Origin: Desulforamulus putei DSM 12395
GTDB taxonomy: Bacteria > Bacillota > Desulfotomaculia > Desulfotomaculales > Desulfotomaculaceae
Length of the DNA: 64,000 nt
NCBI RefSeq assembly: GCF_900129195.1
Contig: NZ_FQUY01000006.1
Span: 1 to 64,000, forward strand
Direction of reading: 5' to 3'
The notes beneath the pieces were generated by a model. The model searched no databases. It had not been told where the DNA came from and saw only the letters and a program-made list of their open reading frames with translations. Position numbers and translations under genes: made by a program. Position 1 is the first letter of the stretch. Each line of letters starts with the position of its first letter. This document shows, one piece after another, positions 1 to 64,000 of the stretch.

Positions 1-267
1 GCAGCCAGAGCTGCCGCCCGAACCAAGAATACCTATTTGTCCAGTCAGTATCACCGCCTCGCTGCCAGACGGGGTGCCAACCGAGCCGCCGTAGCAGTTG
101 CCCATAGCATCTTAACCATAGTCTACCATATTTTAAAACGTAAGCAGCCATATATTGAGCTTGGTCCATCTTATTATGAAGAACGCAAACGCGATACTGT
201 TATCAAACAGTCCATCAAGAAACTCGAATCGCTTGGAGTCAAGGTCATTGTTGAATCAGTAGCCTAA
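1..267 (+). CDS. IS110-family transposase, C-terminal part (5' end outside window)
   Basis: The frame is open from base 1 and stops at 265-267, so only about the last 88 residues are visible. The segment with AARRGANRAAVAVAHSIL followed by YHILK and LGPSYYEERKRD is typical of the C-terminal domain of IS110/IS116/IS902 transposases, the RuvC-like DEDD recombinases that use a serine for strand exchange. The catalytic N-terminal DEDD residues lie outside the window, so activity cannot be judged. A TTG at 37 is only an internal codon. The element is the left boundary of this window and is followed by about 470 bases without a gene. Confidence 0.8.
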   Translation, partial: AARAAARTKNTYLSSQYHRLAARRGANRAAVAVAHSILTIVYHILKRKQPYIELGPSYYEERKRDTVIKQSIKKLESLGVKVIVESVA

Positions 268-740
268 TTTCTCTTGGTTAACATATTATCCTTCTGCTAT
301 CCGGAACCGTGTTTTTAAAAAAGGTTAGCCCGGGTTAGTTTGTTATTGCCTTTTTCATGGCCATGTTGCTTTAATTTTCAGGATAGATTGAAAGAGCCTG
401 GAGGACTTCCTTGCAGGCTATTTCTGTTTTTGGAGTTGCACCGGCGTGTTTGAATACCCGTTTTACCTGCTGCTATTTATTTATTAGGGCGGTTTTGCCA
501 AGTACTGCAAAACCACTCCTTGCATTATGAAACATTTAGTTAACTGACTACGTCTTAATTCTGAATATCTTTTATTTGGAAGTTGGTCCATTTTAGGAAG
601 GGTGGTTTGGAACGTTTATTTTTTGTTTTTTGCCTAAGCACAGAAAAGAAATATTTAAACTGCATTTTTTGGCCCTGATCACCGGTTCTCTGTTATAATA
701 GTCATGTTGCTATAGAAATACAATGTTACAGGGGTGACTT
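268..740. other. Non-coding stretch between IS110 tail and uppP
   Basis: No convincing gene was seen. Two hairpins are present: AGCCTG (395-400) with CAGGCT (414-419), and GGTTTTGC (491-498) with GCAAAACC (507-514). A TATAAT box at 694-699 is the best -10 for uppP, but no good -35 was found. The part next to the transposase could be the right end of the IS110 element. In some members of the family the guide (bridge) RNA is encoded in a non-coding end. Confidence 0.4.
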
Positions 741-1526
741 ATGGAAGATATTTTAAAAGCCTTGATACTTGGTACCATCCAGGGTTTAACTGAATTTTTG
801 CCCGTAAGCAGTACCGGGCATTTGTTGTTGGGAAGAAAACTTTTAGGTTTGTCCGAAGCCGGGTTATTCCTTGATACCATGCTCCACCTGGGAACACTGC
901 TGGCGGTGGTGGCGGTTTTTTGGCAGGATACTGTGAATATGATGAAACGACCTTTTAGCAGGCTTAGTCTGTTGATTATTGCGGGAACCATTCCTACTGC
1001 CGTCATCGGGCTTACCTTTGAAGACTTCTTTGAAAACATTTCTAAGACCGGTGTCACGGTGGGATGGGAGTTTTTGGCCACGGGGCTTATCCTCTGGGCA
1101 GCCGATAATATGAAGAAAAAAGGCAGAAAAAATATAGAGCAAATTTCCTTCAAAGATGCCTTTATCGTGGGCGCTTTGCAAGGGGCTGCCATCCTGCCCG
1201 CTATTTCCAGATCCGGCTTAACCATTGCCGGCGCTTTATTCCAGGGCATCAATAAACAAACCGCCGCCCGGTTTTCTTTCCTGCTATCATTGCCGGCCAT
1301 TCTGGGAGCGGTGGTGCTGCAAAGCGCCAAACTGGTCGGCGGACAGGCGGAGTCTATCGGGGCTGTTCCCCTGCTGGTAGGAACAGTGGCGGCCGCCGTC
1401 GCCGGTTATGTGGCCGTAAAATGGATGCTGGCAATTCTCCAGCGGGGCTCCCTCAAGATCTTCTCCGTTTATGTATGGATCTTAGGAATCGGCGTCCTTG
1501 CTGCACAAATGCTTGGAAAGTTTTAA
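741..1526 (+). CDS. uppP: Undecaprenyl-diphosphatase UppP/BacA
   Basis: Integral membrane phosphatase that converts undecaprenyl diphosphate to undecaprenyl phosphate, recycling the lipid carrier for peptidoglycan and other surface polymers. It can confer bacitracin resistance when overexpressed. The 261-residue length is normal. Both family motifs are visible: EFLPVSSTGH near residues 18-27, and AILPAISRSGLT near residues 150-160, with the Glu, His and Arg used in catalysis. Most of the remainder is hydrophobic helices. The ATG follows an AGGGGTGA ribosome site. It stands alone, with its own terminator directly downstream. Confidence 0.97.
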   Translation: MEDILKALILGTIQGLTEFLPVSSTGHLLLGRKLLGLSEAGLFLDTMLHLGTLLAVVAVFWQDTVNMMKRPFSRLSLLIIAGTIPTAVIGLTFEDFFENISKTGVTVGWEFLATGLILWAADNMKKKGRKNIEQISFKDAFIVGALQGAAILPAISRSGLTIAGALFQGINKQTAARFSFLLSLPAILGAVVLQSAKLVGGQAESIGAVPLLVGTVAAAVAGYVAVKWMLAILQRGSLKIFSVYVWILGIGVLAAQMLGKF

Positions 1527-1532
1527 TTAAGC

Positions 1533-1556
1533 GACCCCGGTATTTATACCGGGGTC
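1533..1556 (+). terminator. Hairpin terminator after uppP
   Basis: A perfect 10-bp stem, GACCCCGGTA (1533-1542) with TACCGGGGTC (1547-1556), has a TTTA loop seven bases after the uppP stop. The T tract that follows is weak (GGCTTTGTTTG). It lies between convergent genes and may act in both directions. Confidence 0.65.
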
Positions 1557-1594
1557 ACGGCTTTGTTTGCTAAAATGAGTTGTTAAAGTATTGG

Positions 1595-2380
1595 CTATTC
1601 CTTTCTGTTTCTCTCCAGCACTCTTTGCCACTCGTGCTTCTCCAGGAAACTTCCTTCAACATTGGACTCCATCTCTAAAAACATTTTATAGGGAACCGTA
1701 AAGGACAGGATATCTTTATCAACGCACTTTCTGGCGGAGATATCAAACATTCCCAGGACGGCCCGGGGCTTCTCCAATTCATCTTCCCGGTAGGGAATAA
1801 TGCCAATGGTATGGCAGCCCGCACCAAAGGGAGCAATTACATTCAGGTTGGTTTCACGGTCATAGTTCGCCAGTACCACCAGTGCGGACAACTGGTCGGG
1901 GTTCACAAGGAAAGTGACTACTTTCGGGGTTTCGTTCTCTGCAAACTTTTCCAGGGGCTTAAAAACCACATACTCTGTGGGAACATCCACCATGGGCAGG
2001 CAGGCAATAAATTTCCTCGCTATTTCGGGGCTTTTCAGATAACCTTCGCCGTGTTCAAGGGCGGGCATGTTCCGAACAATGTTTTGACCAATATCGCTGC
2101 TGCAGAACTCCTTATTACCGGTGGATAAGAAATACTCAATACCGCCCGGAAAATTAACATACAGGTTGCCAAAACCCAGCCCGGTGCCTCCTCCGATACA
2201 CCCGTAGGTTTTCCGGTCAAAGACAACGGTTTTCCCTTTGGCAGCCGCACTCATCATGGCTGCCACGCAACCCCACCGGCCTTCTTTAAATTGCAGCGCT
2301 TCTTCCGGCCTTTCATTGGTTAGTTGTACGCCAACAGGGTGATACTTCATTTCAATGGCCTTTGCAATTTTACTTTCCAT
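1595..2380 (-). CDS. DUF169-family protein
   Basis: 261-residue cytoplasmic protein of the DUF169 family (PF02596), common in anaerobes; its biochemical role is not established. The family signature is seen in EMKYHPVGVQL near the start, RWGCVAAMMSAAAKGKTVVF and YGCIGGGTGLGFG. The conserved cysteines (WGC, YGC, a later GAGCHT) could bind metal or a cofactor, but that is inference. The ATG at 2380 has GGGAGGG at ideal spacing; an in-frame codon at 2398 would have no ribosome site. The gene is divergent from the small HTH gene at 2574, which may share its promoter region. Confidence 0.85.
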   Translation of the reverse strand: MESKIAKAIEMKYHPVGVQLTNERPEEALQFKEGRWGCVAAMMSAAAKGKTVVFDRKTYGCIGGGTGLGFGNLYVNFPGGIEYFLSTGNKEFCSSDIGQNIVRNMPALEHGEGYLKSPEIARKFIACLPMVDVPTEYVVFKPLEKFAENETPKVVTFLVNPDQLSALVVLANYDRETNLNVIAPFGAGCHTIGIIPYREDELEKPRAVLGMFDISARKCVDKDILSFTVPYKMFLEMESNVEGSFLEKHEWQRVLERNRKE

Positions 2381-2573
2381 GGTAACCCTCCCTTTCACTC
2401 TATTAGGACCTATTGTTTTGTCAAAATATTTCTACAACAAACAAATTATCCCTGCCTCCTTCTCTTTCACCACCCTTTTTTGTGACCCCTGGATGTGGAA
2501 ATTATTTCACCGGATATCTGCTTTGACAGTGAGAAAAATACAAACTGCAGAAAAATACGAGAGGTGAGAAGAT

Positions 2574-2786
2574 ATGGTCATGCAGATGCGTTCACTGTTA
2601 AAACATATCATGGACGACCGGGGATTATCCCTTCAACAGGTGGCGAAGGATATTGATTATGACGTCAACGCTGTAGAAGAACTGTACTACGATGAGATGG
2701 AATGCTACCCCAGGGAATTGGTGGCCAAGTTATGCACGTACCTTGGCGTGACGGTTGCTGATTTGTTTGGGCTGGAAGGCGAGTAA
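2574..2786 (+). CDS. Small XRE-type helix-turn-helix protein
   Basis: 70-residue protein made almost entirely of a Cro/C1-type HTH domain. The segment RSLLKHIMDDRGLSLQQVAKDI gives helices 1-2, and YPRELVAKLCTYLGVTVADLFGLEGE is the usual end of such domains. It is likely a DNA-binding regulator, target unknown. GAGAGGTGAGAAG precedes the ATG at 2574; a second ATG two codons later is also possible. It is divergent from the DUF169 gene, the obvious candidate target. Confidence 0.75.
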   Translation: MVMQMRSLLKHIMDDRGLSLQQVAKDIDYDVNAVEELYYDEMECYPRELVAKLCTYLGVTVADLFGLEGE

Positions 2787-2813
2787 AGGCTGGCGGTTGT
2801 CCCGCCAGCCTTT
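2785..2813. terminator. Bidirectional terminator between convergent genes
   Basis: A perfect 12-bp stem: AAAGGCTGGCGG (2785-2796) pairs with CCGCCAGCCTTT (2802-2813). It starts at the stop of the HTH gene. The convergent membrane protein ends at 2845, so the hairpin can serve both genes. Confidence 0.75.
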
Positions 2814-2844
2814 ACAAATTTTGCATGTTTTATAGCCTTTCATT

Positions 2845-3561
2845 TTATGCCTCGGCCTTCTTGGCCTGTTTGCTCATGGTAATCCCCAGACCCTGGCACA
2901 GGTAGTAGATGGCGAAGCCGTACCACAATGTGTAGAGTAAATAGAATACCAGCATAAAGGTCATAACACCTTTGTTGTTCTTCACATACTCGATCTCGAC
3001 ACCGTAATAATTATAGGAAGGTTCGATAACCTTTTTCTGCAGTCCCTGGATAGCTGCAGATTCCTTGAAATTCTCCTGCTTGTCCAGCGCTTTGGTGATT
3101 TGTTTGGTAGAATTGTACCAGTTATAAATAGCTTCCCTGGCTTCCAGGCCGTATCTCTCTTTTACAATGTCCCCCCGGTTGTTGAACAGGTCCATGCTGT
3201 CTCTGGAAATAACGGCCATAATCTTCCCCAGGTCTCCTTTTACTGTGAGAGCCTCTTTATCCACTTTCACCTGAACACCATCAATCTTTTCATACTGGGA
3301 AGCCCAGTTGGCTGCCTCTTCCCCGCTCTTTGCCTTTATGACCACATCAATCACGGTCCCCTGCCACTTTTCGGTTTTTTTGACTTCCCCCTCAACAATG
3401 GCCATGGCGGAACCCTTGGAGATGGAGTTAAACATATCATCGGCAAATTCAAGGCCGTTTCTGCCATTACCAAAGGATGGGCTCATCATATAAAAATAAA
3501 TACCGAGAAAAGAAATCATCATAATAATTCCCAAGTAAAAGGCTTTACGATCTCTTATCAT
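2845..3561 (-). CDS. Hypothetical membrane protein partnered with TauE/SafE permease
   Basis: 238-residue protein with one membrane helix near residues 8-27, a charged extracytoplasmic domain of about 160 residues, a second hydrophobic segment near residues 200-225 and a short basic tail. I do not recognise the family. The soluble part has an alternating pattern (AIVEGEVKKTEKWQGTVIDV, then VQVKVDKEALTVKGDL) suggesting a beta-rich fold. The start codon overlaps the stop of the upstream TauE/SafE gene, so the two are translationally coupled. It probably acts with that permease, as accessory or substrate-handling subunit (inference). Confidence 0.7.
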   Translation of the reverse strand: MIRDRKAFYLGIIMMISFLGIYFYMMSPSFGNGRNGLEFADDMFNSISKGSAMAIVEGEVKKTEKWQGTVIDVVIKAKSGEEAANWASQYEKIDGVQVKVDKEALTVKGDLGKIMAVISRDSMDLFNNRGDIVKERYGLEAREAIYNWYNSTKQITKALDKQENFKESAAIQGLQKKVIEPSYNYYGVEIEYVKNNKGVMTFMLVFYLLYTLWYGFAIYYLCQGLGITMSKQAKKAEA

Positions 3562-4841
3562 TAATGACTCACTCCTTTTGAAGCCGTAGGAGAGGCTGTT
3601 TCAGCACGCAAGGTAGGAATTCCCCTGATGAATGCGATGATAATCCAACCTGCAAAGATGAATACCAATCCAAAAAAGATCCATGTGCCGATGGTAGCCA
3701 GCAGGGTCGAAATGCTGGAACTCATGGAGATATAACCCATTTGTACCATCTTCTCAGGCAGTGCAAACAGTCTGTTTACAAAACCCGCCAAAATGGCCAC
3801 GGCGTAAAAACCGCGGATGTAGATGCCGGGAACCACTTTGGTGGTGGCTGCACCGATTTGAATGCCCAACAGGGAGCCCACCAACATGCCCATGGCCAGG
3901 GTGTAGAAGATGTAACCGTAAATGGCATACTGGGCAATAGAGCTGTATCCGGCAGTAAAGATAATCTGCAGAATATCAGTCCCTACGGTAGTAAAGGAAG
4001 AGACACCCAGACCGTAAACAAACATCGGGAAGGTCAGGAAGCCGCCTCCTACCCCCATGATAGCGGCGGCAAAACCTACAATCATACCACAAAAGGCCAC
4101 AAACCAGCCGGAAATTTTACGGCCACCGGGAGTAACGTCCTCGTCAAATTTAATCATAGGAGCAAGATTTACACTTTGCAATTTTTGTGCCAGGGGAGTC
4201 AAACCGACAGGTCCCCCGTGAGCATCTCCACTTTTGGCGCTCCCTCTGGTTTTAATAAAGTCATACATGGAGTAAAAGCCAAGAAAGCCCAGCATAAAAA
4301 CGTAGACTGCGCTGATCACGAAATCACTCAACACAGGATTGGCATTAAACAAGGCTCTGTTCAGGCTGCCGCCGGCGGTTACGCCAACGCCGGAACCTAC
4401 CAAAAAGGCGATGGCCAGGGGAACATTCACGTTACCAAGTTTTTTGTGTATTACCGTTCCCATAATGGCTTTAGCAAATATGTGAAACTGGTCAGTTCCT
4501 ACTGCCAGGATCCCTTTCACACCAAGGCTCATCAGTGCAGGGGTAATAATAAAACCACCGCCGGCACCAATGCATCCGGTTATCAAACCTGCGCATATAC
4601 CAACAAACATTGAACCGTAAAACATGGTGGGTGAATAGTGGGATGGCCCAAAGGCATTTTTGCCGCCGATAAAACCTGGTAAATCTGCAGCATGTCCGAT
4701 AGCCGGTATAATTAAAGGAAGCATCATAATGGCCAAAATGAATAAATGTTTTCTATTACGAATAATGTTGTTGGACATCTCCAGTTCCCATTTTGCGTGC
4801 GCCCTGGATGCGCTCATCAGGGCTTCATAAATTCCCCTCAT
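3561..4841 (-). CDS. TauE/SafE-family anion permease (sulfite exporter type)
   Basis: 426-residue polytopic membrane protein of the TauE/SafE family (PF01925), which moves sulfite, sulfoacetate or related organic anions. Both internal repeats are visible: GCIGAGGGFIITPALMSLGVKG near residues 87-108 and AAIMGVGGGFLTFPMFVYGLGV near residues 258-280. These glycine-rich re-entrant motifs define the family. The protein is longer than the usual 250-300 residues because of an N-terminal extension with a hydrophobic segment (HLFILAIMMLPLIIPAIGHA), possibly a signal-like helix, and a linker between the halves. GAAGGGGG precedes the ATG at 4841. The exact substrate cannot be read from sequence; sulfur anions would suit a sulfate reducer. 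Confidence 0.85.
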   Translation of the reverse strand: MRGIYEALMSASRAHAKWELEMSNNIIRNRKHLFILAIMMLPLIIPAIGHAADLPGFIGGKNAFGPSHYSPTMFYGSMFVGICAGLITGCIGAGGGFIITPALMSLGVKGILAVGTDQFHIFAKAIMGTVIHKKLGNVNVPLAIAFLVGSGVGVTAGGSLNRALFNANPVLSDFVISAVYVFMLGFLGFYSMYDFIKTRGSAKSGDAHGGPVGLTPLAQKLQSVNLAPMIKFDEDVTPGGRKISGWFVAFCGMIVGFAAAIMGVGGGFLTFPMFVYGLGVSSFTTVGTDILQIIFTAGYSSIAQYAIYGYIFYTLAMGMLVGSLLGIQIGAATTKVVPGIYIRGFYAVAILAGFVNRLFALPEKMVQMGYISMSSSISTLLATIGTWIFFGLVFIFAGWIIIAFIRGIPTLRAETASPTASKGVSH

Positions 4842-5487
4842 TCGGGTAACCCCCTTCTCTAACTGTTTTTTAATAAGGTGCTTCAGGTCAAATAAAATGA
4901 TTCTACCCTATTTTTGATCTAAAAGTAAAAGGCGCTTGTCATTTATATCTCTCATATACACAACTGTAAGTATTCCCCGCTTTTCACCTCCTGCGCAGAC
5001 TTGTTTTTATCCTCCTGAAGCTCTTTTGCTTTATTTTGATTTTGGGATTGCACCTGGACCACTTCAAAATACCCTGTATCCTGCCGGTTCTTCACACCAT
5101 CTTGCATCTTTCTGGCGATTAAATAGGTTGTGACCAAAAGCGTAAATAAAAACGCTTTTTATCTTTTCAAAGGTACTGTATCAAAGACACTCTTTTATTA
5201 CAAACATTTTTTCAATACAATGGTCTATGAAATAATTGTCTTGTGCGGTTGTATTTGTGAAAACCCATAAAAGCATAGGAAATATAGTTCTTCGACAATG
5301 TTTTTTGTCACTCAGCTTTGCCACCGCCTGGCCTCTCAAATCCCTTAATTTTTTCACAATTGAACCTTTTGGTTCATTTTTATGGCAAAGTATTGACAAC
5401 ATTTCATTTATCGCTTTGGTGTTACCTTTGATTACAATGAAAAATAAAACGGTATGAATGGCCTCTACCGGAACCAGGCTGCACTCT
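4842..5487. other. Long intergenic region upstream of the TauE/SafE unit
   Basis: About 650 bases without a well-supported gene. A minus-strand open frame (4952-5137, no ribosome site) would encode a hydrophobic segment (TLLVTTYLIARKMQDG) and a charged Gln/Lys tail, so it could be a degraded membrane protein. Another minus-strand frame (5181-5573) runs through the terminator at 5488-5523 and is not believed. A weak promoter for the permease (TTTACT, 18 bases, TAGAAT on the minus strand) lies around 4900-4930. Confidence 0.35.
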
Positions 5488-5523
5488 AAAAAAGTAGCCC
5501 CTGCCCGGCAACCGGGTAGGGGC
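5488..5523 (-). terminator. Strong intrinsic terminator after the COG2509 flavoprotein
   Basis: On the minus strand, GCCCCTACCCGG (5523-5512) pairs with CCGGGCAGGGGC (5508-5497) around a TTG loop, followed by TACTTTTTT. It lies about 75 bases downstream of the flavoprotein stop. Confidence 0.9.
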
Positions 5524-5597
5524 CTGCACTGGATTTTTTGTAATATTCCTTGCCATTCCTCTGACTGAACCATTCATAGGAACCGGTGAACAAGCAG

Positions 5598-7034
5598 CTA
5601 GCCTTGTACTTTCTCTATGATATCCCGTGCCACGGCCACCCCGCAGGCGCCTGCCTGGGCCAGCCCCCGGGTAATCCCCGCCCCGTCGCCACCGGCATAT
5701 AAACCTGCTATTTCGGTTTCGAACTTATTCGTTAGCTTCGGTCGGGCCGAGTAAAATTTGGCCTCTACCCCGTAGAGCAGGGTGTGTTCCGAGGCAATAC
5801 CCGGCGTGACTTTATCCAGGGCTTCAATCATCTCCATGATACTTTTCATGGTGTTGTAGGGAAGCACCAGACTCAGATCTCCCGGTTCGGCCTCTTTCAG
5901 GGTGGGTTCAACAAAGCCCACCCGAATGCGCTTGTGGGTAGACCGGCATCCCTTCTTAAGATCGCCGTATCGCTGGACCAGTACACTGCCGTTGGACAAA
6001 TCGTTGGCCAACCGGGAGATGGATTTGGCATATTCAATGGGCTTATTAAAGGGATAAGAGAACTTGTGCGACACCAGCAGGGCAAAATTGGTATTGTTGC
6101 TACCAAGATTTTTGTCCTTGTAGGCGTGGCCGTTGGCCAGCATGACACCGCTGTGATTTTCAATAACCACATACCCGGACGGGTTGCTGCAGAAGGTCCT
6201 TACCGTAGTGCCAACGGATGTCCGGAAAATGAATTTGCCTTCGTACAAATGCTCGTTGATCTCTTCCATAATGGCATTGAGGGTCTCAACCCGCACTCCG
6301 ACATCCACCTGGTTGGAATCCATCTCCAACCCGCGCTTTTTCAGCACGCCGGAGAGCCATTCGGAGCCGTCCCGGCCGGGAACAACGACAACCTTTTTGG
6401 CAAAATATTCTTCTCCCGTCTTTGTAACAATACCGTTAATAAAGTGTCTGCCACCCTCTGTGGTGGTAAGCAGGTCTTCCACCTCTGTTTCAAACAACAT
6501 ATCAACGCGATTTTTTAAGAACTCGTAGATGCTTTTGAGAATTTCAAGGTTTTGTTCGGTTCCCAGATGCCGCACCTGTGCCCGCAATAACTTCAGGCCT
6601 GCACCCAGACCGCGCCTTTCAATGTCTTTAACGGCCGGTGTGGAGGGGTCGGTGGCTGCCGAAACAGCACCGTGCTTGATATTAATACCGTCAACATATT
6701 TGATTAACTCCAGCACCTCGGAAGGAGGCAGGTAATCGGTGAGCCATCCCCCGAATTCCGTGGTTATATTAAACTTTCCGTCTGAATAAGCCCCTGCCCC
6801 GCCAAAGCCGTTGGTGATGGAGCAGGCAGGCAGGCAGCCGGCATATTCCTTCTTTTGTGTGGGGGGCGGGCATTTGACAATGGTCTTTTGCAAAATGGGA
6901 CAAACGCGCTTGTAAATATTTCTTCCCTTTTCTATTAATAAAACTTTTATGTGAGGCGCTTTGTCTGCCAGTTCGTAGCAGGTGAATATACCTGCCGGCC
7001 CGGCGCCCACCACAATAACATCATAATGTTTCAT
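5598..7034 (-). CDS. FAD-dependent dehydrogenase, COG2509 type
   Basis: 478-residue cytoplasmic flavoprotein of the uncharacterised FAD-dependent dehydrogenase group COG2509. The N-terminus YDVIVVGAGPAGIFTCYEL is a Rossmann dinucleotide-binding motif. The C-terminus has GLYAGGDGAGITRGLAQAGACG, the second FAD-contact motif. A cysteine-bearing segment (RVCPILQKTIVKCPPPTQKKEYAGCLPAC, near residues 41-70) is typical of the group and could be a redox or metal site. The ATG at 7034 has AGGAGGT at ideal spacing, so an ORF starting nine codons further upstream is rejected. It is a single gene with its own strong terminator. Substrate and electron partner are unknown. Confidence 0.85.
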   Translation of the reverse strand: MKHYDVIVVGAGPAGIFTCYELADKAPHIKVLLIEKGRNIYKRVCPILQKTIVKCPPPTQKKEYAGCLPACSITNGFGGAGAYSDGKFNITTEFGGWLTDYLPPSEVLELIKYVDGINIKHGAVSAATDPSTPAVKDIERRGLGAGLKLLRAQVRHLGTEQNLEILKSIYEFLKNRVDMLFETEVEDLLTTTEGGRHFINGIVTKTGEEYFAKKVVVVPGRDGSEWLSGVLKKRGLEMDSNQVDVGVRVETLNAIMEEINEHLYEGKFIFRTSVGTTVRTFCSNPSGYVVIENHSGVMLANGHAYKDKNLGSNNTNFALLVSHKFSYPFNKPIEYAKSISRLANDLSNGSVLVQRYGDLKKGCRSTHKRIRVGFVEPTLKEAEPGDLSLVLPYNTMKSIMEMIEALDKVTPGIASEHTLLYGVEAKFYSARPKLTNKFETEIAGLYAGGDGAGITRGLAQAGACGVAVARDIIEKVQG

Positions 7035-7147
7035 GCCTTGCACCTCCTGGCAATTATGCAAACAGATTTATTATGAACCATACAGACATTTTTTTCAATG
7101 GAAAATAGTTGGGTTTGGGTCAGAATGTCTTTTCCCTTTAAAAAATA

Positions 7148-7177
7148 TTGTTGTAGTGACAACATTTGTGCTACAAT
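7148..7177 (+). promoter_or_regulatory. Promoter with overlapping near-palindrome, driving a possible small RNA
   Basis: TTGTTG (7148-7153), an 18-base spacer and TACAAT (7172-7177) form a good sigma-A-type promoter facing right. The spacer region carries TTGTAGTG...TGCTACAA, a near-palindrome that could be an operator. No gene follows before a strong terminator at 7247-7287. Confidence 0.5.
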
Positions 7178-7183
7178 ATAGAA

Positions 7184-7287
7184 AATTAATATTTTGTTCT
7201 CGGGTTGAAACGATGGGTCGTTGTCAACGGACTTTTGACTATCAGGGGGGGTAGTCAGCTTTAAGGCTGACTACCCCCTTTCGCTTT
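7184..7287 (+). ncRNA. Candidate small RNA ending in a strong terminator
   Basis: About 100 bases are framed by the promoter at 7148-7177 and a terminator: GGGGGTAGTCAGC (7247-7259) with GCTGACTACCCCC (7266-7278), then TTTCGCTTT. The 13-bp stem is perfect. No ribosome site with a usable ORF was seen inside, so a short non-coding transcript is the simplest reading. It lies in the divergent region between the flavoprotein and a helix-turn-helix gene. The family is unknown. Confidence 0.4.
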
Positions 7288-7569
7288 ATCGCTTTTTTCC
7301 TCCTCCGCCAAGTTGAAAATAATTGAACTTCACTGGTTAAATTCGAGTTGCCAGCTGGAATTTTATTAGTGAGATAAAAGCATGGGTGGGCTAAATACGA
7401 AGTTTCCCTTGGTATTTAATTGACTGGCGTATGTTAGACATTTGTGTGTCTTGGGGCGCTGGTTTATTTTATCTGGTTGAAAACGGGGGTGGTTTCATAC
7501 AGTTGTTATTTTCCCTGCATGTTCGCACCTTTTTATAAACCTCTGATAATATTAAAGGAGGGATGTCCT

Positions 7570-8028
7570 CTGGGTGTATCAAAAGTACTCAAGACCCCGG
7601 AAAAACGCAGGAAAAAAAATCATGCTGCGAATTTACGGCTTATTGTAAAAATGCTTAAAAAACATAGCCCGCAGGGTGGCGTTACCCTCCAACAAATGGC
7701 AGAAGCCTGTGGTGTCAGTGAGCGAAACATTTATCGTTATCTCCAGGAATTAAAGCAATTGGGTATAGAGATCGAACGCCATAAACCTTCCCAGCCCGGT
7801 AAACCGGGGTGTTGCTATTATAAAATCAAGATGCAGCAGGAAAATGAATTTGCGTCTGAAATATTGCAGCTGGTATTTTTATCCCAAGCCTTGCAGGACT
7901 GCTATAAACTCCAAAAGAACATTTTATCGGTGAAACAGTTTGTCCTGTGCTGCCTGGCCAACCGCTACGGCCTTAATCTGCCTGTAACATGCTTGAAGAA
8001 CATCTATATGGGGCAAGCCGCAGATTAA
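7570..8028 (+). CDS. Helix-turn-helix regulator, unassigned
   Basis: About 152 residues. The middle segment GGVTLQQMAEACGVSERNIYRYLQELKQLGIEIER is a clear winged-helix/HTH_11-type DNA-binding domain, preceded by a basic N-terminus (LKTPEKRRKKNHAANLRLIVKMLKK). The C-terminal 70 residues resemble no ligand domain I know. The start is uncertain: AAAGGAGGG lies before a CTG at 7570 with ideal spacing, whereas the longer ORF from 7444 (GTG) has no ribosome site and would add a hydrophobic leader. A terminator hairpin lies about 140 bases downstream. Confidence 0.65.
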   Translation: MGVSKVLKTPEKRRKKNHAANLRLIVKMLKKHSPQGGVTLQQMAEACGVSERNIYRYLQELKQLGIEIERHKPSQPGKPGCCYYKIKMQQENEFASEILQLVFLSQALQDCYKLQKNILSVKQFVLCCLANRYGLNLPVTCLKNIYMGQAAD

Positions 8029-8168
8029 AGCAAACCCGTCAGAACCCGGCCCATAAGGGAGAAATTGCCAGCCAGGAAAAGTAAATATCATCAGTTGGAT
8101 AAAAAAACCGGAAACTATACTGAAGCGGGAAGAAGCAAAAGAAGTCTCTTAAATAGATTATATCCGGC

Positions 8169-8196
8169 AAGAGCACCCTGGAGGCAGGGTGCTCTT
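8169..8196 (+). terminator. Hairpin terminator
   Basis: A perfect 12-bp stem, AAGAGCACCCTG (8169-8180) with CAGGGTGCTCTT (8185-8196), loop GAGG, followed by GCATTTCTT. It separates the HTH gene from rarD. Confidence 0.7.
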
Positions 8197-8254
8197 GCAT
8201 TTCTTCATAAATGCTCCTACAATAAGTTTATTCATTAAAGTTGAGGTAGTGGGT

Positions 8255-9208
8255 ATGAAGACAGATCAACACACTGAAATCATAAAAGGAATTGCCTTTG
8301 CCACCGGCGCCTATATAATGTGGGGGATTTTGCCGATCTACTGGAAGCTTGTGCAGAGCGTGCCGTCCCCGGAGGTGCTGGCGCACCGAATTGTTTGGTC
8401 TTTTCTATTGATGATTGTCATTTTGCTTGTCACAGGTAAATTGAGGACTTTTGGCGGCGAACTCTGTGAAATTATGGCCACACCCAAAAAGTCTTTTGGC
8501 GTTCTCATGGCTTCCTCCTTGATTACCATCAACTGGTTTATTTATATCTGGGCCGTTAACAGCAATCGCGTCATCGAAACCAGTCTGGGGTATTATATTA
8601 ATCCTTTGGTAAGTATCTTGTTAGGCATCCTTGTATTAAAGGAAAAGTTGTCCTTTTGGCAGATGATTTCCTTTTTACTTGCCATGCTCGGTGTGTTAAA
8701 CATGACCCTCCACTTTGGCGCTGTCCCTTGGGCTGCCCTGGCATTGGCAGTAAGCTTTGGTTTATACGGTTTGTTTAAGAAAATGGTGGGGCTGGGAGCC
8801 ATCACAAGCATTACAATCGAGACCCTGATCATTTCTCCCTTTGCCCTATTGTATTTAATCTATCTTGAGAAATCCGGCAACAGCGCCTTTGGCTCCGGCT
8901 CCCCTGGCATTGCAGTACTTTTAATAGGAGCCGGTATTGTTACGGCCGTGCCGCTAATTTTATTTTCTGAGGGCGCCAACCGCTTGCCGTTGACGATTAT
9001 CGGGTTCTTACAATATATCGCCCCGACCATGGCGCTGCTGCTGGGGGTTTTCCTGTACCATGAACCCTTTACAAAGGTTCATCTGGTCTCCTTCGCTTTT
9101 ATCTGGGCGGCTTTATTGATTTTTTCGCTGGCCAAAACCAGGTCTTTTGCCCAACTGGAATCCCTGTTACTAAAAAAAGCAGCTCTGAAGAAAAGAGAAC
9201 CCGCCTAG
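8255..9208 (+). CDS. rarD: RarD, EamA-family transporter
   Basis: 317-residue membrane protein of the RarD subfamily within the drug/metabolite transporter superfamily (EamA repeats). About ten hydrophobic helices are visible. The early segment GIAFATGAYIMWGILPIYWKLVQSV and the following HRIVWSF are characteristic of RarD. The natural substrate is not established (chloramphenicol sensitivity named the family). The ATG at 8255 follows GAGGT with seven bases; an in-frame upstream TTG at 8189 falls inside the preceding terminator and is rejected. Single gene. Confidence 0.9.
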   Translation: MKTDQHTEIIKGIAFATGAYIMWGILPIYWKLVQSVPSPEVLAHRIVWSFLLMIVILLVTGKLRTFGGELCEIMATPKKSFGVLMASSLITINWFIYIWAVNSNRVIETSLGYYINPLVSILLGILVLKEKLSFWQMISFLLAMLGVLNMTLHFGAVPWAALALAVSFGLYGLFKKMVGLGAITSITIETLIISPFALLYLIYLEKSGNSAFGSGSPGIAVLLIGAGIVTAVPLILFSEGANRLPLTIIGFLQYIAPTMALLLGVFLYHEPFTKVHLVSFAFIWAALLIFSLAKTRSFAQLESLLLKKAALKKREPA

Positions 9209-9232
9209 GTTTCTCTTATTTGATACAGTCAC

Positions 9233-9254
9233 AAAAAAACCGCCCGGTGGCGGC
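9233..9254 (-). terminator. Terminator for the 27-residue ORF
   Basis: On the minus strand, CCGCC (9253-9249), loop ACCG and GGCGG (9244-9240) are followed by seven T. It lies 38 bases after the stop of the small ORF at 9292-9375 and would end that transcript. Confidence 0.7.
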
Positions 9255-9291
9255 TTCGAAGCAATTTGTTTATTCTTGTATCATCAAACAT

Positions 9292-9375
9292 TTACTCCGG
9301 CTGGTTTCTGTCGACAGCCATGATCAAAAACGGCATGCCAAGAATATAAAGACACATTACTAATCCTGCGTCCAT
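9292..9375 (-). CDS. Small single-helix membrane protein (27 residues)
   Basis: A 27-codon frame beginning ATG GAC GCA GGA and ending TAA. AAGGAGGTGATGAC directly before the ATG is close to a perfect ribosome site. The product MDAGLVMCLYILGMPFLIMA plus VDRNQPE has one hydrophobic stretch (residues 4-21) and a charged tail, as in small membrane subunits or regulators. A terminator with seven T follows 38 bases later, so this looks like a complete one-gene unit between rarD and the iron-sulfur gene. I do not recognise it. No promoter is obvious. Confidence 0.6.
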   Translation of the reverse strand: MDAGLVMCLYILGMPFLIMAVDRNQPE

Positions 9376-9517
9376 GTCATCACCTCCTTGCCGACAGGCC
9401 TAAGGTTTCCGGGACTTTCGTTGTATTCTACTTCGCGAATTAAACGACTTTCCCTTCCGGTTTAAGCTTGGGAACAAAAATAACTAACCAGCAAATTGTA
9501 TTTTAAACGGAGGGCAA

Positions 9518-9557
9518 AAGCCCGGGAAGATATCTAAATTGATATCGTTCCGGGCTT
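9518..9557. terminator. Long inverted repeat, terminator-like
   Basis: AAGCCCGGGAAGATATC (9518-9534) pairs with GATATCGTTCCGGGCTT (9541-9557) with one mismatch or bulge. T tracts are poor in both directions. No neighbouring gene clearly uses it. It lies 65 bases before the CRP/FNR-like site of the iron-sulfur gene. Confidence 0.4.
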
Positions 9558-9621
9558 ACTTTCTTATTGGTGCCCGACATGGTAAAAGGAGCGGCTTGGC
9601 GATAAAAGTCACAGGGAAAGA

Positions 9622-9663
9622 GTGACATATGTTACAGTCCGCTACCCCAAGATTATTTATAAT
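9622..9663 (+). promoter_or_regulatory. CRP/FNR-like site and promoter of the iron-sulfur gene
   Basis: GTGACATATGTTAC (9622-9635) is a palindrome with one mismatch per arm, of the TGTGA-N6-TCACA class (here AGTGA-N6-TTACA). TATAAT lies at 9658-9663. A start seven bases downstream (about 9670) puts the palindrome centre at -41.5, the class II activator position. There is no good -35 box, as expected for an activator-dependent promoter. HcpR-type regulators would fit this gene; that is inference. Confidence 0.5.
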
Positions 9664-9708
9664 ACGAATTAATCAATACAAAATATACAGAATATAAGGA
9701 GGTCTACC

Positions 9709-10404
9709 ATGAAACGCAAAGTTATTCAAATAGATCAGGACAAATGCATCGGCTGCGGTCTTTGTGCCAATGCCTGCATGCAGGGAGCCATTCAGGTCAT
9801 TAACGGCAAAGCAACACTGGTATCTGAGTCCTACTGTGACGGTCTAGGCATGTGCCTGCCCCAGTGCCCCATGGATGCAATCCAATTGGTCGAAAAGGAA
9901 GCAGCCGCCTTTAATACGGCAAGATCCAACATCAAACTTAAATCTGCTGTTTCAACCGGACCGGCCTGCGGCTGCCCGTCGGCACAAACCAGAGTGATTG
10001 AGCAAAAGGACGAAGGACAAGCGCCCCTAGGCAGCCAGCCTTCTAATCTGCGCCAGTGGCCCATTCAACTGCACTTGCTGAATCCTGCTGCCCCTTACTT
10101 CCAGAATGCCAATTTGCTGCTCTGTGCCGATTGTGTCATGGCGGCCTATGGAGATTTTCAGGAGAAATTGCTGAAAAACCGTACCATTGCCATCGCCTGC
10201 CCCAAGCTGGATAACATTCAAGGATATGTAGAGAAACTGGCACAAATTTTATCGCTGAATAATATAAAAACCATTGTGGTGGCTCGCATGGAAGTGCCCT
10301 GCTGCGGCGGCATCACCGGTATCTTAAAGCAAGCCCTGCAGATGTCCGGCAAAGAGATCCCCGTTCGGGAAGTCATTATTTCCGTAGACGGTAAAGTAAA
10401 ATAG
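9709..10404 (+). CDS. 4Fe-4S ferredoxin-type protein with C-terminal extension
   Basis: 231 residues. The N-terminus carries two 4Fe-4S motifs: CIGCGLCANAC near residues 14-24 and YCDGLGMCLPQCPMDAIQL near 43-61 (the second has CX4CX3C spacing). A later pair, CGC near residue 88, and the C-terminal CADCV, CPK and CCGG could bind a further metal or cluster. Proteins of this layout occur in sulfate reducers and clostridia next to hybrid-cluster protein genes, where CRP/FNR-type HcpR controls them. That link is from recollection and the neighbour hcp is not in the window. AAGGAGG precedes the ATG. Likely role: cytosolic electron carrier or redox sensor. Confidence 0.75.
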   Translation: MKRKVIQIDQDKCIGCGLCANACMQGAIQVINGKATLVSESYCDGLGMCLPQCPMDAIQLVEKEAAAFNTARSNIKLKSAVSTGPACGCPSAQTRVIEQKDEGQAPLGSQPSNLRQWPIQLHLLNPAAPYFQNANLLLCADCVMAAYGDFQEKLLKNRTIAIACPKLDNIQGYVEKLAQILSLNNIKTIVVARMEVPCCGGITGILKQALQMSGKEIPVREVIISVDGKVK

Positions 10405-10419
10405 GATCCTGAATAAGAA

Positions 10420-10457
10420 GAGGCTGTCTCAAACATTTGAGGCGGCCTCCCTTTTTG
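10420..10457 (+). terminator. Terminator after the iron-sulfur gene
   Basis: GAGGC-TGTCTCAAA (10420-10433) pairs imperfectly with TTTGAGGCGGCCTC (10436-10449), followed by CCTTTTTG. Confidence 0.75.
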
Positions 10458-10816
10458 TAATCACCGGGTTGATTATTTAAGCGTAAAATTTTTCCTAATG
10501 GGAGTATCCTTCCGGCCGGAACGTTAATATCATACTGTAAAGTAAAATAGGTGCAATCATGCCCGGCAGAAACCCAGCCCATTGCCCGCTAACGGCAGCA
10601 GCACGCCAAAGAACCTAATATTTGACGTTTGTGAATCTGTTATAGAAAGGATTAAAAGGACCGGACGGCCTGTGCCCGGTCCTTTCCGTTTATATAGCTG
10701 ACATACGCCAAACTGCCCTGGCTTCCCACAATTTCACATAATTTCTTGATAATTGTACCGCATTCTTACTGTAGATTATAAGCGTGGTCAATTAAAAAGT
10801 TTAGGGGGTATGTATC
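10458..10816. other. Intergenic region with a second hairpin
   Basis: No gene seen. AAAGGACCGG (10655-10664) pairs perfectly with CCGGTCCTTT (10676-10685), followed by CCGTTTAT: a probable terminator or structured leader. TTGATA near 10746 and TGTAGA 18 bases on are a weak promoter candidate for the secreted protein at 10817. Confidence 0.4.
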
Positions 10817-11392
10817 GTGAATAATTGGAAGACAAAAGTTTTATCAACCGCCTTAGCCCTGTCCGTCCTAGTACCTGCCGCTTCCTATGCTGCTGATGAG
10901 ACTACGGCATTAAAGGTCTTTTCCCAAAAGGGCTTTTCCCATCATCAGCGCATAAATTCAGAAAACCGTCAGAGTTTAGACACCAAAATGTTGGATTTAA
11001 TTAGCAAGTACACGCCGGACAGCCTGCAGGACTGGAAAAACGCCTTGGCCGAACGAGAACAATTAATGGCTAAATTAAAAGATAAAGCACCCAACCACAA
11101 GCAAAAAACTCAACTGTCCGATGAGGTAAAAGCAAAAGTTAATGTTATCCGTCGGGATTTAAAGGACGGCAAAATCACTAAAGAGCAGGCTCAGGAACAG
11201 TTGAAAGCCCTGGGTTTACAAAATTTTAAGGATAAAAAGAAGGCTGCTTTTGAAAACAGCCTGATGGGTCAGTTCATGCAAGCTGTTAAAGACAACGATG
11301 AAGCTAAAATCAAAGAACTGTTGCCACAACTTTTACAACAGTTAAAAGATAAAAACCAAGAATTGTCTGCCAGAGTTTCCGAAGCAAAATAA
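10817..11392 (+). CDS. Secreted charged helical protein
   Basis: 191 residues with a clear signal peptide: NWKTK, a hydrophobic core LSTALALSVLVPA and the AxA-type site ASYA-AD near residue 26. The mature part is very rich in Lys, Glu and Gln and predicted helical (VIRRDLKDGKITKEQAQEQL, LLPQLLQQLKDKNQEL). It resembles the periplasmic-chaperone-like or DUF2680-like exported proteins of this group, but I do not assign a family. RBS TTAGGGGG before the start. It lies directly upstream of cssRS, a secretion-stress system, so it could be a sensor partner or a target (inference). Confidence 0.7.
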   Translation: MNNWKTKVLSTALALSVLVPAASYAADETTALKVFSQKGFSHHQRINSENRQSLDTKMLDLISKYTPDSLQDWKNALAEREQLMAKLKDKAPNHKQKTQLSDEVKAKVNVIRRDLKDGKITKEQAQEQLKALGLQNFKDKKKAAFENSLMGQFMQAVKDNDEAKIKELLPQLLQQLKDKNQELSARVSEAK

Positions 11393-11404
11393 GTATTGAT
11401 GATA

Positions 11405-11436
11405 AACCAGACTCCCTTTTTGCAGGGAGTCTGGTT
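11405..11436 (+). terminator. Hairpin after secreted protein gene
   Basis: A perfect 12-bp stem, AACCAGACTCCC (11405-11416) with GGGAGTCTGGTT (11425-11436), loop TTTTTGCA. There is no T run after the stem, so readthrough into cssR may occur. Confidence 0.6.
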
Positions 11437-11439
11437 CAA

Positions 11440-11471
11440 CTTAGTGTAAGCTTAGTTTTCTTTGGTATAAT
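11440..11471 (+). promoter_or_regulatory. Candidate cssR promoter with direct repeats
   Basis: CTTAG occurs at 11440 and again 11 bases later at 11451. An 11-base period is typical of direct-repeat boxes of OmpR-family regulators. TATAAT lies at 11466-11471. No good -35 was seen, consistent with activator dependence. Autoregulation by CssR is possible. Confidence 0.4.
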
Positions 11472-11501
11472 AAAACAGAACAAACTGAGAGGGGTGAAGT
11501 T

Positions 11502-12170
11502 ATGTTTCGTATTTTTCTTGTGGAGGATGAGAAAAACCTCAATGAAATCTTAACCTCCTACTTGGAAAAGGAAGGCTGGGAAATTCGCCCCTTTACTGAG
11601 GGAAAATCTGCCCTGGAGGCAATAAAAGAGCAGCCTCACCTGTGGATACTGGACATTATGCTCCCGGATATAGACGGTTATCAACTGCTGCGCCGGATTA
11701 AAGAAGAAACCCCCGGTGTTCCGGTGATCTTTATTTCCGCCCGAGATGCTGATATTGATCGTATTATTGGTTTGGAAATGGGCAGTGATGATTATCTGGC
11801 CAAACCATTTTTGCCTCGAGAACTGGTAATTCGTGTGCAGCGTGTACTGGAACGGGTATATCCAAATGCCAAATCTAAAAATTTAATGATTGATCTGAGT
11901 CCCTATGTACTGGATGAAGCTAAGCGAGAAATTCGCAAGGGTCAGGAAATAATCAATCTGACCTCAAAGGAATATGATCTGGCCTTATTATTTGCTAAAC
12001 ACAAAGGACAGGCCCTGTCCCGGGATCAAATTATTAATCAGGTATGGGGCGAGGATTATGTAGGCACTGACCGCTCCGTAGATGACTTGGTTCGTCGGTT
12101 AAGAAAAAAAGTACCGGATCTTCGCATTGAAACTATTTATGGCTTTGGTTACAGGATGATCTCCCAATGA
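11502..12170 (+). CDS. cssR: OmpR-family response regulator, CssR-like
   Basis: 222 residues: receiver domain (about 1-118) and winged-helix DNA-binding domain (about 125-221). The phospho-acceptor is Asp51 in WILDIMLPDIDGYQL, with the acidic pair ED at 8-9 and the conserved Lys in LAKPFLPREL. Long identical stretches to Bacillus CssR are recognisable (VIFISARDADIDRIIGLE, DDLVRRLRKKVPDL, ETIYGFGYRM). CssRS senses secretion stress and misfolded exported protein, and induces quality-control proteases. It overlaps the kinase gene by four bases (ATGA), so the pair is coupled. Confidence 0.85.
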   Translation: MFRIFLVEDEKNLNEILTSYLEKEGWEIRPFTEGKSALEAIKEQPHLWILDIMLPDIDGYQLLRRIKEETPGVPVIFISARDADIDRIIGLEMGSDDYLAKPFLPRELVIRVQRVLERVYPNAKSKNLMIDLSPYVLDEAKREIRKGQEIINLTSKEYDLALLFAKHKGQALSRDQIINQVWGEDYVGTDRSVDDLVRRLRKKVPDLRIETIYGFGYRMISQ

Positions 12171-13495
12171 AGAATCTATCACTGACCGTAAAAATCTGGC
12201 TGGCCATGTCCCTGGTTAGTCTTTTATTATATATGGTTGTATTTCTTCTGATGCCGACCTTCTTACATAATTTCTTTACGGACACATTAATGGAACCACA
12301 TGGTCCTCCACCTCCCAAAAACATTGCCAAGGAACCCTTTAACTCATCATTAAACTTCAGGGACTTATATATACGCAACTTTATTATATTGGAGGATGGT
12401 ACTACTCTTCCTGCCAGCGCTCAGCAGGTATTTCCGGCATCCCTGATACAAGAAATACGGAAAAATGCGGTATCCCAGCAATCCGCCAGGCAAATGTATG
12501 AGAGCCAAAGTAACGGAATTCACATTCGTTATTCCATTCGTAAGGAACTTGCCTACGGCCACCCCCTTTATCAGGTGACCTTCTTACGAAAGTCAGAGGA
12601 AGACCGCTTTGTCAGGACTTTTTTATTTAATATACTGCCTTATACATCCATAGCCTTAATTATCAGCTGGTTTGCTTCTCTTTTATTTGTACGTTACTTA
12701 ACCCGTCCCCTGGTGCAAATGCAGCAGCATGTTAAGCGCATTGCCAGCCGGAATTGGCATGAACCCCTGATTGTCAAACGAGGTGACGAAATAGGCAAAT
12801 TAGCCGGTTCCATTGAAAGCATGAGGCAGCAGCTGGTTCTTCAGGATGAAGCACAGCAGTCCATGCTCCAGAATATCTCCCATGAATTAAAGACCCCGGT
12901 TATGGTTATTCGCAGTTATGCCCAGGCTATGCAGGATGGGGTGTACCCGAAGGGGGACCTGGCCGGGAGCATTCAGGTTATTAAAGAGGAAGGTGAACGT
13001 CTGGAAAAACTGGTTAAACAACTGCTGTATTTAACCCGGTTAGATTACCTGGCCACCAGAAGCCCGGTTTACAACGATGTGCCGTTAAACAAGCTAATAG
13101 AGAATATTGCTCAGCGTTTAACCCCTCAACGTCCTGAGATAAACTGGCGGTTGGAATTACAGCAGGTTTCCCTTGAAGGAGATGAAGATACCCTGAGGGT
13201 TATGATTGAAAACCTGCTGGATAACCACCTGCGTTATGCCCTCTCAAAAATTGAGGTGGCTCTTGCTATAGACCGTGAAAAAAAGAAAATCACCGTCACA
13301 ATCTGGAATGACGGCTCAAAAATCGAATCCCTTGTACTAGACCAAATCCAACAACCTTTCCAAAAAGGTCGCAATGGTAAATTTGGCCTGGGATTAGCCA
13401 TCGTACAGCGTATTGTAAAGCTTTATCACGGTCAATTTACGATCAACAATGAAAGAAACGGTGTAGCTTCCACTGTTCATATTCCTTTAAAGTAA
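12167..13495 (+). CDS. cssS: Sensor histidine kinase, CssS-like
   Basis: 442 residues. A first membrane helix (about 9-32), an extracytoplasmic sensor of about 125 residues, a second helix near 160-180, a HAMP linker (TRPLVQMQQHVKRIASRNW), the H box in LQNISHELKTPVMVIRSYAQ and a HATPase domain (IENLLDNHLRYAL, GLGLAIVQRI). The G1 region reads WNDGSKIE rather than DxGxG, as in CssS. The similarity to Bacillus CssS around the H box is extensive. The sensor domain is short and proline-rich at its start (HGPPPPKN). It is coupled to cssR. Confidence 0.82.
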   Translation: MKNLSLTVKIWLAMSLVSLLLYMVVFLLMPTFLHNFFTDTLMEPHGPPPPKNIAKEPFNSSLNFRDLYIRNFIILEDGTTLPASAQQVFPASLIQEIRKNAVSQQSARQMYESQSNGIHIRYSIRKELAYGHPLYQVTFLRKSEEDRFVRTFLFNILPYTSIALIISWFASLLFVRYLTRPLVQMQQHVKRIASRNWHEPLIVKRGDEIGKLAGSIESMRQQLVLQDEAQQSMLQNISHELKTPVMVIRSYAQAMQDGVYPKGDLAGSIQVIKEEGERLEKLVKQLLYLTRLDYLATRSPVYNDVPLNKLIENIAQRLTPQRPEINWRLELQQVSLEGDEDTLRVMIENLLDNHLRYALSKIEVALAIDREKKKITVTIWNDGSKIESLVLDQIQQPFQKGRNGKFGLGLAIVQRIVKLYHGQFTINNERNGVASTVHIPLK

Positions 13496-13540
13496 AAAAA
13501 GCCTTCTACCGGATTGCTTTTACCGGCAGAAGGCTTTTTC
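13494..13540. terminator. Bidirectional terminator between cssS and the RND gene
   Basis: AGCCTTCTACCGG (13500-13512) pairs with CCGGCAGAAGGCT (13523-13535), with A runs on the left and T runs on the right, so it works in both orientations for the convergent genes. Confidence 0.85.
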
Positions 13541-13547
13541 TGTACCA

Positions 13548-16500
13548 CTAAATATTTATCTCAGGGTTAGGCTTCAAAGCAGCCTTCGTGAGGCCTCTTC
13601 TTTTTCTCCACTTTGTTTTGTAATCGTCAAAGATGGTATATACCACCGGAATGACAAACAAAGTAAATATAGTTGATGTCAGGAGACCGCCAATCAGTAC
13701 CCAGGCCATGCCACTGCGGTTTTCTGCACCTTCTGTTATGGACAGCGCTGTAGGCAGCATACCTGCTACCATGGTAATGGTTGTCATTAAAATGGGCTTT
13801 AACCTTGTACTGGCCGCTTCTATCAGGGCCTCTTTAAGGGTTCTGCCCCGCTCCATTAATGTATGGGTGTAATCAATTAACAGCGTGCCGTTTTTGGCCA
13901 CCAAACCATCCAGCATGATAATCCCGATCAGGGTAAATACGTTGATATTATTTTTCGTTAGGGCCAGAGCCGTTAAGGCCCCCACAATACCCAGAGGCAG
14001 AGAGAGCATTCTGATAAAAGGTGTGCTGAAGGACTCGTATAGCATAACCAATACCATGTATACCAGAATTACCGAAAGGACTAAAGCAGAGGCCAATTCT
14101 GAGAAACTTTCTCTCATACTCTGGTCCTGACCGCTGAATTTAATAGAATAGCCGGTAGGCAACTGTAATTTGGCCAGTTCCTTTCTTATATCGCCCATAA
14201 CATCACCCAGGGGACGATCTTTTACACCGGCAGTTACGGTAATCACCCTCTGTTTGTCCTCCCGCCGTATACTTTTCGGCCCGCTGCCATACTCCAGGGT
14301 TGCTACCTGCCCCAGTGCGACAGATGTACCATTGCCGGTCACCAGCAGGTTTTCCAGGTTACTGATGTCCTGGGTGTCGGAGTCCGCCATCTTGACAGTA
14401 ATATCCACTTCTTTATCTCCATCTCGGAATACCCCGGCGCTTTCGCCGTTAATGGCCGCCCGGGCGGTATTAGCCACATCCTGTACAGAAACCCCGTAGT
14501 AGGCAGCCCTACTGTGGTCCACCTTAATCTGAACTTCCGGCTGTCCCAGGCTCCAGTCAGTCCTGGCGTCGGTGGCGCCCTTCACCTTTGCTACGATATC
14601 CCTCACCTGGTTGGCTAATTCGTTAGTTTTTTCCGGGTCATTACCTGCTACCAGAATGCGGACGGCTGAACCACCTCCGCCACCCCTTGAATCGGACTCT
14701 GATACAAAGACCCTGGCGTCCTTCATGGTCAAACCATACTTGCGTATTTCATCTGCTATCTCAGAAGTGGCTTTTTGCCGTTGATCCTTGGGGCGTAATT
14801 GTACCTCAATCCGCCCGGTATTGGCTCCATTGGCGGAATCCCTGCCGCCGCCACCGCCAACCATTGTGTTAAAATACTGAACATCCGGCACTTGACCGAT
14901 ATATTGTTCTAATCGATGAAGGGTCTCATTGGTTTTCTCCAGGGGAGTACCCACAGGCAGTTCCACCGACACCGTCAGCCCGCCCTCATCTGTTTTGGGC
15001 ATAAATTCAGTCCCCACTAATTTCAATGGAATAAGGGAAAGACTAAGGAAAAATGCCAGGGCGGAAAATGTCAACACCTTTTTTCTATGGTTAAGGGACC
15101 AGTGCAACATAACCAGGTACTTATCTTTAACCTTCTGCCCCAGAGGAATGGTGTATTGCCAGAGTATGTTAAAGATGGATCTCCTGGTTGGCTTTGCTGC
15201 CCCTTCCTCCTCACCTTCTTTATACAAGCGGGAGGCCAGCATGGGGGTTAGAGTAAAGGAAATAAACAAAGAAAACAGAGTTGCAAAGACGATAGTTAAA
15301 CCAAACTGGCGGAAAAATTGCCCTATCATACCGTTCATAAAGGCCAGGGGAGCAAATACCACCACGTCTGACAAAGTAATGGCAACGGCCGCCATACCAA
15401 TTTCACGACGTCCCTCAATGGCTGCCTGCCAGGGCGTTTTGCCCATTCTCATATGGCGGTGTATATTTTCCAAAACCACAATGGAGTCATCCACCAGGAT
15501 ACCGATACAGAGGGCCAATCCCATGAGGGACATCATGTTAAAGGTGAAACCGCAGAAATACATCATCATAACCGTAGCCATTAAAGAGGTGGGAATGGCC
15601 AACAGGACGATAAAGGAAGCCCGCCATTGTCTTAAGAAGATAAATAAAACCAAACTGGTGGTTATGATCCCTTCAAGGATATTGCTCCGGGTACCGTTAA
15701 CGGATCTTTGCACAAAGTCAGAGTTATCCCGTGAAATTTTTAAGTGCAAACCCGCCGGCAGCTGCTGTTGGATGGATGCCAACTCTTGTTTTACGGCATT
15801 ACCCACTGCCACCATACTGGCATCACTTTGTTTGTAAACCTGGATACCAACCGCGTTTTGACCGTTTACTCTGCTGTGAACCCGCACCTCTTGATAGCCG
15901 TCGGTAACGGCAGCAATGGCCTTAAGGGGAACTGAATAGCCGCCGGCAGTGGGTATTTGAATTTCTTCAATCTCTTGGACACTGCGGAATTCCCCCAGCA
16001 CCCGTACATTGTACTCCGCTTCCGGCCGATCCATTCGTCCACTGGGATCGTTCAGGTTTTCCGCCCTTAACCGGTTGACTACCTGGTTAATGGAAAGGCC
16101 ATAGCCTTCCAGCTTACTCCTGTCTATCTCGATCCTGATTTCCCGCTGCTGCCCGCCAAAAATGCTGACCTCCGACACCCCGGCAACCCTTTGCAGGCGC
16201 TCTTTGATGACATCATTGGCCAGATCATAAAGCTCTGTCCGGGAATCATCGCCACTTAAAGCCAACATCATGACCGGTGAAGCATTCATGTCCCGTTTGA
16301 TCACAACCGGGTCATCCGCTCCGTCCGGCAAACGCCGCCGCAGAGCGTCCATCTTTTTCTGCACATCTATAGCCGCCTGGTCAGCATCGGCAGACAATTC
16401 AAACTCCAGGTTAATATTGGCCGATCCTGCAGACGAGGTTGAGGTAATGGTCTTCAGCTGACTCAGGGAGGAAACAGCATCCTCTATCGGCTTAACAATC

Positions 16501-16685
16501 TGGGTTTCAATCTCTTCCGCCCCCGCCCCCGGGTAGGATACCGAAATGGAAACAAAGGGCGTATTAATGGCGGGATAAAGTTCCACTCCAATATGCCGGT
16601 AGGTATATAAACCCAGTATCACAAAGACAAGGATCACCATTGTCATCATCTTGGGCCGCTTAACAGATAGTTCTGTTATGTGCAT
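13548..16685 (-). CDS. RND-family efflux transporter (AcrB/HAE1 type)
   Basis: 1045-residue inner-membrane proton antiporter of the RND superfamily, the normal length for AcrB-like pumps. It starts with the typical MHITELSVKRPKMMTMVILVF helix. Twelve membrane helices and two large periplasmic loops (about 35-330 and 560-860) are inferred. The proton-relay pair is seen in CIGILVDDSIVVLENIHRH and the partner Lys in MLDGLVAKNGTLLIDY. It lies two bases from the membrane-fusion gene, so the two form an operon. No outer-membrane TolC-like gene is nearby, as is common in Firmicutes. The substrate is unknown; the upstream ArsR raises metal(loid) stress as one option. Confidence 0.93.
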   Translation of the reverse strand: MHITELSVKRPKMMTMVILVFVILGLYTYRHIGVELYPAINTPFVSISVSYPGAGAEEIETQIVKPIEDAVSSLSQLKTITSTSSAGSANINLEFELSADADQAAIDVQKKMDALRRRLPDGADDPVVIKRDMNASPVMMLALSGDDSRTELYDLANDVIKERLQRVAGVSEVSIFGGQQREIRIEIDRSKLEGYGLSINQVVNRLRAENLNDPSGRMDRPEAEYNVRVLGEFRSVQEIEEIQIPTAGGYSVPLKAIAAVTDGYQEVRVHSRVNGQNAVGIQVYKQSDASMVAVGNAVKQELASIQQQLPAGLHLKISRDNSDFVQRSVNGTRSNILEGIITTSLVLFIFLRQWRASFIVLLAIPTSLMATVMMMYFCGFTFNMMSLMGLALCIGILVDDSIVVLENIHRHMRMGKTPWQAAIEGRREIGMAAVAITLSDVVVFAPLAFMNGMIGQFFRQFGLTIVFATLFSLFISFTLTPMLASRLYKEGEEEGAAKPTRRSIFNILWQYTIPLGQKVKDKYLVMLHWSLNHRKKVLTFSALAFFLSLSLIPLKLVGTEFMPKTDEGGLTVSVELPVGTPLEKTNETLHRLEQYIGQVPDVQYFNTMVGGGGGRDSANGANTGRIEVQLRPKDQRQKATSEIADEIRKYGLTMKDARVFVSESDSRGGGGGSAVRILVAGNDPEKTNELANQVRDIVAKVKGATDARTDWSLGQPEVQIKVDHSRAAYYGVSVQDVANTARAAINGESAGVFRDGDKEVDITVKMADSDTQDISNLENLLVTGNGTSVALGQVATLEYGSGPKSIRREDKQRVITVTAGVKDRPLGDVMGDIRKELAKLQLPTGYSIKFSGQDQSMRESFSELASALVLSVILVYMVLVMLYESFSTPFIRMLSLPLGIVGALTALALTKNNINVFTLIGIIMLDGLVAKNGTLLIDYTHTLMERGRTLKEALIEAASTRLKPILMTTITMVAGMLPTALSITEGAENRSGMAWVLIGGLLTSTIFTLFVIPVVYTIFDDYKTKWRKRRGLTKAALKPNPEINI

Positions 16686-16687
16686 CG

Positions 16688-17833
16688 CTATTGCTCCTCC
16701 CCTTTACCCCGAGGATTCTTCTGCGATCCCCCCTGGTTTGACTGGGGATTTACCTTCATACCGTCTTTCAAGTTGTCCAGGTTGTCAATAATTACTTGTT
16801 CGCCCTTACTGAGACCAGAAATGACAGCTATATTTTGACCATCGGCAGCTCCTGTTTGCACCTGTCTTTCTTTAACCACTCCGTGATCAAGGACAAAGAC
16901 CTTACTCTTGCCATCCTGGCTTACAACTGCCTGCCGGGGAATTAAAAGAGATTTTTCTAATTCACGCTCCCAAAGCACTTCGGCAAACATGCCGGGTTTT
17001 AGTTTATGGTCCTTGTTGTCTAACTCTATTTTTATCGGATAGGCCTTAAGCTTGGGGTCCGCTGCCAGAGCAATATTGGTAACAACCCCTGTAAAGGGAT
17101 TTTGTGATACGGCACTTACTTTGACAGCCACCTTTTGCCCTTCAGCAAACTTATTGACCTGCTGTTCATTGACGTTAACCAACACCACCACTTTGTCCAG
17201 GTTACTGATTGAAAAAATGGGGCCGGAGGAACCGGCCAGTTCTCCAACATTAATATTTCTGGCTGTTACAACACCGCTGATAGGAGATTTAATAATTGTG
17301 TCGTTATAGCGGGCCTGGCTTTGTGCTAGGGCAGCTTGAGCGGACTTAAGTGCCGCTGCTGCCTTTCTGTAGGCGCCCTCATAATTCTCCTCGAAATCCC
17401 ACTGGGATATTGCTTCCGATTGCTTTAGTTCTTTGCCACGCTGATATTTACTTAAACTTAAATCATATGTAACCTTTGCGGTTTCCAGGTTTGCCTCGGC
17501 AGCAGCCACTGCTGCCTTCAGGTCCTCTGCCTCCAGGGTCATGAGAGTTTGTCCGGCACTTACACGACTGCCCACATCAACTAACAAACTGGCAACCTTA
17601 GCGGAGGTCTTGGCCACAACATCTGCAGAGTTTAATGCCTCCAGAGTTCCTGATAGAGTCATTTTTTCTCTTAAGTTTCCCTCCACAACCTGGGCCACCT
17701 TGACAGCCCCGGCTCCTCTGCCGCCCCTAACACCTTGGGCTTTGTCTTGTTCCTGTGGATTTTTCGAGCAACCGGCCATAGCAATTGATAAAATAACCAT
17801 CAATGCGGTCACTAAGATAATGTGTTTTTTCAT
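16688..17833 (-). CDS. RND membrane-fusion protein (AcrA/HlyD type lipoprotein)
   Basis: 381 residues. The N-terminus has a lipoprotein signal (ALMVILSIAMAGC, lipobox cysteine near residue 22). It continues with the biotinyl-lipoyl-like half (VASLLVDVGSRVSAGQTLMTLE), a helical hairpin (AAVAAAEANLETAKVTYDLSLSKYQRG...), the second lipoyl half (IIKSPISGVVTARNINVGELAG) and the beta-barrel and membrane-proximal domains. It tethers to the membrane and couples to the RND transporter downstream. Start ATG at 17833, preceded by GGGAGAGG. Confidence 0.92.
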   Translation of the reverse strand: MKKHIILVTALMVILSIAMAGCSKNPQEQDKAQGVRGGRGAGAVKVAQVVEGNLREKMTLSGTLEALNSADVVAKTSAKVASLLVDVGSRVSAGQTLMTLEAEDLKAAVAAAEANLETAKVTYDLSLSKYQRGKELKQSEAISQWDFEENYEGAYRKAAAALKSAQAALAQSQARYNDTIIKSPISGVVTARNINVGELAGSSGPIFSISNLDKVVVLVNVNEQQVNKFAEGQKVAVKVSAVSQNPFTGVVTNIALAADPKLKAYPIKIELDNKDHKLKPGMFAEVLWERELEKSLLIPRQAVVSQDGKSKVFVLDHGVVKERQVQTGAADGQNIAVISGLSKGEQVIIDNLDNLKDGMKVNPQSNQGGSQKNPRGKGEEQ

Positions 17834-17973
17834 TTGAAAGCCCTCTCCCTAAACATAAATAATGTTTATGGATTAATTTTAAAATAAAAAATATATTTCA
17901 TGGTAAAAAAGATTATGTAAAATTGTGAAAGGCTTTGGACTCCATCATATATTTGATGAAAGCAAGGATCAAT

Positions 17974-18005
17974 GAAAAAACACCCCGCCAATTGTGGGGT
18001 GCCTT
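17974..18005 (-). terminator. Terminator after the arsR-like gene
   Basis: On the minus strand, CACCCC and GGGGTG flank ACAATTGGC (18000-17981), followed by TTTTTTC. It separates the ArsR gene from the RND operon, about 140 bases upstream of the latter's start. Confidence 0.85.
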
Positions 18006-18009
18006 TACA

Positions 18010-18339
18010 CTATTTTTCGTCTGCGCCTTCAAAGGTGTTTATCACTTCGCTGGCCTGTTTTTTGAGAATTTGATTTGCTATTTCGATGAGTTCGATAATT
18101 TCCGGGTGTTTGATACTGTAGATGACCCGCAGACCTTCCTTTCTACTCTGGAGGATACCCTGCTTTTTCATCACCGACAGGTGCTGAGAGGTATTGGCCT
18201 GCTCCACATTAAGCTGTGCAAAGATATCACACACACAATGCTCTCCATCACTTAGTAAATCCAAAATACGGATGCGGGTGGGATGGGAAAGGGCTTTAAA
18301 TAAATCAGCTTTTAGTTGGGCAATTTTTTCTTGCATCAC
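18010..18339 (-). CDS. ArsR/SmtB-family metal(loid)-responsive repressor
   Basis: 109 residues with the winged-helix core KALSHPTRIRILDLLSDGEHCVCDIFAQLNVEQANTSQHLSVMKKQGIL. The CVC in the third helix matches the ELCVCDL-type arsenite/antimonite site of ArsR, so metalloid sensing is likely (motif-based inference). It has its own terminator downstream and is not in the RND transcript, though it lies just upstream of it and may repress it. The ATG at 18339 or the one a codon later is the start. No arsenic pump or reductase gene is seen here. Confidence 0.85.
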   Translation of the reverse strand: MMQEKIAQLKADLFKALSHPTRIRILDLLSDGEHCVCDIFAQLNVEQANTSQHLSVMKKQGILQSRKEGLRVIYSIKHPEIIELIEIANQILKKQASEVINTFEGADEK

Positions 18340-18428
18340 TTCACCGCCTATTTGATTCTAATATTATTATATAACATTTGCTGCTTTAATACCAGTCGGC
18401 AGTTCGATGGAAAGAAAAATCCGGGTCA

Positions 18429-18465
18429 TAAAAAAGACACCGGTTGTTACGCCAAAACAACCGGT
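18429..18465 (-). terminator. Orphan terminator-like hairpin
   Basis: On the minus strand ACCGGTTGTT (18465-18456) pairs with AACAACCGGT (18448-18439), then GTCTTTTTT. No minus-strand gene with a ribosome site was found upstream (18466-18657). It may belong to an unannotated short transcript. Confidence 0.5.
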
Positions 18466-18587
18466 ACATAAGCGTTACTGTAATAAAGACCAGTGGCTTT
18501 CCGGTTTTGGGGAAAACTTTTGCTTTGCCATGAAGTACAGGCTTAAATTGTTCCTTCTTAGAACACTAGGCGTTCCAATTTAGATTA

Positions 18588-18615
18588 TTGAACTAAAAGA
18601 CGCATATGTTATAAT
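18588..18615 (+). promoter_or_regulatory. Promoter of the radical-SAM gene
   Basis: TTGAAC (18588-18593), a 16-base spacer and TATAAT (18610-18615), about 35 bases before the likely ribosome site. A good sigma-A-type promoter. Confidence 0.7.
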
Positions 18616-18657
18616 ATTCTTAACTTTTTATGCAAGTCTGGTTAGGAGCGTGCGCAG

Positions 18658-19842
18658 ATGAAGAAAATCAATGTCCATTCCAAAACCAACCTCACCGGCG
18701 GAACCAAAATCCGGCTGGCTGAATACCGCAGCCTTTTTCCGGCGGAGAAGGCCGACGAGGCGCTGTTATTGTCCACCAAGGATGGTTATAAAATTATTCC
18801 CCTGCGACGGGATATAAAAAAACTGTATATTGAAGTTACTACCCTGTGCAATTTTGACTGCACCACCTGTATCCGCAACTCTTGGCAGGATGACATGGGG
18901 AAAATGGAGTGGACTACCTTTGAACGACTGCTGGCCCAGATGAAGGAACTGCCTGAACTGGAGACAGTGCATTTCGGCGGCTTTGGCGAACCCATGAGCC
19001 ACCCCCGCATTTTTGATATGCTCCGGGCGGTGAAGGATCTTGGTCTGCGGGTGGAGATGATTACCAACGGTTCCTTTTTAACCGCAGAAAATATTGACCG
19101 CTTGATTAACTTGCCGCTGGATACAGTCTTTGTCTCGCTGGACGGGCCCGATGAAGAGGCGTATCATCAAATCCGCCAGGCAGACTTTGTGCCGGTGTTG
19201 GACAACATTAAAGCCCTGAACGCCGCCAAAAAGGCTGCTAAGAGCAAACTGCCGGAGCTGGGCATTGAGTTTGTGGCCATGAAGAAAAACTTCCACAAAC
19301 TGCCCAAGCTGATCCGCCTATCATTGGAATTAGAGGCGCGCCAGGTGATCGTTACCAACATATTACCTTATAATGAAGAAATGAAAGATGAAATTCTCTA
19401 CGACTTGGATGATACCCGGTTAGACCACGGCAAGGACACCATCTTGGTAAATGTGCTGGCCAAGATGCCCTATATGAAAATCCGCACCGATCGCCAGTGC
19501 AAATTTGTGGAAGACAATGCCGCCACCGTTACCTACCGGGGCGAGGTGGCCCCCTGTTATGCCCTGATGCACGCCTACCATTGTTACATTTATGGCCGCA
19601 AAAAGGAAATTTATCCCTTTTACCTGGGCAATGTAAACGAAAGCACCCTAGGCGAGATTTGGACAGACCCGGCCTACGTCAATTTCCGCAGCAAGCTGAA
19701 AGATTTTAAATTCCCCTCCTGCACCGACTGCAAATATGTAGACGGCTGCTCCTATACCGATACCAACGAATCGGATTGCTGGGGCAACAACCCCTCCTGC
19801 GCCGAGTGTCTGTGGTCGAGGCGGCTGATTGCTTGCCCTTAA
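18658..19842 (+). CDS. Radical-SAM/SPASM protein, tungsten-cofactor oxidoreductase maturase type
   Basis: 394 residues. The radical-SAM 4Fe-4S motif is CNFDCTTC near residue 63, followed by a glycine-rich GGFGEP. The C-terminal third has a SPASM-like cysteine array (CTDCKYVDGCSY, SDCWGNNPSCAECLWSRRLIACP). That tail, with WGNxPSC and CLWSR, is what I recall for the family named tungsten cofactor oxidoreductase radical SAM maturase, which partners with tungsten-dependent aldehyde oxidoreductase-like enzymes. No such oxidoreductase is in the window. AGGAG precedes the ATG by about ten bases. It is a single gene with promoter and terminator. The family name is from memory and should be checked. 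Confidence 0.78.
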   Translation: MKKINVHSKTNLTGGTKIRLAEYRSLFPAEKADEALLLSTKDGYKIIPLRRDIKKLYIEVTTLCNFDCTTCIRNSWQDDMGKMEWTTFERLLAQMKELPELETVHFGGFGEPMSHPRIFDMLRAVKDLGLRVEMITNGSFLTAENIDRLINLPLDTVFVSLDGPDEEAYHQIRQADFVPVLDNIKALNAAKKAAKSKLPELGIEFVAMKKNFHKLPKLIRLSLELEARQVIVTNILPYNEEMKDEILYDLDDTRLDHGKDTILVNVLAKMPYMKIRTDRQCKFVEDNAATVTYRGEVAPCYALMHAYHCYIYGRKKEIYPFYLGNVNESTLGEIWTDPAYVNFRSKLKDFKFPSCTDCKYVDGCSYTDTNESDCWGNNPSCAECLWSRRLIACP

Positions 19843-19857
19843 CAGATCGTCAGCAGC

Positions 19858-19898
19858 AAAAAAGGAACACCTTTCTGTGAAAAGGGTTCCTTTTTTTG
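19858..19898 (+). terminator. Terminator after the radical-SAM gene
   Basis: AAAAAAGGAAC-ACCTTT pairs with AAAGGG-TTCCTTTTTTT around CTGTG. A strong intrinsic terminator, usable in both directions. Confidence 0.85.
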
Positions 19899-19901
19899 CC
19901 G

Positions 19902-20006
19902 TTATAGCAGGATGTTAAACAAATAGCCAATAATAATGATACCAATGCCGGTAACCACCACAAAAGCGGCAATTAAGCGAAGTTTAATCACCCTGCGCAG
20001 AATAAT
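19902..20006 (-). pseudogene. Remnant of a permease C-terminus (DUF318/ArsP-like)
   Basis: Directly after the stop of the thioredoxin-like gene the minus-strand frame reads on as RRVIKLRLIAAFVVVTGIG followed by IIIIGYLFNILL and TAA. A terminal helix ending GYLFN is what I associate with DUF318-type permeases, which in many anaerobes sit next to a thioredoxin-like gene of exactly this sort. No ribosome site suits a new start (a GTG at 19991 has none). The simplest reading is that the permease was deleted except for its last helix. Confidence 0.45.
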
Positions 20007-20246
20007 CTATTTTTCTTCTTCAATCATCTTTTTAATATCGGCTTTGTTCGGCAGCCGACCAGACACTTTGACCTTACCATTAATCACGAGGCCAGGCGTA
20101 AGCATCACGCCATACTGCACGATCTGTGCAATGTCCTCCACCTTCTCTACATTGGCGGATACATTCATTTCTGCCAACACTTCACGCACCAGCTTATCCA
20201 GTTCTTTGCACTTCTGACAGCCGGTTCCCAACACTTTAATTTCCAA
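20007..20246 (-). CDS. Thioredoxin-like small redox protein (TM0996/MTH895 type)
   Basis: 79-residue single-domain protein of the small redox-active disulfide group (thioredoxin_3). EIKVLGTGCQKCKELDKLVREV places the CxxC (CQKC) right after the first strand. The cis-proline region is GVMLTPGLVINGKVKVSGRLP. The start is TTG at 20246 with AAAGGGGG upstream. In other genomes this family accompanies DUF318 permeases and metalloid genes; here only a permease remnant follows. Likely role: thiol-disulfide exchange on a metal or metalloid transporter (inference). Confidence 0.85.
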   Translation of the reverse strand: MEIKVLGTGCQKCKELDKLVREVLAEMNVSANVEKVEDIAQIVQYGVMLTPGLVINGKVKVSGRLPNKADIKKMIEEEK

Positions 20247-20789
20247 TGATTTCAGCCCCCTTTAAATTATACACCTTAACATTAATTGATAATATAAATA
20301 TTTAGTAATATAATAACATTTTGTTCTTATATTTGGCAATCATTATTCTTTCCTTTTTCTAAATTATAACCATCTGGTTAGGATGCAAGAGAAAGAACCG
20401 GTGATAATTGGTGGTGTTGAACATGCAAGCACGAAATTAACTTTATTTAAAATTATTATCTCAGGTTATCATGAAGACAATTAATATAAAAATTATTCAT
20501 AGAAAATATAAAGGACAATCATTTAAAAATAGATAATCTTACCAAGAAATCGGGCAGGAGTCCGGCTTAATATCGACTTCTTTCCTCCCTGTCCAAGAAG
20601 TGAGGTGATTTATTGAAAGAGGATCGTTTTACGGTTTATTGATAGCGTTACAAAGGAGGTTAGAAGCAGCTACTAAATAACTATTTAAATCTGCTAAAAA
20701 AGCAATAAAACAGGAGGTGAAAAAACCTGTTTCTTGCGGTTTCACAGTTGTAATTAATCATAAAGACTGCTAGAGTAATGATGTAAATA
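20247..20789. other. Non-coding region upstream of the structured RNA
   Basis: AT-rich and gene-free. From about 20570 it becomes structured: GACTTCTT (20574-20581) can pair with AAGAAGT (20595-20601), and ACAGG (20710-20714) with CCTGT (20726-20730) in a terminator-like hairpin. A nine-codon frame at 20613-20642 (TTG start, GAGGTGA five bases upstream) is a possible leader peptide but weak. Confidence 0.35.
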
Positions 20790-21014
20790 TTTCCATGTCG
20801 CAAAGACACGCTGTGAAAGTCGGGCATGGAATACTATCAATCCAGGTGAAGGTAACACCTTCTCCGGGCAGTACGTTTGCTTTAGGCAGCGGCGGGGAAC
20901 CCTGCGGGGTGATCCACCCGGAACATAAGCGAGAGCTTATGGCCTAGCAGTTGAATCCTGTGATGCTGCCTCTCGTTAGTCGGCGGGAGAGAAAGCTAAA
21001 TAAATCTGGATTAC
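20790..21014 (+). ncRNA. Large structured RNA element upstream of yedE, unassigned
   Basis: About 220 bases with nested and multibranch pairing. TTCCATG (20791-20797) pairs with CATGGAA (20825-20831). AATCCAG (20839-20845) pairs with CTGGATT (21006-21012) and encloses four helices: GAAGGT/ACCTTC (20848-20862), GGCAGC/GCTGCC (20885-20890 with 20965-20970), CATAAGC/GCTTATG with a GAGA loop (20924-20941), and CTCTC/GAGAG (20970-20991). A GGGT/ACCC hairpin lies at 20907-20919. The block is GC-rich in an AT-rich leader and ends 47 bases before the yedE start. It is probably a cis-regulatory RNA. It does not match the T-box, SAM, cobalamin, TPP, FMN, lysine or M-box consensus as I know them. Confidence 0.55.
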
Positions 21015-21061
21015 CCTGTATAAATCAGATATGTTTAGTTTTCAGAAACCAGGAGATCCCT

Positions 21062-22165
21062 ATGCAAAAACACGCGTTAATCATTCTAAGCGGGCTAACC
21101 TTGGGGGCGTTGGCCGTTTTTCTTGTCCTAATGGGCAATCCGGGGAATTACGGCGTTTGTATTGCCTGTATGTTGCGGGATATCACCGGCGCCCTGGGAC
21201 TACACCGGGCACCGGTTGTCCAATACCTGCGACCGGAAATAATCGGCCTTAGTCTTGGCGCCACCCTTACGGCCCTGGCAACCAGAGAATTTCGGACCAC
21301 CGGCGGCTCCAGCCCCCTGATTAGATTTTCGCTGGGTTTTGTAGGAATGATTGGTATGCTGGTGTTTCTTGGTTGTCCCGTACGTACCGTTTTACGCCTG
21401 GCAGGTGGCGATTTGAATGCCGGTGTCGGCTTGGTTGGCCTGATTATCGGTATAGTTACAGGCACCATGTTCCTAAAGAAAGGTTTTTCTCTGGGCCGGG
21501 CCACGAAAATATCGCCGGCCAACGGTATTATTTTTCCTCTTTTCATACTTGGTTTGTTGGCAGCAGCCCTAATAACTCCTTCCTTCATTTTTGCCAGTAA
21601 AACCGGCCCCGGTTCTCTGCATGCACCCCTGTTCCTGTCCCTGGGGGCAGGCGCAGTCATCGGGGTATTGGCACAGCGTTCCAGACTGTGCATGGCCGGC
21701 GGCATCCGGGATGCCATCTTCTTTAAAGACTATCACTTATTGTATGGCTTTCTGGCTGTTTTCATCGCTGCCCTGGCTGGCAACTTGCTGGTTGGCACCT
21801 TTAAACTTGGCTTTGTCGGCCAGCCACTGGCACATACGGACGGCCTGTGGAATTTTCTTGGAATGTTACTGGCGGGTCTGACAGCGGTTCTTTTGGGGGG
21901 ATGCCCCTTGCGGCAATTGGTGGCTGCCTCCGAAGGCAACACTGATGCAGCTGTTACGGTGCTTGGTTTAATTGCCGGTGCAGCCTTTGCCCACAACTTT
22001 GGTCTGGCAGCAGGTCCGAAGGGCGTTCCTCCGGCAGGCCAGGTTGCAGTTATCCTCGGTCTTTTATTTACCCTAGGCATGGGGATTGCTGTCTGTAAGT
22101 TTAAGGTTGGGGGTGAAGTGAAAAATGAAAAGAGTCGTGGATGCCAGGGGACTGTCGTGTCCTGA
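21062..22165 (+). CDS. yedE: YedE-family transporter (selenium/sulfur)
   Basis: 367-residue polytopic membrane protein of the YeeE/YedE family. Repeated segments with a conserved cysteine are visible: YGVCIACMLRDITGALG near residues 34-50, FLGCPVRTVLRLAGGD near 102-117, SRLCMAGGIRDAIFF near 206-220 and LGGCPLRQLVAASEGNTDA near 277-295. These cysteines line the thiosulfate path in YeeE and are conserved in YedE, proposed to import a selenium species. The ATG at 21062 has CAGGAGAT six bases upstream; the longer ORF from 20951 lies within the structured leader and is rejected. The 3' end overlaps the TusA-like gene by 41 bases, so the two are coupled. Confidence 0.88.
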   Translation: MQKHALIILSGLTLGALAVFLVLMGNPGNYGVCIACMLRDITGALGLHRAPVVQYLRPEIIGLSLGATLTALATREFRTTGGSSPLIRFSLGFVGMIGMLVFLGCPVRTVLRLAGGDLNAGVGLVGLIIGIVTGTMFLKKGFSLGRATKISPANGIIFPLFILGLLAAALITPSFIFASKTGPGSLHAPLFLSLGAGAVIGVLAQRSRLCMAGGIRDAIFFKDYHLLYGFLAVFIAALAGNLLVGTFKLGFVGQPLAHTDGLWNFLGMLLAGLTAVLLGGCPLRQLVAASEGNTDAAVTVLGLIAGAAFAHNFGLAAGPKGVPPAGQVAVILGLLFTLGMGIAVCKFKVGGEVKNEKSRGCQGTVVS

Positions 22166-22340
22166 ACCGGTGCTCCTGACCAGGCAGGCTCTGCAGGAAC
22201 AGGGTATTAAGGAGATTACGGTACTGGTGGATAACAAAGTGGCTGTGGAAAATGTGACCCGGACAGCAGAAAGCCTGGGCTGCCAGGTTCTGGTGACTGA
22301 ACAGAACAGCGACTTCATCCTGACACTGAGAATGAACTAA
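22125..22340 (+). CDS. TusA/YedF-type sulfurtransferase domain protein
   Basis: 71 residues: VVDARGLSCPEPVLLTRQAL holds the catalytic Cys-Pro motif of the TusA/SirA family. The continuation VDNKVAVENVTRTAESLG is typical of the N-terminal half of YedF, the selenium-metabolism protein that normally has a second DsrE-like half. Here the gene stops after the TusA domain. Starting inside yedE, it probably receives or delivers persulfide or selenide at the transporter (inference). A terminator follows directly. Confidence 0.87.
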   Translation: MKRVVDARGLSCPEPVLLTRQALQEQGIKEITVLVDNKVAVENVTRTAESLGCQVLVTEQNSDFILTLRMN

Positions 22341-22342
22341 TT

Positions 22343-22366
22343 AAAAGCCCGGTTGCCCGGGCTTTA
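22343..22366. terminator. Terminator between convergent operons
   Basis: AAAGCCCGG and CCGGGCTTT around a short loop, followed by AAGTTTTAAT. It ends yedE-tusA and, read backwards, the PadR/binding-protein operon (stop at 22371). Confidence 0.8.
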
Positions 22367-22370
22367 AGTT

Positions 22371-23192
22371 TTAATAAGGAATCAGTCCGCAGTCCTCCAG
22401 GAGTTGCCGCCCTCTATGGCTTAACATCAAATCCAGGAAATCCTTTGCCACAGCCGGGTTTTCAGCGTTTTTCGGGATCGCGATGGCAAATTCTATGGGC
22501 GCGCCGGAAATAGTTATCATCTCCCCGGAATTTTTACCCTGCAAACTCACGGTGGCCTGGCTGTAATAGTCCTCATAGGTGGGGTTGGACAGGTTGATTT
22601 TTTCCGGCAGGGTCAGGTATCTCAGGCCAAACTGATTGGCCACGCAGAGATATACAAAGGCATAGTTCAGCTTACCCACCAGCACATCAGAGGCCAGGTC
22701 GTAGGATTTGGGATAAATCAAATCCCCCCGGCACCTTTGGTCCAACTGTCCAAAGAGACCGGGCCGACCGTAATACTGCTCGGCCAGTTGCCACACCATC
22801 AGGGTACGGTAACCGCAGGGGTCCAGGTTTTCATTGGAACGGCCAAAGGTAACCTCATCCTTCAGTAAAATATCAAACCAATTCTGAGCCGTAATTTCCC
22901 CGCTACCCCTGGAAAACTCATGATAGGCCAGCACGATTTGGTCGTTGGCGAATATGAAGTATCTGTCCACATACTCTGGCCCCAGCAGTTCCTCAAAGAG
23001 CATGGGGTCGGCCAAGGCCAGAATATCCACCACCTTACCCTCCCGCACCTGTCTGGCACAGGCCCGTGAGCCGTGGGATTCCAGCTGAATGTCCAGCTCC
23101 GGCCGGGCTTCCTGCAACAGTTTGGCACACTCCACCACCGGTTTGCGCAGGGCGCCGGCGTGTAAGATTTTTAATGTCAGTTGGTTACTCAC
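22371..23192 (-). CDS. Tungstate/molybdate-binding-like protein without signal peptide
   Basis: 273 residues of a type II periplasmic-binding fold of the ModA/WtpA kind: LKILHAGALRKPVVECAKLLQ at the start, then SHGSRACARQVREGKVVDILALAD, YHEFSRGSGEI, FGRSNENLDPCGYRTLMVWQLA and YAFVYLCVANQFGLRYLTLP. The protein begins where the mature domain of WtpA would begin, with no signal peptide or lipobox, so it should stay in the cytoplasm. The GTG at 23192 has GGAGGT eight bases upstream, inside the end of the PadR gene, and overlaps it by eight bases. No permease or ATPase gene follows. A cytosolic oxyanion sensor feeding PadR is the interesting option (inference). Confidence 0.75.
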   Translation of the reverse strand: MSNQLTLKILHAGALRKPVVECAKLLQEARPELDIQLESHGSRACARQVREGKVVDILALADPMLFEELLGPEYVDRYFIFANDQIVLAYHEFSRGSGEITAQNWFDILLKDEVTFGRSNENLDPCGYRTLMVWQLAEQYYGRPGLFGQLDQRCRGDLIYPKSYDLASDVLVGKLNYAFVYLCVANQFGLRYLTLPEKINLSNPTYEDYYSQATVSLQGKNSGEMITISGAPIEFAIAIPKNAENPAVAKDFLDLMLSHRGRQLLEDCGLIPY

Positions 23193-23574
23193 TCCCCTTC
23201 ACCTCCCGCTGGTACTGCTCTAAAAATGCTTGCATCCTAGCCACCTTGTCGGTAATTAACTGCACACAATAGTCCAACGCCCGGTAACCTTCCGGGCTTA
23301 GTTGGTAAGCCCGGCGGGCCGGACCGGTGTGCTCGGTTTCCCACTGGGAAATGACCAGACCGTCTTCTTCCATGCGGCGCAGGTTGCGGTATATGGTGGC
23401 TGGATCTGCTTCAATTTCCGAGAAGCCCGATCCGTTAACCTTTTGGATTAATTCGTAGCCGTGAGCGGGCTTATGGGCCAGAAAGTAAAGCAGGGCCGGT
23501 ACCAGCATTTTATCGATACGACCGGCAATATAGGCAAAGGCTGGGTTTTGCACTTCTTCCTTCACAGGTCTCAC
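23185..23574 (-). CDS. PadR-family transcriptional regulator
   Basis: 129 residues, with the PadR winged-helix domain ALLYFLAHKPAHGYELIQKVNGSGFSEIEADPATIYRNLRRMEEDGLVIS and the YQLSPEGYRALDY wing end, then a short helical C-terminus for dimerisation. PadR proteins are usually ligand-responsive repressors of nearby genes. It is the first gene of a two-gene operon with the cytosolic ModA/WtpA-like protein. The start is GTG or ATG near 23574; spacing was not decisive. Confidence 0.88.
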   Translation of the reverse strand: MRPVKEEVQNPAFAYIAGRIDKMLVPALLYFLAHKPAHGYELIQKVNGSGFSEIEADPATIYRNLRRMEEDGLVISQWETEHTGPARRAYQLSPEGYRALDYCVQLITDKVARMQAFLEQYQREVKGSE

Positions 23575-23613
23575 CTCGAATTCCTTCTACGAGAACTTCT
23601 TCCTCCGTCACAT

Positions 23614-23681
23614 AAAACCTGCTACCCCAAAGAAAGGAAATCCCTCCCGCCAGTATACCGGCAGTTGGGATGGGGCAGCAG
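23614..23681 (-). terminator. Terminator-like inverted repeat after the TauE pseudogene
   Basis: On the minus strand CTGCTGCCCCA (23681-23671) can pair with TGGGGTAGCAG (23629-23619), followed by GTTTTAT. The loop is long (41 bases) and holds a smaller hairpin. Confidence 0.45.
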
Positions 23682-23692
23682 TTTACTATTCA

Positions 23693-24105
23693 CTACCGGA
23701 AGAAATACTGTCCGATATAGTTAAAGGCCAGGAAAAGAATGAGACTGGTGAGGATCATCTTGATTATTTTATCCGGCAGAAACTTTTGAATACGGGCGCC
23801 CACATAAGTTCCCAACAGGCCGCCGATACCGTAGATACCGCCAATTAGACCCATCACCAAGTAAGGGGCCAGGCCATGCGGCCCTCTTTGATGTAACGGT
23901 AGAGACCGCCGGGGATGGCTACGATGTTGTAAATTAAGTTGGTAGGGCCAACCAAGGGGCTGGTGTAGTGCAGCACACTCACCTGGAAGGGAAGCAAGAG
24001 AAAAGCCCCGGACACCCCGGCAGAAGCCGTCAAAGAAGATACCAGAAATGCCACCAACGGTGGAATAAAGGGTAATACATCGACACCAGAAACGGGAAAA
24101 TGCAT
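23693..24105 (-). pseudogene. Collapsed TauE/SafE permease pseudogene
   Basis: From an ATG at 24105 with AAAGGAG upstream the frame gives a normal TauE/SafE N-terminus (FLVSSLTASAGVSGAFLLLPF, PTNLIYNIVAIPGGLYRY, EGRMAWPLTW) and stops. In another frame the sequence continues as GLIGGIYGIGGLLGTYVGAR and ILFLAFNYIGQYFF, the normal C-terminus, ending at 23693. Roughly 100 central residues are missing at a junction near GGCCTGGCCCC (about 23870), so an internal deletion with frameshift destroyed it. Confidence 0.8.
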
Positions 24106-24245
24106 AAACTTTCTCCTTTCAAATACCGCTCTAAAGTTAACCGGTTGGATAATAGTCGCTCCATTTATAAGTGCGCTGTGCATATAGTGTTACATTAATA
24201 ATATGTATAATAAAAAAATATGTCAAGTTATAATAGTTTTGGTAT

Positions 24246-24274
24246 AAAAAAATCCGGGTCCCTCCCTAGACCCG
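24246..24274 (-). terminator. Terminator of the glycosylation operon
   Basis: On the minus strand CGGGTC (24274-24269), loop TAGGGAGG and GACCCG (24260-24255) are followed by GATTTTTTT. Confidence 0.85.
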
Positions 24275-24469
24275 AAACATACTACATTTGTTTGCCGATT
24301 TATGGATAACTCCTAGCTGCCGTTTAATACCACTCCCGCTTCTGCTAACTCTAAAGAACGTTGAGCTAAGTACGGAGTCATCATAATTGTTTTCAGCGTC
24401 ATCCTCACTATCTGATGCAGACGCTATTTTATTATACTGTGTTTCCATGTCTTCCTCGATTTGCTCCAT
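24266..24469 (-). CDS. Short acidic ORF at the end of the operon
   Basis: 67 codons after the PepSY gene. The N-terminal part (MEQIEEDMETQYNKIASASDSEDDAENN) looks like coiled coil followed by an acidic stretch, and the frame is open 14 codons further upstream (LLASGDSEGAAAIKAK). There is no close ribosome site, and the stop lies inside the operon terminator. It may be the tail of a degraded coiled-coil protein rather than a gene. Confidence 0.3.
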   Translation of the reverse strand: MEQIEEDMETQYNKIASASDSEDDAENNYDDSVLSSTFFRVSRSGSGIKRQLGVIHKSANKCSMFRV

Positions 24470-24521
24470 TTTGGCTTTGATTGCTGCGGCCCCCTCCGAA
24501 TCGCCGCTTGCAAGGAGCTAT

Positions 24522-24914
24522 TTATTTTTTCCTTGACTGCATCTTTAACGTCCTCACCGATAAAGTAATGCCGGTAACGGTAAGGATAATCATACCGATG
24601 GCTACTATGTCAAGTAATATAGAAACATCTGTATTGCCTATTCTCCCGGCATGAAGATTCTTTACAAAGTGCATTAAACTGTTTCCCTGGTTACCTGGTT
24701 TCACATTTGGCCCTCCATTAAATTCTCCTCTGAATTCTCCTCTCTCTGAAATCTCAACCATTTTTGCTTTTGATTCCCCTTGTTGCTCCAACGGCGGCTT
24801 TTTCATACCCATAAGCCACGGTTCTGTCATTAGGAGCCCCGTAACTGCTTCTATCAATATCAGAACAGAGGTTATTAAACCGATCCACAAGTGTAATTGA
24901 CGATAAATTCTCAT
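24522..24914 (-). CDS. PepSY-associated membrane protein
   Basis: 130 residues with two membrane helices: LHLWIGLITSVLILIEAVTGLLM (about 7-29), whose His and Trp are typical of PepSY-associated TM proteins, and VSILLDIVAIGMIILTVTGITLSV (about 98-121). The loop between is Gly/Glu/Asn-rich, and GNSLMHFVKNLHAGRIG is a second family signature (paired histidines). The family occurs with iron-uptake and surface redox systems. GGAGGT precedes the ATG. It is the last clear gene of the glycosylation operon. Confidence 0.75.
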   Translation of the reverse strand: MRIYRQLHLWIGLITSVLILIEAVTGLLMTEPWLMGMKKPPLEQQGESKAKMVEISERGEFRGEFNGGPNVKPGNQGNSLMHFVKNLHAGRIGNTDVSILLDIVAIGMIILTVTGITLSVRTLKMQSRKK

Positions 24915-24965
24915 TTTTTTACCTCCAACGTAATAAAATTTGTGATCTTCCTACTTCCCACCGGT

Positions 24966-25970
24966 TTAACTTTCTTTGCCATGACGGCAGTGCCAATGCC
25001 AGGCTGAGGAAATGATTTGATGGATATCCCTGAACTGAGGCTGCCAGCCCAGCTCCCGTTTAATTTTTTCAGCAGAGGCCACCAGTACTGCCGGATCACC
25101 GGCGCGGCGCGGCGCTTCCACCACCCTGATAAGCTTCCCGGTTACTTTTTGGGCAGTTTTAATAATATCTCTAACAGAAAAACCGCTGCCGTTCCCCAAA
25201 TTGTATACCGTTGATTTTCCTCCGGAAACCAGACTTTGCAGGGCGAGAATATGTGCGTTGGCCAGATCGTTTACATGGATATAATCACGAATGCAAGTAC
25301 CGTCAGGTGTAGGGTAGTCCGTGCCAAAAATTTTCACCTCCGGTAAAAGACCGAGAGCTGTCTTTAGTGCCAGAGGAATCAGGTGTGTTTCCGGGTTGTG
25401 ATCTTCCCCGATGTCTCCGGCTTCATCCGCCCCGGCTGCATTAAAATAACGCAGGGAGATATAGTTCAGCCCGTAGGCTTGGCTAAACCACTTTAGCATT
25501 TCCTCAACTGCCAGTTTGGTTGCCCCGTACGGGTTGGTTGGCTTTGTACAATGGTCTTCGGAAATGGGAATCTCCCCTGGTTCACCATATACTGCCGCAG
25601 TAGATGAAAAGATCAGCTTGTTGACTCCGTTCTCCAGCATCGTTTGTATTAAATTCAAGGTGCCTGCTACATTGTTCCGGTAGTAAAGGTCCGGCCGCTT
25701 TACCGATTCGCCAACAATACTAAAAGCCGCAAAATGCATAACTGCATCGATTCGATTCTGATCAAACACTTGTTGTAAAGCCCTTTTGTTCATGATGTCC
25801 GCCTTTACAAAGGGAGTATTGCCAATGGCAGATAAATGGCCGTTGACCAGGTTATCAAGCACCAGCACCTCGTATCCCCTGTTTTGAAGTTGCCTCACCA
25901 CATGACTGCCTATATAACCCGCCCCACCGCAAACTAAGATATTCATATGAACTGCCTTGCGAATTTTCAT
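24966..25970 (-). CDS. galE: UDP-glucose 4-epimerase
   Basis: Short-chain dehydrogenase-type epimerase interconverting UDP-glucose and UDP-galactose (or the N-acetyl forms). NILVCGGAGYIGSHVVRQL binds NAD. The catalytic SSTAAVYG and YGATKLAVEEML (Tyr-x-x-x-Lys) are present, as are RYFNAAGADEAGDIGEDHNPETHLIPL and GTDYPTPDGTCIRDYIHVNDL. About 334 residues. The ATG at 25970 has AAGGTGA five bases upstream; the ATG at 25946 would give a start closer to other GalE proteins. It would supply sugar nucleotide for the glycosyltransferases in the same operon. Confidence 0.92.
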   Translation of the reverse strand: MKIRKAVHMNILVCGGAGYIGSHVVRQLQNRGYEVLVLDNLVNGHLSAIGNTPFVKADIMNKRALQQVFDQNRIDAVMHFAAFSIVGESVKRPDLYYRNNVAGTLNLIQTMLENGVNKLIFSSTAAVYGEPGEIPISEDHCTKPTNPYGATKLAVEEMLKWFSQAYGLNYISLRYFNAAGADEAGDIGEDHNPETHLIPLALKTALGLLPEVKIFGTDYPTPDGTCIRDYIHVNDLANAHILALQSLVSGGKSTVYNLGNGSGFSVRDIIKTAQKVTGKLIRVVEAPRRAGDPAVLVASAEKIKRELGWQPQFRDIHQIISSAWHWHCRHGKES

Positions 25971-25975
25971 TGGGA

Positions 25976-26401
25976 TCACCTTGCGTAAGAAAATTTTTCA
26001 TCTTTAAACACCCAATACTTGCTGCCGATATAATTCACAACAAGGGACATTCCCGTAGCGATTGTTTTGCAGATAAACATATTTAAGCTAAAGTTATGGT
26101 TTACAACAAAAAGAGTGATGGAGGTCACCGAGAGGGCCAGAGCGTTGACCGTAACAAATTTCAAGAGCTCCGCTCTGTTCGGTACATTTTTCTTTTGAAA
26201 AGTCCAATATTTGTTAAGGAGATAACTGTTTATCATCCCACAGCAGTAAGATATCACCTGGACCGCCAGGTAATAATCAGGAAACCGGTGGTACAGCAGA
26301 AAAAACACAAGATAATCAATGAGCGTATTTGACAGACCCACCAGGGAAAAAAGAACCAGGGAGCGAGCGTTTTGTTTGATTGCATGGTCGCTGCTAGTCA
26401 T
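25976..26401 (-). CDS. GtrA-family membrane protein
   Basis: 141-residue four-helix membrane protein of the GtrA family (PF04138): LVLFSLVGLSNTLIDYLVFFLLYH, SYCCGMINSYLLNKYWTFQKK and VVNYIGSKYWVFKDE are signature segments. GtrA proteins help move undecaprenyl-linked sugars across the membrane. The ATG at 26401 has AAGGAGA upstream and overlaps the glycosyltransferase stop by eight bases, so the pair is coupled. An upstream in-frame start at 26470 is rejected. Confidence 0.9.
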   Translation of the reverse strand: MTSSDHAIKQNARSLVLFSLVGLSNTLIDYLVFFLLYHRFPDYYLAVQVISYCCGMINSYLLNKYWTFQKKNVPNRAELLKFVTVNALALSVTSITLFVVNHNFSLNMFICKTIATGMSLVVNYIGSKYWVFKDEKFSYAR

Positions 26402-27353
26402 GGGATTCTCCTTCCCGGCTAAAGCCGATTGTGCTGTCAATAATATAGAGCGGTCTGTCTTTGGTCTCATCGTAAATGCGGCCGATATACTCGCCGATGA
26501 TCCCTAGTATGGTTAAGATGATGCCGTTAAAAAACAAACTGGTTGCCAAGATGGATGTCCAGCCAGGCACGGTATAGGGTGTAAAGAGTTTTTCAAAGAC
26601 GACAAAGAGTAAATAGAGAAAGCTAAGGGACGAAAATAAAAGCCCCAGGTAGGTTGCCAGTTTGAGCGGCTTGTGAGAAAAAGCGGTCATCGCATCCAAA
26701 GATAATTTAATCATTTTGCGCAGCGGATATTTGGTCTCGCCGGCAAAACGTTCCTCCCGTACATATTCAACGGCCGTTTGGCGAAAACCGACCCAACTGA
26801 CAAGCCCCCGAACAAAGCGGTTCTTCTCTTTAATATTTCTCATAACGTTGCAGACCTTGCGATCAATCAATCGGAAATCGCCGGTGTCGACCGGGATATC
26901 AACATCCGTTATGGACCTTAATAACCGGTAAAACATGGCCGCCGTCCATTTTTTAAAGAGGGTTTCTCCCTTGCGTTCTTTTCGTGTGGCGTAAACAACA
27001 TCATAACCTTCCTGCCACTTCTCGATCATTTGCAAAATGATCTCGGGCGGGTCCTGCAGGTCCGCATCGATGACCACAACGGCCTGCCCCAGGGCGTTGT
27101 CCATACCTGCACTGATGGCAACCTGGTGCCCAAAGTTTCTGGAGAAATTAATAAGTTTTACATTGGTATCTTGTTGGCAAATTTGGCTGAGAATTTGAGC
27201 TGTTTTATCCTTGCTGCCGTCATTCACAAACAATAATTCGTATGGCCGGCCTGTTGTGTCCATCACTTTCTTTAATCTCTCATAAGTGACTGCAATAACT
27301 TCTTCCTCATTAAAAACCGGCACCACAATGGAATAGGCTACTTCAGAGCTCAT
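26394..27353 (-). CDS. Family 2 glycosyltransferase, GtrB/DPM1-like
   Basis: 319 residues. The catalytic GT2 domain has SIVVPVFNEEEVI, LLFVNDGSKDKT, SRNFGHQVAISAGMDNA and VVVIDADLQDPPE (DxD-type metal site). Two C-terminal membrane helices (about 232-260 and 265-290) mark the polyprenyl-phosphate glycosyltransferase group (GtrB, YkcC-like). It makes undecaprenyl-phosphate-sugar in the cytoplasm for the GT39 enzyme acting outside. It is third in a run GT39-GT2-GtrA-galE. Confidence 0.92.
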   Translation of the reverse strand: MSSEVAYSIVVPVFNEEEVIAVTYERLKKVMDTTGRPYELLFVNDGSKDKTAQILSQICQQDTNVKLINFSRNFGHQVAISAGMDNALGQAVVVIDADLQDPPEIILQMIEKWQEGYDVVYATRKERKGETLFKKWTAAMFYRLLRSITDVDIPVDTGDFRLIDRKVCNVMRNIKEKNRFVRGLVSWVGFRQTAVEYVREERFAGETKYPLRKMIKLSLDAMTAFSHKPLKLATYLGLLFSSLSFLYLLFVVFEKLFTPYTVPGWTSILATSLFFNGIILTILGIIGEYIGRIYDETKDRPLYIIDSTIGFSREGESHD

Positions 27354-27407
27354 AGAATCAACCCCTTAGCCTTTAAATAACAGGCTTATATTTGATACTT
27401 CCAAGCC

Positions 27408-29450
27408 TTAATAATTGATTTTGTATAAAGTCCTATCGTTCCTCATTCCCATCGGATCACTTTGGGCAGAGTTCGCTTGCCACTCTTCTTTGGGAACCTC
27501 CGTGCTGTTGGCACGAATCCACTCCAGCACTTCACTGTTGCCTCTGCCGCCTCTGCCGTCGAAACCAGATGAAGGGATCAAGAAATATTTTACTTCTTTG
27601 TTCGCCACCAACTTTTTTAATTTGTCAACCGTCAGAATAGGGTCGGAGCCCGAAAAGCCGCCCATGGCCATGACAGCTTTACCGGTTGCAATGATATAAG
27701 GCGCGGCGGTATGGGAATCGGTGGTGGCAAAAAGGTAAGTTTCCCCTGTGTTGTTCCTGGTCAGATATGCAAGTAATTTTGTATTAATACCGGAGTTCGG
27801 CCCGCCCCCCATATGCTGTCTTTGGCTGAAACCTTGTTGACTTTGGCCATCTGGTTGATTTGGTCCCCCATGTTGAACCGGTCCGGCCTGCGGCAGCATA
27901 CTGTTGCCGCCATACAAAAGCGGGGTAGTGGCCCAGTATAATGGCGCCGCCAGCAATACCAGCAGGCCGGCCATGGCGGCCATCGAAGACAACTTCTGTT
28001 TCTTTGCGGCAAAGAACAATATAAGGGATAACCCGACGCCTGCTGCTCCGATGCCGATGGACCACCCCGTGCCAATTTGCTTTTGAAAGGGCTGCAGAAC
28101 ATACAGTTCAAAAGCTGTTGTAGCCAGCAGACCGGATGGCAGCAGCCACATTTGCCAGCCTTCTTTGTTACTGTACCGGTTCCAAAGCTCCACCCAACCG
28201 GCTCCTGCCAGCGCCGCAATGGGTGGGGCCAGCATGATCAAATAATAGTGATGGAAGAAAGCTGCTGTACTGAAGAATGCCATCGCCGGGAGCAACCAGG
28301 CCAGCCAGAATAAGGTCTCATTTTGTTTATCAGTAAGCGGCGTTCTGCGGCCAATGCCTGCCAGCAAGCCGACGCAGGCGAAGGCTACAAAGGGCAGCAA
28401 CCAGCTGGCTTGCCCGGAAAGTTCGGTTTGAAACAGACGCAGCGGACCTGCCTGACCGGTACCGAACATGCCTCTGCCCCCTTGTCCTGGCGGGCCGCCG
28501 TCGCCGGGCATTGGCCCCGGTCTGCCATGACCGTCCGGACCGAAGCCTGCCGGCCTGTTGTTACCGTCCTGCGGTATTTGCGGCGGGTTCGGCATGTTGT
28601 TGCCGTCCTGCCGCATTTGCGGTTGGTTCGGCGCTGCGCCAGGACCCATGCCCTCCCTGTTCATTCCCGTAAGGCGGGATATCCCGTTATAGCCCAGGGC
28701 CAGCTCCAATACAGAGTTCCTTTGACTGCTTCCGATATAGGGTCGATTTTCCTGGGGGATCGAATCGACCACCACCGCCCAGGACAGGGACACACCGACC
28801 ATGATAACGGTTGCCGCCGCCAGGACAGCCAGTTTCTTTTTCCACCCGCTCTTAAAGGCAAGCAGGTAAAATAAGCAAAAAGCCGGTACAACCATGTAAG
28901 CTTGCAGCATCTTCATGTTAAAGCCGACACCGATCATGGCAAAGGCGCCAAGAACCCAGGACAGCTTCTGATCACGAACCCCCCGGAACAACATCCAGGT
29001 GGCCAGGAGTAGCGTAAATACCAATAAGCTGTCAATATTATTGGTACGGCTCACCGCTACGGCAATGGGTGTACATGCCATAACCAGGCTGGCCAGCCGG
29101 GCAGCTGTTCTACCGAAAGTTGGCTTCACCAGGCGATACATCAGCAAAACGGAACCGACGCCGGCCAAAGCCTGCGGGAGTATTACGCTCCAGCCGTGAA
29201 CTCCGAAAATATAGGCAAATATGGTCTGGATCCAAAACGCCACCGGTGGTTTATCCACCGTTACATAGCCGGCCGGATCAAAGGAAGCGAAGAAAAAATT
29301 GTGCCAGTTCTGCAGCATACTGGTTACGGCTGAAGTATAATAGGCGTTGGCATATTGATCATGCCAGATGTTGAAAATATTCAAGAAAGCAGCCAGTAAA
29401 GCAATGCATATCAGGATCATATCGAAACGTTGGCCTTGTTTTGGTCTCAT
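27408..29450 (-). CDS. GT39-family (ArnT/PMT-like) membrane glycosyltransferase
   Basis: 680-residue multi-span protein of the PMT/ArnT type, similar in layout to Bacillus YkcB/YycA. The first extracytoplasmic loop (IWHDQYANAYYTSAVTSML, then FDPAGYVTVDKPPVAFWIQ) holds the acidic catalytic region. About twelve helices follow. A Pro/Gly/Asn/Gln-rich insert near residues 268-345 (repeats of PQxxQDGNNxP and GPMPGDGGPPG) is low-complexity, and another lies near 545-575. It transfers sugar from an undecaprenyl-phosphate donor to a surface acceptor; the acceptor is unknown. First gene of the operon. Confidence 0.87.
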   Translation of the reverse strand: MRPKQGQRFDMILICIALLAAFLNIFNIWHDQYANAYYTSAVTSMLQNWHNFFFASFDPAGYVTVDKPPVAFWIQTIFAYIFGVHGWSVILPQALAGVGSVLLMYRLVKPTFGRTAARLASLVMACTPIAVAVSRTNNIDSLLVFTLLLATWMLFRGVRDQKLSWVLGAFAMIGVGFNMKMLQAYMVVPAFCLFYLLAFKSGWKKKLAVLAAATVIMVGVSLSWAVVVDSIPQENRPYIGSSQRNSVLELALGYNGISRLTGMNREGMGPGAAPNQPQMRQDGNNMPNPPQIPQDGNNRPAGFGPDGHGRPGPMPGDGGPPGQGGRGMFGTGQAGPLRLFQTELSGQASWLLPFVAFACVGLLAGIGRRTPLTDKQNETLFWLAWLLPAMAFFSTAAFFHHYYLIMLAPPIAALAGAGWVELWNRYSNKEGWQMWLLPSGLLATTAFELYVLQPFQKQIGTGWSIGIGAAGVGLSLILFFAAKKQKLSSMAAMAGLLVLLAAPLYWATTPLLYGGNSMLPQAGPVQHGGPNQPDGQSQQGFSQRQHMGGGPNSGINTKLLAYLTRNNTGETYLFATTDSHTAAPYIIATGKAVMAMGGFSGSDPILTVDKLKKLVANKEVKYFLIPSSGFDGRGGRGNSEVLEWIRANSTEVPKEEWQANSAQSDPMGMRNDRTLYKINY

Positions 29451-29623
29451 GGTCAGGTTCCCCTTTCATGCAGTGTTTCATTTGTCACTGTGAACAACTC
29501 CCCGTAATGTCCGATCCTTTTACCCTTACCATAGTAACCTCTCTGGCTGAATTGTCCCTTAACGGTAACTGAACATTCATTGAGTATTTGCTGAAGATAT
29601 GCTGAAAAAGGATTACATAAGCA

Positions 29624-29667
29624 CAAAAACGGCATTCACACACAGGTAAACTGTGTACGAATGCCGT
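29624..29667 (-). terminator. Terminator of the two-component operon
   Basis: On the minus strand ACGGCATTC (29667-29659) pairs with GAATGCCGT (29637-29629), with an inner CACAG/CTGTG extension, followed by TTTTTG. It lies about 40 bases after the kinase stop. A near copy of the left arm occurs at 32834-32852. Confidence 0.85.
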
Positions 29668-29707
29668 CATTAGCGACCGTACAGATTAAGATATTTAAAA
29701 AATCAGC

Positions 29708-31264
29708 TTATGCCGGGAGCCAGACATGAAATGTACATCCTTCTCCCTCTTTACTTTCAACGCTAATGGTTCCTCCATGGGCGTCTACAATGGATTTAGT
29801 AATGGATAAGCCTAAACCGGCCCCGCCATATCTGCGCGTCCGGGAGGTATCGATACGGTAAAAGCGATCAAAGACGCGGGGTAGATGGCTTTCGCTGATC
29901 CCTGGTCCGTTATCTTGAACGGACAATGCCACACCACTTTTCTTTTTAGATAATGAAATCCGGATATGGCCTTTTTCAGGGTCGGTATGCTGCACCGCAT
30001 TATGAAACAAATTTAAAATCACCTGTTTCATTTTATCCGCATCATATTTGCATTTCATGTTTGGTTCGATCCGTAAGTCAAGCCTTCTATTGCCGGCCAA
30101 AAGACGAAGCTGCGGCTCCATTTCCCGGATAACAGCATCCAGCAGACCTTCTGTAAGCTCAAGGCGAGGTGTGCGGTCCAGTTTGGCCAGGAGAAGAAGA
30201 TCATGTACCAATTTATTGAGACGCTCCGATTCACCGTACATGCTTGTTAACGCTTTATACAGTTGATCCGGTTGATTGGCCGCACCGCGGAGCAGTACTT
30301 CCAAAAATCCGTGAATGGAGGTTAACGGCGTACGAAGTTCGTGCGAGGCGTCTGCTATAAAACGACGCATCTGCTCCTTGGTCTCCCTCTCTGCCGCAAA
30401 GGAGGCTTCCAGCCTCTCCAGCATTCCGTTAAAGGATTCCGCCAAACGATCGATCTCCATCTGTCCTTGCCGGGTTGGGAAACGCTTCGTTAAATTACCT
30501 GCATCGATTTGTTCCGCAATATCTACCATATTAAATAAGGGAACCAATGTCCTTTTGATTATCGGTGAAAAGCCAAGCAAACCAATCAGCATGGCAATGA
30601 GGGAAAGGAATAAAAAAGTGAGCAACTGACGAATAAGCAGTTCCTTGAGCGGGCTTGTCAAAGTACTTACCTGAACGACGCCAAGGGCCTGTCCGTGGTC
30701 AAAAACCGGCTGCAAAACCAGTAATTGTTCCGCTCCCCCGGCGTCAATTATTTTGTAGTGCGGCCCCGGTTTTTTCTTCCATACATCCACATGCTCCGGC
30801 CTATCCAATCTCGGTGGTTCTGTGCTGCCGGTTCCATTTTCTTCAGCGCCGTCATTTCTTGGCAGTTCATGCTCGGGTTTTTTCTTTAATATATCCAAAT
30901 ACTCCTGGGTATCCAATCTAGGAGGCTTTATACTGCCGGGCCCGTTCGACAATACGAAATAGTTGCCCTCTACATCTATAAATGCCAAACCTGCCTCGGG
31001 AATAAAAAAACGCGGTGGGCGCACAGGGTCATTTTCCGGGCTTATGCCGGGATACTCCCAAACAAAGCGAGGAATGGACATGATCTGGCTCTGCAGGCTG
31101 GCAGCTTTATTTCGGTAAATTACCTCCTGCATAAAAACATATTGCAACAGGCCAATAAGCACAAGTAAAACGGCAAGGATTAACAGTGATCGGAATAACA
31201 GTTGAGATCGAAGGGAGTTAGGAGTAAAAAAAGATTTAATGCCGGCGCTTTTCTTTTGGTTCAT
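29708..31264 (-). CDS. Sensor histidine kinase
   Basis: 518 residues. Helix near 22-45, an extracytoplasmic domain to about 205 with a repeated segment (GPGSIKPPRLDTQEYLDILKKKPE and GTGSTEPPRLDRPEHVDVWKKKP), a second helix near 215-235, then HAMP (LFNMVDIAEQIDAGNLTKRFP), the H box in FIADASHELRTPLTSIHGFLEV, the N box in LNLFHNAVQHTDP, G1 in VQDNGPGIS and G2 in GAGLGLSITKSI. The tandem PPRLD repeat in the sensor looks like a recent internal duplication. It overlaps the regulator gene by four bases. Confidence 0.92.
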   Translation of the reverse strand: MNQKKSAGIKSFFTPNSLRSQLLFRSLLILAVLLVLIGLLQYVFMQEVIYRNKAASLQSQIMSIPRFVWEYPGISPENDPVRPPRFFIPEAGLAFIDVEGNYFVLSNGPGSIKPPRLDTQEYLDILKKKPEHELPRNDGAEENGTGSTEPPRLDRPEHVDVWKKKPGPHYKIIDAGGAEQLLVLQPVFDHGQALGVVQVSTLTSPLKELLIRQLLTFLFLSLIAMLIGLLGFSPIIKRTLVPLFNMVDIAEQIDAGNLTKRFPTRQGQMEIDRLAESFNGMLERLEASFAAERETKEQMRRFIADASHELRTPLTSIHGFLEVLLRGAANQPDQLYKALTSMYGESERLNKLVHDLLLLAKLDRTPRLELTEGLLDAVIREMEPQLRLLAGNRRLDLRIEPNMKCKYDADKMKQVILNLFHNAVQHTDPEKGHIRISLSKKKSGVALSVQDNGPGISESHLPRVFDRFYRIDTSRTRRYGGAGLGLSITKSIVDAHGGTISVESKEGEGCTFHVWLPA

Positions 31265-31944
31265 GGTAAATCAACCCGGTATCCTGATCCACGCAAGGTT
31301 CGTATTAGCTGATGGTCTTTGTCATGTAATTTATCCCGCAGCGATCTTATATATACCTCAACAATATTTTCCTCTCCTGCAAAATCATAGCCCCACACTT
31401 TATCCAAAATCATGGTTTTACTTAACACCAACCCGTGATTAAGAACTAAGAATTTCAGGAGTTCATACTCTGTGGGAGACAGCTCCAAAACCCGGTTTTC
31501 ATACCGGATTTCTTTGCGGCGGTCATCAATATGAAACGGCCCAATCACGACTTCGCCAAATAAGTGTGGAAATTGATTTCGGATCCTGGCATAGATCCTG
31601 GCGAGGAGTTCCTCAAAACTAAAGGGTTTTACCATGTAATCATCAGCGCCGAGATTAAGACCCTTCACCCGATCATCCACTTCGTCTCTGGCCGTCAGCA
31701 TGATCACAGCCACATTATCCATTTTTTTGATCATGCGGCACACTTCAAAACCGTCCATACCGGGCATCATAACATCCAGAATAACGACATGGGGCTGGAA
31801 TTGCTTCAATATTGTAATGGCTGTCATGCCGTCCTGGGCGGTCTGTACTTCAAAGCCCTCATTTTGCAGACCCAGCTCTAAAAATTGCAGTATATTCGGT
31901 TCATCGTCCACTAATAATATTTTGATTCCCTTTAATTGTTGCAT
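31261..31944 (-). CDS. OmpR-family response regulator
   Basis: 227 residues. A receiver domain with acidic pair DDE near residues 12-14, phospho-Asp in HVVILDVMMPGMDGFEV (about residue 54) and MVKPFSFEELLARI. The winged-helix domain has ELSPTEYELLKFLVLNHGLVLSKTMILDKVWGYDF and the typical end VEVYIRSLRDKL...RTLRGSGYRVDLP. The ATG at 31944 has GGTGGTAGG upstream; an in-frame GTG at 31959 is less likely. Candidate targets are the flanking exported DUF2680 protein and the glycosylation operon. Confidence 0.92.
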   Translation of the reverse strand: MQQLKGIKILLVDDEPNILQFLELGLQNEGFEVQTAQDGMTAITILKQFQPHVVILDVMMPGMDGFEVCRMIKKMDNVAVIMLTARDEVDDRVKGLNLGADDYMVKPFSFEELLARIYARIRNQFPHLFGEVVIGPFHIDDRRKEIRYENRVLELSPTEYELLKFLVLNHGLVLSKTMILDKVWGYDFAGEENIVEVYIRSLRDKLHDKDHQLIRTLRGSGYRVDLP

Positions 31945-32131
31945 TTCTCGACCTACCACCTTATTGGGGGCCCTTCCTCCGATGGAGGCGTTTCCCGTTC
32001 AATACGCTTATATTATCCGGGATATAACTGAAACAGGGCTGAATGAAAACTGAAAGTTTGTTGAATATCTCTTGTTTCTATAATATGTGACAATCTCCTC
32101 TTATAAATTGTCTCACTTGTATTATAAACAG

Positions 32132-32154
32132 AAAAAGCCCCGGACAAAGCCGGG
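32132..32154 (-). terminator. Terminator after the DUF2680 gene
   Basis: On the minus strand CCCGG and CCGGGG flank CTTTGT, followed by CTTTTTC. It separates this gene from the two-component operon. Confidence 0.8.
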
Positions 32155-32169
32155 ACCATGACACCCCCA

Positions 32170-32688
32170 TTATCCTTTAATAGGAGGCTGTTGAGGTTTA
32201 GGCATTTTTTGACGGAATTGCTCCATAGTCATGCCGTGTTCAGTTACAATCTGATCCAATTTTTTGCCTGATTGTAGTTCAGACTTCAGCGCGTCAGGAG
32301 TGATACCAAGGGCACCGGCAGCGTCGTTAAGGAAATTTGTGTCTTGTGTAATGTCGCCTCTACCATGCCGGGGGCCGCCCATACCAAATCCAAACCCAAA
32401 CCCTTTCTGTGCGAGAATCTCATCTGCCTGGGTCTGCGTCATCTTGCCTTGCTGTACGGCTTCTTGAACCATTTGCTTTTTCGTGGCTTCAAGGGCTGCT
32501 GTCACTTGATCCTCACTAACACCCAGGTTTTTTGCGAAATCACTTATAAACTCCTGATAAAATTGATCTCTGGACTGGTCCGGCGTACTTTGTGTGTTTG
32601 CATCTGCAAACGCAACCCCGGCAACAGACCCGGCTAAGAGCATTCCACCAATGGCAAGACTAGAAATCTTTTTCCCTAATTTTAACAT
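32170..32688 (-). CDS. Exported DUF2680-type protein
   Basis: 172 residues with a signal peptide (LGKKISSLAIGGMLLAGSVAGVAFADA, cleavage near residue 29). The mature part has DFAKNLGVSEDQVTAALEATKKQMVQEAVQQGKMTQTQADEILA, the repeated short helical pattern of DUF2680 proteins, a Gly/Phe-rich linker (GFGFGFGMGGPRHGRG) and a second repeat AAGALGITPDALKSELQSGKKLDQIVTEHG. Role unknown; such proteins often sit next to two-component systems and may act in envelope sensing. The ATG at 32688 follows AGGAGAGGT. Confidence 0.8.
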   Translation of the reverse strand: MLKLGKKISSLAIGGMLLAGSVAGVAFADANTQSTPDQSRDQFYQEFISDFAKNLGVSEDQVTAALEATKKQMVQEAVQQGKMTQTQADEILAQKGFGFGFGMGGPRHGRGDITQDTNFLNDAAGALGITPDALKSELQSGKKLDQIVTEHGMTMEQFRQKMPKPQQPPIKG

Positions 32689-32861
32689 TCTCAACACCTC
32701 TCCTTTTTGTTAGTAAATTTAACCTCTGTAATTAATCTTAGATTAAAAAGTTGAAAATAGCCTGAAGGCTTCCTGAACGCTCCCTTAAATCCCCCTTAAT
32801 ATTTCCTTAATATCTTGTAGATAGGCATTCAGTAAAAACGGCATTCATACACAAAAAATGC

Positions 32862-33299
32862 ATGAAGCTTTGCAGGATTGTTGACGGTATTATTCTGAAC
32901 GGGGCAGAACACCGGAGATATAAACACAGGGATTTAGTTTCCTTAGAGAATATTCTTAAAAACTGCGGTATGTATCGTAGGAAATTGATCATTACCGATA
33001 CGGTATTTAGTATGGACGGTTACCTAGCCCCCCTTAAAGAAATAGTCCAACTGAAAGAGCAATATGGAGCCCTGTTGATGGTGGATGAGGCCCATGGAGG
33101 TGGTGTTTTTGGTTCTTCAGGAAGGGATTTGGCAGAAGCAGCCGGAGTATCGGAAGCTATAGATATTAACATGGGTACCCTCAGTAAGGCCTTTGGCGGA
33201 GCCGGGGCTTATGTAGCGGGTAGTCGGGTGCTCATTGATTATTTAAGAAATATAAGCAGGACTTTGATTTATACTACGCCCTGCCCCCTGCAGTTATTG
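32862..33299 (+). pseudogene. bioF remnant (8-amino-7-oxononanoate synthase, middle part)
   Basis: About 146 codons match the middle of BioF/KBL-type PLP enzymes: CRIVDGIILNGAEHRRYKHRD, IITDTVFSMDGYLAPL, LLMVDEAHGGGVFGSSG and NMGTLSKAFGGAGAYVAG (the PLP-binding Lys is in TLSKAFG). The first ~100 residues and the last ~100 are missing. The frame then runs straight into a hydrolase fragment at RPSVIFLSGW, so a deletion has fused the two. Confidence 0.8.
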
Positions 33300-33603
33300 C
33301 GGCCTTCTGTAATTTTTTTGTCCGGATGGGCTTTGGGGCCGGGAGTTTGGTTTTTACAGGAAAAGTATTTTTCTGCAGATAGGGCTATCATGGTCAGCTA
33401 CCACTCAGGGGTTGAGGAAGCTTCCAGGGATTGCCAAGGACCATCTTTATATGGGCTTAATGCCTTAAAAGCAATAAACCGGGAAACCGAAGACCCGGTG
33501 GTATTAACAGGATGGTCTTTGGGGGCTTTGGTTGCTACCATTCTTAAGTAAGGCAGAGGTTTTCAATGAAATAGTTAAGAGGTGGCTTGATGACCTTCAT
33601 TGA
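33300..33603 (+). pseudogene. BioH/BioG-type hydrolase remnant, fused and frameshifted
   Basis: SVIFLSGWALGPGVW is a typical hydrolase N-terminus, and VVLTGWSLGALVAT carries the GxSxG nucleophile elbow. The frame stops at about 33551. In a second frame KAEVFNEIVKRWLDDLH follows and ends at 33601-33603, which looks like the true C-terminus. Internal segments are missing. The enzyme would have removed a methyl ester from pimeloyl-ACP in biotin synthesis. Confidence 0.65.
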
Positions 33604-33925
33604 AACCTGCGGATTTGCCAAGTGGACAGTTGAGGAGCAGCTTTTAAAAGATTATCACGCGTCAGCTAGGGAATTACTGGTTGGAATCAAAAAAATCGGT
33701 GCCCAAAGTCATTGTTTTAGTGCCCGGGGTTTTTGCCTAAAGGGAGGAGATATTTTTAAATTGGCTGTTTTTTTAAATTCCCGGTATCGTGAGGGAAAAG
33801 GGGTTTATATACTTATCAGGTTCTATACGAATTTGCCCAGAAGAGTCGGCAAACTAATTGAGAAGTTTACATCTAGACAACACATGCCGCTAATCAGCAC
33901 CACCAGAAGGATGAAATTTGGCTAA
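33590..33925 (+). pseudogene. bioC remnant (malonyl-ACP methyltransferase C-terminus)
   Basis: After a short start the frame gives AKWTVEEQLLKDYHASAREL, LVGIKKIGAQSH and YREGKGVYILIRFY. The pattern LLxxIKxIGA followed by a Tyr-rich segment is the C-terminus of BioC as I know it. The SAM-binding N-terminal domain is absent. Homology ends near 33864, where a dispersed repeat begins. With the two preceding fragments it marks a decayed biotin operon. Confidence 0.6.
33865..33920 (+). repeat. Dispersed repeat, copy 1
   Basis: About 55 bases, from TTTACATCTAGACAACACATG through CACCAGAAGGATGAAATTTGG, matching 41904-41960 at roughly three of four positions. In copy 2 the centre TGCCGCTGACGCGGCA is a perfect hairpin; here it is degenerate. 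It ends in GAAGGATGAAA, like a ribosome site and start codon. Possibly the 5' end of an insertion element. Confidence 0.5.
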
Positions 33926-33983
33926 TGGTAACTTCCTTAATGGATTTACCTTCTTTACTAGTGAGCATAGAAGATGATTTTAA

Positions 33984-34015
33984 AAGTGAACGGGGCGGAG
34001 TTCGGCTACCGCCCC
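33984..34015 (-). terminator. Terminator-like hairpin downstream of the DsrE-like gene
   Basis: On the minus strand GGGGCGG (34015-34009) pairs with CCGCCCC (33998-33992), followed by GTTCACTTTT. It falls inside a short frame (33894-34118) that starts in TAATG at the end of the DsrE-like gene. That frame begins MPDCRKFLFEDGQPLLIVNG and may be the start of a lost coupled gene. Confidence 0.45.
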
Positions 34016-34117
34016 ATGCTGAACGGGATAAAGTTTTAGGTTTAAGTGGGATGACATTACCATTAACGATAAGAAGAGGTTGCCCGTCTTCGAACAAGAA
34101 CTTCCTACAGTCTGGCA

Positions 34118-34510
34118 TTAGGGCTTGATGTAGGCATAACCTTGAGTTTGTTTTCTGACGATTTCCGTTATGCCAGCCGGCACAACTGTTATAAAGTCTG
34201 GGAGGTTTTCCTCGACGATAGAATGACTTTTGAGAGCGTTCCGACAGACTACAAAGTTTACTCCCGCCTCCGATAACTTTTTCATTTGGTCCAACAACGA
34301 TCCATTACCTATCCCACAGCTTGCCTTCTGACCGCCATCTTCCGCCAAGAGACACCTATTCCCCAAAACAGAAACCGCCTCGCCGTTGGCCAATACTTCG
34401 ATGTCGGCACTGCCTTGTCCAACATCATTCAAAAAATTAGTGATGTTCACGAGAACCATTTGCCATCTGGTAGATTCGTTAACGTGGAACAGGACTTTTA
34501 AAGTATTCAT
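34118..34510 (-). CDS. DsrE-family (DUF1791-like) protein
   Basis: 130 residues with the DsrE/F fold: KVLFHVNESTRWQMVLVNITNFLND, DIEVLANGEAVSVL, LLDQMKKLSEAGVNFVVCRNALKSH and the end VPAGITEIVRKQTQGYAYIKP. The single cysteine in VVCRNAL is at the position that can carry a persulfide in this family. GAAGGTGT precedes the ATG at 34510; the frame from 34564 is rejected. Role: probably sulfur relay or small redox partner; the partner is unknown. Confidence 0.85.
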   Translation of the reverse strand: MNTLKVLFHVNESTRWQMVLVNITNFLNDVGQGSADIEVLANGEAVSVLGNRCLLAEDGGQKASCGIGNGSLLDQMKKLSEAGVNFVVCRNALKSHSIVEENLPDFITVVPAGITEIVRKQTQGYAYIKP

Positions 34511-34884
34511 TCTAACACCTTCAATCGTTATCGTTAAATTTAATAACAAGAAGACAATTAGCAAATTGGCGTTACCTTAAAAGGACACGGATCTACTTCT
34601 GTTCTTCTTGCCACTGCAGTTGCATGTAATTATACATGTCAAGGTACTTTTTACTACTGGCGCTGCTTCCGACTGAAATAGCCTAAGCCTAAAAAATTTG
34701 GTTAAATAAGTAATTTAAAAAGGCTCCATTATTTTCCGTAAACTTATGTTATACAATTATACTGACTTAACTTGACCTGGTCAAGAGGAACCGACTCAAA
34801 AGTGTGATCTGCAAAACTCTCAGGTGTGAAACCTCTGTCTTTAAAAGTACAAAATAACAAAAATTAAAGAGTACCCCACTGTTC

Positions 34885-35027
34885 CCTAGCGGTTGCTTCT
34901 CAAGCAGGACATTGGCCAGGTCAAGGCAGCGGAAGAAGCGAACCGTCTTACCTTCCATACATGCCCTGATCCCCAGGGCAATGGCCAGGTGGGTCTTGCC
35001 TTTATGGAAAGCTTCGCATAATAGCAA
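34885..35027 (-). pseudogene. istB remnant (IS21-type ATPase), minus-strand piece
   Basis: GKTHLAIALGIRACMEGKTVRFFRCLDLANVLLEKQ is the Walker A region of IstB, the ATPase helper of IS21 transposases. It lacks both ends; the remaining frame is unrelated. Confidence 0.8.
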
Positions 35028-35311
35028 GACTCATTTAGCCACTGCCCTTGGCCTTGCTGCCTGTCAGCAAGGCCGTAGGGTGAGATTTTATCAAACCGCC
35101 CGATGGGTGGAGGAATTGGTGACAGCCCGTGAAGAACACCGCCTTCTAAAGCTAGAAAAGGAGTGGATGCGGGACGAACTAGTAATATTAGATGAACTTG
35201 GCTATATCCCATTTAGTAAAACCGGAGCCGAATTATTATTTCAGTTTTGTTCCACCAGGCATGAACTGGGCAGTATCATTGTTACAACCAACCTGGACTT
35301 TGAAAAGTGGA
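35020..35311 (+). pseudogene. istB remnant, plus-strand piece in opposite orientation
   Basis: SKTHLATALGLAACQQGRRVRFYQTARWVEELVTAREEHRL, then LVILDELGYIPFSKTGAELLFQF and GSIIVTTNLDFEKW is an IstB central segment (Walker B in LVILDELGY). It meets the minus-strand piece head to head at the Walker A. The two are not identical, so they come from different IS21 copies. Confidence 0.8.
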
Positions 35312-35366
35312 CAGGACTATTCTTTCTTTTGGCTTCAATAGAATCTCATTTAGTTCTCCCACCGTC

Positions 35367-37520
35367 TTACAAAACCCGGATTAAATTATTCTCTATGCAA
35401 ACACTGTATAATAAATCTTTGACCTGACCATTTTCAAAACCAACCCGAAAGGTGCCCTTACCCCTGTTGATGGAAATAACTTTACCTACCCCAAATTTCT
35501 TGTGATCGATAAATACCCCTGCGGCAAGTTGCTTATCCCCTTGAACACCCTCTGTCTTAAGGTCTGGCTGAAGAATTTGCCTGACTTCCTTAACAAAGCG
35601 TGATTCATCTACCTTCGCCTGCTGATACTCTTCTACAGTTAATAAAGACAACTCTTGGATCGCTCTGGTCATTCCCACATAGAATAATCTTCGTTCCTCT
35701 TCCAAACTGTCCTCGTTGCCCTTTTTGAGACTTTCTGCCCCTGGGATTACCCCTTCCACCAAATCAATCAGGTATACCCTTTTAAACTCCAACCCTTTAG
35801 CGGAATGCATAGTGGTGAGCGTTACGGCGTTACTGTCTTGATTATATTTTGAGTCACCCATTAGCTTCTCCAGTTCTTTTAAACGGAAGGCAAACTCTTG
35901 GTGAGTTTCTAAACCGACGGCAATATACTCCAGCGTGGCTAATATACCTTTAACATTGTCGAAGGAGTATCCTAAATTATTGCATATCCTTTCTGCACTT
36001 TCTTCATACTTTAATTTTTTCCTAATAAAGCGGATGGCCTGGTGGGGAGAAAGTTTGTTTAACTGGTTAAAATACTTCTGTAGTCTTAAGAACCCCTGTG
36101 CTTTTTTGCTGGCGTCCCCATAAATCTTTGCCAGGTTAACAAAACTAGAGACATCCGCATCCGCCCTTTTTAAAAGCTCTAGATCATTTTTAGAGATAAA
36201 GGGGTTCAGTTTGGTGTGAATCTTCTCTAATACGGCAATATTTTTATCGTTATAGGAAAAGCGCAGATAGTTTAATACATCCTCAACCACCCAATGAGCA
36301 AAAAAACGATTCTTGAAATCCCTGAGGTAGAAGGGAATACCGTGTTTGTCCAGTTTATTAATGAGACCAATGGCCGAAGCGTTATTGCGATAGATGATGG
36401 CAACGGATGATAGATCATCTGTCCTGGCTAATTGCTGAACAAGATAATCCCATTGCTCTTGCTCAGTTTTGAACTTGCTGATTTGTATGGGCTTGTTTTT
36501 GGTATTATGGGTAAACATATCTTTTTCATAACGCTTTTTATTGGCCTTGATGAACTGGTTTGTTATCTTAACAATATCTTCTGATGACCGAAAATTTTCT
36601 GTCATGGCTATAATTTTCGCATTGGGATAGGTTTTCTTAAACTCCAGCAGATATTGCGGTGCCGCTCCACGGAACCCATAAATAGCCTGATCCTCATCGC
36701 CCACAACAAATAAATTGCACTGAGGTTTGGCTATTTTTTCAATAATTTTGTGCTGAATCAAAGATGTATCCTGGCTCTCGTCCGTCAAAATGTACCGATA
36801 TTGTTTTTGATAGAAATTTAAGATTCCCGGTTCCCTTTCTAAAATATCATGGGCCAGGGTCAGCATGTCATCAAAATCTAATAGGATGGTTGGCGCATAA
36901 CTTTTTCTCTTGTATTCTTCATAGGAGAGATAAATTTCTTTAAAATGATTTATTTTAAAATCTATCGTTTCCAGATTCTCCACTGGTATCATGGTATTTT
37001 TTACATAACCAATGGCATTGGCCAATTCTTCCAGCTTTTCTTCGGATACAACGGTTGCATTATGCTTTTGGTAGAGACTTTTTAAAACCGCACCTTTACT
37101 AGTGACCCCTTGTTCATTTTCAATGAGCTTATACGGCCGCCCCTGGCGCCGCAAATAATCCGTAACCACCTGAAAGGCAAAACTATGGATGGTGGAAAAG
37201 CGAACCGGCTGAGAAATCACCCGGCCAAACAGGTTTTGGAACCTGGTTTCCATATCCCTGGCTGATGCCCTACTGAAGGTAAGGGACAGAATCTGATGGG
37301 GGTTAATTTTGTGTTCTAAGATTAGATAAGCGATGTGTAAATTTAAGACAGTGGTTTTACCCGCCCCAGGTGTGGCTAAGAGAAGTAACGGGCCTTCTTT
37401 ATGGAGCACGGCCTCCCGCTGGCTCCTATTTAAAACAATTCCGGTCTCTTTTTTTACCCATGCTAGAAAAGGATGCTCTGAAGCCGGGGATCGTTTTGCA
37501 TAATCCACTGTCCGAAACAC
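35367..37520 (-). CDS. UvrD/PcrA-like superfamily 1 DNA helicase
   Basis: 717 residues. Motifs in order: Q motif LNRSQREAVLH, Walker A LLLATPGAGKTTVLN near residue 52, motif Ia LSLTFSRASARDM, Walker B LTDESQDTSL, motif III LFVVGDEDQAIYGFRGA, motif IV ENFRSSEDI, motif V VTLTTMHSAKGLEFKRVYL, motif VI EERRLFYVGMTRA. The C-terminus has a short KOW/SH3-like DHKKFGVGKVISINRGKGTFRVGF as in PcrA. It unwinds DNA in repair or replication restart. It lies among mobile-element remnants and next to a restriction system, so it may be accessory rather than the housekeeping copy. The start is GTG at 37520 or 37508. Confidence 0.88.
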   Translation of the reverse strand: MFRTVDYAKRSPASEHPFLAWVKKETGIVLNRSQREAVLHKEGPLLLLATPGAGKTTVLNLHIAYLILEHKINPHQILSLTFSRASARDMETRFQNLFGRVISQPVRFSTIHSFAFQVVTDYLRRQGRPYKLIENEQGVTSKGAVLKSLYQKHNATVVSEEKLEELANAIGYVKNTMIPVENLETIDFKINHFKEIYLSYEEYKRKSYAPTILLDFDDMLTLAHDILEREPGILNFYQKQYRYILTDESQDTSLIQHKIIEKIAKPQCNLFVVGDEDQAIYGFRGAAPQYLLEFKKTYPNAKIIAMTENFRSSEDIVKITNQFIKANKKRYEKDMFTHNTKNKPIQISKFKTEQEQWDYLVQQLARTDDLSSVAIIYRNNASAIGLINKLDKHGIPFYLRDFKNRFFAHWVVEDVLNYLRFSYNDKNIAVLEKIHTKLNPFISKNDLELLKRADADVSSFVNLAKIYGDASKKAQGFLRLQKYFNQLNKLSPHQAIRFIRKKLKYEESAERICNNLGYSFDNVKGILATLEYIAVGLETHQEFAFRLKELEKLMGDSKYNQDSNAVTLTTMHSAKGLEFKRVYLIDLVEGVIPGAESLKKGNEDSLEEERRLFYVGMTRAIQELSLLTVEEYQQAKVDESRFVKEVRQILQPDLKTEGVQGDKQLAAGVFIDHKKFGVGKVISINRGKGTFRVGFENGQVKDLLYSVCIENNLIRVL

Positions 37521-37615
37521 CTCTTACAAAATGATAAAAATCTAACACCTTTCAATATTATAGTTAAAATGCCACGATTAAAACAGTGGCATAACGACTC
37601 GCCAGGCATACTTCT

Positions 37616-37978
37616 TTATATTTCCACACTTTGCAGTTTCTCGTAAACTTTAGGTAGCATAAGTTCTATCAGGGCATTGGCAAATTGTTCATCATCGAGT
37701 ATTTTCATAAAGAATTTTTCATTCTGGCTCATCCTATCCACCACTTTACCCATAAATGACTTTTGAAAAGCATAGCGGAAATCCATGGGGGTTTTGGCCG
37801 CAAAATCGGTGGTAACTTTTCCCGTTTCCAAAAGAAACCGGAAAAAGGCCCTCAGGGAGCAGATATTTTGTTCCACGGTTTTGTAGGTATATCCTGCCAG
37901 GGTTTTGATTTAGTTGTTGATATAGTCAATAGTCATCCCATTACAGGATGTAATGCTCTGCGCTGTTAGGTAATCCAT
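37616..37978 (-). pseudogene. Integrase N-terminus joined to a type I restriction HsdR tail
   Basis: The frame opens with ATG at 37978 but has an in-frame TAA at codon 23. After it come KTLAGYTYKTVEQNICSLRA and FFRFLLETGKVTTDFAAKTP, the core-binding segment of tyrosine recombinases. The remainder (FMGKVVDRMSQNEKFFMKIL, DDEQFANALIELMLPKVYEKL) resembles the extreme C-terminus of HsdR. Two unrelated remnants have been joined. Confidence 0.6.
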
Positions 37979-38108
37979 GAACGCTGATGACTGTTTGCCA
38001 TAGTGGTTTTTTGTTACCGAAAAACAAATTTCGACAAGAAATGAATCATTTTTATGTTAAGATTTTTGATAAAAATAGAATTAAGACTTTAGAGTGAGGA
38101 GTTAACTT

Positions 38109-39575
38109 TTGAATCAATTAATTAATCTTATTTACCAAACACAAAATGAAAACTGGGCCGGTCAGGCTAAGCATGCTTTTGAAGAGCTGTTTGGAGCCAA
38201 TGGAGGACGTTATCCCGATAAGGCAAGAAAAGTTGTAACTCTTCGCGCCCCGGAATTTAAGGGGGGATCAGGTGTTCCGTTTGCAGCACTGATTCATCCT
38301 TCAAACCCCGATTCCGGTGCGTATGGTGGTATGAGTTTTGTTATTTTTCCCGTACCGGATGCCCCTAGTCTGATTGCCATGGTTATAGGAACCCAGGGGC
38401 TAAGCCCTGATGAGGAGATCCTTGGACGACCCGGTCATGGAAGAAAGGTGGCCGCCATTTGCAACTGGCTTAATAAAAAATATGGTAATGGAAAAATGGT
38501 TGCCTGGGCCAAGCAGGACCCGGTAAGGATAGATTTGGATATCCCTGACAATATTAAGAGACTGTTTCCAGAGTACCAGTCCATTTTTGAACGTTATGGT
38601 AGGGTGTTATATGGTATCTTTGTACCAAACGGTGATACTAAAGCCACAACTAGCGCACTGAAAGCGTTTATGGATTTAATGTTTGAGGAACGTGGTATCT
38701 ACCCATTGAAATCTTTTGCTAGTGAATGGGAAGAGATACGTTCGGAATATTTTTCTCATTTAATGCCTGACATTTCGCTTGAAAAAGTACAGGAGATACT
38801 TCAAGAACGGCGGTTTGTTGTATTACAAGGGCCGCCAGGAACAGGCAAAACAAGATTGGCCCTACAGATTTTAAATAATACTTATAAAGGAAAGGGGAAA
38901 TCCATACAATTTCATCCCAATACGACATATGAGAACTTTATTGGAGGACTTGCCCCGGAGAAAACAACCGATGGGATGGGATTTAGATTTACTCCTCAAA
39001 TGGGTCACTTAATGACTGCAGCGAAGGAAGCAATAGAAAATCCAAATGAGCCCTATTTACTCCATATAGATGAAATTAACAGGGCTGATCTGGCTAAGGT
39101 TCTCGGAGAAGCAATTTTCCTCCTAGAATATCAGTCGAATGAAAAAAGACAATTAGAATTACCATATAATTTTGGAAAACCCTTTGGTAATACATTTTGG
39201 TTGCCGGATAACTTACATATCATAGGTACTATGAACAGTGCGGATCGAAGTATTGCTATTGTGGATGTGGCGGTGCGGAGGCGTTTTGCCTTCGTAAAGC
39301 TGTGGCCGCAGATGGAAGTAGTACAGCATATAGCTGGGCCATTGATGCAAAAGGCGTTTATGGAATTGGTAAGCATTTTTGTTGAACACGCAGGTGAAGA
39401 CGCGTTGGCCCTTGTTCCAGGACATTCGTATTTTTTACAAAAGGACGATAATAAAGCACCGCAACAACTAAGGGTAAATCTTGCCCCCCTGTTAGAAGAA
39501 TATTTGAGCCAAGGATATGTTGCTGGTTTTTCTGACCATATCCGAGCTTACCTTCAGTGGATAGAGAGTCTGTAG
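38109..39575 (+). CDS. McrB-like AAA+ GTPase/ATPase of an McrBC restriction system
   Basis: 488 residues. The C-terminal AAA+ module has Walker A VVLQGPPGTGKTRLALQIL near residue 240, Walker B LLHIDEINRADLAKVLGE, and the McrB-type signature IIGTMNSADRSIAIVDVAVRRRFAF. The N-terminal ~220 residues (AKHAFEELFGANGGRYPDKA, IHPSNPDSGAYGGMSFVIFP) form a separate domain I do not recognise, in the place where McrB proteins carry their modified-DNA reader. The start is TTG at 38109 with GAGGAG upstream. It is coupled to the McrC-like nuclease 13 bases downstream. McrBC systems cut DNA bearing modified bases. Confidence 0.85.
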   Translation: MNQLINLIYQTQNENWAGQAKHAFEELFGANGGRYPDKARKVVTLRAPEFKGGSGVPFAALIHPSNPDSGAYGGMSFVIFPVPDAPSLIAMVIGTQGLSPDEEILGRPGHGRKVAAICNWLNKKYGNGKMVAWAKQDPVRIDLDIPDNIKRLFPEYQSIFERYGRVLYGIFVPNGDTKATTSALKAFMDLMFEERGIYPLKSFASEWEEIRSEYFSHLMPDISLEKVQEILQERRFVVLQGPPGTGKTRLALQILNNTYKGKGKSIQFHPNTTYENFIGGLAPEKTTDGMGFRFTPQMGHLMTAAKEAIENPNEPYLLHIDEINRADLAKVLGEAIFLLEYQSNEKRQLELPYNFGKPFGNTFWLPDNLHIIGTMNSADRSIAIVDVAVRRRFAFVKLWPQMEVVQHIAGPLMQKAFMELVSIFVEHAGEDALALVPGHSYFLQKDDNKAPQQLRVNLAPLLEEYLSQGYVAGFSDHIRAYLQWIESL

Positions 39576-39588
39576 GAGAGTAAGTTAG

Positions 39589-41052
39589 ATGAATCGTCGT
39601 AGAATCTTTGTCAAAGCACCTCTACTACCGATTAAACCCGGAGAATCTCCTTGCTTAGAGGTTGTTGATTCTTCTACTATCCGTCTCCCGGCTGATTTTT
39701 TATTAAAAGGCCAAAAACCTAGAGATCCTCAACCGCAGGTGGCACGTTTAGGTAATCAATTCATCCAGCAAAATCGTGGCATTTTAGGGAATTTTGGAAT
39801 TACTGCAAACATTCATTATGACGGGAGTTCCGTTGATCTGATCTTAAATACGGGCACAAGGATAGGAGCATTTCCGCTTTTATCTCCCACTTCAGGGAAG
39901 CCAGATTACGGGATTATTATTAAACCACGTTTTGATTGGTCGGGTATTGGCCCTATGTTATGTAAAATGGGTTGGAAAGTAACACCTTTTCCCCTACAAC
40001 TACCTTTAATCCCACATTCAGATAGAAAAATACCTCCGTGGGTGTTATCAACAACAATCCTCCTGCGCATCAAAGAAATGCTGGATAGGCTTGAAAGGAG
40101 ATTTGACTTTACCGAATCAGACCTACCTGCGCCTCGTGGAAGTATTAAGTGGCCACAATATTTTACCAATCTGGCTCATGCACACTTTTTACAAGTTCCC
40201 TGTAGGTACCCCGACCTAAGGGATGATAATAATTTAAAAGCGGCGATCCATTTTACTTTACGAAAACAGCTAGCTAGTCTGGAAACTCAGAGAGCCGCAG
40301 GATATTTTGTTCTTCAACTGATTGATCTATGCCATTCTTTACTTAAACGAGTATCTAGTGTGACACCTAAAAGACCTAATTCATTGAATTTTAGTGCGTG
40401 GCAACGGGGAAACCTTCAAACAAGGGTTTTTAGGGATGGATTACAGGCAATGGAGTGGACTATAGATGATAGAGGGCTTGCAGGGCTTGGAGATTTACAA
40501 GGACTGCCCTGGATTCTGTCGATGGAAGAATTTTTTGAGGCTTGGGTAGAAACTGTTGCAGGGGAGCTTACCAAAAGAATAGGAGGTATTCTACGGGTTG
40601 GTCGCAAAAGAGAAACAGTCGCACCGCTTGTATGGAATCCTTCTTATGTTGGTTCCCAAAAATATTTATTGCCAGATTTAGTCCTCGAACGGGCAGCCTC
40701 AGATGGGAATGGAATAGAAACCATTATTTTTGACGCGAAGTATAAAGGTCACTGGGAAGATTTAAATGTAAACCGGTGGGGTAATTTGGATGAAGAATTG
40801 AGAGAGCGTCACCGAGCAGATCTACTTCAGGTATTAGCTTATTCCACACTATCAGACGCCAACAGAATCATTAGTTGCTTAGTATACCCCTGCAGGAAAC
40901 AAACATGGCAATCCTTGAGAAAAAGAGGAATGGTTTATCACCATGCTTCTCTTAATGCAGGAAAAAGAAACATAATATTGGTCCTAACAGCTATCCCGAT
41001 GGAAGCCAAAATGGAAGAAGTTATTGAAACTTTAGCTGCAGCCGTCGCATAG
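39589..41052 (+). CDS. McrC-like nuclease subunit
   Basis: 487 residues of the McrC type. The N-terminal half has a beta-rich region (TGTRIGAFPLLSPTSGKPDYGIIIKPRFDW). The C-terminal PD-(D/E)xK nuclease is indicated by FEAWVETVAGELTKRIGG, YLLPDLVLERA and TIIFDAKYKGHW, where the Asp in PDLV and the D-A-K are the metal and catalytic residues. It probably forms the nuclease partner that docks on the upstream hexameric McrB-like protein. RBS AGGAGAG. An accessory defence module among mobile-element debris. Confidence 0.85.
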   Translation: MNRRRIFVKAPLLPIKPGESPCLEVVDSSTIRLPADFLLKGQKPRDPQPQVARLGNQFIQQNRGILGNFGITANIHYDGSSVDLILNTGTRIGAFPLLSPTSGKPDYGIIIKPRFDWSGIGPMLCKMGWKVTPFPLQLPLIPHSDRKIPPWVLSTTILLRIKEMLDRLERRFDFTESDLPAPRGSIKWPQYFTNLAHAHFLQVPCRYPDLRDDNNLKAAIHFTLRKQLASLETQRAAGYFVLQLIDLCHSLLKRVSSVTPKRPNSLNFSAWQRGNLQTRVFRDGLQAMEWTIDDRGLAGLGDLQGLPWILSMEEFFEAWVETVAGELTKRIGGILRVGRKRETVAPLVWNPSYVGSQKYLLPDLVLERAASDGNGIETIIFDAKYKGHWEDLNVNRWGNLDEELRERHRADLLQVLAYSTLSDANRIISCLVYPCRKQTWQSLRKRGMVYHHASLNAGKRNIILVLTAIPMEAKMEEVIETLAAAVA

Positions 41053-41081
41053 GTTAGATTCAGGATATAGCCAATTCTTCA

Positions 41082-41210
41082 TCAAAGCAGTAAAAATCCC
41101 GGGGTTTCATCGTGCTTGGCTGAGATAAACCGCTTGGAGCGCATTGGATCCAGTGAGCGAACTAGGTGACGTACCAGAGTGGATTTTCCGCATAAACCTG
41201 TCTTCTCCAT
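41082..41210 (-). pseudogene. Transposition AAA-ATPase remnant
   Basis: The 42-codon piece TGLCGKSTLVRHLVRSLDPMRS matches the Walker A region of the TniB/ExeA-like ATPases that accompany Mu-type transposases (usual form GxGSGKSTxxRxLVxSLDPM). Both ends are lost, and the first glycine/serine of the loop is changed (TGLCGKS). Confidence 0.6.
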
Positions 41211-41286
41211 ACTTCCCCCCGTAGTGACCTTTCATTGCTAGGCCTTAGAAGATAATTTACGCCCTTTTTAAAGGAGAGAATTTAGG

Positions 41287-41836
41287 ATGAAATTTATTTT
41301 TTGTATAGAGTCCGATTGGGAAGGAACCCATGTTGCAATGTACTAAAGGTATTTATCCTACTAAGGTAAAGTACATATACAGAACTGCAAACACAGTTGC
41401 TGAATTTAAATATTGTCTTAAAAAGTTGAAACAGATAAACAAAGCTAATGATGACTTTTGTGTACTATTTTTATGTGGTCATGGTGAACCAGGTAAGATA
41501 CATTTTGGTGAAGACTCATTAAGTTTGGAACAACTCGCAGAGGCTTCAATGCAAATTAAAGAAAACCTATTTTCCGGGCATCTAATTCATTTTGATTCAT
41601 GCTCGGTCGTTAAAGGTACTGAGAACCGCATCAAAAAATTTATGAAGCTTACCGGTGCATCATATGTGACCGGATTTAGAGATGATGTCGATTTCATTGA
41701 ATCACTTGCCTTTGAGATGATTTTTATTGATTTCTTAAGTAATCATAAGAATATTGAGGAGGCCATAAAAGATTTTTCAGCAGTACACTCTTCACTCTGT
41801 GAAAAGCTGAAATTTAGGATAATTAGCAGTCTTTAA
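41287..41836 (+). pseudogene. Caspase-like (HG...C dyad) protein, frameshifted near the 5' end
   Basis: AAAGGAGAG lies before an ATG at 41287 that opens FIFCIESDWEGTHVAMY, but this frame stops at about 41345. The main frame (from 41330) then gives VKYIYRTANTVAEFKYCL, CVLFLCGHGEPGKIHFGEDSLSLEQLAE and GHLIHFDSCSVVKG, about 168 residues. GHGEPG and FDSCS form a His-Cys pair like that of caspase-fold peptidases. N- and C-parts together resemble a family I recall as DUF6642 (name from memory). A one-base indel plus a short deletion at 41330-41345 would explain the break. Alternatively a shorter protein starts at 41330, but without a ribosome site. Confidence 0.6.
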
Positions 41837-41903
41837 TAAAAAACGACGTTGGTTATAAAAGCCATTAGTAAATTGGCTTAGAATTGCACCCCAAGTTCGA
41901 AAA

Positions 41904-41960
41904 TTTAACCATATAGACCCACATGCCGCTGACGCGGCACCAGCAGAAGGATGAAAAATT
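41904..41960 (+). repeat. Dispersed repeat, copy 2
   Basis: Partner of 33865-33920. It contains the perfect hairpin TGCCGC-TGAC-GCGGCA (41924-41939) and ends with GAAGGATGAAA. A short frame from that ATG stops after 18 codons. Confidence 0.5.
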
Positions 41961-41984
41961 ATATTTTCAGGATAGTTCCCAAAC

Positions 41985-42015
41985 CAAAAAGAAGCCACCC
42001 CGTCTAATTGGGGTG
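41985..42015 (-). terminator. Terminator, probably for glmS
   Basis: On the minus strand CACCCC (42015-42010) pairs with GGGGTG (42001-41996), followed by GCTTCTTTTTGG. It lies about 95 bases after the glmS stop. Confidence 0.7.
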
Positions 42016-42067
42016 ACTATTTGGGGTAGCATACTATCATTTGTAAAGGGACTAACTGTCATTTGTT

Positions 42068-42098
42068 GTTACATATAAAAGTATTTTTTATATGTAAC
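42068..42098. repeat. Perfect AT-rich 13-bp inverted repeat
   Basis: GTTACATATAAAA (42068-42080) and TTTTATATGTAAC (42086-42098) with loop GTATT, ten bases after the glmS stop. There is no T run, so it could stabilise the glmS mRNA end or be a protein site or element end. Confidence 0.55.
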
Positions 42099-42108
42099 GT
42101 TTTATTTC

Positions 42109-43938
42109 TTACTCCACCGTCACACTCTTCGCCAAATTCCTCGGTTTATCAACATCACAACCACGATACACGGCCATATAATACGCCAGCAGTTGCAGCG
42201 GAATTACCGTCAGAATCGGTGCCAGGACCTGGTGGGTCTTGGGGATATACAGCACCTGGTCGGCTACTTTTTCCACTTCGGTGTGGCCTGCCATGGCCAG
42301 GGCAATGACGGAAGCGTCTCTGGCTTTGACTTCTTTGATGTTGCTGACCATTTTTTCAAACAGGCTCTGCTGGGTGGCCAGGGCAATGACCGGGATGTTT
42401 TCCACGATCAAGGCCAGGGTGCCGTGTTTGAGTTCGCCGGCGGCGTAGGCTTCGGCGTGGATATAGGAGATCTCCTTCAGTTTCAGAGAACCTTCCAAAG
42501 CTACGGCATAGTCCAGGCCGCGGCCGATAAAAAAGGTGTCTTCAGCTTTGTGGTACTGCTTGGCGAATTCTTTAATGGGCTCCACGTTGTCCAGGACTTC
42601 CTGGGCTTTGGCGTAGATGGACTTCAGTTCACCCAGGATTTCTTTGATGTTGCCGGCGGCCAGGGTGTTGCGTTCCTGGGCCAGGTAGAGGGCCAGCAGG
42701 TACATGGCCACCAGCTGGGTGGTGTAGGCCTTGGTGGAGGCCACAGAGATTTCCGGGCCGGCCCAGGTATAAATGATGTCGTCGGCTTCCCGGGCCACCG
42801 AGCTGGCGATGACGTTGGTGACGGCCACCACCCGGGCGCCGCGGCGGCGGGCTTCCCGCAGGGCTGCCAGGGTGTCGGCGGTTTCGCCGGATTGGCTGAC
42901 AACCACCACCAGGGTGTCTTTATCTATAATGGGGTCGCGGTAGCGGAATTCGGAAGCAATATCCACTTCCACGGGAAGCCGCACCAGCTGCTCGATGACG
43001 TATTTACCCACCAGGCCTGCGTGATAAGCGGTGCCGCAAGCGGTAATCATGATTCTTTTGATCCCCTTGATTTGTTCGGGGGTCATTTTAATTTCATCCA
43101 AAATGACTTTGTCGCCGGCATGGGAAATGCGGCCTTTGAGGGTGTCCCGGAGGGCCCGGGGCTGCTCGTGGATTTCCTTCAGCATGAAGTGATCGTAGCC
43201 GCCCTTTTCCGCTTCTTCGGCATCCCAGGTGACTTCAAAGATTTCTTTCTCAACCACTTGGCCGGTGACATCCCGGATGATGACCTGGTCCGCTTTCAAT
43301 TCCACCACATCCCCGTCATTGAGCAGGTAGCACCGGCGGGTGTGTTTGAGCAGGGCCGGGATGTCCGAGGCCAGCAGGTTTTCGCCCTGGCCCAGGCCCA
43401 CCACCAGAGGCATATCCTGGCGTACGGCCACAATACGTCCCGGCTGGTCCACCGAGATGGCCATGATGGCATAGGAACCTTCCAGGTGGGAAACGGTCTT
43501 TTGCACTGCTTCAACCAAATCCCCTTTGTAGAAATACTCGATTAAATGCGGGATCACTTCGGTGTCGGTCTCGGATTTAAAGACATGGCCCATGGAAGAA
43601 AGCCATTCCCGCAGCTGCAGGTAGTTTTCGATAATCCCGTTGTGTACCACGGCGATTTTACCGTCGTTGGATGTATGGGGGTGTGCGTTGATATCACTGG
43701 GACGGCCGTGGGTGGCCCAGCGGGTATGCCCGATGCCGATGGTGGCATGCAGTTCCCTGCCGCTCAAAGCCTTTTCCAGTTCGGCCAAGCGACCCACTTT
43801 CTTTTCTACCTTTAAGCCGTCCTGGTCTAGGACCGCCACGCCGGATGAATCATACCCTCTATATTCAAGTTTCTTTAATCCTTCCAGGATGATAGGTGTT
43901 GCGGGTCTGCTGCCCACATAGCCCACTACGCCGCACAT
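42109..43938 (-). CDS. glmS: Glutamine-fructose-6-phosphate aminotransferase
   Basis: 609 residues. It makes glucosamine-6-phosphate from fructose-6-phosphate and glutamine, the entry to amino-sugar and peptidoglycan synthesis. The N-terminal Ntn glutaminase begins MCGVVGYVG (Cys at position 2 is the nucleophile after Met removal), with GIGHTRWATHGRPSDINAHPH. Two SIS domains follow (ITACGTAYHAGLVGKYVIEQL, VVSQSGETADTLAALREA), and the end is KPRNLAKSVTVE. The ATG at 43938 has AAGGAGGT eight bases upstream; the longer ORF is rejected. The leader holds the glmS ribozyme, so the product GlcN6P triggers mRNA self-cleavage. Confidence 0.97.
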   Translation of the reverse strand: MCGVVGYVGSRPATPIILEGLKKLEYRGYDSSGVAVLDQDGLKVEKKVGRLAELEKALSGRELHATIGIGHTRWATHGRPSDINAHPHTSNDGKIAVVHNGIIENYLQLREWLSSMGHVFKSETDTEVIPHLIEYFYKGDLVEAVQKTVSHLEGSYAIMAISVDQPGRIVAVRQDMPLVVGLGQGENLLASDIPALLKHTRRCYLLNDGDVVELKADQVIIRDVTGQVVEKEIFEVTWDAEEAEKGGYDHFMLKEIHEQPRALRDTLKGRISHAGDKVILDEIKMTPEQIKGIKRIMITACGTAYHAGLVGKYVIEQLVRLPVEVDIASEFRYRDPIIDKDTLVVVVSQSGETADTLAALREARRRGARVVAVTNVIASSVAREADDIIYTWAGPEISVASTKAYTTQLVAMYLLALYLAQERNTLAAGNIKEILGELKSIYAKAQEVLDNVEPIKEFAKQYHKAEDTFFIGRGLDYAVALEGSLKLKEISYIHAEAYAAGELKHGTLALIVENIPVIALATQQSLFEKMVSNIKEVKARDASVIALAMAGHTEVEKVADQVLYIPKTHQVLAPILTVIPLQLLAYYMAVYRGCDVDKPRNLAKSVTVE

Positions 43939-43969
43939 AGATGTCGACCTCCTTAAAATAGTCATGCCG

Positions 43970-43993
43970 CGGCCATACCGGCCACGGCTTCTT
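43970..43993 (-). promoter_or_regulatory. Hairpin just upstream of the glmS ribosome site
   Basis: On the minus strand GCCGTGGCC and GGCCGCGGC pair around GGTAT (one mismatch), about 20 bases before AAGGAGGT. It may insulate or tune translation of the cleaved mRNA. There is no T tract. Confidence 0.35.
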
Positions 43994-44067
43994 TGTTTAT
44001 TGTGTAATTTGCCCCGGTAAAGGCAATACCATACCAGGGCGTGAACACTTCCAAAATGCCGCCTGTT

Positions 44068-44206
44068 GGTCACCTGTAGTCTTTGGCCCGGGAGTTGCCT
44101 CCCGGATTTGTTCTACGCTGCGGCCGTGACCGGGCCGGAGGGCATCCGCCGAATACATCGATACTCCCTCTCCTCGTCAACCCTGAAGGGCCAGGGTTCT
44201 GGCGCT
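44068..44206 (-). ncRNA. glmS ribozyme (GlcN6P-responsive self-cleaving riboswitch)
   Basis: The minus strand shows the conserved core in order: AGCGCCAGAACC at the cleavage site (cut between A 44206 and G 44205), GGGTTGACGAGGA (44183-44171), GTATCGA, ATTCGGCGGATGCCC, CCCGGGCCAAAGACTACAG near the 3' end. All parts of the glmS ribozyme consensus that I know are present (P1/P2 core, GACGAGG loop, P3 and P4). It lies about 130 bases upstream of glmS. GlcN6P acts as the catalytic cofactor, and cleavage destabilises the mRNA. Confidence 0.95.
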
Positions 44207-44311
44207 TGTTTTTTTATTTAGTTTTCCTGCCGTTGCACGCCGGTATCACCTCCCTTGTTCGCTCGCTAGGCGTGTATGAGGGCTACTAAGTTTATATTAT
44301 GTGGGCAGCAG

Positions 44312-45646
44312 TTAAATGCTGCCCACAATTTCTGCCATTTTGTCGACGATGGCTTGGAGTTCCTCCATGTCCTTGCCTTCCACCATGATGCGCACCAGGG
44401 GTTCGGTGCCCGAAGGGCGGACCAGAATGCGTCCCTGACCGGCCAGGTCCCGCTCAAAACGGCGGATGGCTTCGGTGATGATGGGGCTGTTCATGACAGC
44501 TGTTTTATCCTGCACCCTGACATTTTTTAGAATCTGGGGGTATTTTTCCATCTGCCCCGCCAGTTGGGCCAGGGGTTTGCCGGTTTCTTTCACCACTGAA
44601 AGCAGCTGCAATGCTGTTATTATACCATCACCGGTGGTGTTGTGTTCAAGAAAAATGATATGGCCGGATTGTTCGCCGCCAAAACGGGTGCCGGTCTCCA
44701 GCAGTTTTTCCAGCACATAGCGGTCGCCCACTTTGGTTTCCACCACGTTGATATCGCTTTTTTCCAGGGCCTTGTGCAGGCCCAGGTTGCTCATAACGGT
44801 GACCACCACGGTGTTCTTGCGCAGCTTGCCCCTGGCCTTTAAGTGCTTGGCGCAGAGTACCATGATCTGGTCACCGTCCACCAGGTTGCCAGCATGATCT
44901 ACGGCCAGCACCCGGTCGGCGTCCCCGTCGTGGGCCAGGCCCAGGTCTGCGCCCTGTTTAACAACCTCTGCCATTAAGGCCTCCGGGTGGGTTGAACCGC
45001 AGTTGTCGTTAATGTTGACCCCGTCGGGCAGGTGGAAGATGGGAATGACTTCCGCTCCCAGTTCGGACAATACCCGGGGCGCTACCCGGTAGGCTGCCCC
45101 GTTGGCGCAGTCCACCACCACTTTCAGACCCTGCAGGTCGGTGGAAATGGTGCCTTTGACATACTCCACATACTGGTCCAGAGCATTTTCCACCATGTAC
45201 ATGCGGCCCAGGTCCCCGCCGGTGGGTTTCGGCAGGTGGGCCTCCGGATCTGTAGCCAGTTTTTCAATTTGGGCTTCCAGTTCGTCCGGCAGCTTGTAAC
45301 CGCTGGGGCCGAAGAATTTAATACCGTTATCCGCAACGGGGTTGTGGGAGGCGGAAATCACCACCCCGGCTCCCGCTCCTAACTTTCTGGTTAAATAGGC
45401 AATGGCCGGCGTGGGCAACACGCCTACTTTGTAGACATCCACCCCTACGGAACAAATACCGGCCGCCAAGGCCGCTTCCAGCATATCGCCGGAAATTCGG
45501 GTATCCCGGCCAATGATAACTTTCCGGGGATGGCCCTGTCTGGTTAAGACATGAGCCCCTGCCCGCCCCAACCGGAAGGCCAGCTCGGCGGTCAGTTCTG
45601 TATTGGCCACCCCGCGCACTCCGTCGGTGCCAAATAGTTTCGCCAT
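44312..45646 (-). CDS. glmM: Phosphoglucosamine mutase
   Basis: 444 residues. It converts GlcN6P to GlcN1P for UDP-GlcNAc. Motifs: [17 protein letters not shown] at the start, the phosphoserine loop [19 protein letters not shown] (Ser near 102), the metal loop [14 protein letters not shown], the sugar loop GGEQSGHI and the phosphate-binding end [14 protein letters not shown]. It has its own strong promoter (45700-45729), so it can be expressed apart from cdaAR. In Bacillus GlmM binds and inhibits CdaA, and this neighbourhood keeps that partnership. Confidence 0.97.
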
Positions 45647-45699
45647 TATACGTTTATTTCCCCCTTATCCTACAAGGAAGCTCTTGATAAATCAAAGCT

Positions 45700-45729
45700 A
45701 TTATATAACCGACAAGTTTTGTATGTCAA
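45700..45729 (-). promoter_or_regulatory. Strong promoter of glmM
   Basis: On the minus strand TTGACA (45729-45724), an 18-base spacer and TATAAT (45705-45700). Both hexamers are consensus. The start would be near 45693, about 47 bases before the glmM ATG. Confidence 0.85.
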
Positions 45730-45828
45730 TTTTTTAACATAGTATGAACCGGACCGGCCCTTTGATTTTGTCCACCCCGGCGAAAATGCACAGGCCCGGC
45801 ATCGGTCTGTCGGAGCCGGAAATCGCTC

Positions 45829-46803
45829 TCAGGGCTGTTTATTGGGCTCCGTCGGACTGGGATTCTCCTGGGGCTTTTCCGGCGGTTCCTGGGTAGGCGG
45901 TTGTTTGGGCTTCACCTGGAACGCCAGCTCTACTTTACCCGGCACGATATCCACCACGCCTTCGGGCAGCAGCAGCCGTGCTTCCTTTAACACATCACCG
46001 GAAATTCCGTCGATGCGGATGGTTTCGGTACTGATGCTTTCCAGATTCCTTAACACTTCAACCGGCGCATAGACCTGTACCGTGGCCGGCTGGGGGATTA
46101 CCCGCAGCACCTGGTAGGAATCCGCCGGGCTGCCTGTATAGCGGGGTACCACCGGTAATGTCCGGGAAGGCAGGGCGCGGGTGACAGGCACCAGCACTTT
46201 TACCCGGTCCGGGGAAGCGGTGACTCCCGCAGGCAGGGGGATCATCAGCAGCTGCTCGATATTCTGGTTGGTCCCTGTAATATCAACGGTTAGCTCCAGT
46301 TTTTTCAAATCTTTGAGAATGCGGGCCGGACCCCGGACCAGGACAGCCGTGGGCTGCACCACCGGTTCCAGTGCGGTATGGCCGCTCAACGGTTCTCCTT
46401 TCACCACTGCGGTGACCGGAAGCTGTTTTTGGATGACCCTTTCCACCGTGATAGTAACCCGGGAGGGGTTTACCTGCACCACCTGCAGACCGCTGGGGGC
46501 GGTGACTTGAACAGGCCGGGTGGTTTCACCCTCTGTGATATAACTTAAATCTACAATGGCCTGGAAATCTGCCGGCCTGATACCGGACAGCTGGGCGGTT
46601 TTCCCCTGCACCCGCACGGTGACACTTTTCGGCAGGCCATTTAAGGTTAAGCCCTGGGGCAGTTCTCCCCGGGTCTCCAAGGTTACTCTGAATTCCTGCT
46701 CCTTAACGGGGTTTTGCGCGTTATTGACATATACCCACAGCAAAACGGCCAGCAGTACCGAGAGCAGCATCATGGAGTTGTTGCTCCATTTCAGCCGGAT
46801 CAT
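45829..46803 (-). CDS. cdaR: CdaR, YbbR-domain regulator of CdaA
   Basis: 324 residues. One N-terminal membrane helix (MMLLSVLLAVLLWVYVNN) and several YbbR repeats outside the membrane (for example QEFRVTLETRGELPQGLTLNGLP and LTVDITGTNQNIEQLLMIPL), ending in a Pro/Gln/Glu-rich tail. CdaR binds and modulates the diadenylate cyclase CdaA. It overlaps cdaA by four bases (ATGA). Confidence 0.92.
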   Translation of the reverse strand: MIRLKWSNNSMMLLSVLLAVLLWVYVNNAQNPVKEQEFRVTLETRGELPQGLTLNGLPKSVTVRVQGKTAQLSGIRPADFQAIVDLSYITEGETTRPVQVTAPSGLQVVQVNPSRVTITVERVIQKQLPVTAVVKGEPLSGHTALEPVVQPTAVLVRGPARILKDLKKLELTVDITGTNQNIEQLLMIPLPAGVTASPDRVKVLVPVTRALPSRTLPVVPRYTGSPADSYQVLRVIPQPATVQVYAPVEVLRNLESISTETIRIDGISGDVLKEARLLLPEGVVDIVPGKVELAFQVKPKQPPTQEPPEKPQENPSPTEPNKQP

Positions 46804-47624
46804 TGCTCGTTCCTCCTAAATACCCCGCTCAATGAACCGTAATGTTTTTGCTCCAGGGCATCGTTTAATTTTTGTTTCAGGGTGGATTCGTCCAGCATAC
46901 GGTCAATGGCCCCGTCCATGGCCAGGGAAATGGCGCCGGTTTCTTCGGAAACAATGACGGCCACCGCGTCGGAAACCTCGGAAACCCCGATGCCGGCCCG
47001 GTGCCGGGTGCCCAGTTCCTTGCTCAAGTAGGGGTTTTCCGACAGGGGCAGGAAACAGGCGGCGGCGGTTACCCGGTCGCCCCGGATGATGACGGCCCCG
47101 TCATGGAGGGGGGTGTTGGGAATGAAAATATTGACCAGAAATTCGGCGGAGACAATACCGTCAATTTTAACCCCGGAGTCGATGTATTCTTCCAGACCGG
47201 TCACTCTTTCGATGATGATGAGGGCGCCCATTTTATTCTTGGTCAGCACCTGAACCGCCCGCACCACCTCATTAATCATACGGCTCCTGTCGGCTTCTTT
47301 AAGGGTGTTGACAGTCCTGGTAAAAAATTTCCCCCGTCCCAGGGTTTCCAGCGCCCGCCGCAGTTCGGGCTGAAACACAATGGGCAGCGCCACCACCAGG
47401 GCAGTCATGACCTGTTGGAGCAGCCAGTTGATGGTATACAGGTGCAGCCAACTGCTGGCGGTGGTGGCCACCAAAAGAACCACCAGCCCCTTAATAAGCT
47501 GCACCGCCCGGGTTCCCTGAATAATTCGCATAAAGCGGTAAAAAACAAAGCTTACCAGCAAAATGTCCAAAATGCTGGTGAAATTTAATATGTCAAGGTT
47601 CAGCGCCTTGAGTTGTTCCAGCAA
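46800..47624 (-). CDS. cdaA: Diadenylate cyclase CdaA
   Basis: 274 residues. Three N-terminal membrane helices, then the DisA_N catalytic domain, with the DGA motif in NTPLHDGAVIIRGDRVTAAACFLPL and RHR in ELGTRHRAGIGVSE. It makes c-di-AMP from two ATP; c-di-AMP governs potassium and osmolyte balance and cell-wall state. The start is TTG at 47624 with GGGGGAG upstream. First gene of cdaA-cdaR, followed by glmM and glmS. Confidence 0.96.
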   Translation of the reverse strand: MLEQLKALNLDILNFTSILDILLVSFVFYRFMRIIQGTRAVQLIKGLVVLLVATTASSWLHLYTINWLLQQVMTALVVALPIVFQPELRRALETLGRGKFFTRTVNTLKEADRSRMINEVVRAVQVLTKNKMGALIIIERVTGLEEYIDSGVKIDGIVSAEFLVNIFIPNTPLHDGAVIIRGDRVTAAACFLPLSENPYLSKELGTRHRAGIGVSEVSDAVAVIVSEETGAISLAMDGAIDRMLDESTLKQKLNDALEQKHYGSLSGVFRRNEQ

Positions 47625-47755
47625 CCGGCACTCCCCCCATTCTCAGATATTCGTAGTATTTCTCAAAAAGACGCACCAATCCACTGATGTTTTTTTCGAT
47701 ACCAAATTACATTTAACCTTCTAATTATTATAAGGAATATTTTCACTTTTGGCAG

Positions 47756-47795
47756 GGAGAAAAATAAGATTGGGTCCGAAGTCCCAATCTTATTT
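47756..47795 (-). terminator. Second terminator downstream of cimA
   Basis: On the minus strand AAATAAGATTGGG (47795-47783) pairs perfectly with CCCAATCTTATTT (47774-47762), then TTCTCCC. It would end the transcript of the possible remnant at 47800-47940. Confidence 0.75.
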
Positions 47796-47937
47796 AGCGG
47801 GCAGATAGGCTTTTCCTTCATTATTAAACTGTGTGCCAAAGGGTTTGGACAGTGACTGCAGCCGGAGGTAAAGACAAAGTTACCCGTATATGATTGCCCG
47901 GCCGGGGCAGACTAATATTTTCCAGGCAATTTGAGCC

Positions 47938-47979
47938 AAAAAAGAAGAAGACCCGGAAAAAATCTTCCGGATCTTCTTT
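47938..47979 (-). terminator. Terminator of the ilv-leu-cim operon
   Basis: On the minus strand AAGAAGATCCGGAA pairs with TTCCGGGTCTTCTT around GATTTT, followed by a T run, ten bases after the cimA stop. Confidence 0.85.
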
Positions 47980-47988
47980 GTTCTGACA

Positions 47989-49584
47989 TTATATCTTTTG
48001 TTCTTTCAGCAGTCCGTAGGCCATACTGTCTGCCAGGGCCTGCCAGCTGGCTTCAATGATGTTGGTGGAAACGCCCACCGTTCCCCATGTCTTTTTGCCG
48101 TTGCCGGTTTCAATTAAGACGCGGACCATGGCTTCGGTGCCGGCTTTTTCTTGCAGTACCCGAACTTTGTAATCCAGCAGCCTGAGGCCCGCCACTTCTG
48201 GAAAAAAGGTTTCCAGCGCCTTGCGCAGGGCATTGTCCAGAGCATTCACCGGGCCGTTTCCTTCGGCGGCAGTGTGTACAATTTCTTCTCCTACTTTTAA
48301 TTTGATAACAGCTTCCGAGTGGATGGGCTGCTCTTCCCTCATCTCCAGGATAAGCCGCATGCTTTGCAGTTGGAAGGGTTCCCGGTAACCGTTCAGGGCT
48401 TTTCTCAGCATCAGTTCCAGGGAGCCCTCGGCCGCCTCAAACTGGTAGCCGCGGTGCTCCAAATTTTTCAGCTGTTCCAGCACCTGCCGGCCCTCGGGGC
48501 TGTTCTTGTCTAAATGAAGTTCCTTGTATTTATACAGGATGTTGGAAATCCCCGCCAGCTCGGACATCAACACCCGCCGGGTATTGCCCACCAACGCCGG
48601 GTCCAGGTGTTCATAGGTACCCGGTTCCTTTATGAGGGCGCTGACATGGATGCCTCCCTTGTGGGCAAAGGCGCTCTCTCCCACATAGGGTTGGTTGGCC
48701 ACGGGGTTCAAATTGGCCAGTTCGTATACATAGCGGGAGAGCTCCGTCAGGTAGACCAGGTTTTCCCGGGGAATGGTGGGGCAGCCCAGTTTAAAGGTGA
48801 GGTTTGGGATGACGGAGCAGAGATTGGCGTTGCCGCACCGCTCTCCCAGCCCGTTGACGGTACCCTGCACCTGGGTTGCCCCGGCCTGCACGGCCATCAG
48901 GGAATTGGCCACCGCCATTTCCCCGTCATTGTGGGCATGGATACCCAGTTCCACCCCGGGCAGTTCTTCCCTTACCCGGGTTACGGCCTGAAAGACCTCC
49001 AGGGGCAGGCTCCCCCCGTTGGTATCGCAGAGGATTACTGCATCGGCGCCGCCCTGCACCGCCGCCTTCAGGACCTCCAGGGCATAACCGGCATTGGCTT
49101 TGTAGCCGTCAAAGAAATGCTCCCCGTCGAAAAACACCGTGAGGCCGTGGTCCTTGAGATAAGCCACAGATTCCCGCACCATACGCAAATTCTCTTCCAG
49201 AGTGGTGTTTAACGCCCGGGTCACATGAAAGTCCCATGCTTTGCCGAAAATGGTGGCTACTTTGACGCCTGCTTCCAGCAGGCGGTTCAGGTTGACATCC
49301 CGGGACGGTTCCACGCCGGGACGGCAGGTGCTGCCAAAGGCGGCAATCACCGCGTGTTTCAGGGTGTATTGTTGGATGCGGTTGAAGAATTCCATGTCTT
49401 TAGGATTGGAACCGGGCCAGCCCCCTTCAATATAATGGAAGCCCATTTCATCCAACCGCAGGGCAATTTTAATTTTATCCTCGGCCGAGAGGCTGACCCC
49501 CTCCCCCTGGGTGCCGTCCCGCAGGGTGGTATCGTAGATTTTGATCGTTGGTGCTAAATTCCCAATGTGAACCACCTCATTCAT
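47989..49584 (-). CDS. cimA: (R)-citramalate synthase
   Basis: 531 residues. It condenses acetyl-CoA with pyruvate to citramalate, the first step of the threonine-independent route to 2-oxobutyrate and isoleucine. HMGL-like TIM barrel: KIYDTTLRDGTQGEGVSLS, YIEGGWPGSNPKDMEFF, DTNGGSLPLEVF, GIHAHNDGEMAVANSLMAVQAG and GERCGNANLC. The C-terminal regulatory domain ends with TWGTVGVSTNIIEASWQALADS. The GGWPGSNPKD signature separates CimA from LeuA. The start is uncertain: the ATG at 49584 has no ribosome site, while a GAGGTGG lies just inside the frame. Last gene of the operon; it would work with LeuCD and LeuB. Confidence 0.92.
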   Translation of the reverse strand: MNEVVHIGNLAPTIKIYDTTLRDGTQGEGVSLSAEDKIKIALRLDEMGFHYIEGGWPGSNPKDMEFFNRIQQYTLKHAVIAAFGSTCRPGVEPSRDVNLNRLLEAGVKVATIFGKAWDFHVTRALNTTLEENLRMVRESVAYLKDHGLTVFFDGEHFFDGYKANAGYALEVLKAAVQGGADAVILCDTNGGSLPLEVFQAVTRVREELPGVELGIHAHNDGEMAVANSLMAVQAGATQVQGTVNGLGERCGNANLCSVIPNLTFKLGCPTIPRENLVYLTELSRYVYELANLNPVANQPYVGESAFAHKGGIHVSALIKEPGTYEHLDPALVGNTRRVLMSELAGISNILYKYKELHLDKNSPEGRQVLEQLKNLEHRGYQFEAAEGSLELMLRKALNGYREPFQLQSMRLILEMREEQPIHSEAVIKLKVGEEIVHTAAEGNGPVNALDNALRKALETFFPEVAGLRLLDYKVRVLQEKAGTEAMVRVLIETGNGKKTWGTVGVSTNIIEASWQALADSMAYGLLKEQKI

Positions 49585-49649
49585 GCTATGGGGTTTTTCT
49601 TACGTGGTGTATATCGTGCGTTTAGTATCATAACCACATCAAAGAAACT

Positions 49650-50720
49650 TCAGCCCAAAGCATTAATAATCGCTTCCGTCATTTCCACCGTACCCAGGCG
49701 GTTTTTACCGGGCTGCATGATGTCGCCGGTGCGGCAGCCTTGCTGCAGCACTCTGTCCACGGCCTGCTCGATGGCAGTTGCTTCGGCTTCCAGGCCGAAG
49801 GAGATGCGCAGCATCATGGCGGCGGACAGGATGGTGGCAATGGGGTTGGCCAGGTTCTGGCCGGCGATGTCCGGCGCGGAACCATGGATGGGCTCGTAAA
49901 GGGCCACTTCGCCGCCCAGGCTGGCCGAGGGCAGCATACCGATGGAGCCGGTGAGCTGGGAAGCCAGGTCGGTTAGGATGTCGCCGAACATATTCTCGGT
50001 CACCAGCACGTCAAACTGTTTGGGATTGCGCACCAGCTGCATGGCGCAGTTATCCACGTACATGTGGCTCAGTTCCACATCCGGGTATTCTCCGGCCAGG
50101 CTTTCCACCACCTCCCGCCACAGGCGGGAGCTTTCCAATACGTTGGCTTTATCTACGGACGTCAATTTTTTGTTTCTTTTGCGGGCCATTTCAAAGCCCA
50201 GCCGGGCCACCCGTTCCACCTCGGCGGTGGTGTACTCCAGGGTCTCCACCGCTTTCTGTCCCCCGCCGGGCAGGTCTTCCCGGCGCTTTTCCCCAAAGTA
50301 CAGCCCGCCGGTTAACTCCCGTATAATCAAGATATTCAGTCCGGACACCAGTTCTTCCTTCAGGGTGGAGGCATCGGCCAGGGCGGGATTTACCACCGCC
50401 GGGCGCAAGTTGGCATAGAGGCCCAGCTTTTTGCGCAGGGGCAGTAGGGCTCCCCGCTCGGGACGCAGTTCAGGCTCCAGGTTATCCCACTTGGGTCCGC
50501 CCACCGCCCCCAGCAAAATGGCATCGCTGTTGCGGCAGACCGCCAAAGTTTCTTCCGGCAGCGGGTGGCCGGTGGCGTCGTAAGCCGCTCCTCCGATCAT
50601 GGCTGTCTGAAATTGAAACTCCCGATTGAATTTTTCCGCCACGGCCTGCAGGACCCTGACCGCCTGGGGGACAATTTCCGGCCCGATGCCGTCACCGGGC
50701 AATAGCGCGATTTTATACAC
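49650..50720 (-). CDS. leuB: 3-isopropylmalate dehydrogenase
   Basis: 356 residues, NAD-dependent decarboxylating dehydrogenase. Motifs: [120 protein letters not shown]. It also oxidises 3-methylmalate in the citramalate route. The start GTG at 50720 overlaps leuD by eight bases. Confidence 0.97.
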
Positions 50721-51213
50721 CTTGCTTCACCCGTCCTTTTACATAGTTGATGAGTCCGCCGGCCTCAATGATTTGCCGCATGAAATCCGGGATAGGCGCC
50801 GCCTGGTACTTTTTGCCGGTGGTAAGATTGGTGATGGCGCCGGTGGCGGCGTCAACGGTGATAGTATCCCCTTCCTTCAGTTCGTCGATGATCTCGGGAC
50901 ATTCAAAAATGGGCAAGCCAATATTAAAGGCATTGCGGTAAAAAATACGGGCAAAGGATTTGGCCACCACGCAGGACACCCCGGCGGCCTTAATGGCAAT
51001 GGGAGCATGTTCCCGGGAACTGCCGCAGCCGAAATTCTTGGCTGCCACGATGATGTCGCCGGGCTGTACCCTGGAAGCAAACCGGGGATCGGCATCCTCC
51101 ATGCAGTGCCGGGCCAGTTCCGCCGGGTCGGAGCTGTTCAGATAGCGGGCGGCGATGATTAGATCGGTATCCACGTCGTTGCCGAACTTCCAGACTTTTC
51201 CCTGCAGCTTCAT
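50713..51213 (-). CDS. leuD: 3-isopropylmalate dehydratase small subunit
   Basis: 166 residues, the swivelling domain that pairs with LeuC. The segments [32 protein letters not shown] and [41 protein letters not shown] are characteristic. It has GGAGGT inside the end of leuC, and the ATG directly follows the leuC stop. Confidence 0.97.
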
Positions 51214-52476
51214 TTACAGCACCTCCTCGGGATGGGAAATACGGCCGGTCACGGCGCTGGCCGCGGTGACCGCCGGGTTGGCCAGGTACACTTCGCTCTC
51301 GGCATGGCCCATACGGCCCACAAAGTTACGGTTGGTGGTGGCGATGCAGCGCTCCCCTTTGGCCAGGATGCCCATGTGGCCGCCCAAGCAAGGGCCGCAG
51401 GTGGGTGTGCTGATAACCGCTCCGGCATCCAGGAAGATTTCAAATAAGCCTTCCCGCATGGCCTGGCGGTAAATTTCCTGGGTGCCGGGGATGATAATCA
51501 ACCTGACTCGCTTGTTGACTTTTTTCCCTTTGAGGACCTCGGCAGCCAGGCGCAGATCTTCCATACGCCCGTTGGTGCAGGAGCCGATGACGGCCTGGTC
51601 GATGTCCACCCTGCCGGCTTCACTGACCGGACGGGCATTTTCGGGCAGATGGGGGAAGGCCACCTGGGGTTCGATCTTGGTTACGTCAAATTCGTAAACT
51701 TCCGCATAGCTGGCGTCCGGGTCGCTGGTATAGAAGGTGTAGGGACGTTTGGTCCTGCCTTCCACATACTGCCGGGTGATTTCATCGGGTTCGATAATGC
51801 CGTTTTTGCCCCCGGCTTCAATGGCCATGTTGCACATGGTAAAGCGGCCGTCCATGGAGAGCTGGCGGATGGCTTCGCCGCAGAACTCCATGGCACGGTA
51901 CAGGGCGCCGTCCACACCGATTTTGCCGATGGTGTAGAGGATGAGGTCCTTGCCGCCCACCCATTTGTTTAACCGGCCGTTATAAATAAATTTCATGGAT
52001 TCCGGCACTTTAAACCAGGTTTCTCCCAAGGCCATGGCAGCGGCCAGGTCGGTGCTGCCCACGCCGGTGGCAAAGGCCCCTAGGGCGCCGTAGGTGCAGG
52101 TGTGGGAGTCCGCCCCGATGACGACGTCACCGGGTCCCACCAGCCCCTGCTCGGGCAGCAGGCAGTGCTCGATACCCATGCGGCCCACTTCAAAATAGTT
52201 GGTCAGTTCCTGGCAGTGGGCGAAGTCCCGCACCAGCTTTGCCTGTTCCGCAGATTTGATGTCCTTGTTGGGGGTGAAATGGTCGGGCACCAGGGCCACT
52301 CTTTCTTTATCCCAAACCCTCTCCAGGCCGATCTTTTGAAATTCTTTGATGGCCACCGGCGCCGTAATGTCGTTGGCCAACACCAGGTCTACCCTGGCGT
52401 TGATCAGTTCCCCGGGTTTTACGCTGTCTTTCCCTGCTGCCGCAGCCAGTATCTTTTCTGTAATTGTCATTGGCAC
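51214..52476 (-). CDS. leuC: 3-isopropylmalate dehydratase large subunit
   Basis: 420 residues of the aconitase family with a 4Fe-4S cluster. [20 protein letters not shown] at the start. Cluster cysteines lie in [13 protein letters not shown] and in [37 protein letters not shown] and [10 protein letters not shown] are also present. The start is GTG at 52476 (AGAGGTGA six bases upstream) or the ATG two codons later. It isomerises isopropylmalate and, with CimA, probably citramalate. Confidence 0.97.
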
Positions 52477-52496
52477 GGTACTTCACCTCTCTTAAT

Positions 52497-52645
52497 TAGC
52501 TGTCAGCCTTCAGCCCTCGGCCGTCGGCCTGTATTGTATAAGTACAAACCTTTTACCACTTGCAAACCTACTATTTTGTTCATCACTCTGAATTAAAAGG
52601 TAACCCCAAAGGCTGATGGCCGATGGCTGACGGCTGATGGCCAAA
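52497..52645. repeat. Heptamer-repeat inverted pair, leuA/leuC junction
   Basis: Left arm (52501-52528): TGTCAGC CTTCAGC CCTCGGC CGTCGGC. Right arm (52611-52638): GGCTGAT GGCCGAT GGCTGAC GGCTGAT, followed by GGCCAAA. Units repeat every seven bases. The right arm is roughly the reverse complement of the left, so RNA or single-stranded DNA could form a long imperfect hairpin. The gene-free loop is about 80 bases. Confidence 0.75.
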
Positions 52646-52690
52646 CAAACCATGCCGGCCTGCCTTTGAAGCAGATACTTCCCTACCGCC

Positions 52691-54208
52691 TCAACCCCTA
52701 TCATAGATCAACTTATTCACCGCATTTACATAGGCCCTGGCGGAGGCTTCCAGGATATCGGTGCTGACGCCCCGGCCGGTGTAAATTTTTTCCCGCCCGT
52801 TGCACTTGAGCTTCACGGTGACGTCACCCAGGGCGTCTTTGCCGCCGGTGATGGCATTGATGGTATAGTTGACCAGGGTGCAGGAGAGGCCGGTAATTTT
52901 GTCCACAGCTTTATAGATGGCGTCCACCGGACCGTCGCCGCAGGCGGCGTCTTCTTTCCGCTCATCGCCCACCCGCAGCCCCACGGTGGCGGTGGGCACC
53001 ACGGTAGTGCCGCTGGAGATGTGGAAATATTCCAGCGTATAGGTGTCCGGAATGTGCCGGATTTCGTCATCCACTATGGCCTGCAGGTCTTCATCGGTAA
53101 TTTCCTTCTTTTTGTCCGCCAGGGATTTGAATCTGGCAAAGGCCAGGTTCAGTTCATCATCGGTCAAGTTGTAACCCAGCTCGGCCAGGCGGTCCCGGAA
53201 GGCATGGCGGCCGGAATGTTTGCCCAGCACCAGGTTGCTGGCGGCAATGCCAACCATCTCAGGGTTCATAATTTCGTAGGTAGTTCGCTCCTTCAGCACA
53301 CCGTCCTGGTGGATGCCGGACTCGTGGGCAAAGGCGTTCTTGCCCACCACCGCCTTGTTGGGCTGCACCGGCATACCGGTTAATGAACTGACCAACCGGC
53401 TGGTCCGGTAAATTTCCCGGGTGTTAAACCCGGTGGTAAGGCCGTAACGGTCCTTGCGGGTGTACAGGCCCATGACCACCTCTTCCAGGGCGGCGTTGCC
53501 GGCCCTTTCCCCGATGCCGTTAATGGTGCCTTCCACCTGACGGGCGCCGGCGCCCACGGCGGCCAGGGAGTTGGCCACCGCCAGACCCAGGTCGTCATGG
53601 CAGTGCACGCTGACAATGACCTTTTCAATGCCGGGCGTCCTTTCCATGACCTGCTTGATAAACAGGGCGAACTCCTCGGGCATGGCATAGCCCACGGTGT
53701 CCGGTATGTTGATAACCGTGGCCCCGGCTTTAATGACTTCGCCGAAGACCCGGGCCAGATAGTCCACATCGGAGCGGGAGGCGTCCTCGGCGGAAAACTC
53801 CACATCCGAGGTGTATTTTTTAGCGTGTTTCACTGCTGCCACCGCCGCCTCCACCACCTGGTCCCGGTCCTTGCGCAATTTGTATTTCAGGTGAATGTCA
53901 GAGGTGGCTATGAAGGTATGAATACGGGCCTGCTCGGCGTCCCGCAGGGCTTCCCAGGCGCTGTCGATGTCCTTGAAGTTGGCACGGGCCAGACCTGCCA
54001 CGGTGACGCCCCGCACCTCCCTGGCCACTGCCTGAACAGCGGCAAAATCGCCGGGAGAGGTAATGGGGAAACCAGCTTCAATAATGTCCACGCCCAAGCG
54101 CGTAAGTTGCCTGGCAATTTGCAGTTTCTCATTAATATTTAAACTGACGCCCGGGGACTGCTCGCCGTCCCGCAGGGTGGTATCAAAGATGTAAACCCGG
54201 TTGCTCAA
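52691..54208 (-). CDS. leuA: 2-isopropylmalate synthase
   Basis: 505 residues. It condenses acetyl-CoA with 2-oxoisovalerate, the first leucine-specific step. [85 protein letters not shown] and [17 protein letters not shown] are family motifs. The C-terminal regulatory domain, which gives leucine feedback, is complete to VNKLIYDRG. The start is TTG at 54208 (GGGAGGG six bases upstream), not the frame start at 54226. Confidence 0.97.
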
Positions 54209-54228
54209 TCCATTCCCTCCCGTCAAAT

Positions 54229-55899
54229 CTATTCATAGTCCAAAGCGTCGCAGATATCGGCGCCTGCCAGCACCATTGGCATCACATTCTCATCGGGGTC
54301 GATGGCACAATCCACCAGCACCGGCCCCTGGTCACTGAAAGCTTCGGTCAGGGCAGTCTGCAATTCTTGATCGGTACGGACGGTGAAACCCTTAAAGCCA
54401 TAGACCCGGGCCAGGGCCGCAAAGTCCGGCACGAAGGTGAAGTCCACCGCCATGTACCGCTTGTCGCAGTAAAACTCCTGCAGTTGCCGCACCATCCCCA
54501 GCCGCCTGTTATTTAACACGAAGATTTTCAACGGCAGGCTTTGTTCCGCAGCGGTGGCCAGTTCATTGAGGGTCATTTGAAAACTGCCGTCACCGGTTAC
54601 CAGCACCACCGTTTCGTCGGGTCTGCCGAACTGGGCGCCGATGGCGCCGGGCAACCCGAATCCCATGCAGCCCAGACCGCCGGAGGTGACAAATTTCCGG
54701 GGATATTTAAAGGCAAAGTGCTGGGCCACCCACATCTGGTGCTGGCCCACATCGGTGGCCACGATGACGTCACCGCCGGTGTGACGGTAAATTTCTTCTA
54801 TTATATATTGCGGTTTCAGATACTCGCCCCCCGGCCGGTACCTGGGAGCAAATTCATGCTTCCAGTAACCCACGGTGTTAATCCAGGTGGTGTTTTGTTT
54901 TTTGTCCAACCGCACCAGCAGGGCCTCCAGGACCTTTTTGGTGTCGCCCACGATGGGTAGGTGGGATATCACGTTTTTACTGATTTCCGCCGGGTCGATG
55001 TCCACATGGATGACCCGGGCACGAGGAGCAAACCCGGCCACTCTGCCGGTGACCCGGTCGTCAAAGCGGGCGCCCAGGGTAATCAACAGGTCGCACTCGG
55101 TAACCGCCAGGTTGGCAGCTTTGTTGCCGTGCAGCCCCAGCATGCCTAGGAACAGGGGGTGGTCGCCGGGAAAGGCGCCCAGCCCCATCAGGGTGGAGAC
55201 CACCGGGGCATCGATGGTTTCTGCCAGCCACACCAGTTCTTCCGAGGCGTTGGCGTTCACCACACCGCCGCCTATGTAAATGACCGGCCGCTGGGCCTGC
55301 ATGATGAGTTTGGCTGCCTGGTTGATTTGGGCCCCGTGCCCCTTGACGGTGGGTTTGTATCCCATTAGTTTAACATCGTCGGGATATTTGAACTGGATAG
55401 GGGTCATGGCGATGTCCTTGGGCAGGTCGATCAACACCGGTCCCGGCCTGCCTGTACGGGCGATATGAAAGGCCCGCTTGACAATCATGGGCAGCATTTT
55501 GGGGTCTTTCACCAGGTAGTTATGTTTGGTAATGGGCATGGTGATACCGGTGATATCTACCTCTTGAAAGGCATCGGTCCCTACCTGAACGGTGGGAACC
55601 TGCCCGGTAATGGCCACCAGCGGAATAGAATCCATGTAGGCGTTGGCCAGGCCGGTTACCAGGTTGGTGGCGCCGGGACCGGAGGTGGCCATACAGACCC
55701 CCACCCTGCCGGTGGTCCGGGCGTAACCGCTGGCCGCATGGGCCGCCCCCTGCTCGTGCCGGGTAAGAATATGCTTGATCTTGCTGTCTTTCAGGGCATC
55801 GTACACAGGGAGGATGGCACCACCGGGATAACCAAAGATTAACTCCACACCCTCCATCTCCAGGCAGCGAACCAACGCTTCGGCACAGGTAATTTCCAA
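54229..55899 (-). CDS. ilvB: Acetolactate synthase large subunit (second copy)
   Basis: 556 residues, a TPP- and FAD-dependent enzyme making acetolactate or acetohydroxybutyrate. [58 protein letters not shown] (catalytic Glu), the TPP motif [23 protein letters not shown] followed by [11 protein letters not shown]. The start is TTG at 55899 with GGGAGGG. It is a distinct paralogue of the ilvB at 57568. No small subunit lies beside it, so it may share IlvN or work alone. Confidence 0.95.
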
Positions 55900-55917
55900 A
55901 GCATATCCCTCCCGTTT

Positions 55918-56047
55918 TGGTCGTTAGTCGTTAGTCGTTAGTCGTCGGTCGTCAGTAAAACCATTGGTCATACCGGAAGACCGACAGCCGCCAGCTAACA
56001 CCTTTATATTTTTATTCCTGACGTCAGACATCCGACGACCGACGTCT
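55918..56047. repeat. Heptamer-repeat inverted pair, ilvC/ilvB2 junction
   Basis: Left arm (55921-55955): TCGTTAG three times, then TCGTCGG TCGTCAG. Right arm (56019-56047): CTGACGTCAGACATCC and GACGACCGACGTC, again with a seven-base period and complementary in part to the left arm. A middle block (GACCGACAGCCGCCAGCTAAC) is related. The right arm reaches the ilvC stop codon. Confidence 0.75.
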
Positions 56048-57038
56048 ACTTCTTGAGCCAAGGCATCATTTTGCGAAGTTCGGCGCCAACCTTTTCAATG
56101 GGGTGCTCCTGTTCCATTTTGCGGATGGCATGGAACTGCGGCCCTTTGACCTGGTTTTCCAGCATCCAGTTGCGGGCGAAGGTGCCGTCCTGGATTTCCG
56201 CCAGCACCCGTCTCATTTCCTGCCGGGTTTCTTCGGTGATGATGCGGGGACCTACCATATAGTCGCCGTATTCAGCGGTATTGCTGACGGAGTATCTCAT
56301 GCGGGAAAGGCCTCCCTCATAGATGAGGTCCACAATTAATTTCAGCTCGTGCAGACACTCGAAGTAAGCCATTTCAGGGGCATAGCCCGCTTCCACCAGG
56401 GTTTCGAAACCGGCCTTGATGAGTTCACTGACACCGCCGCACAGGACCGCCTGCTCGCCAAAGAGGTCGGTCTCGGTTTCTTCCTTAAAGGTGGTCTCGA
56501 AAACACCGGCTTTGGTGCAGCCGATCCCCTTGGCATAGGCCAGGGCAAGGTCTTTAGCTTTACCGGTGTAGTCCTGGTAAACGGCCACCAGTCCGGGTAC
56601 ACCCTTGCCTTCAACATACATGCGCCTTACCAAATGGCCGGGGCTCTTGGGGGCCACCAGAAAGACATCCACATGCTTGGGCGGTACAATTTGGCCAAAG
56701 TGGATATTGAAACCGTGGGAGAACATCAGAGCCTTGCCTTCGGTCAGGTAGGGCTCGATTTCTTCGGCATAGACCCGTCCCTGGATTTCATCGGGGAGCA
56801 GGACCTGAATTACATCAGCCCTGGCGCAGGCTTCGGGTACAATGGCCACTTCCAGACCGTCGGCTTCGGCCCTAGCCCAGCGGGGGCTGTCTTTGCGCAG
56901 GCCCACCACCACATCCAAACCGCTATCTCGAAGGCTTTGGGCCTGGGCATGGCCCTGACTGCCGTAACCCAGCACGGCAATCTTTTTGCCTTTCAGGTAC
57001 TCCAAATTTGCATCTGCATCGTAATAAATTCTTACCAT
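56046..57038 (-). CDS. ilvC: Ketol-acid reductoisomerase
   Basis: 330 residues, the class I (short) form. It isomerises and reduces acetolactate with NADPH and Mg. [23 protein letters not shown] binds the nucleotide; [25 protein letters not shown] and [50 protein letters not shown] (catalytic acids) follow. GAGGAGG lies upstream of the ATG. It is spaced two bases from ilvN, so the two are coupled. Confidence 0.97.
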
Positions 57039-57040
57039 GT

Positions 57041-57553
57041 TTAGTCCTCCTCTTTTGTCCTGTTAATATTGGTATATTTGGCGCCCCGCAGCATGGCTAC
57101 TTTGCCGGTGCGCACCAATTCTTTGATCCCAAAGGGGCGGAGCGCCTCTTCAAAGGCATTGATTTTTTCCTGATTGCCGGTGCACTCGAGGGTCAGGTTC
57201 TTGTGGCCGTAATCTACGATATTGGCCCGGAAAATTTGGGCAATTTGCATGATTTCCCCCCTGCTGCCGGCATCGGTGTTGACCTTGATGAGAACCAGTT
57301 CCCTGTCCACATGGGGGGATGAGGTAATATCACTGATTTTGATCACATCCACCAGCTTGTGCAATTGTTTGCTGACCTGCTCCAGCACCCGCTCATCCCC
57401 CTCCACCACGATGGTCATGCGGGAGATGGCCGGGTTGTCGGTGCGGCCCACGGCCAGGCTGTCGATGTTGTATCCCCTCCGGCTGAAGAGGCCGGCCACC
57501 CGAGCCAGAACCCCCGGGCTGTTTTCCACTAATACCGCCAGTGTGTGGTACAT
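57041..57553 (-). CDS. ilvN: Acetolactate synthase small (regulatory) subunit
   Basis: 170 residues. An N-terminal ACT domain ([33 protein letters not shown]) binds valine for feedback. The C-terminal half ([41 protein letters not shown]) is the ALS_ss_C domain. The ATG at 57553 has AAAGGGG at good spacing; a GTG one codon upstream is the alternative. It lies between the first ilvB and ilvC. Confidence 0.95.
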
Positions 57554-57567
57554 CACGACACCCCTTT

Positions 57568-59229
57568 CTACCCTAACATTTCATTCAGCGCCTTACCCGG
57601 CGGCACAAAGGGTAAGACGTTTTCTTCTCTCTCAATGACAAAGTCCATTAATACCGGTTTTCTTGACTGTATTGCCGCCTGCAGGACTTCTGCAACTTCC
57701 TCTTTGCGGGTTGCCTGGTAGCCTTCGGCGCCATAGGCCTCGGCCAGTTTGACAAAGTCCGGGTTCTTTATCTCCGTATGTGAATAGCGGCGGTTGTAGA
57801 ACATCTCCTGCCACTGGCGAACCATGCCCAGGTAACCGTTATTCATGATGGCAACGTTGACCGGCAAGTCATAATCCACGGCGGTGGCCAGCTCCTGGAT
57901 GTTCATTTGAATGCTGCCGTCCCCGGCAATGTCAAAGACCGTTTCTGCCGGGCAGGCCACCTGCACGCCGATGGCGGCGGGAAAACCGTAACCCATGGTG
58001 CCCAGCCCGCCGGAAGAGATAAAGGAACGGGGCCGGGTGTAGGTGTAATAGTGAGCCGCCCACATCTGGTGCTGGCCCACTTCGGTGGTGATGCGGGCCC
58101 GCCCGCCGGTCTGCCGGTAGATTTCACGGATGACGTGCTGGGGCTTCAGATTACCGCCGTTTTCATCGAATTCAAGGGGGTATTCCTTTTTCCAGGCGGC
58201 AATTTTATCCTGCCAGGCAGACTGCAGTCTTGCTTCTATGCGCTCCAACAACTGGTTGAGCACTGTCTTGACATCCCCGGCGATGGGAATATCTACCCGA
58301 ACATTCTTCCCCAGCTCCGCCGGGTCTATGTCGATATGAATAATTTTGGCGTCGGGGGCAAAGGATTCCACCTTGCCGGTGACCCTGTCATCAAAACGCA
58401 CCCCGACGGCAATCAGCAGGTCGCACTCGCAAATGGCATAGTTGGCGTACTTGGAGCCGTGCATGCCCAGCATGCCCAGGGCCAGCGGGTGATCGCCGGG
58501 GAATCCTCCCAACCCCATCAGGGTGGTGGCCACCGGGGCCAACAGGGTCTCGGACAGTTTCCTCAGTTCCTCATGGGCGCCGGCGCTGATAATGCCGCCT
58601 CCGGCATAGATGACCGGGCGCTGACTTTCGGCGATGGCCTTGAGGGCCTGATTGACCAGTTCCTCCCGGGCTTTGCGGGGCGGATTGTAACCGGGCAGGT
58701 TCAGGTAGCCGTTGCGGTAATAGTCCATTTCCCCGGAGGAAACATCTCTGGGAACGTCAATCAGGACCGGGCCGGGGCGGCCGGTGCTGGCGATGTAAAA
58801 GGCCTCTTTGACAATCCGTCCCAGGTCCCGGATATCTTTTACGATATAGTTGTGCTTGGTGATGGGAAGGGTGATGCCGGTGATGTCCACCTCTTGAAAG
58901 GAATCCCGGCCCAGCATGAACGTCGGGACCTGACCGGTGATGGCCACCAGGGGCACCGAATCCATGTAGGCGTTGGCAATCCCCGTCACCAGGTTGGTGG
59001 CCCCGGGACCGGAGGTGGCCAGGCAAACCCCCACCCTACCGGAAGCACGGGCATACCCATCGGCGGCATGGACCGCACCCTGCTCGTGACGGGTCAAAAT
59101 GTGGCGAATATCTGCATCATAAAGGGCGTCGTAGATGGGGAGCGCCTGCCCGCCCGGGTATCCGAAAATGGTCTCGACACCCATTTCTTTTAAGCTGTCT
59201 ATTAAAATCTCCGCTCCGGTCATTTTCAT
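57568..59229 (-). CDS. ilvB: Acetolactate synthase large subunit (first copy)
   Basis: 553 residues. [64 protein letters not shown] motif [21 protein letters not shown] followed by [19 protein letters not shown] lies eight bases before the ATG. It sits next to ilvN, which suggests that this is the catalytic partner of the regulatory subunit. It differs clearly from the second copy at 54229 (for example [14 protein letters not shown] versus [14 protein letters not shown]). Confidence 0.96.
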
Positions 59230-59265
59230 CTGTAAAACCTCCAGTTATGCTAATACTGCATTTCT

Positions 59266-59378
59266 TTGGGGGCTATTGGCTTTTGGCCTTTGAGGTATTT
59301 CTTTTGGGTCCTGTCATTTGACCCTTTGGCCAGACCCTTAAGGCTAACAACTGGACCCCATATCTCTACCCCAAAGGC
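59266..59378. repeat. Degenerate heptamer-type repeat region, ilvB/ilvD junction
   Basis: GGGGGCTATTGGCTTTTGGCCTTTG (59268-59292) and a right part with ACCCTTTGGCC and ACCCCAAAGGCTAGC (up to about 59382) resemble the arms at the leuA/leuC junction (ACCCCAAAGGCTGATGGC). A core GGTATTTCTT-NN-GGGTC at 59294-59310 recurs at 63391-63407. Confidence 0.5.
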
Positions 59379-61036
59379 TAGCTAAGCACTGCTCCTTTTC
59401 CGGCGGAAGATACCTGTTTGGCGTAGCGGGCCAGGTATCCCGTGGTGACTTTGGGTACGGGAGGCTGCCAGGCGGCCAGGCGCCGGTTGATTTCCGCCTG
59501 GTCCAGCTTGACCTCCAGCCGGTAGTTGGGGATATCAATCTCCACAATGTCCCCGTCCTGAAGGACGGCGATAAGACCCCCTTCCGCTGCTTCCGGGGAA
59601 ATATGTCCGATGGAAGCCCCCCTGGATGCGCCGGAAAAACGCCCGTCGGTTAAGAGGGCCACTTCTTTGTCCAGCCCCATCCCCGCCAGTACCGAGGTAG
59701 GCGCCAGCATTTCCCGCATGCCCGGACCGCCTTTGGGGCCCTCGTAGCGAATTACCACCACGTCACCGGGTTTAATTTGGCCTCCCATGATGGCTGCAAT
59801 GGCAGCCTCTTCCCCGTCGAACACTCTGGCCGGGCCGGTATGTTGCAGCATTTCCGGCGCCACGGCCGCTCTCTTCACCACCGCTCCGTCCGGCGCCAGA
59901 TTGCCGCGCAGGATGGCCAGCCCGCCGGTGGAACTGTAGGGTTCTTTGACACTGCGGATGACGTTGCGATCTTTGATTTTGGCCTGTTCCAACAATTGGC
60001 CAACTGTCAAGCCACTGACAGTTTTAATGTTTGGATTAATCAGACCATTGACGTACAGTTCTTTCATCACCGCTTGGATGCCGCCGGCTGCGTAAAGGTC
60101 CTGTATATGGTACTGCCCGGCCGGGCTCAGCTTGCACAGGTGCGGCGTTTTCTCACTGATTTCGTTGATTAAATCCAGGTTTAGCTCAATACCCGCTTCA
60201 CGGGCGATAGCGGGCAGGTGCAGTACCGTATTGGTGGAACAGCCCAGGGCCATATCCACGGCCAACCCGTTGCGGAAGTTCTCCATCGTTAAAATATCCC
60301 TGGGTCTTAGATTTTCTTGGACCAGGGCCACTGCCCTCATGCCGGCCGCTTTGGCCAGCCTGCGTCTGGCGGCGGTGACCGCTGGAACGGTGCCGTTGCC
60401 CGGCAGGGCCATGCCCAGCGCTTCGGTCAAGCAGTTCATGCTGTTGGCGGTAAACATGCCGGCACAGGAACCGCAGCCGGGGCAGGCATTGTCTTCCAGT
60501 TCAGCCAGTTCCTCACGGGTCATGCGGCCTACCTGCACAGCCCCCACCGCCTCAAACATTTGCGTTACCGAAACATCCTGGTCCCGAAATTTACCTGCCA
60601 GCATGGGGCCGCCGCTGACCACAATAGTCGGGATGTTCAAACGAGCGGCAGCCATCAGCATACCGGGAACCACCTTGTCACAGTTGGGGATCAGGACCAA
60701 CCCGTCGAAGGGGTGAGCCTGGGCCATAATTTCAATGGAATCGGCAATGATCTCCCGGCTGGCCAGGGAGTAGCGCATGCCGGGGTGCCCCATGGCAATG
60801 CCGTCGCAGACGGCAATGGCCGGAAATTCCACCGGCGTCCCGCCGGCCATGCGAACGCCTGCCTTGACGGCCTCGGCGATATCTTTCAAGTGTATATGTC
60901 CGGGAACAATCTCGTTAAAGGAGTTCACAACCCCGATCATGGGTCGGGATAATTCTTCATCCAGCAGTCCCAGCGCTTTAAACAAACTGCGGTGCGGCGC
61001 CCTCTCCAGCCCTTTTTTCATTGCATCGCTGCGCAT
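59378..61036 (-). CDS. ilvD: Dihydroxy-acid dehydratase
   Basis: 552 residues, an iron-sulfur dehydratase of valine and isoleucine synthesis. Start [22 protein letters not shown], then [59 protein letters not shown] (cluster cysteines), [25 protein letters not shown] and [28 protein letters not shown] six bases before the ATG. First structural gene after the tandem T-box leader. Confidence 0.97.
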
Positions 61037-61062
61037 AGCTTTACCTCCCGATTATGAGTATA

Positions 61063-61372
61063 CAAAAAACCTCTCGTTCCCCGGCATCAATGCCAGGGAC
61101 GAGAGGTTTATCCTTCCGCGGTACCACCCTGATTGCTCTTAGCAAGAGCCACTCATGCACAAAATACATACATACCCTGTGCCTTTTGATAACGGGTTCT
61201 GAAAACCCGGCCCCAATTACTCGTGTGGATCACACTTTCACGAGGGCAGCTCCCGGGTGAGACCAGACTGTCAGTGGCGCCGGCTTCCACCCAACCCGGC
61301 TCTCTGTGGCCCTGTTCAGACTGTTGTCCCGATCATGGCTGTTTTCTGTACCTTACTAAATAAATTACTAGT
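61063..61372 (-). ncRNA. T-box riboswitch, leucine specifier (CTC)
   Basis: The minus strand shows stem I with ACAGAGAGCCGGGTTGGGTGG (AG bulge region), the specifier loop context GGT-CTC-ACCCGGGAGCTGCC (CTC at 61261-61259), the T-box sequence AGGGTGGTACCGCG (61130-61117) whose TGGT fits a tRNA with an A discriminator, and a terminator, CCTCTCGT...ACGAGAGG then six T (61109-61063). The codon is assigned by alignment with the neighbouring T-box, where the same position is ATC. Uncharged tRNA-Leu would favour antitermination into ilvD. Confidence 0.93.
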
Positions 61373-61373
61373 A

Positions 61374-61402
61374 AGTATAGTAGTTTCGCCAAGTACTGTC
61401 AA
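61374..61402 (-). promoter_or_regulatory. Promoter of the Leu T-box module
   Basis: On the minus strand TTGACA (61402-61397), a 17-base spacer and TATACT (61379-61374). It starts a second transcript just upstream of the Leu T-box. Confidence 0.85.
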
Positions 61403-61445
61403 GAAGTTCTGTGTTATGATCGGGTTAAATTATTCAGGGGCTGCA

Positions 61446-61735
61446 ACAAAAAACCCCTCGTTCCCGGCAACATGCCAGGGACGAGAGGTAATCCTTCCGC
61501 GGTACCACCCTGATTGCTCAACAAAGAGCCGCTTTTGCACAGCATACAGACGTATTTGTGCGGTTTGATAACGGGTGCCAAACCCGGCCCAACCTACTTG
61601 CGTGATGCTTTCGGAAAGGCAGCTCCGGGGTGATGTAGGCAATCTGTCATGTGGCGCCGGCTTCCACCTGCCCCGGCTCTCTGTGGCCCTGTATCAGATG
61701 CCCGGTCCCCTTCAACGCTGTTTTGGATATGTTAC
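61446..61735 (-). ncRNA. T-box riboswitch, isoleucine specifier (ATC)
   Basis: Same layout as its neighbour: AGAGCCGGGGCAGGTGGAAGC in stem I, CCTAC-ATC-ACCCCGGAGCTGCC in the specifier loop (ATC at 61634-61632), T-box AGGGTGGTACCGCG (61511-61498) and a terminator (61490-61446, CCTCTCGT paired with ACGAGGGG, then six T). It is the upstream, promoter-distal copy with respect to ilvD. The two modules are clearly duplicates that diverged at the codon. Confidence 0.93.
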
Positions 61736-61740
61736 TATTA

Positions 61741-61769
61741 AGTATAATTTTTTAGTCAACCACTGTCAA
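61741..61769 (-). promoter_or_regulatory. Promoter of the Ile T-box module
   Basis: On the minus strand TTGACA (61769-61764), a 17-base spacer and TATACT (61746-61741), the same hexamers and spacing as the promoter of the Leu module. Confidence 0.85.
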
Positions 61770-61891
61770 GAATTAGATAGATGAATTTTGTTCTTCTTTA
61801 GTATTTTGAACATTAGGTACTTCCGCCACCTGCCATCCTCCCTATGCGATTCCGTTTTTAAAGAAACAAGCCTTTTTTAAGTTTTTTGTGC

Positions 61892-61922
61892 AAAAGTTTT
61901 ACCCCGGTAAACCCGGGGTAAA
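61892..61922 (-). terminator. Terminator after argH
   Basis: On the minus strand TTTACCCCGG (61922-61913) pairs with CCGGGGTAAA (61907-61898), followed by ACTTTTGC. It lies ten bases after the argH stop. Confidence 0.85.
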
Positions 61923-61931
61923 TTGTTTTTT

Positions 61932-63308
61932 CTATATTTGCTGCAGCATGTTTCTGGCGTTGGCAATGGATTGTTGGACAGCCTCGGGGGCCGGGCCGCC
62001 TTTGACCTTTCTGGCGGCGGCGCAGTGCTCTACCCCGATGGCGGCATAAATGTCCCGGTCAAAGACCGGGGACAATTGCCGGTATTCCTCCAGGGTCAGT
62101 TCTTCCAGGGTTTTGCCCTGCTGCAGGCAATAAAACACAGCTTTTCCCACAATTTCGTGGGCTTCCCGGAAGGGCACACCCTTTTTGGCCAGGTAATCAG
62201 CCACATCGGTGGCGTTGGTGAAACCGCCCCGGGCCGCCCTGGCCATGTTGTCCTTGCGGACTGTCATGGTGGCAATCATGGGACGGAAGACCATCAGGCA
62301 GCCTTTGACGGTATCGACGGCATCAAAGAGCGCCTCTTTATCCTCCTGCATATCTTTGTTATAGGCCAGGGGCAGCCCCTTGAGCATGGTTAACAGACCC
62401 ATTAAATCGCCGTACACCCGGCCGGTTTTGCCCCGGATCAGTTCAGCCACGTCCGGGTTCTTTTTCTGGGGCATAATGCTGGAGCCTGTGCTGTAGGCGT
62501 CGTCCAGTTCAATAAAAGCGAATTCGCCGGTGGACCAGAGAATAATCTCTTCACAGAAACGGCTGAGATGCATCATAATCAGCGATGCTGCGGCACAAAA
62601 CTCCACGGCAAAATCCCGGTCGCTGACAGCGTCCAGGCTGTTCTCACTGACGGCGGCAAACCCCAGCAGTTCCGCGGTATATTCCCGGTCCAGCGGGAAG
62701 GTTGTGCCGGCCAGCGCCCCGGCCCCCAGGGGCATGACATCAGTGCGCTTGTAACAGTCTGCCAGCCTGTCCATATCCCGGAGAAACATTTGCACATAGG
62801 CCATCAGATGGTGGGCAAGGGTAATGGGCTGGGCCCGCTGCATGTGGGTATAGCCCGGCATCACGGTATGCAGGTGCTGTTCTGCCAGGTCCAGCAGTGT
62901 TTCTATTAATTCTTTCAGCTGGGCGCGGATTTCAGTAATTTCATCTTTGAGGTACATGCGGATGTCCACTGCCACCTGGTCATTGCGGCTGCGGGCAGTA
63001 TGCAGTTTCTTTCCTACGGCGCCGATTTTGGCCGTCAGCAACTTCTCTACATTCATGTGGATATCTTCCGCAGCAATATCAAACTCCACTTGGCCGCTTT
63101 CGATCTCGCCTAGGATTTCCTTGAGACCTTCTACAATCTGCCTGGCTTCCTCGGGGGAGATGATTCCCACCTTGCCCAGCATGGTGGCATGGGCAATGCT
63201 GCCCCGGATATCCTGCTTGTACAGTCTCTGGTCAAAAGAAATGGAGGAATGAAAGTCCTCCACCAGACGATCGGTTGTTTTCTGGAAGCGGCCGCCCCAG
63301 AGCTTCAT
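61932..63308 (-). CDS. argH: Argininosuccinate lyase
   Basis: 458 residues of the fumarase/aspartase superfamily; it splits argininosuccinate to arginine and fumarate. [25 protein letters not shown] at the start, [49 protein letters not shown] and the signature [20 protein letters not shown] (flexible catalytic loop). The ATG at 63308 follows GGGGA at seven bases; upstream in-frame ATG codons at 63326 and 63356 are weaker. It lies downstream of argG, the usual pair. Confidence 0.97.
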
Positions 63309-63354
63309 AGAGACTTCCCCTTTCATGCTTGATCCTTCACCAGTAAGTCTATCC

Positions 63355-63436
63355 ATTCGCTGTTGGTTGTTGGCTGTTGGTTTTGGCCCGGGTATTTCTT
63401 AGGGGTCTAGCTTTTGGCCGATGGCTAATGGCTTAT
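63355..63436. repeat. Heptamer-type repeat, argG/argH junction
   Basis: TGTTGGT TGTTGGC TGTTGGT TTTGGCC (63361-63388), then GGGTATTTCTTAGGGGTC and TTTTGGCC GATGGCT AATGGCT. The seven-base period and the GGTATTTCTT-NN-GGGTC core link it to the other junction repeats. The right end overlaps the argG stop region. Confidence 0.65.
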
Positions 63437-64000
63437 CTAAGTCCTGCCTTCTTTTCCATCAAGGCCCGTACTTTCAGGGGCAGGCCGAAGAGGTTGATAA
63501 AGCCTGCGGCGTCGGCCTGGTTGTAGACTTCGTCCCGGCCAAAGGTAGACAGTTCTTCGTCATAGAGAGAGTAGGGCGAGGTGGTACCGGCAGGCATAAT
63601 ATTGCCTTTATACAGTTTCAGTTTAACAGTGCCGGTGACGGTGCGCTGGGTACTGTCTACAAAGGCATCCAGGGCTTCCCGCAGGGGAGAAAACCACACG
63701 CCGTCATAAACCAGTTCGGCATAGCGCAGGGCAACTTGTTCTTTATAATGCAGGGTGGCCCGGTCGAGGGTCAGCAGTTCCAATTCATGGTGGGCGTACA
63801 CCAGGATGGTGCCGCCGGGGGTTTCATAAACGCCGCGGGACTTCATGCCCACCAGGCGGTTTTCCACCATGTCCACGATACCGATGCCGTTGGCCCCGCC
63901 GATGGCGTTCAGCTTTTCCAGCAGGCTGACTCCATCCATCCGCTGGCCGTTTAATGATACAGGAATCCCCTTCTCAAAACCGATTTCCACATAGGTGGGC
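63433..64000 (-). CDS. argG: Argininosuccinate synthase, C-terminal part (5' end outside window)
   Basis: About 188 C-terminal residues; the frame is open to the window edge (reading [18 protein letters not shown]). It ligates citrulline and aspartate using ATP. Family segments: [58 protein letters not shown] and [15 protein letters not shown]. It ends in [13 protein letters not shown]. It precedes argH, with a repeat-bearing gap of about 120 bases. Confidence 0.97.

Follow-up and report, generated by a model that had tools for sequence, protein, structure and literature searches.

Ahead of its branched-chain amino-acid operon, Desulforamulus putei carries an isoleucine and then a leucine T-box, each with its own promoter, and the short region between the two modules holds a complement to the K-turn and lower stem I of the inner, leucine T-box. 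At the level of sequence, this complementarity has been shown to be conserved and co-varying among the Desulforamulus genomes that have the pair. Tandem T-boxes on such operons are already known; the inter-module complement to the inner T-box is new here.

Two T-box modules before the operon

The window, which is the whole stretch of DNA analysed (64,000 nt), contains, on the minus strand between 61036 and 47989, an operon in the order ilvD-ilvB-ilvN-ilvC-ilvB-leuA-leuC-leuD-leuB-cimA, its genes identified with NCBIfam models. cimA was assigned by TIGR00977, and as CimA supplies the citramalate pathway for isoleucine, the operon serves isoleucine, valine and leucine, in keeping with the earlier note's view that both sensed amino acids come from one pathway. 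The two modules upstream of ilvD occupy 61063-61769, the range that the earlier note had given, and comprise the following features:

61741-61769, minus strand: outer promoter P1, TTGACA-17-TATACT, kept in 7/7 tandem genomes
61474-61724, minus strand: outer T-box T1, isoleucine (RF00230, 91.0 bits)
61632-61634, minus strand: T1 specifier ATC (Ile), from the covariance-model alignment, identical in 7 genomes
61448-61488, minus strand: T1 intrinsic terminator with T-run
61412-61430, minus strand: conserved block ATTTAACCCGATCATAACA between the T1 terminator and P2
61416-61424, minus strand: CCCGATCAT, core of the anti-stem-I element, inside block ATTTAACCCGATCATAACA
61374-61402, minus strand: inner promoter P2, TTGACA-17-TATACT, kept in 7/7 tandem genomes
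61092-61345, minus strand: inner T-box T2, leucine (RF00230, 99.4 bits)
61328-61336, minus strand: ATGATCGGG, T2 K-turn and 5' strand of lower stem I, target of the anti-stem-I element
61259-61261, minus strand: T2 specifier CTC (Leu), from the covariance-model alignment, identical in 7 genomes
61064-61107, minus strand: T2 intrinsic terminator with T-run
59378-61036, minus strand: ilvD, first gene of the operon (TIGR00110)
47989-59229, minus strand: ilvB, ilvN, ilvC, second ilvB, leuA, leuC, leuD, leuB and cimA (NCBIfam equivalogs)

Both T-boxes align with the full length of RF00230 (model positions 1-219/219), T2 exceeding the gathering score of 93 and T1 falling just below it (E 2.6e-20), and in both alignments the specifier triplet lies directly 5' of ACC. 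The T-box sequence AGGGTGGTACCGCGG is common to the two, and both antiterminator bulges are UGGU. Each promoter-like site matches the consensus at 11/12 positions; shuffled sequence yields 1.1 such sites on average, but both are conserved in all seven tandem genomes. On the 3' side of each T-box lies a GC-rich hairpin followed by a T-run, with predicted energies of -26.7 and -31.6 kcal/mol. The earlier note's description of two complete minus-strand T-boxes, each with its own promoter and terminator, and with ATC as the outer specifier and CTC as the one beside ilvD, thus holds in every part. The two-T-box anatomy is almost certainly real, and chance is excluded as the origin of the two-module layout.

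Genome-wide there are 15 full-length T-box matches, and T1-T2 is the sole closely spaced full-length pair. The two specifiers differ, so this is not a tandem for a single tRNA, and they correspond to isoleucine and leucine, amino acids made by the regulated operon. A tRNA-Leu(GAG) is present in the genome, with a discriminator A that fits the UGGU bulge; tRNA-Ile(GAU) was not found in the 65-contig draft assembly. Genes for tRNA-Ile(GAU) often lie inside rRNA operons, which draft assemblies collapse. Beside the T-boxes, no match to an RF00442-like aptamer was found in the window.

Two further RNA features lie nearby. Between argH and P1, a GC-rich hairpin with T-runs (61898-61922) could terminate argH and insulate P1. 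Past the end of the operon, a glmS ribozyme (RF00234, 94 bits) is located on the minus strand at 44066-44217, downstream of a phosphoglucosamine mutase-like gene.

Relatives and origin of the pair

The isoleucine-then-leucine tandem is found in 7/9 Desulforamulus genomes searched, always as ATC followed by CTC, and always with both promoters kept. The other two (G002 and G007) have one T-box only, a leucine one, in each case behind a promoter judged by eye to be P1-like. In a maximum-likelihood tree, the T1s and T2s of the genus form one clade (support 99/96), and the T2s group with the single leucine T-boxes of G002 and G007 in another (100/97). From this topology, the pair very probably arose by local duplication with a switch of specifier: the ancestor of the genus would have duplicated a promoter and isoleucine T-box ahead of ilv-leu-cimA, with isoleucine retained by the outer copy and leucine specificity acquired by the inner one. 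For G002 and G007, the simplest reading of the single T-box is that T1 was lost. These singles (L150 in G002, L049 in G007) resemble P1 fused to the body of T2, the outcome expected had T1 and P2 been lost by recombination between the two T-boxes. In G002, an incomplete genome, ilvD is split across two frames (L150/L151, G002:C25:43223-44874), possibly through an assembly error.

Another family of the same order (f7) also has T-box series in which every T-box has its own promoter, with isoleucine-leucine pairs (G045, G046), isoleucine-valine pairs preceding ilvD (L152 in G047, L081 in G048) and a triple isoleucine-valine-leucine series (G051). These evolved separately from the Desulforamulus pair. 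Other single T-boxes of the order, among the cases examined, are mostly isoleucine-specific, with valine in two, and several are followed by an RF00442 match. In many related genomes, ilvD is preceded by an RF00442 (Guanidine-I/ykkC) match, which frequently follows a T-box (L073-L075, L077, L079, L080, L083, L085, L087, L089, L090, L093-L095, L100). Because ykkC RNAs at such genes have been assigned to ppGpp (subtype 2a; PMC5912903), the "guanidine" label given to these operons in PMC12452182 is probably a mislabel.

A complement to inner stem I

In the seven tandem genomes, 39-50 nt separate the T1 T-run from the -35 box of P2, and in all seven just one segment of the T2 leader, the K-turn and lower stem I, finds its complement in this region: CCCGATCAT against ATGATCGGG here, and TTCGTTCAA against TTGAACGGG for the other clade. 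Lying upstream of P2 and downstream of the T1 terminator, the element is carried only by P1 RNAs that extend past T1. An alignment-free scan, taking every 9-nt window over the first ~50 nt of the T2 leader, peaked once, at the K-turn and lower stem I, with a mean z of 3.8 across the seven genomes and no genome below 2.3, and stayed at ~0 elsewhere; no peak emerged when the T1 leader was scanned in the same way against the region upstream of it (maximum 0.5). Each spacer matches its own T2 (p 0.002-0.014 in the seven genomes), with no match to its own T1 (p 0.10-0.71) or to the T2 of the other clade (p 0.07-0.40). The single-T-box relatives G002 and G007 have no complement (p 0.34 and 0.90, respectively), and neither do 39 control T-boxes of the same family (mean z -0.09). 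Given that last value and the T1 leader without signal, anti-leader sequence as a general habit of T-box promoters was rejected. RNAduplex energies permit very large loops and were set aside.

Counted over the seven genomes, 62/63 cells are paired and two pairs have changed on both sides, and the covariation score is 0.47 compared with 0.27 for shuffles (0/500 reaching it); the register between clades was set by hand for both figures, and the seven genomes represent only two clades, so that few independent changes lie behind the pairing. Several sequence changes in the helix retain the pair as G-U. The pairing is probably real at the RNA level. The anti-stem-I helix is predicted with a probability of at least 0.99 in 6/7 P1 RNAs, leaving lower stem I at ~0, in a folding model that ignores K-turn and loop-E geometry and hence undervalues stem I, which makes the prediction an indication only. 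The helix is also predicted at the stage when stem I still lacks its 3' strand. In G006, which has one mismatch, the predicted pairing is just 0.12. Shuffled spacers, too, lower predicted stem I.

The T-box series of the other family show no consistent anti-stem-I signal. In one of them (L081, G048), there is a 9-nt complementarity between the inner-promoter spacer CCCCCTTCAT and ATGAAGGGG in the inner leader (shuffle p 0.005), and a weaker match of the same sort occurs in G046.

Regulatory logic of the series

The earlier note had proposed a graded AND/OR logic, in which transcripts from the inner promoter answer to tRNA-Leu alone and those from the outer promoter require both tRNAs to be uncharged. 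The first part is supported, as P2 RNAs carry only the leucine T-box; the AND step for P1 RNAs is doubtful, since it assumes that T2 works alike on P1 and P2 RNAs, and the conserved complement to T2 stem I, an element absent from that account, is predicted to displace that stem on P1 RNAs.

In the mechanism that we propose instead, transcription from P2 would continue past T2 in the presence of uncharged tRNA-Leu(GAG), and P1 RNAs would stop at T1 unless tRNA-Ile is uncharged. On P1 RNAs that pass T1, the anti-stem-I element would pair with the T2 K-turn and lower stem I while the 3' strand of that stem has yet to be transcribed, so that the codon-reading part of T2 would fail to form and these transcripts would be blind to leucine. 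Given the pairing, it is fairly likely that the leucine sensor is disabled on P1 RNAs. A possible route past T2 is offered by the terminators: the 3' arm of the T1 terminator, once freed, may capture the 5' arm of the T2 terminator and could, on a kinetic argument, let the polymerase pass T2 without tRNA-Leu. Before the T2 3' arm exists, the T1 3' arm is predicted to hold the T2 5' arm with P of at least 0.99 in all seven genomes, a cross-pairing that is automatic between the terminator arms of homologous T-boxes. At equilibrium, the T2 terminator is predicted with P ~1 on both P1 and P2 RNAs and folding does not show bypass; the bypass would therefore have to be kinetic. The output would be an OR logic, with starvation for either amino acid turning the operon on. 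The leucine-blind coupling of P1 RNAs, leaving the OR outcome aside, is plausible, if not quite probable. The complete scheme, with T2 active on P2 RNAs and unfolded on P1 RNAs and the series acting as an Ile-or-Leu OR gate, must be regarded as rather unlikely when taken as a whole.

The main rival is an AND logic of independent modules, possible if somewhat doubtful, in which P1 RNAs would require tRNA-Ile and tRNA-Leu to be uncharged together, and P2 RNAs tRNA-Leu alone; leucine would then gate everything, and isoleucine shortage would merely add promoter strength. T1 and T2 both look complete, the T2 terminator is predicted on both RNAs, and related families place a T-box and an RF00442 match before the same operon. 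Serial control of this kind also has precedents in the T-box and ppGpp riboswitch tandems described as AND gates (Sherlock 2018, PMC5912903) and in the combination of CodY with a leucine T-box in B. subtilis (PMC12452182). However, independent modules leave unaccounted a conserved complement to T2 stem I that is present on P1 RNAs only, and isoleucine shortage alone would not induce an operon with isoleucine among its products.

The inverted repeat around P2 might alternatively be a feature of the DNA, such as two regulator sites, rather than an RNA helix, and in clade A the conserved 19-nt block does reach beyond the complementary core. This is quite improbable: block ATTTAACCCGATCATAACA has a single site in the D. 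putei genome at up to 3 mismatches, and the three clade relatives possessing it each have just one site at up to 2; G-U pairs, relevant only in RNA, are retained in several of the departures; and CodY is encoded, yet no conserved CodY-like box lies near P1 or P2. A widespread operator was rejected, as the 19-nt block is single-copy in the genome, and so was CodY as the isoleucine sensor, no conserved box being found at either promoter.

Least probable is a lock, in which a disabled T2 always terminates P1 RNAs, so that P1-T1 makes nothing but short RNAs or else interferes with P2. In its favour, predictions retain the T2 terminator (P ~1) with stem I lost, and in both single-T-box relatives it is T1 that has gone and the leucine T-box that remains, as fits a dispensable T1. 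Against it, seven genomes have preserved the promoter, specifier, T-box sequence and terminator of the outer module, which would be odd if that module had no output. As an always-stopping module would hardly be kept, there is a slight lean towards P1 RNAs bypassing T2 rather than locking at it.

The older T-box surveys of Vitreschak 2008 and Gutierrez-Preciado 2009 may list mixed specifiers, so the mixed-specifier arrangement is possibly not new. Among the papers on tandem T-boxes consulted, no mention of an anti-stem-I element was found. The trp operon and thrS tandems are likewise made of head-to-tail T-boxes with terminators; their repeats sense one tRNA species, whereas the Desulforamulus pair differs in specifier. 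The B. subtilis ilv-leu leader shares stem I, specifier loop, T-box sequence, antiterminator, terminator, CUC specifier and operon with the inner module, but combines one T-box with CodY, where D. putei has an extra outer promoter with an isoleucine T-box. That tandem T-boxes exist, as the earlier note stated, agrees with PMC12452182, which reports them, two or three before ilv/leu genes, as enriched on branched-chain amino-acid operons of Bacillota and proposes a requirement for two uncharged tRNAs; differing specifiers, a promoter between the T-boxes and an anti-stem-I element are not described in the sections consulted. The T-box and ppGpp AND gate (PMC5912903) similarly combines two serial riboswitches ahead of branched-chain amino-acid genes, but here tRNA is the ligand of both elements, and a separate promoter precedes each.

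A 2020 review called the mode of action of tandem T-boxes unknown (PMC7583486). With two amino acids, two promoters and a defined 9-nt element, this locus offers a clean test of how they act, and natural relatives are available for comparison, including those in which the outer T-box has been lost, the triple isoleucine-valine-leucine series, and mixed series without the element. If the proposed coupling is true, the logic of serial riboswitches would not be readable from their order alone.
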